Shown here: one piece after another, positions 1 through 64,000 of the stretch
How the letters are laid out: the number at the start of each line of letters is the position of its first letter
Numbering within the stretch: position 1 is the first letter of the stretch
Assembly: GCA_025642065.1 (NCBI GenBank)
Contig: JAODUP010000562.1
Span: 208,448-272,447 of the forward strand
Direction of reading: 5' to 3'
Length of the DNA stretch: 64,000 nucleotides
Source of the DNA: Paralvinella palmiformis
Lineage: Eukaryota; Annelida; Polychaeta; Terebellida; Alvinellidae
Made by a program: the position numbers and the translations under genes
Notes under the pieces: generated by a model
Database searches by the model: none
What the model was told of the DNA's origin: nothing
The model's input: only the letters and a program-made list of their open reading frames with translations

Positions 1-2497
1 AGTTTTTATATTGACAATAATAAAATGCGGGTTTTATACAGTTTTAATACAATAAGGTACAATGTGCATTAACTACCGGTAGCGCATCTCTTAAAGTTGG
101 GCATCTGTTTATAGATAACCTCATCTGTGAACGTTCATGACATTCACATACTTCCATCTATTTCTGTTTGGTGTCAGTAATGAAGACACAAAACGTCCAT
201 ATTAAGTCTCAGCCTTACAGCCAAATAATGCAAGGTTTGTTTATAAAACAGAAGAGACTGAATATAAATGACTCAATAAGAACTATTCACAATAATAATA
301 ATGTATATTTAATAAAGCGCCATTACTAGCTGGAGCCATTTAAAGGCGCTGTACAAATAACATGTAATATAATAACAGCTCAAATAATATATCTGTAAAA
401 ACCCTGTAAGAGACTTAAAAGATTACACTTTATAACATAATATACACATATGTCCAATGAGGAGCAAGATATACCTGGTCCTATCTTAGGGTAGAGAAGA
501 TAATTCATGATATTAAAGATTTACAGATTAGACCATGTAAAAAGTACTCCTTTTAACTCTATGGTTGACCATGTAGGCTTGATATAAATGAGAAACAGAA
601 AGAAAATTTAAAGTGCCATCTAAATTTTATACTACAGTGAATGAGGAGACGGAGCAGAGAGAGGAGGCTCACTAATTCTTCAAAGCTTTGATACTAGGCA
701 GATAAATGAGGGTAAACCATAAAATATATATTAATATATATGTTATACATATAGATCATGAGGATACAGCGAGCTCTTCGTTTGAAGGCCAGAAAGAATG
801 ACATAACTTATCAGCGTGTTAAGGGCTGCAGGACAGAAGGACATCACAGGAAAACCATAAAGATTGCACACCAAAAAATATCCCCCCCCTCCAATAGAAA
901 AGTAACTACAGGGTTAGCTGTCACAGTTCCACTTAGGAGTTGTTAACATTTGATGGAAATAAGCACACAGATTTGTGTACAGTATAACTTGATGAAAGGG
1001 CCTCGTTTGGATTAAGAAATATCTTTATAATGACAATGATACTTTCAAATGGACTTGGTTATTTATATAAAACGTTTGTTCCTAAACTTTAGATCACTAA
1101 CCATGGGAAGGGGTGCTATTTAGAGAATACTGGGATGTGAAGAAAAAAACCCAACAATTATGCTGTTATTCTTTGCTTGCAAAAAGGTAATTTCATCTAG
1201 ATATAGATAATAAATAGTCAGTGTGAGATGAGGAACCCTTCCCGAAACAATGGGAAACAGAAATTTTTTAAATCCGGATCTACATCTAACATTCTAGCCT
1301 CTCACTCCTAACTTCTCCATAAACGCGCTTCCTGTCTACAGTTACATCAGTGATAAACTATGAAATATAATCAACCTTCACTTCACAATATTCTGTGCTG
1401 TTGTTGTTTACTTAATCTCAAGATATGTCAGTGAGATGTTGGTTACTTTGATCTACACATTATTTACTGGACCAGTTCAGATTCCTTGGCTAAAATAAAC
1501 ACCTCTCTGACGCTTCCTTCATTGTACGCCACAGACATGATAAGTCAAAGCCAAATCGGAATTCTTTTGTGACAGTAAAAAAAATTAACCACCGATCTCA
1601 CTTGATAATTATGAGAGATAACAACATCTCATGGATAAAAATGTTGTCCATGTTTATAAACCTAAGAGCCTGAAAATAATTTAAGTAATTTTTCACTTAG
1701 TTTCTGTGATTATAAAATGAGTTATATAACAAGTTGTGTCTTAAAGTTTATCGTTAAAACCCCATTAAAACCGAGATGATAGTTTGTCGCTGTTTTGATC
1801 TGAGATCAATTAGCCATTACTGTAAACATCGACTAGTCAACGAATGAACTGATTTACAAATGACAATTACTGGTATTAGTAACATTTAGTCGATGAATAC
1901 AAAATTGTGATGATCGATTTCAGTATAGAATAATTTCATCGTGATTTAAAGTGAAAAAAATGCTCAGCAAGAAAGAAAAGGATCCATTTTTTTGTTAGAT
2001 GATCAATATAGAAAGTATTACAGTGAATCATGCTTTAATATAAAACAAAAACCACCGATGCAGATAATACAGACCTCGTTTCCAAGAGTTCCTAATACAA
2101 TCAACAACTACAGTTTTTTTTATTTTATTCATATTAAGAAATACCACCTCTCAGCTGGTTTTTTCTCATCATTGCTACATGTCACATTGTTAGAGGCCAT
2201 AAGGTGACTTCCTCCAGTCACCACAGTTTAAAGGGTTTGAAACAAGTAGCGGCATGTGACTGGGATGAAGATAAAAAAGGTACAATTTCATTATGAATGT
2301 TACTATTACTACTTTGGTAGCCGAAGGCCTGTTGGAATGTTTACGGCTTCAATGGCAATAAGGTCACGTGCTCATGGAACGAGCACAACAAAACAGATGC
2401 AATTACAGCTTTGTCTTGTTTGATTCATCTTCAGATTACAGATGACACCATATCTAGGAAATTGACCAACTGTTTCACATTTACTTAATCTTCTTAT
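1..2497. other. No gene seen
   Basis: AT-rich sequence without a convincing exon on either strand. It is probably intron or 3' flank of the sulfotransferase gene. I looked here on the minus strand for the missing C-terminal exon and did not find it. Confidence 0.5.
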
Positions 2498-2690
2498 CCT
2501 CTGTGGTCTAACTGGTAGTGCGTTGGATCACATATCACTACCACGCGAGTTCGAATCTTGGCGTTGGCATATCTGAAGGGTGTTTCATCTTTGACCTTGC
2601 TTCACTACCTTTGGAGGTGGCTGACGAGCCATTTAGCCGACCATGTGCACAAAAGTGGCCGTAAACAATCAACCATCAATCTATCAATCA
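2498..2690 (+). mobile_element. SINE A (tRNA-derived), plus orientation
   Basis: tRNA-like head with A box (GTGGTCTAACTGGTAGTG) and B box (GAGTTCGAATC), then the SINE A body (CTGAAGGGTGTTTCATC, CTTTGGAGGTGGC, TGTGCACAAAAGTGGCCG) and a tail of ATC-type trinucleotides. Confidence 0.85.
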
Positions 2691-5600
2691 CATGGTGGGT
2701 ATGTTTATGTATATTTATGTACTATTATCCATTTCCCATTAATTGCAACTTCCATCACTTAATTGACCATTTCATATTTAATGCAAATTAGCTTTTGATC
2801 TGGGACAGATTTGTTGTGCTGCCATAACAAGACTAGGGAAAAAGGGGAGCTTTAACCAATGGCGTCACCTACGTTCTTGAATATTTCATTGTTTTTCGTC
2901 TGATTGCAGGTTACGTTTGGTGTTGCGTGTTGTTATCCATAACTGTCTAATTATTTTGCATAAACAGTCATAACAATGCCTGCGAGGGAGAGGAGTCTAA
3001 CAATGCCTCAATGCTTAAAGTCATCTAGGGTTAAAGCCTCCCTTTAGTTGCTTCTTACAGCAAGCGGTGGGAAAGAGAAAATCTCCATCTGAGAGAGTTT
3101 GATCTCCTCAGCATTTTATATAACTGATACTTGGTGATAATAAAATTGTTTATTAATTTTTGTTGTTTATCTCTTCCTAATCAGATGTGGGAAATCTGTG
3201 TTTGAAATAAAGATTACCGAGTAAGTAAATGAATAAGGTAGTGAGTGAGTGAATTGGTGATGCTTTGCCTTGGCGCTGCTCACACCTGGGGCACATAGCC
3301 GAGGAACAACTATTTAAGTAAATATCTCACAAACTCCGGCACCTCGATCCAGACTTTGAGCTCTACAGCAAACTAGCTGCAGCGATACCGGGAGTACCAG
3401 TTACTATTCATTGAACAAACATTTCACATCCAATATCTGAAACATAAATACTACGTAGACGTACCCTTTGTACGTGTATTTTATAATAGATATGGACTAA
3501 AGTATCTGGGTAGGCGAGACACCGAAGTGCAAAGCATAAAATTAACATTAACAATTGATGTTATTAATTAAACAGACTACTGCTGTTTACATGAACCTAA
3601 AGGGACATTCCTATTATTCTATGTCTTGCTAAAACGTACATACTCTCCAGTGAACTGTAAAGATTATTACAAAATGTAGAACATCGTTGTCCTGATACTT
3701 TCTTGAACCATCATGTTCCGAAGCACACAACACAAACTCTTACGGCTTATACTAGCAGCGTATGTATGACACCCGTTTCTTACACGTACACAGCTGTATC
3801 CGGTGAGCCGGAGGCCTATAGATAGGATAGGAGGCTGGATGCTGCTGCACAATGACAACCTGCCAGTTTTCATTTAGTTTTTTCCGTGGACGGCTAGCGA
3901 GACTGTCGTCATATGAACTATAACGGCCAATGTCAAATCTGGAATGGGGCTTCCCGTTCTACACTGGAAGTAAAGCCATTGAACTGTAGGGAATGGAACC
4001 CTACCAGTGGTCATGGCACACGCTTCAGGCTCCCCAAGGTATCACGCTGGCAATCGTAGCGGATACAGCATGAAACATTATTTTAAAACCTGTTAGTGCT
4101 CATACGTGCACCCCCCACACACATACACCCAATGTATTATGAACCCGGAGTAATTTGCTACCCAAGCTTTACCTGACTTAATGCTCCTTGCTGGCTGTAT
4201 TCATACCAACATAGATTACTATTAGAGGCACAATGACAGTCATTACTCGTTGTTTATGAAGGTCTAACATGAGATCTTCAGCGGATGGTGCCCGAGGGGA
4301 TGATGGCCGTCCCTTCATCCGACTCCCCAACCCCCACCCCACCGGCCAGTCAACCGCCCCCCTCGCCACTTGAGCATATCACACATAAACACCATCCTCC
4401 ATACACAGTTAGTCATAATAATAACAAGCTGATAGGCCGTGTATCATGAGCAATTAGCTAACCAGAGAGCATTACATGGCGGACAGTCCATCTACTGGGT
4501 AAACACCACAAATCTACGGTTGATATCTACTTGGGAAAGATGAATGGGACATTAACTAGAATACAGAGTCTGATATTAAACCACAACAGTAGTGGCACAC
4601 AGTGATGTGGCGCATAAAACCACAAGGTGTTATGAAATCACGCACACACACACACACACACTACCGCCTCCCACCACCAACATAACCAAAACGATCAAAT
4701 ATCTCTAAGTCTGATATCAGAAGTTAATAATCTGCGCATACTCAAATAGAACATTCTATTGTGGCTCTGCTGAGAAGAGGATGCGGTGTATCAAAATGTA
4801 GCAATTAGGAACTGAAGTATCGGATTACAAGTCCGATAGGCGTGATTTGTGGCGAAGACCGCAAAAACCGGGACCGCATAAAACGTGTTATCTTGGTGCC
4901 TCAGCAAAACAACCAGATTATGTTGTAACCCGTGATATACAGATAGGATGCCACAAATATCGATATGAATATGTATCTGATCAAATACTAGTAGGTCGTT
5001 CTTCTCCTAGAAGATATAGTAAACCTATCAGCTCTCCGTTAGAAGGGTTTATCAGTAAGTAAACTCTTTATTACCGGAGGAGCACATAATTGATGTGGAG
5101 CTCATATGGTAGTTCTCACAGTGTACCCACAACCACTCAGTATACAATAACATTACTCTGACCATTAATCAACGCCATTGAATGGAAATGTGTACGTTGG
5201 TGTGCTACCGTTGGGTCGCTGTTTGGTAGTCTAACCGGGCTAGGCAAGCTCTGAAGGCAACCAGAATGAGGTAAGATGAAAGGGAGAACAACCCTTAAAA
5301 ACATTGACTGGGATTTGAACCTCATTCCAGGGGAAGTGAAATGGAAAATCTCACCACTACCAGTTTGGCTACAGAGACGGCTAATTAATATCTGTGACTA
5401 TCTTATCTATGGCTAATTATTTCACATCGATTATTCACTTGTAGTGGCTTATCTCTCACTGTTGGCCTATTGACCCTGACATTGGAATCTGTGCCTCCTA
5501 AGATTGTTCCACACCAGTAACGTGTACACAACGAATGAAACAATGCTCATCAGTTAACTAACTAACCTACTGCATCTAAGTTTTGCTTCAGTACGTAAAT

Positions 5601-5886
5601 GTCCATAAACCACAACAAGGCATGACATTCAACAGCAAGGCATCAATACAGGCATATCAACTTGTACGCCGGTACGGAGTGTCCTACTTATGAAACCAAC
5701 TGAGCCAAGACTTGTTTCACATTTATCATCTTCATTTGCTGTGATGGAAAATTGATAAGCAATAAAACCAGTATTTTGTTTTGGAAGCCTGATCTTTTGA
5801 TATGTCAGCTTCTAAGGCCAAACTAAAACCAATCTGTACCTCTACAAAATCGCCCCCCCCCCCACACACACACACACATCACTTAC
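2691..5886. other. Non-coding, presumably sulfotransferase intron
   Basis: Apart from the SINE C-like element at 5190-5385 and a CA run near 4643, nothing is recognisable. The sulfotransferase donor at 5886 opens into this stretch. Confidence 0.5.
5190..5385 (-). mobile_element. SINE C-like, different tRNA head
   Basis: Read on the minus strand, the head has GTAGCCAAACTGGTAGTGG (A box) and GAGGTTCAAATCCC (B box), then a body with GTTGTTCTCCC and GCCCGGTTAGACTACC. The body does not match SINE A or B. Only one copy is seen. Confidence 0.5.
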
Positions 5887-7228
5887 CCTGATACTGATGC
5901 TCCTCCAGTTTTATTGATTGTCTTCTCATGATGAAGCACCATCTCATCCCAGTCAAGATTTAAGAATTTCAGTATACTTCTCATCTGTGACTGGGGATGC
6001 AGCACCAACTGTTCATAAAACACTGGCATACAGACGTCAGAACCAACTTTTAGGCACTCATGATGCATAAACTCAATGGCACGGTTCCAGTCTTGAAGGG
6101 CACCACGGTATGACTGTATGTTAAAGCCTGAAACACCAATACATAGTGATTAAATCAATATCATGTCACACTGCTTTGAAATAACTGTCCAATAAGATCA
6201 AATCACTGCACAGTCTATTAGAAGAGAGATTAACACTTAATTAATTGTTTCAAAGTACCTATAAATCTTTGAACTGACCTTTTATTGTAACATGTCTTGA
6301 TATAATAGAATGAACTGTTGCCCTGCCATCACGAACCATGAAGAGAAATTTTGAGTGAGGAAACATTTTCAGTATTTTATCCATGGACTTCAGAGCAAAA
6401 GGATCTTTATTACACAGTCTAAGTGCCCTTTCTCCATGTTGAGATATAATACTCAGTATGTAGGCAGCTAACGCATTATCAAGCACACTTTCTGTAATTT
6501 TTGCCTGTAATAAACGCTTCATTTCTCGTTGTGATTTCACCATTCCAATATGCATGGCCAGGAGGCGAGGAATGACACGCGTTTCCTCCCCACAACGTAC
6601 ATCTTTGTGTGCATCAAGTAGGACACGCATCAAGGTGGTGCCACTGCGCGGAACACCGCCTACCCAGATCAGTGGAACATCCTTCTTATAGTATACAAGA
6701 TCACTGTCATCATATTGATAGCTTGACTGAAATAAATTAACGTAAATATTAAACAGATGTCAACATCTGTGGAGAATCACTGCACGCACACACGTTAAAA
6801 ATGAATAGTGCACTCTGGACTATGTTAGAACCATTCCCTTTATGATATTTCTAGAGTCAATAAAACTAAATATTTAAAACATTCCAATTTCAGGTATACA
6901 TGCTCACTGTCGAGTTGTAAAGTGTACAACACACAATACCTGACAGATCATAAGTCCACACGCACACACACACACGATAATAACACATACACCACATAAT
7001 AACACACACACACACTCACACAGAAAGACACCCAGAGTAATCTACCTTGACACTGCGTAATGACATGCCACCATCGGCTTTGTCAGGTGTCTTGGCCTGA
7101 TTTGATGACATGTTGATGTTATCAAGGCCATATGATGACCGTAGCTGACCAACAGCATACACTGTCACCAGAATAAACATCACCATGGTCAATAGGCGAA
7201 GACGCCCAATGTTTCTTATCAGTTTCAT
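5887..7228 (-). CDS. TPST: Tyrosylprotein sulfotransferase (TPST), 3 exons, C-terminus missing
   Basis: Golgi type II enzyme that transfers sulfate from PAPS to tyrosines of secreted and membrane proteins (family knowledge). Exons read on the minus strand: 7228-7046, 6726-6279 and 6127-5887. All junctions are AG/GT and the phases agree (0, then 1). The start at 7228 gives MKLIRN, a short cytoplasmic stub, then a signal anchor at about residues 10-29. Exon 2 carries the 5'-phosphosulfate loop [11 protein letters not shown] (residues 83-93), [10 protein letters not shown] with the family's catalytic Glu, and the 3'-phosphate segment [11 protein letters not shown] (about 191-201). Exon 3 carries YEQLVLHP and [15 protein letters not shown], matching the conserved core. 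An acceptor 9 bases upstream of the ATG (exon edge 7237) implies a 5'UTR intron. About 290 of the usual 370 or so residues are present. The donor at 5886 leads to a last exon that I could not find between 1 and 5880, so the gene probably runs off the left edge. Family assignment is firm; TPST1 and TPST2 cannot be told apart. Confidence 0.93.
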
Positions 7229-8168
7229 TGCTGGAGACTGAAAGAAGAAAAACCTAAACTGAAATCTTCATATAATTACAGAGATAAAGCCACAGTAAAG
7301 TCCTGGTTGTAACATATCCTTATTATTAGAACCTCAATGGAAATATGGATTAAACATCTATTATGATACATACAAAATGATGGTGATGTCTTGAGATAAT
7401 CTACAAAACGGCAAGAAGGAATACGTGGTCATCACAATAGTTACAATGATCAGTCAACTAAAAAAAACCAAGAGTGCATTATTATATTTTTAACCAAGTG
7501 ACCTTGACATTCTGTGATTATATCAACATAAACACCGATGTGAACTGATTTATGAAGATCGATGAAAGAGGAAGAGATGAACCGTTGTTAATTGTGTCCA
7601 AACTACAGGAAATATATCTGACTCTGAGCCAACTAATGTTATGATGTAATATAACGATCTAGAGTTGTGTAGCAAACTAGTAATTAGATCTATATATTTA
7701 ATTGATTACAAACACCAACTAACTAAATGTTAGATAACCAAAACAATATATAATAATGTACAATTGTTTATTGATGCGTCATATTCAGATATGGTTCAGT
7801 AAGTCGAAGGGATATGAATAACCAACTGATGTAAATGATAACGAAAGTCTGTTATAACTGATAGACCGATGGCTTGCCCTGTAGAAAATATACAGGAGAC
7901 TTTACATAACATTGGAGAGATACTATAGTAAGATGATACATCCCATGACTGCTATTCCATTATTGAAAAAAGGGATGTTATCATGATATTGTAGAACTTC
8001 TCTCAACGCAACAGCGATGAATATTAATAACAGTGACGCATTTCGAATGATGAATGAAATCACATCAGGAGAAAATAAGTAACTGTGATATCACAGCATC
8101 ATCACATATCGTCATCCAACAGTTAGTGGTTACACCAACAAGCATCGTTTCTGGTGTACTTATTCGTT

Positions 8169-8670
8169 TGTGCACACAGTAGGCTAAATGAACCGATCGA
8201 CCTCCAGAGGCCTACCGGTTAAGCACCGGGCACTTGGTGCCAAGGGTCATAGGTTCGATCCAAGCAAGAGGTCGAAACTTTTTCAGAGATTAATTTCTTG
8301 GCTCACTACATCGTTGGTGGCTGACCACATTAAATGGCCCTTCCGTGTCCACTGAATTATTAAAAATAAAGAGAGATGTTACAAAAAAAACCTGACATTG
8401 CCAGTGACCACCCTCAGGGTATTTCGGCTCCATCTTTCCGTACCGTTCCCCTGTGAGTGGTGGGGGAGGAGTTTCTCAACCACTCCAACATAGAGGCTGT
8501 GCCGAATAAACGACAGCCTGTGTATTGTCCCCGAAAAACCAAACACAAGCACAACGATAACGAGGCGAAGTAAAAGATGATACAGTCTTCTGACATAGCC
8601 CGGCAGGGTTTGAACTGACGTTGCTCTAAATCTGTGGCCAACTGCACTACCAGCTAGACCGTGGAGGGCA
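8169..8670 (-). mobile_element. SINE A split by an inserted SINE B
   Basis: The left part (8169-8210: GTGCACACAGTAGGCTAAATG to GACCTCCAGAGG) and right part (8556-8670: GATAACGAGGCGAAGTAAAAG to the tRNA head GCTAGACCGTGGA) together make one minus-oriented SINE A. The middle is a SINE B. Confidence 0.8.
8208..8553 (+). mobile_element. SINE B (tRNA-derived), nested in SINE A
   Basis: Head with CCTACCGGTTAAGCACC (A box) and ATAGGTTCGATCC (B box), then a body shared over about 340 bases with 49327-49690: GAGGTCGAAACTTTT, GGCTCACTACATCGT, CCACCCTCAGGGTATTTCGG, GAGTGGTGGGGGAGGA. The first bases of the head are blurred by the junction. Confidence 0.85.
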
Positions 8671-9934
8671 CACTGGCGTGTTTATAGTGAACCATTTAAT
8701 TGTTTGTTAACTGTCAATATAATACTGATGGCCATCGCAGATATTAAAATTACTTCTGCGGCACCATTTATGCAAAGAACGTTAACACAAAGCAGGAACT
8801 GCAAGAAACGAGATTAAATTGCTTTGTATACTTCACTATAATGCCTTGTCCAAAGTGCTGATGCCAACTGTTTGATTCAAATCAAGAGTGTAAAATCAAG
8901 AAGAATGATACAGAAAGAGTGGAAATGATTTCATTGTTCGATCTAGCAGTGACAGGACGGTGCGCGAATGGTGCCATTGCAGCCAGACAGTGGAAAGCCA
9001 AAATTCTAATAAAACACTGCAACAACAACAAAAATCTGCAGCAGGAGGATAAAAGAATAGCCAGTGATGACCCGACTACTTCCGGCTGTGCCTCAATAAC
9101 GGTTATTCAGATTAGCCGAGAGCAGGCAGGAAATGAAATGCTAATTGAATCTAAATGACAAGAGCCATGCACAGCGCCATTCAGCGCCGAGTAATGAAAT
9201 TCCTCTATGTGCAGAATGTCTCATCGCATGAACAATACCATGCCATTCATTCACTTAATTCTGGAAGACAAAACTCGGGAGTGATGTCATACGCGACGAG
9301 CCATCTTAAACGAGTGGACACTGCGTTCTATCAAACAACAGAGAGCTGTCGTTGTTTTATTTGTTACTAGCCAAAATTTAGTTTTTTTAAACCACCAATA
9401 CATTTGCTATATTGGTCTTCAAGGGAGTCGATTAGTTTTACATAAAACATTTACACAGGTAGTTATTACTTACTGTAACAGCCCACATGGTAAACCAACC
9501 CAATGAGTGGGTATCTTCCTCATATTTCAAACGGTAAATAATAGTCTCGTGTTACACTAACAAATAATCTGTGGTCTATCTATAATGCAGTAATAGCTCG
9601 TGTGTGTGTGTGTGTGTTGACTAATGCCCTGCCAGGTATCACATGTGTTGTACAATTACACTGTTTAGAGGCATGAAAGAAAATGACTGTGTGCAAAAGG
9701 AAAACATCTACGCAAGCCAAGAAACTCTGACAAATATAACCAGCTGATGTCATCAAGCATGCTCCACATACGCAATCATCGTGAGTAACTTAAGCACTTC
9801 TGGTGAAATCTTTTTATGATAATATAGTAGATTCATTTCAGCCGAGAGCTGAATTATATCAAATTTTCGGAAGCACTGGCTTGATGAAGAACAGAATCAG
9901 ATGGTAGTCAAACAGAAATGTTAAAATTTGCTGT

Positions 9935-10262
9935 TTCACAGCCCCTTTTTTCCACATAGCAGGCTAAATTGGCCCAGTGACCTCCAAAGGTAGCAAGAAG
10001 AAGTGTGAGATGAAACATCCTTTTGCTGATGATTGATGTTTTACGGCCACTTTTGTGCACATGGTAGGCTAAATGGGTCGAGCGACCTCCAAAAGCAATG
10101 AAGGAAAGTCGAGATTCGAACACGGGTGGTAGTGATCCGTGGTTCAACACGCTACTGCTAGACAACGGACGCGCCCGAAACATCCTTTTCACATTACCAT
10201 AACCAGGTCTTATAAATAATATTGTGGCCAACCACGCTACCAGTTGTACCACGGAAGAGCCT
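9935..10262 (-). mobile_element. SINE A (outer copy) carrying a nested SINE A
   Basis: An older, diverged SINE A (9935-10024 plus 10177-10262) is interrupted by a younger one. The outer copy ends in its tRNA head, GCTACCAGTTGTACCACGG. Confidence 0.8.
10025..10176 (-). mobile_element. SINE A (inner copy) with 13-bp TSD
   Basis: Inserted in the outer SINE A and flanked by perfect direct repeats GAAACATCCTTTT at 10012-10024 and 10177-10189. It keeps the TGATGATTGATG tail, the body start and the tRNA head, but lacks part of the body (the AACCTTCAGATATGCCC stretch). The TSD shows insertion by target-primed reverse transcription. Confidence 0.9.
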
Positions 10263-11436
10263 AAATGGTAGTCAAATATTACCTTTAAAAGATCAGATTA
10301 CTCTGACAGATCAACTGATGTGATACTTCTTGAAAATGCCAATTCAATCTGGCTATTTATTTACAAAACAAGTTGCTAAACTAAACATATACAACAAAAA
10401 AGAAAACGCCACATCATGTCAACATCTGGTGGAAGAGGATCCTGTTAGTCCTCACCATAATGATGATTTGAAGTGAAATGAATTGATTGGTTATTAAAAT
10501 AACAACCAAATGAAAATAAATGACTATTGTTTAATCCAGACAAAATTCTCAATGCATAAAAAGGATATTAGCTACTAACAAGTCTATAAATAGATCAATC
10601 AAACTAAATTGGCTATAGCAAATTGTAAAAATGAATAACACTTAATATCCAACAAACTTTCTCTATCTCTCTATCAACCATTCCTCCTCCTCTCTCTCTC
10701 TAACATCCCCCTGCCTCTCTACCATTGCCTCTCTGACTCAGAATTTACTCATTCAGCCAGCTTCCATTTACAACCAATTTCTCACTCCTGATTAATCCCC
10801 CCCCCCGTCAACTTACTTTATATTTGTCAATAGTTTCTCTCCTCAAACTTGTCACCGCGTCTAAGGTCTGTCTCAGAACGTTAACAAATAACGAGCTCAA
10901 TGAGATGCCATGTCTGTGAATGACAGCATTTAAACACCATCACTTATCACCTGATGACCAGTTTTATTAACAAGAAACACGATACTCCGACGACCCCAAC
11001 AAACACCTGGCTTCTTTAGACAGCTGTAACAATGCGGTATATATCTGATATTGACTGCCACGAGAACAATCCTGGCTCCACCATTTCTTTTATTATTGAT
11101 CAGCGACATCTATCAATGGTTCAGGCATCCACCATCAGCTAACAAAATGCATTTATCATGTCAAGACCTCAGAGCGGTGTACGTACGCACGCACGCCACA
11201 CAAAGCACCCCCCACACAATAATTACAGCATTATTTATATAGCTGTAGCACAATAATAGAATATGAACAAAGTTACGTCATCATCCAATTGTATCAACAA
11301 CAGAATTTCCATCACTGAAGTCATTATGAGATAAGCTAATTTTGGAATATTAGAGTAATATAGCTCGATACTATAAGTATCAGGCTTTCTACTGGTTTCC
11401 ATTATCATCATTGTCATTTTCATTGATGCTCGTTTC

Positions 11437-11442
11437 ATCAAT

Positions 11443-11473
<31 letters not shown>

Positions 11474-11475
11474 CA
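11437..11475. repeat. (CAAG)n microsatellite
   Basis: About eight CAAG units. Confidence 0.95.
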
Positions 11476-13489
11476 ACATAATCTGCCTTTTGTTAATTTT
11501 TTTTTAATCATGTCAAATCATGTTTAATCGAGTACTCTGTAAACAGAGGAAATGGCTCTAGAAAATAGCCGTAGGAGAATTATCATTTTATACGACCACA
11601 AAAATGGGTAGATAATTTTAGACAAATATGATAATTGTTTTCACATCAAACGCTGGTTTTCTCTGCTGGTTGATACTGAATGCAAGGAATAGAAATGAAT
11701 GAATCACACGCACGCATGCACGCACCACACAAATAAAATACAAACGTACAATTTCCACACTAACTATTACGTGAACAAACTGTTTACCAAAAAAAAAAAA
11801 AATTTATGTAAAATATGAATTATTGTTAATCAGATTTCAGGTTTGTGTATGTATGTTCCTAGTATAACCATCACAATCATCATCTGACATTAAACTATAA
11901 TTTCAAACATTTCAATACAACTACAAGGCATTATGCTGTATATCTAAAATGGTGGACTGTCAACATTCAGTTCAACCAAAATCTTTTTCATATATTACGT
12001 AATAGATGCTTTAGTAGTAAAGAAATCTCTGTTGACCAGCATCCCTTGAAAAACTCCCATTACATAATACAGATGAACTGTTCCATTAAGTCTCAAAACA
12101 GACAACGGTCATAAGAACTGAATTAAAGTCGGCTTAAAATATTTAGATGGATGAATTTAGTTTAACGAAACTGAACAAATCTCAACACGTGGATATATTT
12201 CTGTCCAATTTAATTTATGTAAGATGTTTACGTTACACTTTAGACTAATGTTTCTTGTTATGGGCTACCAGCAGTCATAACGTTACAATTAACAATAATT
12301 AATTAACAATAACAATAAGATATCGGCAATGAAATTATTAGTAGCGAGTAAATATAAATAGGAGCAACAGAACTCTATATAACATACCGTACTGACCTTA
12401 ATGATGCCAAGTCGTTTTAGGTACAACGGAGTTCTAACAGAATCCTCGTCAGATATCAATCAGCTGTTTTTTAATGCTCTCTCTCCCTCTCTATGTGTGC
12501 GGGCGGGCGCGTGCTTGAGCGTATGTCTGTGTGTCTGATATGATAGCAGACCGACATACCAGATAAAGGTTGGTAATTACGTGTTTCTTATAGTTCAGGA
12601 TCTGGTGGCTTGGTTAAAATGTACTACATGATTTGTGTTGTTATATTAATCTACTTGCCATATAGTATCCTGCTTATGGTACCACGTAGTGACTGTATGC
12701 ATGGCGACGCGCGCGCGCGCGCGCACACACACCCACACACACTAACATTGTGGAAATACATATGTATTCTCCGCTTCCCCCAGTTCGTGTATGTGTCTAC
12801 CCATCCACTGCACACACACACACACACACACACACAGAGCTGAGATGTACTAACATAGTAACAAGGCTCTGGGCGGTGGACGTCCCGTATCGGCCGGGCT
12901 CTGACAAGATAATGTCATGTTGTTATGGATGAGCAATGACGCAGACAGAAGGTCGGACAAAACCAACGCTAATTACCAGAAAGTTCTTACGCACGACAAT
13001 CAAGAGCTGACCATCAAACTCTACAATGATAAACGCGTTGAACCAAACAAAGTCGGGTGAAAGGCAGATCATCTTCAGCTGATTAATGTCTAAACATTAC
13101 CATCACTTAATATTATGAAATATTTGCTTTAAGTATCATAATGCCACTAGATTTTTCATTATTACTACGTTCGACATGGTATTCTTCCCAGTTTTTGTTG
13201 TTGTTGTTGTTATAATTGTTTTTTGTTGTTATGATTTTTTACTCCGCCACCCCTCTCTAATCTGTCAACTGACAGCCGCTCAATTTGTAGTTTGGTTTAA
13301 AACATACCACAATAACACGATATAGCTAATCTCCTAAAATACAGAGCAGATTTCCTGGTTGGATAGGACTATCTTCTGGGTTTGGTATAATTCAATACCT
13401 AGACAACAAACAAACAAAAAAACACGCTTTCAACCAGCCCACAAGTATGATTCCGTATCTGTAACTGATATAGTCAGGGCTTTTCAAAA

Positions 13490-14580
13490 CAGAGTGCAGT
13501 CCACAAGTATTAGGCCACCTTTCAAAATCGCACTTTTCTTATAACAGCTTCGTAAAATGACTCCAATTTGCCAATTATGCTATATTAATGGATGCTGTAT
13601 AAATTCATTTAAAAATGCACTCAATTAACCTAAAATACTATTATTATCATAGTGCAATATTACATTTTTGGACTATCATATCCTGTTTGACGACTGAAAG
13701 AGGGTGACGTAAGTCGTGTTTGAGTCAGATGAGGATCGTCAGACATCTAGTACAGTCTCGCTGTGCTGTCCAGGATGTCATAATACTCAACCAGCTTACT
13801 CGAGAGTACCAGGATCTCCAACGGACTGGACGACCACGGATATCAAGTCAAAGAAATGATAGACGATGAATCAGCAGCAGAGATGATTGACATTTCGGCA
13901 ATTTTAGAGTGCTTGGAGGGACCACGAAGTAAGTACCCCCCCCCCACTTCCACGGTCAATAGAAGTTCCAAGGCTGCTGGGCTACATGGTCGTGTAGCAT
14001 GTCAGAAGGCTCTATTCGCCTTTAGACATCGAGCTTTGTCGCAACAGTTCAGGAATGAACGTAAAGACTTAACATGGTAGCATTGTTCTGTGGTGATCTT
14101 CACCGATGAACCCAAATTCAACCATGATGGCGTGACGTATGTAGGGAAGCACCGAACTGCTGACTGATCTTATGAGTGGCAGCCTAGTTGTACTCCTTTA
14201 AACAGAGCATGCTGAGCTTATTGTCACGCGGTTACATCGACAACCTGCTCACCTGATCGGTTATGATGAACATGATTTTTACAGCTTGATAATGCCCTCG
14301 ATGACACAGGTTTTGTCACACAGGACAAATCATGAGGTAATAGAAAGAGCAAATCGACATCCACACAATGAAAATGACCTTCACAGAGTCCGGATCCCAA
14401 TCCCTTCGAGAAAATCCCAGGAACAACCCCCAGAGAAACGACCTTGAACAGGCAGTTCATAACTTTCAATAACACTGGCATGGCCACATGTACATAACAT
14501 ATCCAGAGCATGCCTACCAGGATCCACAAGTCATGCCTACCAGGATCCACAAGTCATGCCTACCAGGATCCACAAGTGAC
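13490..14580 (+). pseudogene. Decayed Tc1/mariner-type transposon
   Basis: Pieces of a Tc1-like transposase can be followed through several frames. Near 13800-13860 is a helix-turn-helix linker remnant with TGRPRISSQR. At 13990-14160 come CQKALFAFRHRALSQQF and then, after a stop and a frame change, VIFTDEPKFN, which holds the first Asp of the DDE triad. Near 14270-14400 are remnants matching the QDNA and SPDLNP blocks. Frameshifts and stops show it is dead. A TIR-like sequence (CAGAGTGCAGTCCACAAG) starts near 13490, but I could not find its inverted partner. The 3' end runs into a 23-bp tandem triplication. Confidence 0.8.
14509..14577. repeat. 23-bp tandem repeat, three perfect copies
   Basis: Three identical back-to-back units beginning CATGCCTACCAGGATC at 14509, 14532 and 14555, lying at the 3' side of the Tc1 remnant. 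The perfect identity points to recent slippage or duplication. Confidence 0.95.
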
Positions 14581-15241
14581 TACAGGCCTGGGGGGGGGAT
14601 ACCTTTACTGAAACATTTTGTTAATTAATGTAATTGAATTTATTTAAAAAAATTATATACATTTTTGGGGGAGGGTTTCTTATTACACGATTGGTTTAAC
14701 TTATTTGAGTTAAAGCACCCATGAATTTTTTGGATTATTGATAATTATTAAAGTATTATTAATATCTGTATTATAGTACTAGCATAATTGAAACTATTGA
14801 TGCAAGAGATTGTAACACGGTGGCTTAATATGTTTGGACCCTACTCTATCTGATCACTGATCTAAGTCAAGAGAAACATATGGATAATTTGATTAACCAC
14901 CAACTTTCTAATTCTATACCGTATTATTAGGTTTAAAACGTCCAATGTACAGACTTCCACACGCCATACAATCGTCCACCTTATAAAATAATACGGCGCC
15001 TTAATAGTAGGAAACTAAACATTAGTGCCTATTTGTACACAAACTACTTCATTTTAGTGAGACTGTGTTTAAGACACAAAGAACCTGTGAATTCTATAAT
15101 AATGTTCACCAGTTAGTCAACTAGACAGCCATTCGTCAACACCTACCTCCATATCGGACTGGAAACAACTGTCTAATTATATCAAGATCTCGCTGAAACG
15201 GGTAAACAACTTTGAAACACCTTTCACGTATCTGGAGGATC

Positions 15242-15244
<3 letters not shown>

Positions 15245-15317
<73 letters not shown>

Positions 15318-15373
15318 TAATCTAAACATTCTCACTACTGCTGTGATCTGACAGAGAGAGAGAGAGAGAGAGA
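15245..15373. repeat. (AC)n and (AG)n microsatellites
   Basis: A pure AC run of about 71 bases (15245-15315) and, after 36 unique bases, an AG run (15352-15373). Confidence 0.97.
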
Positions 15374-16164
15374 ACGGAGACATACACACACTGACAGACA
15401 GACAGACACATTATATAAATATCTGTCTATTTATAAATGTACATACCTGTATAATATATAAATGGCTGCCTGATATCATATAATAAAAAATACATAAAAG
15501 TCGCACAATTAATAAATAATTCAAAGAATAGCTAACACAAATACATAACCTAACATATTACTTCAGTTATACAATATTCAGGTCGACGGACCAATTTTAT
15601 GGTTGTGCCTAAATAATTCATCCTAATTAATATGAACGTAAATACCTGATTGATCATAATCGTTTGCACAACCTAAATGCATTACATGGTATAAAATTAT
15701 TGCAATTGATTACTTACTTAATGAAATGGCTGATTCTAGCTATGAAACCACAAGGAACCACTTTCAAAATATACACATGCAGCCAGACAAGAGCCCGAAC
15801 AAGCACGCTGCACTATTGACGCAATCACTGAATCGGTAACATAGTTCACCCGTAATATGGTCCAGTTAGGCAAAACTAACAACGATAGTCCCACCGTCTG
15901 ACTAACAGGGAACATCTACCATTGCCGACTAAGATTGAGAAATGTGCCCATCAGCAACTTAAAACAAATCTGATTATTTTCACACAACACCGCACCACGT
16001 CACAAACATTTCCAGATTGAGAACTGTAGAACTGGGCCGTACTCTCCGAGAATGTTAACTGAGCCCTTTAAAATAAATAACAGACTTTTTAAATATCTTC
16101 ACCAAAGGTTGATATATCTCTCGGTAACTCAAAAATATCATATAGGCATTTTGAAAACAAAAGT

Positions 16165-16211
<47 letters not shown>

Positions 16212-16399
16212 CTAATGTTGAACAATCTAAAAGAGTGCATATCTCTATAACACATTATTACTACCTTTATAATAATTATTTTTAATAATGATATTTGTTA
16301 TTTCCCATTCGTCTTACAACATCAAACATCTTTGGATGCACAGTTTTCTGTCAGTCAGAGGCATCAACCGACACCTTTCAGTATAGCGACATTCTCAAT

Positions 16400-17520
16400 G
16401 ATCAAAACCACGTTGATTTGACAGTTAACACTCACCCTGATAGACACGACACGGTGTTGTTGTAGTTTGACATCAACGCCACCATCGTGGACGGTGGTCG
16501 GGTGAGAAGAGCCGAGATTTATCACGGGTGTTGCCAGCTTCGAGGCTCCTATAGACGGAGAACTCGTACGCCAACGTAACTTAAACATCTCTCCACACTG
16601 CCCACTAGTGGGGAGTAACTCTTAATAAAAACGTCCCTTACACATCTTCACCGAGACAACGTCCACGTTTCTCACCGCCAGATCACCGTAACGCCGACAA
16701 CGACAGATAGCGTATTCTGTCATCCCGTGAAGAGCGGCGTTGTTTTTCTTCTATTAAACACCTGCATCACCATCTCACCAAATTGGTAACACCAGCTGCA
16801 GAATCGCCATCGATCCTACACGATCCGACTGAAGTCAATACGGGCAGGCCTTGAGCTGGATGCCGTTAACTTCTGACTGGGACAGGTCGTCTAGTTTTCT
16901 CATGCATAACATCAAAAGGTTGGTGGCTCATCCGGCATCGGGTAAGGCTGGGAGGTGGTATTACAGTCTGACATGGCTATAGCTGCGAGCCGTACCGGGA
17001 TACCGTTACTCCGGTCACCGTCGTCGCAACTTGTCACCAGATGACGGATCCTGGTGACGACGACGACCCCTAGACGCGAGCTGTGACGACACCGCGCGTG
17101 GCCGCGCCGAGGCTTCCTTCCTGTCTACGCCGCCTCATTTCGACACCACGGACTGAGGACGGAACATCTCGGCCAGTTCAGTCCGTATTAGTAGCTGGCC
17201 ACCGACCGACAGAGACTAGAAGGAAGGCGACGTCGAGACGAACTAACCGTTTGACGTCTTCTCTTTTGGGTAGGCTGTGGCACATCAGACGATATCGTGT
17301 CAGGTGCCGACAGATTCTCATCGAGGTGTCAGCGAAGGAAATCAAGATTAAAATGCTAGAATCCGCCGCTCAGCCCGGAACAGCCACGACCATTATTGGC
17401 TCTGGGCTCTCGACAACCTACAGAATGATGATGATGATGCTACTGATGATGGCGGTGGCCCTTTTGTAACATAAATACAGCTAGTGGACGGCGGAGAGTG
17501 CCGTGATGAAGCAGCCTTAG
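16400..17520. promoter_or_regulatory. GC-rich island, possible promoter region
   Basis: About 1.1 kb with clearly more G, C and CpG than the AT-rich surroundings, and no microsatellites. No open stretch within it resembles a known protein. It could hold the 5' non-coding exon of the minus-strand sulfotransferase, whose first coding exon is preceded by an acceptor, or the promoter of a plus-strand gene starting near 17.9 kb. Confidence 0.3.
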
Positions 17521-17673
17521 TGCTGACCACACCCTGAATATGACTCTGATATCAAGGTAAACTAATCTCTCTCTATCTAAAATTCATAGTCCTAATTCAA
17601 CAACCCCACACGGTGGAAACATTAATAAAAGTAATGGCTCCCATTGTCATGTGATAGCATTTTAATAACCTAC

Positions 17674-17711
<38 letters not shown>

Positions 17712-17935
17712 CTCTCTCTTTCTATCTTTGAATCCGGTCTACTGCGCCCTATATATACTATAGTTTGAGACATAACACCGTTGGATCGGGAACCCCCAAA
17801 TCGAGGCAGGAAGGAAGATTTTTTCCTCGGTGATTTCAGATAATGATACCTTCAATCAATCAATCTATATGTCGGTGGACGTATTTAAGTAAAACTAATT
17901 TCATGTTAACGCTCCACACCTCGAAAACAGAACCA

Positions 17936-17977
17936 ATGGAAGCTGATTATGATTACCTGCATGCCAATCGTATTGAG
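17936..17977 (+). CDS. Possible first coding exon next to a GC-rich island
   Basis: ATG in good context (ACCAATGG) followed by 14 codons (MEADYDYLHANRIE) and a GTAAGG donor in phase 0. It lies about 400 bases downstream of the GC-rich island at 16.4-17.5 kb, where a plus-strand promoter might be. The frame is also open upstream to 17843. No continuing exon was found. Confidence 0.2.
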
Positions 17978-18636
17978 GTAAGGAAGCCGATTTCAGGTTT
18001 AAATGAGTGGACGGCAGACGCTATCTTTACTGAATTAGCCACTAACGACGACCGAATGACGAGTTTCGTTGAGCGAGGCTCTGCGTCTACCGGGTGATAT
18101 TTGATTTAATTTATTTTAAAATGTATGACGGAGTAGCCTTTCTTTACAATCCAGCGTTACAGGGACTCGCATAACGTACACAACTCAAAACCTTATACGT
18201 ACGGATGCAAAAAAAACTACCAAATTGTTCGATGGTGAGCTCAAATTTTGCAATCTTCGGCCAAAATTTACGTATTTTTTAATTATTTTTAATTCAGGAC
18301 AATTTCCTTGTATATCGCAAGTTTGGCTACTCACTCTCATTTGACAACACCAAATTATATACAGATGCTTGCGTGATTACTGGAACATGTCTTTTTAACT
18401 GTTCCATTAAAAAACGCGGGAAACCAGAAAACGAGCGGAATTCTCACACATCCAGTACGAATTCAGAACGTTAACGGAATAATGAACAATACATCCAAAC
18501 AAGGATCCACCATAAGACGACATATAATCCCAGATTAAATCCCGATACGATCACAGTCGACGTATTTAAAAACCTACACAAACAACATCGATTTGTTTTC
18601 TAGCCATTAGAAATCAAGATCTAAAGACAAAAACAC

Positions 18637-18814
18637 GACGATGATGATGATTGATATTTTACGGCAACTTTTGTGCACATGGTAGGCTAAATGGGCCGAG
18701 CGACCTCCAAAGGTAATGAGGCGAAGTCAACGACGAAACAACCTTCAGATATGCCCACGCCGAGATTCGAACACGGATGGTAGTGATCTGTGGTCCAACA
18801 CGCTACCGCTAGAT
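18637..18814 (-). mobile_element. SINE A, head truncated
   Basis: Starts with a (GATGAT) tail and runs through the complete body to GCTACCGCTAGA, where the tRNA 5' end is cut off. It is close to the family consensus. Confidence 0.85.
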
Positions 18815-19271
18815 ATGTTGTGGGTGAATCAGGCCAGGAATAACGTCTTGTTCCAGTAACAATATGGTTCAGATGACACGCCATCAGCTAATACAGTGAA
18901 GAAACGTTCTTTATCTTCGGATTTTCATAAACAATTGGCTTACATCCGTACTTTACGACATGTGGGAAAACAGGAATGAGATAACTAAGTCTAAACAATC
19001 AGAACACAAATTCTGGTTTTGTCAGTTTTATTACATCCATCCAACACACCCCCCCCCCCGTCTATGCTTTATTAATATTTTAGATAATGCAATCGAATAT
19101 GTTACGATTTTTCAAACATTTCCAAACATTAATACAAAAAAGTCAACTATGGTAAGAACATCAAAAAGCATAATGCCAAACTTTTCATGGCAGCATAAGG
19201 TCAGTAATGATATACCAGTAAATATTAACATCATTAAGGACATCACATCTTGTAGGACACAGGGTGTTAAA

Positions 19272-19306
<35 letters not shown>

Positions 19307-20452
19307 TATACTGATGTTGTGCTTAACCTATTTGTTTAACATTCACATAAATGGTTTAAAAAAACCTGAAAAGTACGAATCTGCTTGGAAGATGGGAATA
19401 AATAGGAGAAATCCTAAGACAAATAAGAACTTCACGCCATGTTTACGACCAATCACAGCTCGCAGCCATGAACAACACTGGATAAAAACTTGATTACAAT
19501 TAAATGTCTTCCATCTTCCTCTGAAAAAACAACATCCCATTCAATAGCAAGGATGTTTGCATTCAATCTGTGAATGGTGTTGCACTAATAACTACAGCAC
19601 CGGGATGCACTTACACCATTCTTGATGCGTTTGTTGAGGCTTATCTAAAGAGAACAGGACTGTACGGCACGTCGGTTACATCATTGCAGAAGGCACACGT
19701 AATTTACCTGGCTACTTCTACATGTGATTGCTAAAGTCTGAGGGGGGTGAAATCTCGGCCCACGCATAACCATCACTGGATGAATGCCACAGTGAAGATG
19801 CTGTACATCACGGATTGGGTGCATGGAGGAATGTTTAATCTGGTGTGCAATACGTAACAATCCAGTCGGCCACAGGACGAACAAGAACCGGGGATGTTCT
19901 CGACAGACACCAAGATGACAAAATAGAGAATCCATCAAAAAATGAAAGTGAAAGAGCGATCCTAGTCAGACTGTGAGCTATGGTAGTATTGCTGCGAGAT
20001 AAAGCCATAAGGTAATACTCCACCGCATCTGGATCACCTAACATCATTAATAAACATTGGAGGCACGATGTCAGAAGATCCAGATTTAGCCGCCGAGAAT
20101 GTGGCCTAGTAATACATATTTATATTAAGAAAACGCCAATGTGCCCCAAGTGATAACACTCCGATGACGGCGTAAGCAATGCCTACAGCAATATACATGA
20201 ATCCAGAAAATTTAGGTTTCCCTAAACATATTTCTTCCTCGCAAATTGTTAGTTCTCACACTCACACACGCGTGCGCGCAGCACAGTTCGTAATACACTG
20301 TGCTGCAGGGTGTGTTGCCTATAGTCTGTCAGATGTTACGCCCTTAATAGAAAGGATTACCGTATTATTACCTTAGGAAGTTGTCCCACGGCAATGAGTA
20401 TCGGGTATTATTAACACTAGAGCTAAATGCTGATAAAAGTCACTGATAAAAG

Positions 20453-20588
<136 letters not shown>

Positions 20589-20948
20589 GGACAGTTGAAG
20601 ACTGACATTTACGAATTTATGTTTCAAAATGAAACAACGTAACAATCCACTTATACGCCCTTTGCCATCGCTGTGAATCGTAAGAAACTAGCGGCTTATA
20701 TGTTATGTGAGATCCTGAAACAGTTATGGTAATTAGTATTATGGTGGAAGCTGGTCAACAAATGGGCAAAGCGGTTACTTACCACAAAGTGTTATCTACA
20801 TGAAAGTGATGTGGCACCATCCATGTCGGTAGTACGAAAGCTCTGCTGGTAGTATACAGTGTCTGATGATTATGTCACATTTTGCTGAACAAAATATCGA
20901 TCATCTGAAAGAAGAAACAGAGACATTGATCACCGTTCGGTATTAGCC

Positions 20949-21275
20949 GTGGCCAAAACGTATAGAGTTCTATATCCTGTCCCGTACCGAATGTTTTACC
21001 TATCTGGTGTTGTGGATACTAAAAATAACGCAAAAAAAGTCATGCATCACCCGCTGTATATTTCAGGTCGGGTCAAATACGGGGCAACCGAAATGCCGGG
21101 CGAGTTTAACAGCAATCTCTGCTCGACCTTCGCACAACTGTTTAGACTTGGACTGTATACCGGAAACAACTCAAACACAACCCAGGGCCCGTCATTGACC
21201 AGAACGTATCAGGATTATGAGGCCAAGCGAGACACAGTTATATTCCCTCTCAATTCTGATAATAACACTGTATAA
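20949..21275 (+). other. Open stretch of 108 codons, coding status unknown
   Basis: A frame open without a clear ATG at its start, less AT-rich than its surroundings, containing YRVLYPVPYRMFYLSG and ending NSDNNTV before TAA. There is no recognisable domain and no good splice context at the left edge. It could be a decayed mobile-element fragment or chance. Confidence 0.2.
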
Positions 21276-23186
21276 CGTTCAAGATAAAATAAGTATGTGA
21301 AATCAGGATCAGGATCTGTCAGACATAGGTCGGGAAGACTCAGAAATTGGTCTCGACTTATTAGCTTTTCACATACACCGAGTACACCTAAAGAAGTACA
21401 CGTCTTCAAAGTATCCCATCAGTGTACCTGTTGTTGCTCATGTATTAATTAATAGCGCCGCATCTAGGGCTAATTCTAGCAATGCTCCAATCATCACTCA
21501 CGCTACATAGAGGACTGTATTATAATGTGTAAACTAAACGAAGCGTGAATGGGTAAAAATGTAGGGTTTCGCCCAAAATAAACACACAGCGAAGCAAACT
21601 ACTTTTATAACGTTCTCCATAAAACTGCAAATGTTATTTTGGCTAAAAAATTTCAATAGTCAACCTGCAGAGAGCATGAAAAAATACGGTTTGTACTAAA
21701 TAATTTAAGCAATTTAATTTGGCAGTTAACACAAAATATAATAACGGTATAAATATATTCATATTTAGTATTTCAATAATAAAATGATGATATAGCTAAC
21801 TCTCCATTTACCTTGAACATAATTTGATTGAAGGAGGACTATTTTCAGGTTGTCTGTTTATTAAGACAGCGGCTGATGATCGTCATTCCCACTTTCAAGT
21901 ATCAGTGAAAGAGAATCCGATCTACATCTGGATCGCTGTGGTTCATTGACCTCTGGCCATGTCCTCTGGCTCTTATTTAACAGATTGTTCAGGATTCAAA
22001 CCCAATCCAGCAATACAACTTACTTTTTTTTCAAATTAGCTCCAACATGGTTCTTATCCTATCAAGGATTTGAAATGTCCCGACCTTTCGTGGCCTTTTC
22101 CATGAGCAGTGATCCGATATTTCGCGACCTAATTCGGACATTTTACTGACAACAAATTATAGATACAATCCGACCCGGTGTAATTCCCTTGATTTGAATA
22201 ATTCGATTCTTATACAACCCTGAAACACTTGTGTGAACATAGTCGCAGTAACGAAAAGGAAATAACAAAAGTTATTTTGAACAATAACAGCTGCATTCTG
22301 TTTTGTGTCGTGAGTGGTTACACCTGGGAACTACTGTAATTACAGATATTTTCGCGTGTTCTTAATTTCGCCAATACCCACTCATTAGCCAATTCACGGT
22401 GCTTTAGGCTTTATATTCCCGTATGGTCATTGGTCATCGTGTATGGTCATCAACCACACACACGAAACTTATATTCGTGTGTCAAATACAGCAATAAAAT
22501 AAGTTTACTAAGAATGCTTCCCAGTTGGAGATATAACGCAATAAAATCCAATGGTTACCTAAACATTCTAAGAATTCCTAGATCAAACTGATAAGTTATA
22601 CACAAGTTTATATTTTAAATAATCAAAAAGTGTATCTAAATATTTAAAAAAGGTCTATAACAACACACACCTTACATCTACATGCTTTAATGGAGCACTA
22701 ATATCAGGAATGGTAAATAAATTATGTGTGTAGAATTCTGCCAAAACAATTATATATATCATGTACATCTATTAGATTATTTTCTAAATAATGGTTGCAC
22801 GAATTGATTACACTTCACCTTTATATAATCCAAAAGCAGTCCAAGCAATTCTATTCTATCCGAGAGCCCTATATCATAAGTGACATAATAATGGGAATGT
22901 TTGAACGCTGGGTTTTTAGCATTTTAGGATGCTGTACCAATGTCACAGAACACTATTAAAAAACTGACCTATTGGAACAACATTAGCTTCCAGTTAAATT
23001 TCATGGTGATTCAAATATATTTCAAGTACTTTCCAGTACAGATGAATATTAAAAGAGTTCTTGTAATACTTAGCAACATTATCCTGTCAATTGTTCATCT
23101 TTTTATTTTATATGTCAATTTGTTTAAATAATAGAGAAAAAAGAAATGCTTCAGCAATATTTCAGTTCTGTTTTGCGCAGGATTGC

Positions 23187-23365
23187 TGGATGATGAGGAT
23201 GATGATTTACGGCCACTTTTATACACATGGTAGGCTATATGGGCCAAGCTACCTCCAAAGCGAAGTCAAAGATGAAACAATCTTCAGATATACCCACACC
23301 GAGATTCGAACACGGGTGGTAGTGATCTGTGGTCCAACATGCTACTGCTAGACCACGGAGTCGCC
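23187..23365 (-). mobile_element. SINE A with near-perfect TSD
   Basis: Near full-length copy lacking the GGTAATGAG stretch. It is flanked by CAGGATTGC (23178-23186) and CAGGACTGC (23366-23374), nine bases with one mismatch. The head includes GCTAGACCACGGAG. Confidence 0.88.
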
Positions 23366-24196
23366 CAGGACTGCCTTTAAATTTCCCCTTCTTCCCTATT
23401 GAGATAATGACTAAATATATTTCTATAAGATTTCTTTGGGAAAGGGAACCGTTCGTAATTTTTTCATATCATAGCACCAACGGATGTATAAAATAGGTAA
23501 TTTGGGCAAGCAATGTATTACTATCCCAGATTGATAATCCAATTCTGTTAAATATTACAAATATTAATCACGTGAACTCAATAAAAGAAGAAATTACTCT
23601 AGTGTGCTTATCAACGGCAAGAGCTTCAGTAGGAATAGTATATCCAGTATTTGTTGTCCAAATTAGAATGATCATAAAAGAGATAGGATTGTCGGTGAGA
23701 TAAAATAATTAATAAGTCGGATAGTAAAAGTAGATGTCATTCAGAGGCTAGGATTTCCTTTGTGATGTAATTAATTATCAGGACGGCATTAATATATTCA
23801 CTTTAAGGCGTTTTTGATTGTCCAATTTGTGAGTGGTTAAGATAATGTGTGGTTCGGGAAAATTACAACCCCCCCCCCCAAAATAAACTAGGGAATTCTG
23901 GGCAAATTGCAAAATAGTATCTGTTCCTGTTCTATTGACTATACTAACACCATGAAGACAGTTCCAATGCAGTTTTATACTCTTGTCTTTTTTCGACAAC
24001 CAAATTATTAATGATCAACTGCTAAATTTAATGTCCTGAAATATATATGATGCAACCAAGATATATATATCAGAAGTGATTCAACCTATATACATGACAT
24101 TATTACTTTTATTTTAAAGTGCAAAACTTAAATCCAATGCGTGTGTTTACATGCAACATTCACCTAATTATCAAATACATCATAGCCAGTCTGCAA

Positions 24197-24388
24197 TAAT
24201 GATGATAATTAGTGTTTTCCAACCGCTTCTGTGCACGTGATCGGCTAAATGGGCCGAGCGACCTCCAGAGGTAATGAAGCGAAGTCAAAGGTGAAACGGT
24301 TCCTTCAGACATGCCCACGCCGAAGTTCCAACTCAGGTGGTAGTGATCTGTGATCCGACGCGCTACTAGTTAGAACACGGAGGCGCCT
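24197..24388 (-). mobile_element. SINE A with 10-bp TSD
   Basis: Full-length diverged copy flanked by CAGTCTGCAA (24187-24196) and CAGTTTGCAA (24389-24398). The B box is mutated (GAAGTTCCAACTC), so it is probably inactive. Confidence 0.88.
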
Positions 24389-24574
24389 CAGTTTGCAACA
24401 AGGAAACACACATAACACAATAACAGCATAAATGGCTATAGACATTCATCCATGTGTTACACACACACACACACACACACACAAACTTTGTCGCCAGATA
24501 AGTCGGACGTTTAGCGGTACGGTTGAGCTATTTATTTAGTCATTCGAACCCAGAATAAAGCTAAGGTCAACATT

Positions 24575-24860
24575 TGAGGTGTCGAAATATTTTTTATATG
24601 CAGATTTCTTTTGGACCACAGCAAATTAGTTTTGAGTGTAAACTGTGATGTCGAAGTAGTTATCATATGTATGTAGTATGTCGCCATTGAACCACACACA
24701 CGTGTTGTTTACTGCGAGCTGTGGTATCAAATGGTATGTTTTACGTACTTCCGCTTTTGTACGTAGCCTGCATGTAGCCACTTTCCTGTGGGCGTGACAT
24801 ATTTGTCGCGTACGAAAAGCGGATTAGCTGGACCCCACAGGCTGATGAGTAGACCAGATA
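24575..24860 (+). repeat. Dispersed repeat E, copy 1
   Basis: Same sequence family as 47757-48030, diverged by substitutions and small indels along the whole length. No LINE coding remnant was seen just upstream here. Confidence 0.75.
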
Positions 24861-26691
24861 CATGCATAAGTATACGTATATATCGATATATGGATGTGTA
24901 GAAAATGTGCCTGTCTGTAAGCATCTTAACACACACACACGCACAGAGGGAGAGAGAGGGGGGATATCAGAACCATCATAAATCAACCTCACCTCAGTAT
25001 TACAAACAAACGACTATACAGCAAGATTTTTCTTGTGTTATTAATCTAGTATTCTGATCAATATTCACATTTATTATATTCTAATAAAAGAAATATATCA
25101 ACGTCTTACAACAATACGCAGCTGTCTTAAATACAATGGCAAACATACATTATTATCATTACTATTATAGTAATTTGTAATGTCTGCCAAAATGGCAAGA
25201 TGTAATTCCATATTATAATTAGATGGCTCATTGAACAAATTCAGTATATGAACTATCTAGTCCTCTCTATAAGCTTAATATCTGTGCTAATTTCTGTTTA
25301 GTAATAGCGTTGATATTGGTTGTGATTATCATATACTACACCCGCTTTGGTTATTACATGTTTTATAGTTTGATTTGAAACCAAATTAAAATGGTCTCGC
25401 CATGCAGAGACACAATCTTGTGACCAGTAACATCGACCAACAATGATATGATTAATGTCTGTTTGATGCCAGGCAAACGTGGGTACATAAATAAAACGAA
25501 GACAAGGCCAGTATATCCCCCGGCTACTCTGCCATTAACCGTCTTAAACCTTTTATTCTCCAATCCACCTTTGAGGCTGTGTGATGGAATCCTCAACTCG
25601 CACACCACAAATCGATCCATCTAGCTTCCTGTTGTTTTAACAATTTCGAGCAGTACAGTTGGCCATCGAGCAGAAGTCACGGAGTCTCAATGAATAATTA
25701 ACCCTATAGGTACGGATGAGATCCAGAAGCTAATACCAACACCTAGCAAATCCATTAAGTAAATTGGACAACTCCTCATCACAGGAGCACGAACCCTCAG
25801 TTGGCCAATACCTGTGTCTGCCTACTCTGAAAAGGTCTAAAAAAACAAATCTAACCACAAAGGGGTCATCGGACTGGCACCGTATTAAGATTGATCTGGA
25901 CAACTCCAGGTGAAAAAACTACGCTAATTTCCTTTCATGGCCATGCGTCTTTACTTCGCGATGACTCCGTGATAAATTCAGACACAACGGCGCGCATATC
26001 CGTGTTCCAGAGCATAAAAAAACCTTTACGTTATCTCGTCGTACACGATGATCCGACCAATAATAAAGAAAGACCCACCATAGCCATCGGGATCTAATAA
26101 CAACCGTGCGACAAAGACGCCGAAGGATCTCGCACAAATATAGTCTTGCAGATGACGGATCGGTGAAAGAAGTGTCAACAGAAAGTCATCACATCACACA
26201 CAGTCCGCTCGTGATGGCGTCGGGATCTAGTTATATCCACCACTGTGCACAAAGAACGGCCAGCACAATCCCCCCCCAGGCTTATCGTATAAATGTGCTG
26301 ATAACATACTGGTTAATTAAGTGGTGATAATCCAGTCATCACGTCGTTCGAAAAGCGAGCTTTATCAAGCCCGTAATATAACCATTAATTCGTATTCTTT
26401 ACATTATGAGGCGTCATCAAATATTGGTAGAGAAATGAACTGTAATTAAGATCTGGTTAATTAACTTTATGACGCATGTACGTTTTTCTCCGTCTAGGGC
26501 ACACACAAAAAACTGGCACCGATTAATTAAGACTGACAAGTAAACAAATATTGACGAGGGATAATAATGAAGGTGGAGGGAAACCCTCCTGGGAGATTGT
26601 ACCCACGCGTGTGCATGCACGTTCATTTGCCTTTCTGTTAGTTTCGATTTTTTTTTGAATCGTTTGATGTTGTATGGGCAGTTTTGAGTAC

Positions 26692-26780
26692 AAAGTAAGC
26701 TAAATGGACCGAGCGACATCCAAAGGTAATGAGGTGAAGTTAAGGATGAAACACCCTTCGGACATGCCCACGCCGAGATG
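26692..26780 (-). mobile_element. SINE A fragment
   Basis: The body segment AAGTAAGCTAAATGGACC to CCCACGCCGAGAT is present; the tRNA head is missing and the sequence goes into an AAAC repeat about 40 bases later. Confidence 0.75.
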
Positions 26781-26817
26781 CTTATTTCAACAAAAAATTA
26801 AATCATTGGAGTATAAT

Positions 26818-26860
26818 ACAAACAAACAAACAAACAAACAAACAAACAAACAAACAAACA
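26818..26860. repeat. (AAAC)n microsatellite
   Basis: About ten AAAC units, downstream of a truncated SINE A. Confidence 0.95.
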
Positions 26861-29800
26861 GTGTAGACTATGCTAGTGCTATTTGCATAGTAAGCCACAA
26901 ACAGTATTTTCTCTCATTATCTACCAATACTTAGTCAATCGGTAACAGTTTGACATAATGCCATTGCCACCAATAGCTTGACATGGACTAATGCATGATC
27001 AAAGGATTAATCTCGCTGGATTACCTGTCATTCTGACACTGATGCGTAGCCTATTCAACGACACCCACACAAAAGAGCGGGGAAAGAGGACAACAGACTT
27101 ACATACAAGGCTAACCTGACTCGAGTAAAAAGTTGGCCATTTTTCTTTTAAATGGACTCAATGGCAAATACCTTTAAAAGTACTCAATATTATGGCAGCG
27201 TTAAACAATGGTACGATATAACTTTACATCACGTAAATATAATGTTAGGCTGGAGGTAGCCAAAGCATTGAACGGCATCCCATTGGCGTACAAGTGATCA
27301 GCGTCAAATGATTAATTGCGTTTCGCCATGATGTCGAGCACAATGTCTCATATAGCTGGCAAAGGTTTTAATACTGTGTTAACAGATTGGTGTGTATGCG
27401 TCCTTTCTCGGGTGTTTGTTTAACAGTTCAATGCAGTAGATATTTATCATTTTGGGGCTGAATTAAATACACATCTCATTACATTCCCAAACTACCTCCC
27501 AATTATGAAATACGCCATAAACAATGTACAAAAAGGGTATGTTTATTCCCTATATCACAACCCAAATGGCAACACGTTTTGATAAAATTGAAAGATTAGC
27601 AATCTTTGATGACAGCGATGTTATAACACTAAACTTCTTCAAATGTCAGTTCGTGTAAAAATGCAACATAATAAGACAATAGAAAAATTTGAGAAGAAAA
27701 ATACTAAACAACAAAGACAGCAATAACTGAGATCAAATCTAGTTTTACTAAACAGCGGTATAATAATAATAATAATAAAATAATACCTTCTTAACTATTC
27801 AGCAGCAAGGCAAATATACAGTTCTTTACATTAAATAGAATATAATATTTGATGACACACCCAGAGCCATGAACAGATAGGGCTTTTGGAGGTAACTGGC
27901 TTTCATCGAAATGTACGCTTGTCTTGACCGGGGACACACACGGAGAACGAATGTTCACTGACTACCGTATTTTAGGCGAAGAAGCAGTGTTTTAGCCAGC
28001 CAAAATGGACCGTTTGTGACTAAATCGGACGGTGAGAAAAGACTGCGCGCCCGCGTGTTGAGTTGGGAAATGGACACCCTATTTTGGATTTCGGGCTAAA
28101 AGGATGCGAAGAAGGTATTAGGCAGCTACATTATCACATATCAGATAGTTAAATCAGACTGCCTAAAACAAAAGATAAAGTCCATTCTAATCGAGCGCTT
28201 AGTTAAGACCAAAAAATAAGTCCTTCAAGCAACTTCAGACTGATGATACAACAACTGTTAGACCTGATGGCTGGTGTCTATCACTGGTTGCTGAACAATT
28301 ACGTGGACACTGCTTCCACATCCTGACTGTACATCATAGACTCATCACAGACTGGATGAAGTGGACTCATGCCAGAAGGCACACATCACACCGAAACAAT
28401 ATGGCTGATTAGATCAATTTGGGGATGCTAATCGGAAATGGCATCATTTGCAATCGACAACAGAATATCAATAATTGATATGCCTCATAATACAAAACGT
28501 AGCTGGAACAATGAGTGACGCGACAACAACGACAAACAAACCAGTATCAAACCACGTGACAACAGAAATACGTTCCTCAAAGAACTGTCACAAACCACCA
28601 GTGAACGCTATATCGTGCGTCAATTAAGCACAATCACTGTAACTTATCGTATTTACTGTCAAGTGTGTCGTTCATCAGTATGTTCACTCGTGTCTCCTTA
28701 CAAAACTCTTACATCAACAACCAAAGATTTCCTACATAACAGAACAGTCGTCATTTAAAGCAGCACTTATAAATGGCCATTTCTAAAACACACACACACT
28801 TATATTTCCACCAAAATAGCTGAACTTGTACGCCACATGTACACATATGATCCCACTTGGTCCAATTTATTAATCAGGCCATTCCTACTATCTTAGTTGA
28901 CAACAACCGTTATCAAATTAGACCAACAACTATACATAAAGCAATATCAAGTTGCCAAATGTATTTCTATAAGAAACCAATTATCACTACCCAACGGAAG
29001 AAAGTAAAACTGTACACAAACCTTGCGCCACGTCAGACCCGACAGTAACTAACTGCCGTGGATGTAATAATACTAATACACTACTGCTCCAGAAGTATCG
29101 GGTGCGGCATGCATGACAACTGATATTCAAAGAAGACATTTCTTGCAAAACAATGGCACACCGATGAAACTAACATTGATCTTATGTGCTGAGTACCCCG
29201 ACCCTCCCCCCTCTCCAGCAAATCCTTACCGTAGTACTGAAATATAGAAACAGTGTCATACCATTAACTACATGTTAATCAATAAAGACTAACTGCACAG
29301 ACTGTAGTCTTGGTTAGAAAGACAGCTAGCGATTATTCACACTCCTGTGACTGTTGGGTCTTTTTAAAAGATATTCACGCTCCACTGTTGGCCATTTGTT
29401 AAGATATTCTATACATCACCCAGGTGTCTGATATTCATCTTTGATTAAATGCCAAGACAGTAATATTCTTCCTGGATCTGATTTCAGAGGACGCGTATGG
29501 ATATGGATCTCGAATTGCCTGATATCTTGAGTCAAGCCTTAAACCGATGTCAAAATAACAGTTAATCCTCATAGTAATCTGTGAGGATGGTGAGCGCATT
29601 AAAAAAATCAATAACCAATGTTAACTATATGTAGGACACAGACAGTGTATCCTCAGCAACCAATTCCAATTAAGGCAGGAACCAACTGCCATCAAGTTAC
29701 TTCTTAACGACATGCTATCAAGAAAAGCCCTCATCAGAAGCTGTCATTAAGCACATCTCTTGTGGTGTATTAAATGCGTGCAGCCCAGGATAATACTGAG

Positions 29801-32800
29801 ATGAAGCATATTCCTGCTTCTACGGCTAGCATTAAAGGCTTTATGGACACAGGTTATCCACAGCTTTAGCTCTACAGCCTCACAGCATATAGCAGAGAAT
29901 GACCAAAACGGAAGACCTTTACATGCAGAACCATGCTGTCTCTGAAAAGCATCGTGTCCAATTTCCATTAGAACGCCAAGCTATCACTCAGTATGGCATT
30001 ATAGCCTATTTCCTAATAGCTAACAGGGGAATTAAATATAAAAACTCCGCACTGAGCAACAACGGAAATGCAGTGATTAGCTTAAAAGGACTAGAGCGAG
30101 GTGTAGCAAAGGAAATGCTTTGATCAGTATAAAAACACTGGCTATAGCATTAAAGGTGTGCCAGCATATCATGAAACATCATCAGCAAACAGGTTTATTG
30201 TCACTTTGCACACATATAAATTGTATTTCGAGAAGGAAAATGTTACAGATGAGCCTTTGGTGCATATTTTAAGGGGACAGATGCAAAAAGTCAACATGCA
30301 ATATCGAACTCATGTTGACCACTGCAGGATCAAAGGACTAGGTCCAGGACTAGCTATCACCTGGTATTGATGAGTTACCTACTTAATGGCATACACCGGC
30401 ATAGAAAGGAACCACAGACCATCAACCCAACTGCTTTACTGTAAGTGTAAGTAATACGTTATTTAAAACTCAACGCTTGGGCTATGTACTCCCAAAATGG
30501 TTCTTAAACATTTAATACGCAGACGCCAATATATTACATTGGCAATAAATTGATCACAAAAAACCCCACAACGTTTTCATCAAGCAGACCATGTTGTTAG
30601 CTACGAGGTAATCAAAGCACTGAACACTGGCATTTATGCAAAAGTTATCAATAACCAGTGACAAATGAGACTTTGCCATGATGTTGAGGAGAATGTTCTC
30701 CATCACGAACAGTGTCAATGTAATACCTGTAATATTATGGGTTGCTAACAAAGATAAAAATGAATTCCAAACTAGCTACTGGAAGAAAGCATGATTGTCC
30801 TGAATGTCAGTTATCTGAAGAGATAAAATAGCCATAAAAATATTCTCTCCTAGTTTTGGGCTATTGGATAACAGCACAATTTAAATAAAATTACTAGCTT
30901 TAGTGTTAAAAATACAATTTATTAAATATGAGTGCAATTATACCAGCTTGAACCAGCCTATAGCCGAATTTGAAGATGCATTTTGGTTAGAAATATTGAC
31001 TCTACTTCATTTCTTAGTAATACAAGACAATGCTCATTTATATATATAAAATCTTGCATCTTATCCCTAATATCAACGACATATTTCAGTAATACCTCCT
31101 CGTTTACAATACACACACATATTAGCAATGTATGAATCACGCAACTGTCCGATGGCCAATTCATATGGCTTTACAGTAAACCCATGACATTTGCCAACAC
31201 ACAGCCAAAGGGAAACTCGAGCATGAGGTATAGCTTTACCCGGGTTACTGCGATCGTCCAAGCATAAATGCTGTTACATCACAGTTATTATGGAGGCGAA
31301 AGATCCACAGCGACAGACGTTTCTAGAGCAGTCACGTGAGCTCAGCCAGCTACCACTACTACAAGTAACAAGTGCCAGAGGATGGTCAATGATAATGGCT
31401 GCGCCGGCAAAGCACTTAACATTCAAACCAGAGAATATTCAGCCCACAATCGTCACCGGCCACGCAGTGGTAAATCCCCTTAATTAAAAACTTGCCGCTG
31501 AAGCCAGGTGCTGGCCCAATTTGCCTCAAATACAGAGTGTTAATTTACTTGTCACCTAGACATGTGAAGGAAGTTAATCAACGGGCTGGATCATCTGGCT
31601 GCGAGGCGTGACACGCCGACTGGTGCGGCTAGATTGGTCGTAACTCAGGACACGTTCCTCAGCCATCACAGTGCATTAGATAAAGGCAGACAGGAAGGCG
31701 ATTACCTAAACTAAAACCACACATCCGGGCTTCATCCATAACCAGCTGTACTCAGCATGCTCGGAACTTCAGAGAGATCACAGCGAATGTCTTGTCACTG
31801 GAATGACAGAGAAAGTGTATCCGGATGCTCTGAGCTATAAATGTAACACTCTATCAACGTTCAGTTACTCTGTGGAAAGCCCACATAACGGGAATAGAAT
31901 TAATAGAAGTCACAAGGTCATCTGGGTTTACCTATTCTAATCAAACATCAGCAGCAATATAATTAGAAGGTCTAGCACTTCTGGTGTTGCTGTAACGTGT
32001 ACATTTCTGATTGCTCTTAAGGCATCATAAGGGAAGACATTAATTACTAATGGTTGTCAAGCTAAATTGACAAACACTCCTGATAGATAAATACAGCAGT
32101 ATATCCGACAGGAATACTAAATCAGTTCAATTAATAAGGAGTGATGATTTGTAATGAGAGATATAGTTATAGTTCATCAATATAATACGAATGAGCAAAA
32201 CCTTAATTATAATATTAACAACAGATAGACATATACTGTATATCACACATCTCAGAGTGTAATATAATAAATATCACAATAACATATATACTTTGTACAG
32301 TGTTAAGATAATGTATGCACACCCAGAAACATTTATAGAAATATAAGATAAATAATAATACATTAATAAAATATTGCATGATTTATCTATGAGGCTTCAC
32401 TGTTTAGTGATGTTACAAATATAAAGAATGTCCATGAAAACCTTGTTTTAATATAACTTTCCAAAAATGAAAAACTGACAGTTAACTACTCAATTTTATT
32501 GTACAACAATAACTATTAAGAATAATATTCTCTGTGTATTTAAATATCTCCACATAAAACATTAATATTAGTTTTAAATCTGGTGGCAAATTTACTGGAC
32601 ACCAATAGCTAACACTGCTGATATAGTTATAATAAACACAGCAAAAAAATATTTATATAGAAATAGCAAAAAATATTTATATCTATATATTTACTGTGGC
32701 TAATATTAATAACTGATGGTGACAGGTCATGTTGATACTGGGGTCACTGGTTGATTAGAGACCTAACATTAGTCATAGAAGATACACTAAAAAAGTCCTA

Positions 32801-32960
32801 TGTTTAACATAATGCTGGTCTTCACTGTTACTTCAGAGGTAGACAGATATTAAGATAACATTATAATGTATATACTATTAATGTGTAGTCCAGTGGGGAT
32901 TTATAAATTTCACAATGAGGACAGGAACATTTTATTTAGTTGATTTTCATTAAAATTGCG

Positions 32961-33023
32961 TTTTTCAAGTCTCAATTAGTATTTTTCAAGTCCCAATTAG
33001 TGTTTTTCAACTCTCAATTGTTG
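32961..33023. repeat. 21-bp tandem repeat, three copies
   Basis: Units TTTTTCAAGTCTCAATTAGT with small changes at 32961, 32982 and 33003. Confidence 0.85.
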
Positions 33024-33440
33024 ATTTCTAGGTTTTTAATCTAATTATATTTGAGTCAGGGTCTAACGGAGATGATTATTGTCTTGTCTGGAGATTTAGA
33101 TAGTTATATTACTAAATATTTATAGAAGAATCAGCAAATATCTCCACCCTAAAGTTAGATACAAATAACACGGCATGATATTCATCAAATTTTAAGATGC
33201 TTAGTGATTAAAACAACCTCTAAAATTACCTATTCATGGCAGGTTCTTTAATTAAATTAAGTGGTAGGTAAATCAAAGTGATCAATTACTTGATGGAATT
33301 GGCTCTTAATCGACTACTTGTTAGGATGATATTTAACGTAATAAAATACACATATCTGATGAAATGTAATTAATATCATTAATGCGTTCATTGTACTAAA
33401 TGTACACAGCCCATTTAGACCAGTTTATTACCAGCAATAA

Positions 33441-33512
33441 ATCATGACATTCTAACTTATTAAGTATGTAATTAAAGTACTATTATATAGTACTTTAATT
33501 TCTTGTCATGAT
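33441..33512. other. Two-tier inverted repeat
   Basis: Inner arms ATTAAAGTACTA / TAGTACTTTAAT around a five-base loop, with outer arms ATCATGACA / TGTCATGAT. The left side carries about 17 extra unpaired bases. Confidence 0.8.
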
Positions 33513-33572
33513 ACCTCATCAACAGTAGATATTTCTATCGCTAATTAAGCAGCTCCCATCCTATAATTGAAT

Positions 33573-33725
33573 GCAAATACTGACATTTTATGGTCATTTT
33601 TTGCACACAGTATGTTAGATGGGTGAAATGAAAGATGAAATAACATTCAGATATGCCCTAGCTGGAGTCTGAACCCAGGTGCTAGATGTCTGTGACTAAC
33701 TACATTATTAGTTAAACCATGGAAA
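33573..33725 (-). mobile_element. SINE A, old and degraded
   Basis: Recognisable by TTTATGGTCATTTTTTGCAC, CAGATATGCCC and GTCTGAACCCAGGTG, with an internal deletion. It is more diverged than the other copies. Confidence 0.6.
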
Positions 33726-34250
33726 TACCCCCATCCTATTATATTATTCATATGGGAGTGATGGCCTGAAACCTACCATGGTCATATCATGCAAACCTTT
33801 CAAATATTAATATTTTCAACTGTTTATTGGATAAACATCTTTAAGCAGATTGAGATTCATTCATGTTGAAATCTATTGATGCTCTTCTTTACCCCCCCCC
33901 CCCAAAAAAAATGGAATCATATCACGCAGCAAGCATGGGTAGTATTGTATTTCTATCTCATATTCTACCTCGTTTCCACTCTAATTGATCATTTTAATTA
34001 GTTTTGATAATCTATTATCATCTCATCAACTTCGAATTTTTTTTATCATGATTATGATTTATTCCTAGTAGTAATTAAAATGAATCATTTAATTCGACAG
34101 AGAATTTAGATATCTAGATCTATAGATTTATCGCCATATGAATGCATATCCAACAACTACTGAAGAAGTCTAACATATACTAGATCTATACATAATTACA
34201 TAGACTAGGGAGATAGACACATACCATAAATAATAGTGATACTGATTAGT

Positions 34251-34310
34251 CTGATACTAGACACTAGTCTAGTGTAGTAGTGATACTGATAGTCATGGGT
34301 CTAGTATCAG
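34251..34310. other. Nested inverted repeats
   Basis: 12-base arms CTGATACTAGAC / GTCTAGTATCAG enclose ACACTAG / CTAGTGT, which directly abuts the left arm. Confidence 0.8.
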
Positions 34311-34939
34311 CTGCTCGGTATAATAATTATCATCATGGTTCGTCAGGATGATCAGGTGGTAGCACTGCAGCCGGATTTCAACTAAACTCTAAAATAGATC
34401 TAGACTCAGTTAGATTCTACTCTAGATAAGATCTAGAATCCCGTTAAAACGTAAACACCTAATCGGCTAATGGCTAATTAATAAATTTCTAAGCTAGACA
34501 GACAGGTCAATGACACCCGAGGGGTGCATTTACATTAATTATTATTAAATGCATACTTCGCTTTATTGTAAATACATCATCTATTATTACTAGTAAAGCA
34601 TGTTGCCTACCAGTGTAGCCTCGTAAACGGAAGTTTTACATTTCTATTCCTATTTCTTGTATACGAATCGCAGCACAAGCCGGAAATGCTAACCAACTGG
34701 TTTAGTTTTTCTTACATTCACTAGAGCCCGCCACAAAAGCAAGTTCATGGAACTATTGGAAGTCGGGTTTCTTCGGAATACATCATATGTCATGAGGCAA
34801 ACGCAATACTCAATCGCAATTAAACATAATGGGCAGACTTGAAAAAAGTATCGCATTTAATGGACCAGTACCTTAGAGTTAGATTAATAAATGTATTGTA
34901 GTTTATCAACAGAACAGAATAAATTAAATAACACCAATA

Positions 34940-35015
34940 AAATGTTTAAATTATAAAAACTACTATATATATATATATATGGTGTCAGCTACTTTATTAT
35001 AATTGGAATTTAATC

Positions 35016-35048
<33 letters not shown>

Positions 35049-35190
35049 GATTAGATTTCTAAAATATTAATGTCTAAAAACCATATATCATACCTATATA
35101 AATAAGTCCACACACACACACACACACACACTATATATATATATATATACATATATATGGTGTATATAATATATAGTATAGTATAGTATA
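34940..35190. repeat. TA/CA microsatellite cluster
   Basis: Three TA runs (about 34963, 35017 and 35132) and a CA run (about 35108-35130) separated by AT-rich sequence. Confidence 0.9.
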
Positions 35191-36043
35191 ACATAAACTG
35201 TCCACTATTCATTTTCAATCCGCAAGAAAAATAATTCTATTATTATTATATAATAATAACAACTTTTTGAAAACAAACCCTGTTTGAGGTAGGCTGTAAA
35301 TTAAATTTGCATTCGAATTCATTCAAATAAATTGTCATTAATCTATTTATTTATCCCTGATTATATCTAATATATCACAACAGAGTCGCCGATCTAGCAT
35401 TGCTTTGACGTGAAGATGAACAACTTATCAGCTAGTTCAGATAAAGAAGAAATGGTTAGAAATTTGGTCACCAAAGATAATGTGTAGATTCTATGTAGGA
35501 ATTAGCCTTTCGACTCAAATTGCACAGTTTAATATATGTGTGTTATAAAAAATGTATTGCTTATAAATGTGCTTTGATATCTGGATCTTCATTCCTGTAA
35601 CTAGAATGCAAATTTACAGCTTACCTCTAACAGGTTTTGTTTTCAATTTAAGTTTATCATGAACGGAACGTTATGATGCATTTATGATAACCTATTTATT
35701 CATCGAAAAGGGCGCGCTGACAATACAAAGCAAATAAGCTATATAACTATATGTTATCATAATATATAGATATGCTGCTTATAGTAATTATGTCATATTT
35801 ATTGCTTCTGAAAAGAAATTTAGTTCGCAATTGAATATAATTTTCTGACATGAAGTCACATCTAAGTTTGCCACCAAACCCCTTAATTAAGCATTACAGT
35901 GTCACATAATGACATTCTACTTTATGTATAATGTTTCAAGAATCGGCAGTCAACCACCTATATACGATTGTGAAGCTTTCTGGAATGAAACATGCAGCAC
36001 AATGAGTTAAATGCAATAAAGTAATCCGATTATCCGTGATTAC

Positions 36044-36195
36044 CTGGAGCCATTGTTCTGGTATTAATTGATCTAAGTTAAAATATTTGTCACACTTTAG
36101 AAGAAATGATTGTGTCAGGGTTGGGACAGTCCAAAACATGATTTCTACAGGACAGTGTGTATAACCTGACCAAATAGGTTTAAATCTATCAAAAA
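36044..36195 (-). CDS. Possible internal exon, unknown gene
   Basis: A 152-base segment bounded by TTGGGCAG and CCAGGTAATC on the minus strand is open in one frame and encodes about 51 residues, including YTHCPVEIMFWTVPTLT and DQLIPEQWLQ. The frame stays open beyond both ends, from 36232 to 35936. I recognise no family and found no partner exon. In an AT-rich region an open stretch of this size can arise by chance, so this is only a candidate. Confidence 0.22.
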
Positions 36196-36343
36196 CTGCC
36201 CAAGAACAAAACACAGGATACTGAATTAACAATATTTCGTAGTAAGAAATTGAGATATTACTTCTATAAGTAACCTGTAAGTACCCCCATTCTACTTTTC
36301 CATGTTTAAATATTATTTAGAAAAACAAAATCACATTTTCTAT

Positions 36344-36349
<6 letters not shown>

Positions 36350-36410
<61 letters not shown>

Positions 36411-36430
36411 TATATTACATATATATATAG
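36350..36430. repeat. (TA)n microsatellite
   Basis: Long, nearly pure TA run with a short interruption near 36405. Confidence 0.95.
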
Positions 36431-38542
36431 TTAAAAGTTTATAGTATTTACATTTTTGGCAAATTATATATTAGCAAACATAATATCAAATGTTAACACA
36501 GTGTAGTGCAATTTCATTAGTCATGTTAATCAATAGTCCACATCATTTCCTGTAACAAAAACCAAGTTTCCGTGTAGTTTCATTTCCAAGCTTGTTCCAT
36601 ATTTGAGCATGAATAGAGGTGTAGTTGATGATGAATATGACACAGGTGTGATATCAAATCCTTACCCCATCTAATTTTCTCCACTGGGGTGAATATTCTA
36701 TTATAGAATGTTAACCTATAGAAAAGAAAAATCCACCCCCCTGCTACTACTGACCATCACATTCATTACCTATAGCATTAAAACAACTCATTTTTATTTC
36801 CCTGTACTCTACTGACTGCTGCTACTAGTGATACAAGGTTCCGAATGGAACACTTCACTACGTGCACAGGTCTTATGATCCAGTACGTGTGATTCGACTT
36901 GAATAGAAAAGGATCTGATCCTCTAGGCTTGTCATTCTACTCCCACTGGCGGACACCTCTTCTGCAATTCTGCTGAGTAAATCTGATTTCCTTTAGTTAA
37001 ATAAATCATGCATATATCATTTGCAGTGTAATTTGTTATGCTTCATTAATAGCCTCTGTTTGTTAAGTTGCTGACACCGTCTTGGACGCACATAATTAGC
37101 CAAGAAATCAGCCTCCTCGTTCTATTTCTTTGTAAGACATTATCAAATACTGGACATTTAGAGGTTTGTGTATGCTATTACTGACATAAATAATTACTTA
37201 TACAATGCTATAATTGATTAAGAAATGATACATCAATGCAAAAGCCCAACATCTAATTTTTAGCACCGGGTGTATATTCTATAGAGGGGGTGAAATTTAT
37301 ATTATAGAAACTGACACCCCTCTCTACCTAGTCAATGGTGATATCTGAAATTCAGCGGATCACTAAAGTCTCTCACTGAGAATGATGAGATCTTGGCTTT
37401 ATGGTCAATCAATGTGGGGATGAACTTGGATTAATGTCCACTAGTCAGTTGTTGACAGTCTCTAGCTACTTGGGTGTCAGAAGTTCTCACTGTTGTTTAA
37501 GGTCTGATTTATAGGCCACAAGATGTTCCGACAGTACTGCTTCATCAAACTGAGATAAGATTATCTCATTATGTGGCTTCAATGGGTCATTGGTCAGGAG
37601 AGTAGTCCATTTGTGACAGACATCAGCATATTGATTGAACTGTCATTCTGATGTGTGTTAATTGCATTGACAATAGGATCCGGTTGATTGATTAAGTCCA
37701 TGGCATTCTTAAATGAGTTATAATCCCTAATTGTTTCACAACACTGCTGTCCATGTAATCTTCATGATCCAGGACAATCTTCATATGGTTGACACTATTT
37801 CAAAATATATGAGTCTAGGCACATAAATTGGTTTTCCCAACGTGTGTCACAAGGACCCTGGGGCATATTTCAGGTTTTGGACTATTTTAGATGGACATTT
37901 CCTGAAAATAACCTATTTTGATTTTTGGATAGGTTTGGACACTTCCCTTAAACTGATGTTTACACCATCAGTATCCTAAACCTACAAGTCCTGGATTATT
38001 TATATAATGCTATCATATTGTTTGCCATCAATCTCAGTGTCTTAGCATTGTATGATAATGTTATATATATATATATATATATATAGGGTGTATTTGATAT
38101 TCACACACACACACACACACAGTCCATGCACCTAGATATATATATTACAGATATATTAATTTTTTATTATTATTAATGAGTGATTTATGTAGGTATATGT
38201 TGTTATCTATGCCTGCTCTCTACCTATTGAAGTCCTGTCTCTCATTATCCAAATACGTACGCCAGCTACTTTTATAATAGGGTTATAGAGAGAACCTTTC
38301 AAGGTACCCTTCCAAAAATCATAGTAAAGGAGAAATTATGTTTCGTCTATTCACCGACCACTTTTAAAGTATAAAGGAGCTTATAGTGTGCTTTCATCAA
38401 TTATAACTGTATTAAATTAATGTTCTATTATAGTTATGTATTATAGTTCTAATACAGTTGCAATATTATAAGTTGATAAACCCTCACTCACTCGTGCGTA
38501 CTCTCGCATGGACACAGCCTTGTACAGGCACATAAACACAGC

Positions 38543-38586
<44 letters not shown>

Positions 38587-39140
38587 CGATGATCTGCTTC
38601 ACTAAATACGACACAAAGAACGCCCCTTCCACGCTCTGGGTCAAGTAGGTCACCAAAAAATGAAAGCAGCATTTGGTCACAAAAACTGCTCTCGCCATGA
38701 CACAATGATATGATGCCACCTGTTTGGTAAGTATGCCATCGTTGTATGGGATCAATATTATTAAGTGAGTGCAGACACATAATATGAGATGGTTTATTTA
38801 TAACATATAAAACAGCTCATTAAATGATTATGTGTCACGTCAGGAGAGTCATAACCAGTATGACATGTCATATGGTATATAAAAACGGCGATGAACCGCT
38901 GTGACTTGGGGGAGTGTTTTCTTAGGCGGCTGCTTCCGCTTGTAAATCATATGTGCGTTATGATCAATATGGCTATCATAATGTAGCCGGGCAGTGAACG
39001 GCAGTCGTCGTATATTTTCTCCCTCTATTATCGCCCATGTAAACAATGTACTGTCATGGCTGACTGAGGTGAGTGCCGCGTTTTACTGTCTAAGTACTTC
39101 TCGTATGGTGTTTACATATTGATATGCGCCCAGTGTTCGG

Positions 39141-39625
39141 ATGATGCCGAGAAGAAGCGGATCTTCATCGGTTGTGGGTTTTGGTAGCGAAATATCCGGT
39201 GAATTCGCTCTGATTTGGCGAGATGGCGATATTTATTAGTAATGATATGCGGCACCGGTTTTTAGAGGCCATTCGCCCATTGTCATGATCGTGAAGACGG
39301 AGTCTTGAGTGTTAATTAATTATGTGCGTCGCGGCTGATGCAGCATTATTAATTAATCCGACGCAGACGACAAGAGCGTGCATTACCGTTACTAGGAAAC
39401 CAGTGAACGTGCACTCCTCGATTGTATTATGTATTTTAGGTTGTGTGCTAAATATAGCTACACAATTACCTCATCCATTCCACCGAATGCTTAATTTAAG
39501 ACAGTGTCGGGCCATAACGCGGATGTTACTGACTAATCATATATTGTGAATTTGCACTTTTTTCAGATCACGACGTTAAGATTCTGTACGTTATACGTGG
39601 ATTACAAGAGAACAGCTTACCGCTT
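39141..39625 (+). CDS. Possible 5' end of a gene, two coding exons
   Basis: Exon 39141-39198 begins ATGATG and encodes a Ser/Gly/Arg-rich start (MMPRRSGSSSVVGFGSEIS). It ends at GTGAAT in phase 1. Exon 39567-39625 follows a good acceptor (CTTTTTTCAG), continues the frame as HDVKILYVIRGLQENSLPL, and ends at a strong GTAAGT donor in phase 0. An in-frame TGA lies at 39120. The phases agree, and the joined sequence reads like an amphipathic protein start. I could not find the following exons and do not recognise the protein. A TATATAAAA motif near 38876 and the more CpG-containing sequence at 38.9-39.4 kb would suit a promoter. The short length keeps confidence modest. Confidence 0.4.
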
Positions 39626-41936
39626 GTAAGTAGCTTTATTTCTGTTGTATTCGGTATAATATCAGACGTTGCCGTTCACTAAATTATTAATGCACTGTTT
39701 TATTAGGTATATCCATTTGTTATGATGTTTTTGTAATATGGTGATTAGCTGTTAACCTTTCGTGGAAAAACGATAGGAGTCTTAAAATGCTCCGCCTAAT
39801 AGCCAGCGCCTTAAATTATATTTGTGGCCAATTTTTCCCTATGGCCGTTATCAGTTTTATTGTGAACGCTTGTTTCTACGTTTATTTTCGGAAGATACCA
39901 CGTTTTCATCAACATCATAGACTGGCTCGTCTGCTGTCATTGCGCGATTGATGTATTATTGTTATAATAGATTTAATTTGGCAGAAAGAGCCGTTTAGTT
40001 TTCAATCCATGATTGCACTTCTGGTGATTTGTTGGGATTAACAAAATCAAGCGATAACTGAATGGCACATACCTATCCAGATCGTACATCATGATATAGA
40101 CGTAATCGTTTGTATTCGGCAACGTCAGGTCAGGTCAGGTTGTTTATCGTGTAATCATTAATGGAACGGAAATTGTTCTGGCTAAAGACGGCCAATAGAG
40201 TCTGGAGTCTCGAAAAATAATTAGAGGGAAGTGAAAGGCGTACACTTGAAGAATATTTCATGATTTTGTCGATATTTATAAATGTTGAAAGAATAAGGAT
40301 AATATGTAATTAGAAACTAAGTTAAATGGAGTATCTAAAGCGGAGTTACAAAGTATTTTGAATTAAGGGCCAATTTCGTTTTCTTCGCCCACAAAGGATA
40401 CAGAGAGACGGACAGTTATACTTATACGTTGAAACCCCCTGGCTCCATTTATATCTTTGAATGTTGTCGGGGCAGTTCTCCCCGTTATTACAATAATCTG
40501 TGGCAGGAAATATTAAAAAAAGGAATGAAGCTAAGAACCGAACGAGAAAAGAAGAAAACAAATACGACCAAGCCATATAAGTTTTCTAACTCGACGACTA
40601 AATTGTCTATTTACTAAGTCACTATTACGTTTCATTTATGTTAATATTGGACCATGAAATATGAATCATTACAGCTCAATGTCTTCACTTTCTACTGACT
40701 ATTAAAACATTGTGAAGAACCATAGAGTTAGTTCAGTGTGTCAGCTGATTCATAAAACCAGGTACAGGGATGGTGAATTAAGCAAGAGAAAAATAAATCG
40801 TAAATATATGCATGTAAATAATGTCTGGCGCTCTATAAGAGCTACAAAAACATTGATCATCGAGATGTGTCGTGCCACATTATCTATATCGTGTAGTCAA
40901 TATAAGTGTGTTTACGGCTTTATACGTAATACGGACTAGCTGGCATGTCCTATGCAACCATGTGGTGACGAATCTTGGTTTGCGAGCCTTAGATTGGACC
41001 ACTCTAGACTCCAGTTATTATCAATTACCAATAATCGAAAACAAGCCATTGTGTTATTCGTGAATACAAGTCGACATTTTGTGATACACATTAGTGTTCC
41101 TCAGTTTGCGCCTTTATTTAATAATTCATAAAGTGAGCCATACCAAATTAAGGCCATTACTGCATAAATATTTGTTTCTCGACATTATTCTTAAGTTTAG
41201 CGTAGCACTATGATTGAAATTTTATGACATTTAGTAAGAATAGCGAGAAATACGTATTTTAGTACCTTCCCAAACTGTGTTCTCTTTGTAATATACAAAA
41301 TATGATAATTCTTAATTTTCAGTTATATTATATTCTTTTCATGTGGAAGCCATTGGTGACGGTATTTGCATGCTAGTTCGTGAGTTTCTGGAATTTCTCA
41401 AATCATGTAACATTAATAATGTATATTGTGGGAAGCAATGAATTCAGTAGCAGGTTGGAAAAATTAAAGCCCCTCTACTACCCAGGACATTATCTACCAT
41501 GAAGTTGACTTTATAAGGGTCACTTGTTATGCTGTAGAATACACAGTAAAAGTATATGATGATCACATTGTACTGACAGCTAGTCAACCGTGAAGTGTTT
41601 AATTTATGCTGGCTAAGGTTATTTTAAATCTCCTTCCCAAACAGAGATTTATTGGTTTAATGTTTTACAGACTACTGGAGTAGCGTCGGTTTATTTTGTT
41701 GAACTGGGAAACTGTCCTACATCCAATATTTGAAGATTGATTTGTTTCTAGAATTGAACTGGTGTATCTACAAAATATTGGTAGAACAGTATATTGGTAG
41801 AATATAATTATTTACTAGCGTAACACAGTTCGACTCTAATCGATTTTCATAGACTAGACGCTACCTGTTGGTTGTAGAGAGGTACAGCTGACTGGGATGA
41901 ATCTTACAATTAAATGTATCAAGTTATTATTGTAGG

Positions 41937-42156
41937 TAAAAGTGTTAGGTGTTTTTATCCCTAAAATAAAAACATTTTGGTAAAAGTGTTAGGTGTTTTT
42001 ATCCCTAAAATAAAAACATTTTGGTAAAAGTGTTAGGTGTTTTTATCCCTAAAATAAAAACATTTTGGTAAAAGTGTTAGGTGTTTTTATCCCTAAAATA
42101 AAAACATTTTGGTAAAAGTGTTAGGTGTTTTTATCCCTAAAATAAAAACATTTTGT
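41937..42156. repeat. 44-bp tandem repeat, five near-identical copies with internal hairpin
   Basis: Units start at 41937, 41981, 42025, 42069 and 42113. Each holds the inverted repeat TGTTTTTAT / ATAAAAACA around a seven-base loop (CCCTAAA), so the array is five evenly spaced potential hairpins. Homogeneity implies a recent expansion. Confidence 0.95.
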
Positions 42157-42831
42157 TTATTGATCAATGTTTATGAGTTTATTAACACCGGATGCCATAT
42201 CGACTTCCATGTTTATGAATCTGCATTAACATATATCACCTTTGCTGAAAGGGACGTCAACTATGGGAGTATCCTGTCGCAGTCTTTCATACGCTAATGG
42301 ATGTACTTAACACCATTTCCAAAATTTTTGACACGTCAGAGAAATTTCCCGTATAGTCCTAATTTGCACCGAAATATTCACACCGGAAGTAATACAAAAA
42401 CCTCCTGGAAATGAACTATGATAGACAAAAATAAAAAAAAAACATTTAGTTCTATCGTTAGGTGGCGAAGTTGATGATTGAAAATGTTGTATTATACAAG
42501 TTATGAAGCAAATACCGTGTAATTGTATGATATTCAGATCAGTAAATACATAAGGGGTGTGTTTAAGCGTGTATTATGCAATATAAAATTGTATATGTAT
42601 ATGCTGGTTAGTGATGAAGTATTGTAACGCTATCGTATCTAGTCTCCAACACCGTAAGAGGTGTAAGTAATTCTTCGATCTTTTCAGTTTGTGTTTAAAT
42701 GTATGCAAGCTTCATACAGTCAGGTAATTTATGTCAGGTAAATATCGTCGCGGATTTGATATTAATTATTGATACCATTTTAAAGAAATAAATTGTAACT
42801 TTTCACAGTAGAAATAAAGCAAGTTCACTCT

Positions 42832-42853
42832 CTATCAGTATATATACTGATAG
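42832..42853. other. Perfect 22-bp palindrome
   Basis: CTATCAGTATA followed by its exact complement TATACTGATAG, with no spacer. Confidence 0.9.
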
Positions 42854-44534
42854 GGAGGACATGCCGGCGCTGATAATAATATCGTTCTGGATGAATTCGT
42901 CAACTGTTAGCAGGACATTTAAAAGAGGTTTGTAAGTATTGCTAATTACATTCTCTATGGTTGCATCCCTGCTTAATAAACATGCACATCAATAATTCAC
43001 GTAGCTTCTTCTTCATATCACTTTGCGCAAACTTACAATAGAGTTGTGTAATGCTTATCTCCTAACTTGCAATGTTCCATCGTTTTGTTTGCTACATCTA
43101 CGGTTAAGACATCCTACGTGTACGTCCTTCGATTTAATTAGCGTGACACTAAAACAAATAATTGTGACATTTAATGTCCTAATTTGTGCACGAACAACTA
43201 CCGAATACGGACAATTGTTTTCGGAGATTACGTATTTAATCAAATAAATACATAATGTAATTAATTAATTATTTAAACTCAGATTTTAAAACTTTATGAC
43301 CGAATTTTAAACAAATCGAAGGGTAATATTGTCAGTAATAAATAGGGTTCACATACGTAGAAAATAAACACGTTGTAGACATTGAAAACATATAACTTGA
43401 TTGTGCGGTTGATCCATACTCAATCAGTTTGTCATTGAGAAAATCAAGGTTATATTTGGGGATTTTTTGTTGGCACACCTAGATTCACCATAGAAAAGTA
43501 CATTTTTAAATAAAAGTGTAAAAACTCATTATTTTAAAATTTCTTTTCAATGATTTAAAGTAAAACAAAAACCAATCTCACTTAAATATTATCGTTTTGT
43601 GAATATTTCCCTTAAGTCACACGAAATGTCCAGAAGTCACTCATGTGTTTGGTTGATCGTTCTGTATATCCTGAGAGAGAACTGAAACATTTACTGGGCT
43701 CGTTGTGCCGATGTTTTGTTAAATGCTCGTCACTAGTCTTTAGATATTGCGACCACTTCTCCGGTTTTTAGGCATGGATAAAGTATTGCTGACATCGGAG
43801 ATATTAAACGAGTATCTTTATACAGACTCCAGTTGTTCACATCTTTGGGAAAATATCATTTGGGCTGCGAGTTTTATTGTGGGCCAGTCCAGCTTATGGA
43901 TAAGGATTATAACAAATTTGTTTCAAGTGATTTACACTATATCAAAATTTATAATAATGATGGCTGCCTCCGATAGATATCGTTTGATCTTCTTCAATCG
44001 AAGCTAAACATCTCGCGCACAATTGTTTAGAACCATCTTTCTGATTTTAACTGGGAAATCGGTACACCGAATTGGTTATCTGTGCCAATCAAATTATTTC
44101 AAGTGATTGTTTGGCGGTTTTTCTGGAGAAAATCACTGTCTCCTCGAAGTCTATTATGTATTCCGAAACTGAACTTATCGTATCAGCTCGTCTTGTGTCA
44201 GGTGTGTTACGTAATTCTGGCTATTCTAGCAAGTCAACATAGCGTGTTAATGCATTACTAACATAACAGCGCGCTAGCTCAATTAACCCGAAAGCGCCAG
44301 CGTTTTACATAGAACACACACTCCCGATTCTACGTTTAATTTATAGCGGGTTCATATTTTCTTTCGATTTGCTAGTTGGCATGACGAGATATTATTTATA
44401 TTGCAGGTGGTTCGATTTGACGAGTGAGCTATCCTAACTACACAACAGATGGCCAAGATACTGTAACGGACCAAGCCGTTTTCTGCCGACCTAGGGTTAG
44501 CATTTAGTGTTTAAACGTGCCTTCGTTTACGACG

Positions 44535-45674
44535 ATGCACGATATATTCTCCGGTGGTTTCCTCGATTTGGTAGTGTTCTGCTTGCTGTCGTTGCTGTTC
44601 TACATCTTTTACTGTGCGCCTGGTCGTAAACCTTACTTGTACTACACCAGTTCATCTTTCACGGATTACGTAATAAAAAGGTGTCCCCGGCTCGGCCAGC
44701 CATTTCAGCCAGCCCCAGTTGCCACGAACCGACATCTTCAGACATTGCTGCCGGGATTTCTGCCTCGACCTTCTGTTGTCGTCGAGCGGGAGTACGTCGA
44801 TCTGCCCGATGGCGGCTGCTGCGCTCTAGACTGGGTCGTCCAGTCCGGTCCGTTCTGCTGCAGGAATGGCGACGGGGGAATGCCGGTGTTCATCGTGCTG
44901 CCCGGCCTCACCGGGGATGCTCGGTCGGCGTCGCATCTTTGCAGCTTTGCCCTGGAAAGGGGATACCGGCCGGTTGTCTTCAACAAACGTGGCCACGGAG
45001 GCTCGAGGCTGAAGACGCCCAAGGTACAGAGTTTCGGCGACCCGGACGACTTCCGGGTCGTCGTCGAATACATCCATTCCAAGTATCCAGACGCGCTGCT
45101 GACTGCCTTCGGATCCAGCGCCGGATCTGGACTGCTCGTGTCCTACTTGGGTGAATACGGTCGAGAATGCATTATCTCGTTTGCGGTGTTGGTATCTCCT
45201 GGATACGATGCTGAATTCCTCTTCAAAAACTGCATCAGGCATCCTTACGACTTCCTGCTGGTATCCATGTTGAAGAATGTGCTCAACCAGAACAGAGACA
45301 TTCTAGCGAAAACCGTCGATATGGACAAAGTGATGCAAGCGAAGAGTCTAATAACAATTGAGCAGGAACTCTACTGTACTCTGTATGGATACAGCTCGAT
45401 GGATGAATACTGGAAGCACAACAATCCGGTGAGGAATCCGACCAATATATCCATCCCAGTGCTAGCCATCAGCAGCTTGGACGACCCAATATGCACCAAG
45501 GAATGCATTCAGTACTCACTGTTCTCCGACAAGATGAACCATTCCATTCTGGTAACGACAGAACAGGGCGGCCATTGCGGCTTCTTGGAAGGATGGAGGT
45601 TTGATCACTGGGCCGACAAAATCGGACTAGACTATCTTGATGCTGCCCTAGAATTTCATAATAGTTCTCAATGA
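44535..45674 (+). CDS. ABHD15: ABHD15-like alpha/beta hydrolase, single exon, 379 aa
   Basis: Uninterrupted reading frame of 379 residues. The ATG at 44535 is chosen because an in-frame TAG sits at 44505 with no other ATG between. Residues 9-27 form one hydrophobic segment, so the protein is probably membrane-anchored. The fold follows the YheT/ABHD1-2-3-15 branch: NRHLQTLLPGFLPR (65-78), LPDGGCCALDW (90-100), oxyanion region VLPGLTGDARS (121-131), FNKRGHGGS (149-157), FGDPDDF (167-173), nucleophile elbow GSSAG with Ser195, acid SSLDDP (Asp316/317) and GGHCGF with His347. The triad looks intact. The RGHGGS, FGDP, SYLGEYG and DEYWKHNNP blocks fit ABHD15 better than ABHD1-3. In mammals ABHD15 takes part in insulin control of fat-cell lipolysis; its reaction is unsettled and no such role should be read into this copy. 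The coding region is GC-richer than its surroundings. Confidence 0.88.
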   Translation: MHDIFSGGFLDLVVFCLLSLLFYIFYCAPGRKPYLYYTSSSFTDYVIKRCPRLGQPFQPAPVATNRHLQTLLPGFLPRPSVVVEREYVDLPDGGCCALDWVVQSGPFCCRNGDGGMPVFIVLPGLTGDARSASHLCSFALERGYRPVVFNKRGHGGSRLKTPKVQSFGDPDDFRVVVEYIHSKYPDALLTAFGSSAGSGLLVSYLGEYGRECIISFAVLVSPGYDAEFLFKNCIRHPYDFLLVSMLKNVLNQNRDILAKTVDMDKVMQAKSLITIEQELYCTLYGYSSMDEYWKHNNPVRNPTNISIPVLAISSLDDPICTKECIQYSLFSDKMNHSILVTTEQGGHCGFLEGWRFDHWADKIGLDYLDAALEFHNSSQ

Positions 45675-46375
45675 ATTTCGCTCACATTCCTGCAGACGAT
45701 ACTACTACACGCGCACAAGTACCGTGTCCTTTCTCTAAACCATTAGAAGTAGACGCAGTTAGAATACTAGGTAGTTAATTACATAAATTAGTTCCACTGA
45801 AATTCTAAAGCAGTTTTGACACTTTGTTCTTGAAGATATATTATGCGCACAATTAAATATAGACGTCTGCGAGGTAAATTCTACACTGCAGGAGTACTAA
45901 GTGTTCATTGTTAACTCTGTTAGCCAATTTATGATAGGGTATATGGAATTAATTAATATAGACTTTTGTGCATAATTATTGTTGCTGTTTTACAGTTATC
46001 ATTGAATGCTGCCGTTATTAATATAATTGTTTAGAATACGTACAGGCTACATATCAGTCACTGCTCAGCTTTGTTAGCATTTTACACTTATATTGACATA
46101 TTGACTTAAGACTGATTAAATCTGATTGTAGTCACAAAATTGTTTTCGCACATTATATAGTGCACTCCAGTCTTAATACTGTTACTACTATTGCACGAGC
46201 GTTCATTTATTAGACATTTAACGTGTTTAGACTTAGCTGGTTTTATTATACATTCAGAATCACATTCCTCTTATTGTCTATAAATTGTAAATTAGAGTCA
46301 ACAAGCGAAGCATCCCAAAATGTTGTTCATATACTTACCTTAGGAGTGGCTGTAAAACAACAACTACACACACAG

Positions 46376-46408
<33 letters not shown>

Positions 46409-46498
46409 GAGAGAAAGAAAGATTTATTGTTATAAACCAACATAGTCACGATAGAACAATTATGTGCAAATACTATTGCAGCAATGTTTTAGCGTATG

Positions 46499-46541
<43 letters not shown>

Positions 46542-46947
46542 TATATATATATATATATCGTTATTCATTTCACCAGTACTTTGTGCATGGTTAGTATTAA
46601 TACTGCTGGAGTATACAAGAGCAACAGATCAGCCAATCAATGGCCAGCAATTTGTTATAAGACACTTATAGTTTTACTCACTCTAGTGATAATTCTTGTC
46701 AGTGTTTAAGGCTGTACGTTTTTGTTGAAATAAATCCATTAAAAATATAATTTAGTTTTTGCATGATTAAATAGACCGTAAACATCTCACTTGATGTGTG
46801 AATATATTTGCATATCATATCTTACCTATAATCAAAACAAACAAAACACTTTACCTTCTGCCAACATGTACACAAACTCATAGTTATTTCTGTATTATGC
46901 TTGGTAGAGTTTATTGGTGTCCGGTCTATCTGATTTGTTCATGCAAG

Positions 46948-46980
<33 letters not shown>
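46376..46980. repeat. CA, GA and TA microsatellites 3' of the hydrolase gene
   Basis: A CA run at 46377-46402, TA runs at 46498-46560 and a TA run at about 46951-46981; the rest is AT-rich. AATAAA at 46730 is one possible polyadenylation signal for the upstream gene, though far from its stop. Confidence 0.85.
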
Positions 46981-46983
<3 letters not shown>

Positions 46984-47389
46984 GTGTATAGATAAAGACA
47001 TAGGAGTTCTCTTCCAGTGCTGATGTTGATGATGGTTTAATCTAATAATAATGTGGGACAAAGAACTAACAAATTACGAAGTAAGTTGTGGTTTCATAGT
47101 AATTTCCACCAATCTCGTTCATATCACACACGCACGCGCGCGCGCACACACATACACGCACGCTCGCACACTGCATATGCAAAGGGACACTAAGTGATGA
47201 ACAGAAATATATGAGAAGTAGCTGTTAAGTTTGAGTAAATCATAATATTTACTCAGGATTGAAGAGATATTTCGTCTAGTTCAGTAATAATCCATTGTGC
47301 AGTATTGCTACTATTGTTTTAGCTTAGTCACTTCGTTGCTTCCATATGTAGGTAGTATACACAACACAATTTTGTCACCTATTCAGCAA

Positions 47390-47632
47390 ACTGTTAAAAG
47401 GCCTAACTCTTCAGTTTGTTCAGATAACACCTTGCGATGCCGGACCTCTGTTCCTAACGCATTCTTAGCCATACCAACAACACGTGGAGTGGCAAACGGT
47501 AATACATGTTTCAGAAAGGCTGCTGCAACCTTTTGGAATAATCTTCCAGTAACCATCAGGAAGTGCAAGACCCTTGATACCTTCAAAAAGAAGATAAAAA
47601 CTAATCTTTTGGTTTCAGATTTTCCTAGCTGA
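47390..47632 (+). pseudogene. 3' end of a non-LTR retrotransposon (LINE) ORF
   Basis: The last 60 or so residues before the TGA at 47630 read like the C-terminus of LINE reverse-transcriptase proteins of the L2/CR1/Jockey groups: a Cys/Arg and Pro stretch, then FRKAAATFWNNLP, followed by a spaced Lys-rich FKKKIKTNLL end. No polymerase domain is present upstream, so this is a 5'-truncated copy. The clade cannot be decided from the fragment. Confidence 0.75.
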
Positions 47633-47756
47633 ATATATTATGTATTTGGCTGGAAAGAATTATGTATTTTTAAATATGTAAATCTGTTATATCCATATAA
47701 TTACAGGTTATATAGGGCGCTATATACATTTTGTAGTTTAACGAAGAATGAAGGAT

Positions 47757-48030
47757 CTGGAGTGTCGAAATATTTCTATGTATAGTTTTTTTTAAATCAC
47801 TGCTGACTGTAAACCGTGGTGTCAAGGTAGTTATCTTATATATGTGTTAACTTACGGTTGAGCCACACGCACGTGTTGTTTCCTGCGAGCTGTGGTGTCA
47901 AATGATATTTTTTATACGCTTCCGCTTTCTGTATTAGTCTACATACAACCACTTCTGCGTGGGCGTGACACATTTATCAGTCACATACGAAAAGCGCATT
48001 ACCTGGGCGACATAGTCTGATGAGCATCCC
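47757..48030 (+). repeat. Dispersed repeat E, copy 2
   Basis: About 275 bases alignable with 24575-24860. Shared blocks include GTGTCGAAATATTT, GTGTTGTTT..CTGCGAGCTGTGGT and GGGCGTGACA..ACGAAAAGCG..TGATGAG. It begins 125 bases after the LINE stop codon, so it may be that LINE's 3'UTR. It is followed by TA repeats. Confidence 0.75.
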
Positions 48031-48031
48031 C

Positions 48032-48064
<33 letters not shown>

Positions 48065-48133
48065 TGGGTCTGCGTATGTATCGATGTGTGGCGACGTGTG
48101 ACGATGATGTTTAAGTGCTGATGAAGCCAGTTG

Positions 48134-48181
<48 letters not shown>

Positions 48182-48214
48182 TAAAATACACACACACACA
48201 CACACACACACACA
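48030..48214. repeat. TA and CA microsatellites
   Basis: TA runs at 48032-48060 and 48137-48180 and a CA run at 48187-48214, following repeat E. Confidence 0.95.
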
Positions 48215-49326
48215 GTTGCTATCGGGTTGAGTCGTGTTGTATCGCTGCTACTAGTAGTGATCTGAATTTATTCTGATTTATGCTTATATTATTCATATGT
48301 TATTCATACCGTGTACTAATATATCACTTTTCCATTTTAGGCTTAATCTTTATTGATGAATTCTTGGCCGTAATGTTCAACATAAAGCCTGGTTTTGTTT
48401 CCATGATAATTTCTTGTTTATCCTCTTCTGGGTTATTTTAGTACTTTGGTATTTTCTTAAATTTTAAAATGATTATTATGGTAATTAAATTATACTTGTA
48501 TTTGAATAAAAGTGTAACACCTGTGCCAGCGCCTTATTTATTATTATAAAACACACAAACATGCAGACACACACACACGAACGGGCACGCACGAGAGACA
48601 GAGAGCTGTTTACTGCCAAAGCTGTTAATTAGTGGAATGACATATTTGTTATCTTGCTTTATCATTAAATTATTTAACACCTATCTGAAGAGTTTCTTCG
48701 TATTCTTTAACAGCCAAAACAGACTATTATTAACCCATTCTTTCAGACATCTCCCTGACTAATTTATTCCGCCCATTTCTATTTCCTAGAACAGTTATTG
48801 GTCACGATATTAACACTGGAAGTAGGTCAAGGTGAATTTATTATAATATTACCAAGTGTTAATAAGTCCATTCTGCGTACGTTTATTTAGAAAGTTTACA
48901 GTTTTTCACAGCATTAATGATATATATTGATTTTGTTAGATATGGTTTTGCAGCATAAGAATTAGTTGAATTCTGATTGAGATCAATCTAGATCTACGCC
49001 AAAGCCGTGTTTATTAGTTACTATCGTTTGTATTTGGTTACAATGCAATTTGAAACCCACAAAGAAAGACACATAAACCACTGCGACATCACATAATCAT
49101 ATACTACATGGTTGTTGCTGCTGAATCCCTCCTCCACATCCTACATTGGAATGGCGGGGGTCCGGTAATTTTACTTTCGGGTATCAATGATGTTTGCAGC
49201 CAATCCATGGAGTAGAAATTGACTGCTCGTATCCAATACGTGAAAACATGTCCAACAGCATAAGCTATCTACTGATCTGAAACGATAGCCGAGTAAATAT
49301 CCGATTCATCTCCTCACTATTTTTCA

Positions 49327-49690
49327 TTGAGCTCCGGTGGCCTAGCGGTTAAGCACCCGGCACTTGGTGCCAATGGTCGCAGGTTCGAACCCCGTAAGAG
49401 GTCGAAACTTTTCCAGGGATTAATTTCTCGGCTCACTACATCGTGGGTGGGTGACCACGTTAAATGGCGCTGCCGTCTCCATTGAATTATTTATAATAAA
49501 GGGGGACGTTAAAAAACCATGAGGACGTAAAACACTCTGGCAGTGACCACCCTCAGGGTATTTCGGCTCCATCTTTCCGTACTGCTCCCCTGTGAGTGGT
49601 GGGGGAGGAGGTTTCTCAACTACTCCAACATAGAGGCTGTGCTGATTAAGCGACAGCCTGGGTATCCTCCCCGAACAACAAAACCTAAAC
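49327..49690 (+). mobile_element. SINE B, full length, about 364 bp
   Basis: Head GGTGGCCTAGCGGTTAAGC (A box) and GCAGGTTCGAACCCC (B box), with the body as in 8208-8553, ending AACAACAAAACCTAAAC. Flanked by CTATTTTTCA (49317-49326) and CTATTTGTCA (49691-49700), a 10-base TSD with one mismatch. Confidence 0.9.
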
Positions 49691-50336
49691 CTATTTGTCA
49701 GGAATCATACCCCGTAAAGTTCTAAACGTGTTTCTAATCATTCATGGAGTTAGATACATGGTATGTGGAAATTTGACGGTCGAGTTGAGTTGAGGTCATA
49801 TACAGATTTTGCCGTTTAATTAATGATATTATTTTATAAGGTGATTAGAAATATAGTGACATGATTTGTTTTCTATTAATACAACACACCTCCTACCCAT
49901 ATATAAACTAAATCGCCTTATTTACACTGACGTGTTTCTATAATTTAAAATGGCATTGCAGTATGCTTACTATTAAAACTTGTATATGTAAAAAACATGT
50001 GCATTATAGACAATACATGCAAATAAGGCCATTTCTTGTTCAAGAATCCATCCTTTTGCTAATCAAATTCACCGTTAAACCGTTAACCTTAAATGATATT
50101 TTCTGTTTATCTGCGCTTAGAGTTTGATAAACTCTTAGATGCCGTATCGATTTGCATCTTCATCACCCGTAACGAACTTAGATGACCTCTGCCGAACGTG
50201 AAGTCACTTATGGGGGAAAGCCCTCTGACACTTTCTGTTTTGGCTTTCAATGGTATCTTATGTATATGCTTCTTTTCCACAACGCGCTATAGTAAAAAAT
50301 ATTTTGTGCTCGTTTACGCGTCGTATCATTGAAGTA

Positions 50337-50616
50337 CAGGACCGGATTTAGGCCTTAAGAGCTCGCTGGCCTAAACGTTTTTGGGGCCCCTTCATGGCGC
50401 ATGTTCACCCGTGTGTCTAAAAATTAAACTTAAAAGACCCACTCCAACTAAACGGAAGCAAATAATTTAAACTGTTTCGAATTAGTTCAGAAGAGTCGCA
50501 TTTAATCTGAAAATATTACCAGGGGCCCCAAGACTAGAAGGTCCTTGGGGCCCCTCTAGTTTTGGGGCTCCTGAGCTGCACCCAATACTAGCCCATTTCT
50601 AAATCCGACGCTCCTG
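50337..50616. mobile_element. Short non-autonomous hAT-like element
   Basis: About 280 bases bounded by imperfect terminal inverted repeats, CAGGACCGGATTTAG on the left and CTAAATCCGACGCTCCTG on the right. Subterminal GGGGCCCC blocks occur near both ends, as in many hAT-derived elements. It has no coding capacity. Flanking bases share only AAGTA, not a clean 8-bp duplication, so the superfamily call is tentative. Confidence 0.55.
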
Positions 50617-50992
50617 AAGTATAACCAATTTTTGTTGCCCATGATGCAATGTTGCGCATTTTACACTTATGGATGACGATTTCTGAAGATGGCTTCCAAA
50701 TATTCCCGACATAATTATTAATCTGGTTACAATCATAAACGCGAAGAGAAAACACACCTTCATTTTGACAGTTTGACGGCAAATCTGATGCTCGAAAATA
50801 ATGTGCACCCTTGTTATATTTACCATGAACACTTAATGCATGTGTTTACAAAATGAAATCGTCCCAGCATCATGTATAGTTATCTATAAGCTCCCACGTG
50901 ATAAGAATTTGACTGGTAGAGTAATAAACATCTTTGTGTATTTCTGTATTCCCCCTAAATCGCGAATCCATGGAAAGGAAACTGCTTAGAAG

Positions 50993-50997
<5 letters not shown>

Positions 50998-51042
<45 letters not shown>
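50998..51042. repeat. (TA)n microsatellite
   Basis: About 45 bases of pure TA. Confidence 0.95.
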
Positions 51043-51046
<4 letters not shown>

Positions 51047-51430
51047 CTGATTGAATCGGCATGTTATTCATCATATAAATAATATAGGTATACATAATGA
51101 AATATGTATACACGATGAATAGCTAGTGATTCATTGGCAGCTGGTGTACCGAGAGTCCGTTATTCCAACAGATCTATACTATGTTAGTGTGGGTTTTTTT
51201 TCTTCAAGGTGTTTCCGGTAGATGTTCGTCACAGACACGTCGCCAATGGCCAGAAATAGTGGCCAATGGCCAATGATTTCCCCAAACGTCAATAGAATGT
51301 TATTTGTCTAGTTATTCTAAACTGTAGCAGCTGTGGTGTATAGATGAAGCCCTTCGGAGGACAGACTGTCTGAATATTCTATTGCTTATGCTTATTCGGT
51401 GCGAACAAGTAGGATGCACTTGTAATTCAC

Positions 51431-51600
51431 GTCTTCAATGGCTAGCTGGTAGTGCGGTCGGCCACGTACCTCTCGCACCTGGATTTCCACCTCGCCCGTG
51501 CTATGTCTGAAGGGTGTGTCATCGTTCAGTTAGCCTCGTTACCTTTCGAGGTCGTTCGGCCTATTTAGGCTGCCGCGAACACAGAAGTGGCCGCAAAACA
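51431..51600 (+). mobile_element. SINE A, diverged, plus orientation
   Basis: Head GGCTAGCTGGTAGTGCGG, then CTGAAGGGTGTGTCATCG, CGTTACCTTTCGAGGTCG and CACAGAAGTGGCCGC in family order. The B box is eroded. Confidence 0.7.
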
Positions 51601-53365
51601 TTTCATTCGAAAATAGTTTCATTCTAAAAAGTATTTAGAAAGAATTCACGCATGGTTTTACTTAACTGCTTAAATCGCTTGCACTGTTAGCAGAAGCCAC
51701 ACCCTGCTGGAAGCAATACTTCGAGGAAAACAATCATTAACATTCGCTATAAGATAAATACAATTCACGAATCCAACTTCACTAGCGCGGTGACAGCACT
51801 CGTCCCCATTCTTTTGAGAACTCGCCAATGTCACGGATCTATTGATAATCTCATGAAACCGAAGACCCACCTTCGGATTACAACACAGGCTAGATGTACA
51901 CGCTGTGATAGAACTGATCAATAATAATGTATTTGTACCATATTGTACTTCTACAGTATATAAATATATGCGCTAGATAGAGTAGACACGAACATCCCCA
52001 CTCTAGGTAAACAAATACCCTTTGTTTAAATCACATTGCTGGTTGAGGTATTGTTATGATGTCATCTAAATTGCATGTGTCAAATCTAAATACTAGCCTG
52101 ATATTTAAGTATCTTCAGCAATGTAACGCTTCACAAATCTGCTTATTATTATTATTATTATTATTACATCCTCCTAACAATACAAATTCCACCCATATAT
52201 AAAATATGGCTCCACGAATATTTATTAAAGACTCGAATTGCAAACAAAATAGAACTTCCTGGTATATGTTTATCCCACATTCTGGCTCTGGTATTAATAT
52301 TACAACCAAATTCTTTATTGACTGTTATTCCGGGTAATAGCGACGCAGTTTGAACGCATAGCATTCATTTGTGTTATATAATTTTTAAATAAAATCGGTC
52401 ACGAGAAGATTCTTATCACCAAATGGCATCCAAGATCCACCGCACGTATGTACGTACACGTGCACGGAAGCATAATTAATAGGAATCGCATTGAACACGG
52501 ATCACTAAAAATGGACTACTCCAAATATAGAACCGTTCATATCCGGACGAAAACAACGCGCCGAGGCAAATGAACTCGACGCTTTTGACGTCATCGACCT
52601 AAATTTGTAGCGCTTTGATGTCGACCTCATCTTCCTTGGACCAAGCCGAGGCTCGCCCCTCATCCCGCTATCAGCATCGGCCGAGCTCAGGTGTAGAGCA
52701 CAGGTATATATACACCGCACGACGAGACAAACCTCGCCCGAAATCGATATTTCTACCTGAGCGGCGGCGGCGGCGGGGGGGGGGGATGTGTGTGTGAAAG
52801 GTTTGGATTGTGGCCAGAGACGCCACTGAACGCCAGCCCAGCCATCGACAAATCCATATCATCATCGCGTTGTGTGGCTGGCTGCGTAGCAACTATCGTA
52901 TTCCGGTACACGTTGTCGTATATCGGCAAAGACCCGGTTACACCTGGTGTTCTTTTTGGAATACCACTCGGTTTGGTTCCAATCGACACCAATTGACCGA
53001 CACACACAAACGCACACGCACATACGCACGCACACGCGCGCACACACATCCATGCTCATATTCGGACAAAGTAAGCAAGGTAGGGAACGGTTTTAACACG
53101 CCGATTGTGATGTGTTTGTCGGATAGATCTCGGGCCATGGTAGTCTAAATGCCGCTGACGGCTTAGCGTTAAAACGGTCATATTTCATGGATTGTTGGTA
53201 GCCGGATCCCTAAAGACGTGTGACGGTTTGTCCAAAGGGAGGCTTAGGTCAACAAACGTCAACGAGAAGTCGGTCCGGACACATTAAGAATGCACCAAAA
53301 TACGAGCCGTTTAAATCAAACTGGTTTAATCCAAAAGAGCACCATTTAATTTCAGGAATACCACC
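51601..53365. other. 5' flank of the PPxY membrane-protein gene
   Basis: 52.5-53.1 kb is GC- and CpG-richer, with a (GGC)n/G run at about 52763 and CA/CG repeats at 53000-53050. A TTTAATTTCAG just before 53355 could be a 5'UTR acceptor. No coding exon is supported. Confidence 0.4.
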
Positions 53366-53637
53366 ATGCTACCCGTCATTGATATCCACGGGATACAGTT
53401 AGGTCATTTTTATAGGATTCTTTCCTGTCTGGTTTACGTTTATGGTAAGTGCTCGTTGAGCATCACCTTGCAAACAGTCCTTTGTCTTTTGATGCGCATG
53501 CACCGTGTTTTGCCATGATTTATTTCGATCACTCCGAAAGGGGCATTTTAATAGTGCAGTGGTTAAATACCGCGCTACAATCCTTCAGATCTAGAGTTCG
53601 AAACCTAGTCATACCTGTCTCTCTTCTCTCTCTCTCT

Positions 53638-53671
<34 letters not shown>

Positions 53672-55374
53672 AGCAGTTGTTTCTAGGCCATATGTTTTAG
53701 TTTCGACATACCCGCGGGTTAAACAAACGATTCACTTATTTACTCATTCACTCATTTCGCCTGTAGGTGTATCGAGTTACGAATGGGGTCACGCTGCCAT
53801 TATGCGACCAGATACTATATCCTACAGTGACGCAATCGTTGTGCCGGATCCGGAACTTTTGGCGCCATCCGACGGCGTAATAAACTACCTCGATTTCTAC
53901 AGCGTCGATCCCGGCACTAAGTTCAAGGTAATTATTCTACGGTTCGCCGGTAGGACAACAAACAACGGGTCGACGTACAGTGTTCGGGCAATTACAGGCT
54001 ACCTATCGGCCTCTTATCGAGGAAAACAGAGAATCTATCTCCGATTGGACGACGTTTACGTGAGAAAGAATGACATCATCTCGTTTTTGATAGACGATAA
54101 GATGCCGATCCCTTCCGACAGAAAGACGCCTTGTACCGGCAGCCAGAACCTCCTCGTCACCAAACGACGGAATCGATCATTGACGCCGAACGAGATCCTA
54201 AGATTTACGCCCCTCACCCGGGATGAGTGTCGGGTGTTTTCTTACACGATTGATGTCTTGGAATCAGGTAAGTAACACGTGATGACACCCGCCTGGTATT
54301 TATTGTTATCTAGTCATTTGTTTCCAAATATAGACGGATCTGACGTCAACGACGTGCAGGTAGGCCTTGATCTTCGGTGACAAAGAGATAATTTGCAGTA
54401 TGATATCTGGATATATGTATTTATGAGAAATCGGAAAATGGCATATTTAATCTACACACATGCAATCAGTGACACACAAAATATAATGCGTCCGTTTCTA
54501 ACAATTAACTTTTATTTTAGATGAACGTGTCACGATAGACACGGCACCAAGTGACGTCACTGAACAATACCCATATAACAACAGATCGTTGAGCGACATC
54601 AACAACAAAATGTTGCCGGGCAACCTCTGTCGAGTTAACTGTGATATAAGTCCAGTGAGCACGAACCAGATTACTGATATGTACAGATATGTGATATTTG
54701 GTCCACTGATCGTACTTTGGGTGATAGTCTCAGCTGTATGCAGCATCAAGATGAAGCGAACACTTCCGTGCTGCCGGAAGCCAGGTGGCACCACCGTCAC
54801 GCCGTCGAGAGCGGGCGCGCGGCGAGCGCCATCTAGGCGAGGTCGGTTCGGTCGGGTGACGCTGTCGAGAATGCCACCTGCCGGTGCCACGCTTATGCCG
54901 AGCCAGCCAAAGCCGATGATGGACGTCGTCGTTCCCGGGATCGTTCTACCGCCTTATCCGGGCTTCGCCGACCCTGATCCGGACGAGCAGCCGGCTTACG
55001 TCATTGCACCTGGTTATCCTCCGGCCTATCCCCCGCCAGCTTATAGTGTCCGTGATAACAAAACTGAACAGTGCCAGCTGAACCGGCCTGGAGCCATGCC
55101 GGCTGTTGAGGAAGTCGTGGCTTTACGTGGATCGGCACCCGGAGAGACGATTTCCGGTTGTAGGCCGGATTTGACCCCGGTAATAGGACTGGCAGCGATA
55201 GATCGTCCCCTCGAAGCGACTGGTGGTTGTCATGCCGACGATACAGTACGTAGACAATCCCATGACGTGGCGATGGTGTCGCCCCTGCCGGACGAAGTGG
55301 ATTGGACTAGATATTATGACATGTATCCAGGGTCTCCTCCTTCGTATCAAGAGGCAACCGAAACACATATGTAG
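53366..55374 (+). CDS. Type I membrane protein with beta-rich ectodomain and PPxY tail, 477 aa
   Basis: Three exons joined at AG/GT sites: 53366-53444, 53767-54267 and 54521-55374, all phase 1. The ATG lies in a strong context (ACCACCATG) and gives a signal-peptide-like run, RILSCLVYVYG (about residues 17-27). Exon 2 (residues 27-193) is one module with alternating hydrophobic stretches, including INYLDFYSVDPGTKFKVIIL and DVYVRKNDIISFLIDD. This resembles a beta-sandwich domain met in invertebrate secreted proteins, but I cannot name a family. Exon 3 adds two cysteines (GNLCRVNC), a membrane segment at about 250-269 (VIFGPLIVLWVIVSAVCSI), a basic stop-transfer stretch, then a tail of about 205 residues rich in Pro, Gly and Asp. 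The tail has three PPxY motifs: two in PPAYPPPAY and one in PPSYQEA near the end. PPxY motifs bind WW domains such as those of Nedd4 ubiquitin ligases (established knowledge), so regulated turnover or trafficking is plausible. An ATTAAA follows the stop by about 30 bases. Confidence 0.8.
53543..53610 (+). mobile_element. SINE D-like tRNA-derived head
   Basis: GTGCAGTGGTTAAATACC (A box) and CTAGAGTTCGAAACC (B box) spaced as in a tRNA, followed by CT-rich and TA repeats instead of an acceptor stem. It lies in the first intron of the PPxY membrane-protein gene. Confidence 0.5.
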
Positions 55375-55629
55375 GAGGGACAGCCGATCCATGACGAAAC
55401 AGTGTTAAATTAAAGAGACACATAGAGAATCTGTGCTAATTTTATTTTGTTCTATATAATTTATAGAACTATATTTGTAAAAATCCACATTTTCCTGCCT
55501 GAAATCGGCCAAAAGAGCAACGTAATACGTGTTTTGCTCATTTCGGTTAATTTTTATCAACAGTAACATAATTATTGTCTTTAAGCTGTTTCAATTAATA
55601 TTAAAGTCATCATTATCGTGACAGCTGTT

Positions 55630-55668
<39 letters not shown>

Positions 55669-55784
55669 GTCGTCGTCGTCGTCGTCGTCGTCGTCATAAC
55701 AACTATAATCATCATTATCATGATAATCATAGTCCACATATATTATTATTGTTATTATATATCATCATCATGATAATCATCGTG

Positions 55785-55815
<31 letters not shown>

Positions 55816-55818
55816 CCA
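55630..55818. repeat. (ATC)n/(GTC)n trinucleotide arrays
   Basis: ATC units switch to GTC units at about 55669 and end at 55697; a second ATC array lies at about 55786-55818. They are 3' of the PPxY membrane-protein gene. Confidence 0.95.
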
Positions 55819-55960
55819 TCGAATAATTTCAGTAGTTTTTCAATATTATCTAGTTTCGTCTTGATGGTCAATACATCGTGCTACATTGACTCTTATCACT
55901 CAGGTACGGATATAAGGAACAGTTAGAATTCCGTCCTCATTATGTTATAATATGATCAGC

Positions 55961-55962
<2 letters not shown>

Positions 55963-56033
<71 letters not shown>
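55963..56033. repeat. (TA)35 microsatellite
   Basis: Uninterrupted TA run of about 71 bases. Confidence 0.97.
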
Positions 56034-56035
<2 letters not shown>

Positions 56036-56613
56036 CATTGGTGAAGCGACTATTAGTATGTTTATTCAGAAGTGTGATTTGATACCGTATGTTTGGTACT
56101 TGTCGTGTTGGATAGTTTAATGTGAATCCGTTATGTGTTCCATTTGATGTTGATGTGTCTGCATCCTTGCAAATCTTAACGCGATGCGCCGCTTCAACCA
56201 GTTGAATTCCAAATAGCCATTTGAGGAACAACTGACTGATAATCAAACATGAATGTGCGGTTTGTTTACGAACGAAGTGTATTTATCGCAATAAATATCG
56301 ATCAACTATTATTAATGTAAACCGTGCTGTGTCTGTATGTCTCTACCCCTACTTCTCTTTAAAAACCAACCAATCAGGTGACGTCGATAATTGATATAGT
56401 TTGGTACTTAGGTCTTACTTTAGTTTAGAAAATAGTATGTGACCGAATGAATCTTGACTAGCTACATAACAGGAAGAGGTTGTTTAATATGGGTTATAGC
56501 AGATAGATACTCGTATGTTGTCAAAACGAACTGATATTGATGGTCAACGTGCAAACAAGTCAGTTCATTAGTATTGCAACTGTACTTGGAATGCATATGT
56601 ATAATAACAAACA

Positions 56614-56719
<106 letters not shown>

Positions 56720-57168
56720 CCTTTATTCGGCATAATATTGATGAACTATCTCCTGCACATATCGCCATTTTACCAGAATGTGGAAGAAAGATAATTAGAT
56801 GTGGCACACAGGGTGAAGCTTACAGATTGTTCTATGTTCTACCCATCACAGGTTATTCTGTTTTAAATCGCCCGCTATCATGTCACCGCACTGTACATCT
56901 GCAGCAAGGTGTACTATAGGATCTTGTATCTCTGACGTGGGATGTTCTTCACTGATAAGTTGTATCTCTGATATGGGAAGTTCTTTGGCCGTCTTCTATC
57001 GAGGATTATTGGTGAATGTACTAAATGAGACAGAGATAGATAAATGGCGGAGGATTAATCACCTACTATCGGATAATACAAGAATCATGTTTAAAAACAC
57101 TGAAATGAACGCAAATGCCAGGAGTAGTAAACACAGCAAGCATTTGACGTAGTTTTCTATACTTATAA

Positions 57169-57363
57169 TGATGATGATGATGATTGATGTTTTACGGCCA
57201 CTTTTGTGCACAAGGTAGGCTAAATGGGCCGAGCGACCTCCAAAGGTAATGAAGCGAAGTTAAAGACGAAACAACCTTCAGATATGCCCAACGCCGAGAT
57301 TCGAACACGGGTGGTGGAGTGATCTGTGGTCCAGCACGCTACCGCTAAACCAAAGAGGCGCCC
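57169..57363 (-). mobile_element. SINE A with perfect 13-bp TSD
   Basis: Near-consensus full-length copy. The direct repeats TCTATACTTATAA at 57156-57168 and 57364-57376 are identical, so it is probably one of the younger insertions. The tail is (ATG)n, and the head ends at GGCGC next to the TSD. Confidence 0.93.
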
Positions 57364-57842
57364 TCTATACTTATAACGGCCATCTAATAACAGTCCGTAC
57401 TACGGCTTGTAAGGCTCGACTCCACAAATCATGTTACAAAGATGTAACAATAAGGGCATAAACGAACCTAGAAAGATGTTTTAAGCCGCATAGATACTGT
57501 AGGTAACCCTTTTGCAGATCAGATTTAAATCATATTCAGGTTAACTACTCATGGATCCTATCTGTGTTCGTTTCTTACGTAAAACAAGAGTATAGATAAC
57601 CTTACTTAATTCATTGTGTATTATGCAGCACTGGCACGTCGACACGCTGTTTACTTACGGTATTATAATGATCTGCTCTTAGATATGATCTTGTTAAGGC
57701 TGATGTATAGTAGTTGAGAACATATGGGACCTGACTTGACGTGACACTTGGCTGGAGGGAGGCACCAGTCTGCCAGTAACGGCCATACAATCTAGACAGT
57801 AAATAAGATGACAATAGTTACCGAATTAGTGTGCGAGCTGTA

Positions 57843-58050
57843 GATGAGTGAGTGAGTGAGTGAGTGAGAGTGTGCTGTGCGGGCATGAGTGATTGAGTGA
57901 GAGTGTGTACCTGCGTGCATGAGTGAGTGAGTGAGTGAGTGAGTGAGTGAATGAGCGAGCGAGGGAGGGAGGGAGCGAGCGAGTGAGTAGTCGCTGAGTT
58001 CGTGTGCGAGTTCAATTTGAGTGAGTGGGTGAGTCAGTCAGTCAGTATGT
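57843..58050. repeat. (GAGT)n-rich cryptic satellite
   Basis: GAGT blocks alternate with GAGC, GAGG and CAGT variants for about 200 bases, just 3' of the mucin-like gene. The strand is strongly purine-biased. Confidence 0.85.
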
Positions 58051-58230
58051 TGCTGATGTAAGTGAGTAAACTTTGACGATACATCAGCACGGATAAGTCA
58101 CTCATTGTATTAATACGATTCCTACAACTCTAAATCCAGAATTCGGATCGCCATTAACTGTAAAACGATGACAGTTGGTACGCACACAGCAACGATCATA
58201 ATGTTTGAATAGACGGATTCGTTGTCCTTT

Positions 58231-58540
58231 CTATCCTAACCTGGAGTTGTCGAACCATCCCAATCCGGAAGGGGAATATTTCATTGCCTCAGCCTTGTCG
58301 GGGAGGGCGTAGCTACTTTGTCTCGTGAATTTTCCTTGTCTCCCTAACGTCGTAAGGACCACTGCCGTCACGACGACAACCAGGAAACCAACTGATCCGA
58401 GAATGACAACAAGATGACTTTCCGCCGATTGCGGAACTTGTAATAATAAAATGAATACAATTATGACGTCGACTACAACAGCCACAACAATGACAACAAC
58501 AAAACAATTCAAAACGATGACAAGAACTGAAATTATTATT

Positions 58541-58571
<31 letters not shown>

Positions 58572-59824
58572 TTGAAGAAATGATAGTAGAGTCGACAAAA
58601 ACTGTAGGTAGATATTTTAGTCTTTGTGGCGAAATTATATACTATTTAATACATTTGAACAATAACATATCTTTTAATCACCGCTTTCTGTAGGCTCCAT
58701 CAGCTGTGTGCTCATATCTGATTTCGGATCGTCGTTTCTTTCGGTGCCGGATGAGTTGATTTGTGTCACTGCCGTGTTTGGATTTAATGTGCTACTCTCT
58801 TCGACGGTGACCCTGCTACCCCCTTCATATGTAGTAGTCATAGCCAATTTAAATGTGCTACTTTCTTCTGAATTTATGACGGTAATCGATGTTATTTCGC
58901 TTCCAATTGTAATTGTGCCTGACGCATATTCCGTAATGGTTGAGCTTTCGCGTCCATCATAAGTGCCATTTGGTGTTGATGCGGTACCAACAATATTACC
59001 CGCATTGCCGGACATACTTATTCCAAGATTGCTAACCGTGTCCGAACTCTGCGTCCTATCGTCTAAGATCGTTGATTCTCCTAACGTCTGGATACTTGTA
59101 CCATCGGATGTGGGACTGGCTACAGCTGTGACTGATGAAAGTTTCGTGATCATTTCATTTGCCGTGAGTGACGCATCTTTAGTAGCTACTGAGCTACTTA
59201 GGTCGGTAGTTGTCTGTTTAGTTTCCTCAGTCTCAAAAACCGTTGAGATGACCGTCTCTCCGGTGGTGTCCATTCCGGATGTTTCAGATCTTGGATTTGA
59301 TATTGTTATTACATCGTCCGTGAATGTTGACTGAGAGACATCCGACAGGGGCCAGGTTACCAGGCTATTATCAGACGTAGACTCTGTCATTGTAGAACTG
59401 GTCAGAATAGCCGATGTACTTGTCTCTCCATCACTACTGGTTGTTGTTGTTTTCGCATCACCCGTTCCTGTTAAACAGCGAATATGAATAATTCCATTCA
59501 TAAAGAAACACAAATATTTAACACATGCGCCGTAATATAATGTTTCTTATAATAGACATGTTTAAAAGGCGGACTTCAAAGCTTGTTCCTGTTCAGGTAT
59601 ACTTTGACCTTCGGGCCTTATAACTAAGGATTTAGAATAATTAAAACAAATCATAGTCCCAATCATAGTCCTAACCAATGTCATAACAGACGGATAGACA
59701 GACAGACATGCAGACAGACAGACAGACATATTTACATACATACATACACACATACATACCTAAATACATACATACAGACAGGCAGACAGACAGACAGACA
59801 GACAGACACGCACGCGCGAACACA

Positions 59825-59855
<31 letters not shown>

Positions 59856-60413
59856 CACATTCGCTTTTAAATAAATGGATGTTTAGTTCTGCGATGAATA
59901 TCCTGATATGAATATACACTATTGACGAAGCCAGTTCGATCTCCCGGATGTAGGTTTATAAATTAGTAGATTATAGCTTCCTTGAATGAATTATGATTAT
60001 GATTTGGTTGTGTTGAGCGGAGTAAATTTCCCGTCACGAAATAACATCTAAATTAAACCTTCTTTGTCTGGAAATGGCTACATTTGTCAAACACTAATCT
60101 TTGCTAGTCGCCCGTAAGTCCACAGGTTGTGTAATCGAAACACAATGCTACCTCTATTGAAAATGGATGTTTCATTCGATCATATCATGTTCCCGGAGGG
60201 TATGACTTCAGCCATATGTCACAGGTGTGACCAAGGCTAAACGAAGCCATCACGCGCTTAGTCATCTAACCCTACAGTCATATGTTATAAGGATCATTTA
60301 TGTCAGATGTACTTACCGAGTAGTAGCATCCCAATTGTTAACAAGAATGAAATCATCCACGCTTCAGAGGATCTCCGTTCTGTATTAGGTTCTCGACACG
60401 CTCGATTAGCCAT
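58231..60413 (-). CDS. Ser/Thr-rich mucin-like single-pass membrane protein, 362 aa
   Basis: Three minus-strand exons: 60413-60317, 59467-58682 and 58436-58231, all junctions AG/GT and phase 1, total 1089 nt including the stop. The ATG at 60413 follows an in-frame TGA 12 bases upstream. Exon 1 ends in a hydrophobic run, MISFLLTIGMLLLG (about residues 20-33), acting as signal peptide; the 19 residues before it are polar, so Met20 could be the functional start. Exon 2 encodes 262 residues dominated by Ser and Thr, with no cysteine and two N-glycosylation sequons (NGT, NSS), as expected of a heavily O-glycosylated stalk. Exon 3 has a membrane span at about 303-325 (LVVILGSVGFLVVVVTAVVL) and a 37-residue tail with SSYALPDK and MKYSPSG. 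The donor of exon 2 (GTGATT) is weak. There is no recognisable folded domain, so orthology cannot be assigned. Composition also leaves the opposite strand open, but that strand lacks a matching gene structure. Confidence 0.8.
58530..58572. repeat. (ATT)n microsatellite
   Basis: Pure ATT run with one interruption, within the second intron of the mucin-like gene. Confidence 0.95.
59695..59860. repeat. Compound GACA, CATA and CA microsatellite
   Basis: GACA, CATA, GACA and CA runs in series, in the first intron of the mucin-like gene. They are too low in complexity to be coding. Confidence 0.95.
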
Positions 60414-61086
60414 CTCGAAATTTCAAAAGTTAGTTAGATATACCAAAAACAATGAAAAACAGCTTGTTAAAATTTCAATTATGGAATCTGTGAGCCAAAC
60501 TGATTTCACTGTATGTTGAAAAGATCTCTGTGTTGCCTTGTGTGAGATTTCGTGTAACACTGGATGACACGTCAAGGCTGTTAAGATGTTTGCATTAGAA
60601 AACAAGACAGACACCTATTATTACGTGAACAGTGGTCTTATTGTCACGATATATTCTATGTAAACGAATGCTTTCCTCGTCGACAAAGATAGCATTATAC
60701 GGGGAATCGTGGTTGAACAGACCAACAGACAGACAGATAGACAAACAAGCCGACAGACAGACACAGAAATAACCACAAACCCCCCCACCCACACACAAAC
60801 TTTGAAGTAATTAAATGAAAACACTTCAGCTAGCAGAAATCTCGATATTGCCTGATGTTTAGAGATCCTGACATTAGTGTGGATCTTTTGTTAAAGCGTT
60901 CTACTATTGTGAAAGTAACACAATACCGCTGTCAGTGTTCTGAGGCAGGTATGTGTTCTTGTAGATTTACTTTGATTCGAACCGGTTGCATCGGAATGTT
61001 GAGCAAAAATCTCGACCCTTAACCGTATTGCCACACGCTGTGTACTCTTTCCTCCAGCCACGTAGTTCAATCGTACCACGGGAATC
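60414..61086. promoter_or_regulatory. Divergent intergenic region, putative bidirectional promoter
   Basis: 673 bases between the minus-strand ATG of the mucin-like gene and the plus-strand ATG of the 89-residue gene. It contains a short GACA repeat near 60720-60765. There is no clear TATA box. The 5' ends are unknown, so promoter function is inferred from geometry only. Confidence 0.35.
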
Positions 61087-61647
61087 ATGTCGTATATGTT
61101 AAGACTTTTCCAGCTACTGGCCGACTACATGTGTGGTTCAGGTAAGGTATCGCAGGCCAGTAGATAGAGGAAATACATAGGGGTAAAGTCGTGATAAAAT
61201 AAACTCGCTTTAAGTCCACTAGCTGGGGGCGGGGTATGCTGGGGGTAGCTCGAAAGCCGCGAGTCTCCCACTCCAGCATTAGTGAAGAAGCGTAGTTTGA
61301 TATTACTCAGCGAATAATAATATTAACATATTTCTAATGAGAAAAAACCAAACTACCTTTGCTGGTGCGCGTTATGTTTAAAAATAATAAAACTAACAAT
61401 CGGGAAATATTTACCAATCAAAGGGTTTCGCTGAAATAGTTATAGGTTTGTTACAGGTGTAAAACAACTCTGAGGTCTATAGATGAAAATACGGAATCGT
61501 CTTCAGAATTTGACACTTTGTAAAGTTCCGACTTCATGAAATACTGACAGATAGTCCGGGCTAAGACCTGTCTGTGCTTTATATGGGATGAGAAGAACAC
61601 GGAAGAGTATTTGATGTTCACTTGCCAAGCTAATAAAGCAATAAATC

Positions 61648-61709
<62 letters not shown>

Positions 61710-63168
61710 GCTATTCACATTCTGAAAGGTAAAGCCAACGCTTATAAATGATATTTTGTAATTTTACTGCTCTCACCTTTCCCAGATAAGTTAATTAAAA
61801 TCACAATTCATTTTCCTCGCTCAAGGTAGTTATTATCTTTATATAAACTCTGATCATCACGAACCGGACTGTACATATCATAGTAGATCGTCATATTACA
61901 TGTGATGCAAGGGATTAACATATTATTCTTCCCGTGATGGTAAAAGTGAATATTACTTGTAATGTTATTCACTTGTAGTACAATCTCCACATAAAACGAA
62001 TTCTCATTTGAATAATTTTCATTTCATTTTGAGCGAAATAACATACATAACATGCTGTGACTAATTCCTAAGTTAAATCAGAACATTTCAATATCCGAAT
62101 TCCTAATATGGTTTTATTAAAAAGGTGTACTAAATGGTAAATAAAGGTCGTAATAAAATGATCTTAATCTGTGTAATCAATTGTTATTGATACTTAATTA
62201 TTTATTTTATGACACACGTGCCTACAATCGAACTCTTACTATACATTTTTTTTCATATCCATGTAAATAAATGTCCTTTTCCAGAGATGTAACAGCCAAA
62301 ATCAGCTCGATTTAGAGAGAAAAAGCTAAATAATCACAAAATTGTTACTCACTATCTAAAATGTACAACATAGAACTTGTTGACATCATTAATCAGGATC
62401 AGAGATGATCTTATCACGTAACGGTTCTAACTGTGCCTACCTGTGATGGTAACTTCCATTTTTCACTAACACCCGCTGTTTTCCTGTTGACGTCCAGTTG
62501 ACGTAAATCGGGATCCCAAATATTTATATCCGGAACAGGTTTATATTTCGCCGGATCTTAAAATTCTCAGAGATATCATTTTATTTCCTAGAACAATCAT
62601 ATTAATTTTTTTCACAGAACGAGAGTTCTACGAGACGGTTAGACATTATAAGCTTGGAAAGTTGAATATTTACTTCATCCAGGTGAAGAATGTACCTGAA
62701 ATTGAAGAACCTGTATCGAGTAGGATTATGCCCTTAGTACAGTTAATGAAAGACAAACAGACTACTCTTCATGGAGGTATATTCTCTAACATCTAAACAT
62801 CCGGTTTGAAGAATTACTTCAGCGATGCTTTTGTCAGAAAACTATAATTGCTTAAAAAGTAGTTAACCCAAAACAAGGTTTACGTTATCTTAGAATAAAA
62901 ACTATTTCCCGAAAGTTTCGACATGATGTTTACTGTTCGAAAGGCTGGTTATTTTATTGTCTAATTTCGGTGTGTGCGCGCGCGCGCGCGTGTGTGTGTG
63001 TGGAGGGGGGATTGAGGTTGGGTGCGCTTGCGTGGTTGTGAGCGTGTAGATGTGTGCATGCATGTGTACAATGTGTGTGTGTGTGTATATATGTGTGTGT
63101 ATTGTTTAACAGGGTGTGAATATACGCCGGAGCAGATACTGGATTTAGAGGAACGAGTTTTTTGTTAA
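61087..63168 (+). CDS. Unrecognised small protein, 3 exons, 89 aa
   Basis: Exons 61087-61141, 62618-62776 and 63113-63168 join at GTAAGG/TTTTTTCACAG and GTATAT/TTTAACAG, both introns phase 1, into one frame of 90 codons ending in TAA. The ATG at 61087 has an in-frame TAG 24 bases upstream. The protein starts MSYMLRLFQLLADYM, continues with EREFYETVRHYKLGKLN and IYFIQVKNVPEIEEP, and ends EYTPEQILDLEERVFC. It is mixed in charge and probably largely helical; there is no convincing signal peptide or membrane span. I do not recognise a family. The consistent phases, in-frame upstream stop and strong splice sites make chance unlikely, although each exon is short. AATAAA at 63528 could be its polyadenylation signal. 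It is divergent from the mucin-like gene. Confidence 0.68.
61651..61704. repeat. (TA)n microsatellite
   Basis: About 54 bases of pure TA in the first intron of the 89-residue gene. Confidence 0.95.
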
Positions 63169-63539
63169 GAGTTATGATTGTGTTTTAGATGTATCACGAT
63201 GTATCAGGATGTTGCCATCAGGATTCCCATTAAATGCTGCCAATGTTTCTCCTTTTTTCTGCAGATATATTCTGCAATGGCATATGTTCACCACTGGCTG
63301 TGCACTTATTTGTTTATCAAAAACAATTTCCTTCCTTTTAACGGCAATCCGGCTGAATACTGCGTAGACTCGTAGGTTAGAAACGCCACTAACGCAATTA
63401 TACGATAACATTGGCAAGACGTACATCATACAATGGTATACTTAGAAACAAGTTATCGCTTCACTTCAAGCAATTAAAACAGAAACTACCGGATTATTAA
63501 ACAAAATCAGATTGTCTAACAATGAATAATAAATCAAAC

Positions 63540-63560
63540 AGTGGCGGATCCAGAGGGTTG
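63540..63560 (+). mobile_element. Possible hAT-type terminus
   Basis: CAGTGGCGGATCCAGAGGG followed by a G-rich run resembles hAT 5' terminal repeats. The other end was not found before the window edge. Confidence 0.35.
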
Positions 63561-64000
63561 TTTGGGGGTTGGGGTTGGTGGGGGTAGTTTTGTCAAGTAA
63601 ATTGAAAAATAGATGTACAACAAACCATGTGAAACTTATATTTCTTCCTCTGTACTATATCAAGTAAGTTGCGTCAATTGTCTTTAGTATGTTTACATTA
63701 CTAAACCTCTAATGATCAATAATACTGTCCTAATCGATAATAGTTTGATAATTAGTCATTTTAGCATTAGTCAAGAATCTTTTAGAATTACCATTTTATT
63801 GTAAAACAGAATTAATACTTAACTAGCTCTGAGTCATAAGGGGCCTGACTGAATCACAATAAAACTAATTGTAGGTCCATATCTCATTGACTATTGTCTA
63901 CTAGTTTTAGGTTATGTAACCAATGATAATCAGTTAACACCTAGACGATATCAGTCTCGGCGTCTAGTTTTAAATACACGGTCAGCGAACCTATTTTCCA

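Follow-up and report, generated by a model that had tools for sequence, protein, structure and literature searches.

A phase-matched three-exon frame of 89 residues near a contig end: most likely a rapidly evolving orphan gene for a small protein, or else a product of chance

Close to the end of a contig, three short + strand exons join into a frame of 89 codons and a TAA, and the two likeliest readings of the locus are a rapidly evolving orphan gene for a small protein and a join that arose by chance. We put at about 40% the probability that a real, spliced small coding gene is present here, and we infer its transcription, splicing and translation. An orphan gene is plausible but unproven, because joins as good are common, other joins fit the locus and no relatives were found. 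The window, by which we mean the whole stretch of DNA that was analysed, runs from base 208448 to base 272447 of a contig 272,447 bases long, in a genome of 594 Mb and 2597 contigs. Its last base (window base 64000) is thus also the end of the contig, and further exons may be lost on the downstream side.

The exons of the 89-residue model lie at 61087-61141, 62618-62776 and 63113-63168 and measure 55, 159 and 56 nt. Both junctions are in phase 1, both introns are bounded by GT and AG, and an in-frame TAG (61063-61065) stands upstream of the ATG at 61087. The model thus has what is asked of a coding gene, a reading frame that stays open between start and stop while crossing canonical splice sites. 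The initial annotation had described three short exons with phase 1/1, canonical sites, an upstream in-frame stop and 89 residues, and this proved exact on re-reading. Its first exon needs correction, since 61087 is the start codon rather than a border, acceptor 61058 being the probable beginning of the exon; and the protein is complete in that start, stop and frame fit, although other N-termini and another C-terminus fit too. The features are as follows, with exon borders marked by a slash.

60855-60948, + strand: 3' part of exon 0, a possible upstream exon, from ATG 60855 to the donor CAG/gtatgt
61058-61141, + strand: top acceptor-donor pair, holding the in-frame TAG 61063-61065 and ATG 61087
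61087-61141, + strand: coding portion of the 89-residue model's exon 1, MSYMLRLFQLLADYMCGS, leaving phase 1
62618-62776, + strand: exon 2 of the model, with one frame free of stops, open over 62491-62793; alternative acceptor at 62592
63113-63168, + strand: exon 3 of the model, closed by the stop codon TAA 63166-63168; acceptor score 2.92
63265-63341, + strand: alternative last exon, acceptor ccttttttctgcag/ scoring 8.2; gives 96 residues ending ...GDIFCNGICSPLAVHLFVYQKQFPSF, with TAA 63339-63341

Splice sites were scored with a generic animal matrix, and ranks refer to the + strand of the window. The donor at 61141 (CAG/gtaagg, score 7.84) ranks second of 3602 GTs, and with the acceptor at 61058 (ctttcctccag/CC, 5.71) it bounds an exon whose sum of 13.55 is the highest of any 50-300 nt acceptor-donor pair in the window on either strand, the runner-up being a minus-strand pair at 36666-36715 (13.41). 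Pairs of at least 13.55 were present in one of 20 one-strand Markov-1 sequences and in none of 43.5 kb of other DNA of the genome searched on both strands, where the best reached 13.39. Upstream, the donor at 60948 (6.14) suits the end of a preceding exon. The acceptor of exon 2 ranks 54th and that of exon 3 92nd of 3425 AGs, while the donor of exon 2 (GAG/gtatat) is weak, at rank 177 of 3602 GTs and a score of 1.49.

The coding statistics are close to neutral. A codon model built from 17 reading frames of the genome (9057 codons), which discriminates poorly, gives 2.4 bits over the 89 codons, and with a 15-frame model, also of poor discrimination, the join comes 18th of 34 in per-codon score. 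Four sulfotransferase exon rows of the window score below the 89-residue join, so the codon test has little power. These rows belong to the exons of a sulfotransferase gene at about 4766-7237 on the minus strand, in which 6259-6759 matches Sulfotransfer_3 (E 2.7e-32) and which we take to be tyrosylprotein-sulfotransferase-like (TPST). When stops are ignored, the frame of the model is second, third and second of six in exons 1, 2 and 3, with scores of 0.06, -0.013 and 0.089 set against best values of 0.172, 0.087 and 0.196. In amino-acid composition exon 2 resembles known proteins and is unexceptional, since of 300 stop-free stretches taken from the window 41 reach its score. AlphaFold2, given the single sequence of exon 2, predicts two strands and a helix with pLDDT 66 and pTM 0.29, and a single control, 52 residues antisense to intron 1, gave 57 and 0.34. 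With these values, the earlier impression of a real, structured protein is a weak one.

It had also been argued that exons this small would escape length-filtered gene finders. Passages of a gene-finder benchmark (PMC7147072) state that Augustus and Genscan predict exons of 50-200 nt better than longer ones, that exons below 50 nt generally have the lowest accuracy, and that proteins of fewer than 100 residues are frequently missed. The argument from exon size is therefore wrong, as 55, 159 and 56 nt all fall within 50-200, whereas a protein of under 100 residues is indeed of a kind often missed.

No relative emerged from any of the collections searched. The 89-residue model returned no rows in Pfam, PADLOC or PDB at E up to 10, and the earlier statement that no family is recognisable stands, with nothing over a curated cut-off in Pfam or NCBIfam and no PADLOC match; nor did the 96-, 102- or 134-residue alternatives give a Pfam family over its curated cut-off. 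The rows that did appear are taken as chance: for the 89-residue model, the esterase YqiA family PRK11071 (its sole NCBIfam row, E 0.061 and 13 bits, far under the 252-bit cut-off), and, for the 102-residue join only, DUF6436 (PF20029, its best Pfam row, E 0.018 and 15.2 bits over residues 15-60, under the 27.3-bit cut-off). The de novo designed Trx-3 (PDB 8xyw), the sole PDB row and again for the 102-residue join only, is not significant (E 1.1, 13 bits, residues 28-79). Against about 5.8 billion proteins the 89-residue model had no candidates at database lengths of about 49-156, and three when the query was padded with X to reach lengths of about 135-430, none with E up to 10. That search needs three exact five-residue words, which we estimate to mean some 50-60% identity or more, and it therefore misses diverged orthologues. 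The same search with an ABHD15-like frame as a control returned 298 relatives, molluscs and annelids among them, so animals of that kind are covered by the database. The control frame is itself a feature of the window, an unbroken 380 codons from an ATG at 44532-45671 (+) encoding an ABHD15-like alpha/beta hydrolase (Pfam Hydrolase_4) with matches in molluscs, annelids and hemichordates, for which reason the source is taken to be an animal; among the best 120 of the 298, the top row is 61% identical across 95% of the query. Within the genome, the 89-residue model (three candidates, the first exon being checked at the protein level) found its own exons only and no paralogue. Exon-2 DNA found itself alone, and so is not a recent abundant repeat. 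One stretch of the viral contigs fits a word pattern and none encodes a relative, Rfam gave no match in the window at gathering score, and a tRNA search found none.

The window has several other features. Two frames at 53673-55374 (+), neither with a Pfam match, are possibly one membrane protein, the first having a soluble-looking domain and the second combining a hydrophobic stretch with PPAY/PPSY motifs rich in proline. On the minus strand, a serine/threonine-rich frame without a Pfam match (58674-59546) is followed at 58231-58641 by one that contains a hydrophobic stretch, and 58231-59546 is a candidate mucin-like membrane protein, divergent from the model examined. A further frame, again with no Pfam match, lies at 47291-47632 (+) and by its sequence presumably resembles the C-terminal end of a LINE-type element. 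A tandem array of a 44-base unit occupies 41935-42155, with 5.0 copies and 100% matches.

How readily such a join arises bears on the reading that it is merely three unrelated stop-free stretches with splice-like borders, of a kind that one would nearly always find in 64 kb, and that no protein is made; we give this reading somewhat short of even odds. We counted three-exon models of at least 80 codons with introns of 60-1600 nt and a summed site score at least that of the 89-residue model. Joins as good begin from 34 distinct acceptors in the window, 18 on the + strand (the model's included) and 16 on the minus strand, some of them belonging to real genes. Ten one-strand Markov-1 sequences yielded far fewer, 0-4 distinct acceptors each, which speaks against chance, as does the place of exon 61058-61141 at the head of the pairs of the window. 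Real genomic DNA is the fairer control for such counts, and 43.5 kb of it (87 kb-strand; pieces L002, L003, L030, L031 and L033, with L032 of 127 bases left out) holds 11 distinct acceptors over both strands, or about 8 per 64 kb per strand; eight of the 11 come from one 10-kb piece, L033, where real genes may contribute. The 89-residue join is thus not better than the chance joins of its own genome, and, with equally good joins common in both the window and the genomic control, the join alone is no evidence of a gene. As to exon 2 considered singly, internal exons of 159-300 nt with an open frame and both sites at least as good as its own occur at three distinct acceptors per strand of the window, and at 0-3 in the ten Markov-1 sequences. 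The neutral codon usage, the lack of a homologue in the protein database and the several mutually exclusive joins that suit the same place are likewise consistent with chance.

These competing joins also allow for a real transcript that is read otherwise. The fully open frame through exon 61058-61141 is HVVQSYHGNHVVYVKTFPATGRLHVWF and not that of the 89-residue model, which has an in-frame stop in this top-scoring exon. Joined to the donor at 60224 upstream and to the acceptor at 62592 downstream, HVVQSYHGNHVVYVKTFPATGRLHVWF enters the frame of exon 2 and gives 134 residues over four exons. A spliced transcript that is non-coding or uses another frame, with exon 61058-61141 real and exons 2 and 3 either unused or read in another way, would accommodate this, yet we regard it as unlikely, since the 134-residue model is equally without a relative in Pfam, PDB or the genome (where rows at E 1.47 and 7.11 are taken as chance) and it does less well in codon usage (-0.08 per codon in a 122-residue variant versus 0.024 for the 89-residue model, by the 15-frame model). 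At the other end, the acceptor at 63265 is much stronger than that of exon 3 (8.2 versus 2.92), and the 96-residue version that it produces has no Pfam row. As for exon 0, it may be a 5' leader carrying an upstream frame of 33 codons that stops at TAG 61063-61065, or else may itself be an alternative coding exon at the start, for its stretch from ATG 60855 to donor 60948, joined straight onto exon 2 in phase 1, gives 102 residues. Since the donor at 60948 shares phase 1 with exon 1, exon 61058-61141 could be kept or skipped. An orphan gene might exploit this by means of a cassette exon that bears the start codon, splicing then exchanging the N-terminus of a shared C-terminal body: skipping would join exon 0 to exon 2 and yield the 102-residue protein (MFRDPD...), and inclusion would end that frame at the TAG, 21 nt before the ATG at 61087 from which the 89 residues would be made. 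For this arrangement the phases were computed and we infer all else, and we consider it quite improbable.

Two origins in known sequence families fared worse. That the model is the C-terminal half of a TIR domain severed from its first half was suggested by a by-eye register resembling box 2 to box 3 of TLR1 and TLR2, and the best pairwise alignment to TLR2 sits in the same register. However, of 500 shuffles, 229 reached the score with TLR2, 226 that with TLR1 and 477 that with MyD88; the model scores -0.1 bits on a profile built from 18 TIR frames of this genome (line 186 in a table with 999 shuffles), and none of the 18 TIR matches of the genome lies on the contig of the window. With no profile match above shuffles and no Pfam row, a TIR domain (PF01582) is rejected at the sequence level, and we give the idea a negligible chance. 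Of the 18 matches (L004-L021), 13 lie in open frames of more than 700 residues, in one case interrupted by a stop within the match, and are possibly intronless Toll-like receptor genes.

The other proposed origin, of the 102-residue join (exons 0, 2 and 3) as an exapted, diverged non-LTR (LINE-type) linker from upstream of a reverse transcriptase, arose from a comparison with its own genome. Besides its own exons, the join found four colinear matches, three over query residues 2-84 and one over 2-93, at 25-27% identity and E 0.34, 3.35, 4.0 and 9.6, and for each of these pieces 0 of 5000 shuffles scored as high. We take the element to be LINE-type from recognition of its sequence, and a Pfam scan of one 245-residue piece gave no retrotransposon family. 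Against the proposal, once the join is taken apart 5-59 of 3000 shuffles reach the score of exon 0, and 0, 39, 10 and 303 of 3000 that of exons 2 and 3 together, for the four pieces, all of which come from one subfamily. Among 20 further pieces, taken from the listed matches of the family, only L058, of that same subfamily, beat the shuffles (0 of 1000), the scores of the other 19 being reached by 61 to 804 of 1000, and a profile of these 20 pieces places the join at 61 of 918 reported rows. As the genome E of 0.34 is what chance would give, the match is taken as chance. With no family-profile match above shuffles, the wider set largely refutes a LINE-linker origin, which is left with a very small probability. 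The linker family is very abundant, with 2511 first-look candidates of which 150 were scored; by eye it falls into several subfamilies, as low as 33% in identity to the query, and one copy lies on the window's own contig at 107098-107544.

Returning to a real small coding gene, we count for it the top-scoring pair of exon 61058-61141, the suitable donor upstream at 60948 and the rank of acceptor 62618 (54 of 3425), together with a frame that continues over both junctions between a start with its upstream stop and a stop, the protein-like composition of exon 2, and exon-2 DNA that is not a recent abundant repeat. Counted against it are the common equal joins, the near-equal pairs of 13.41 and 13.39, a codon score of about zero, a frame that is not the best of six, the weak donor at 62776 and the stronger acceptor at 63265, as well as sequence searches that returned no homologue and no paralogue. 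Were the gene real, a pre-mRNA starting upstream of 60948 would be spliced from 60948 to 61058, from 61141 to 62618 and from 62776 to 63113 (or 63265), and ribosomes would start at ATG 61087, or at ATG 60855 where exon 61058-61141 is skipped. Frame, phases and site scores are the computed part of this scheme. The product, some 90-100 residues long, would be a small protein lacking any family relative and most likely fast-evolving, lineage-restricted and, presumably, intracellular.

If it is not real, the locus illustrates how cheaply this genome supplies three-exon joins with matching phases, which are then not evidence by themselves. If it is real, it adds one more lineage-restricted small protein to the large known class of unannotated small-protein genes, and serves chiefly as a test of how many genes of fewer than 100 residues gene finders miss. 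Orphan, or taxonomically restricted, small-protein genes are a known class in animals. The present candidate differs from that class in being known here from sequence alone, and it resembles its members in its shortness, its GT-AG introns and its want of a detected homologue or paralogue.
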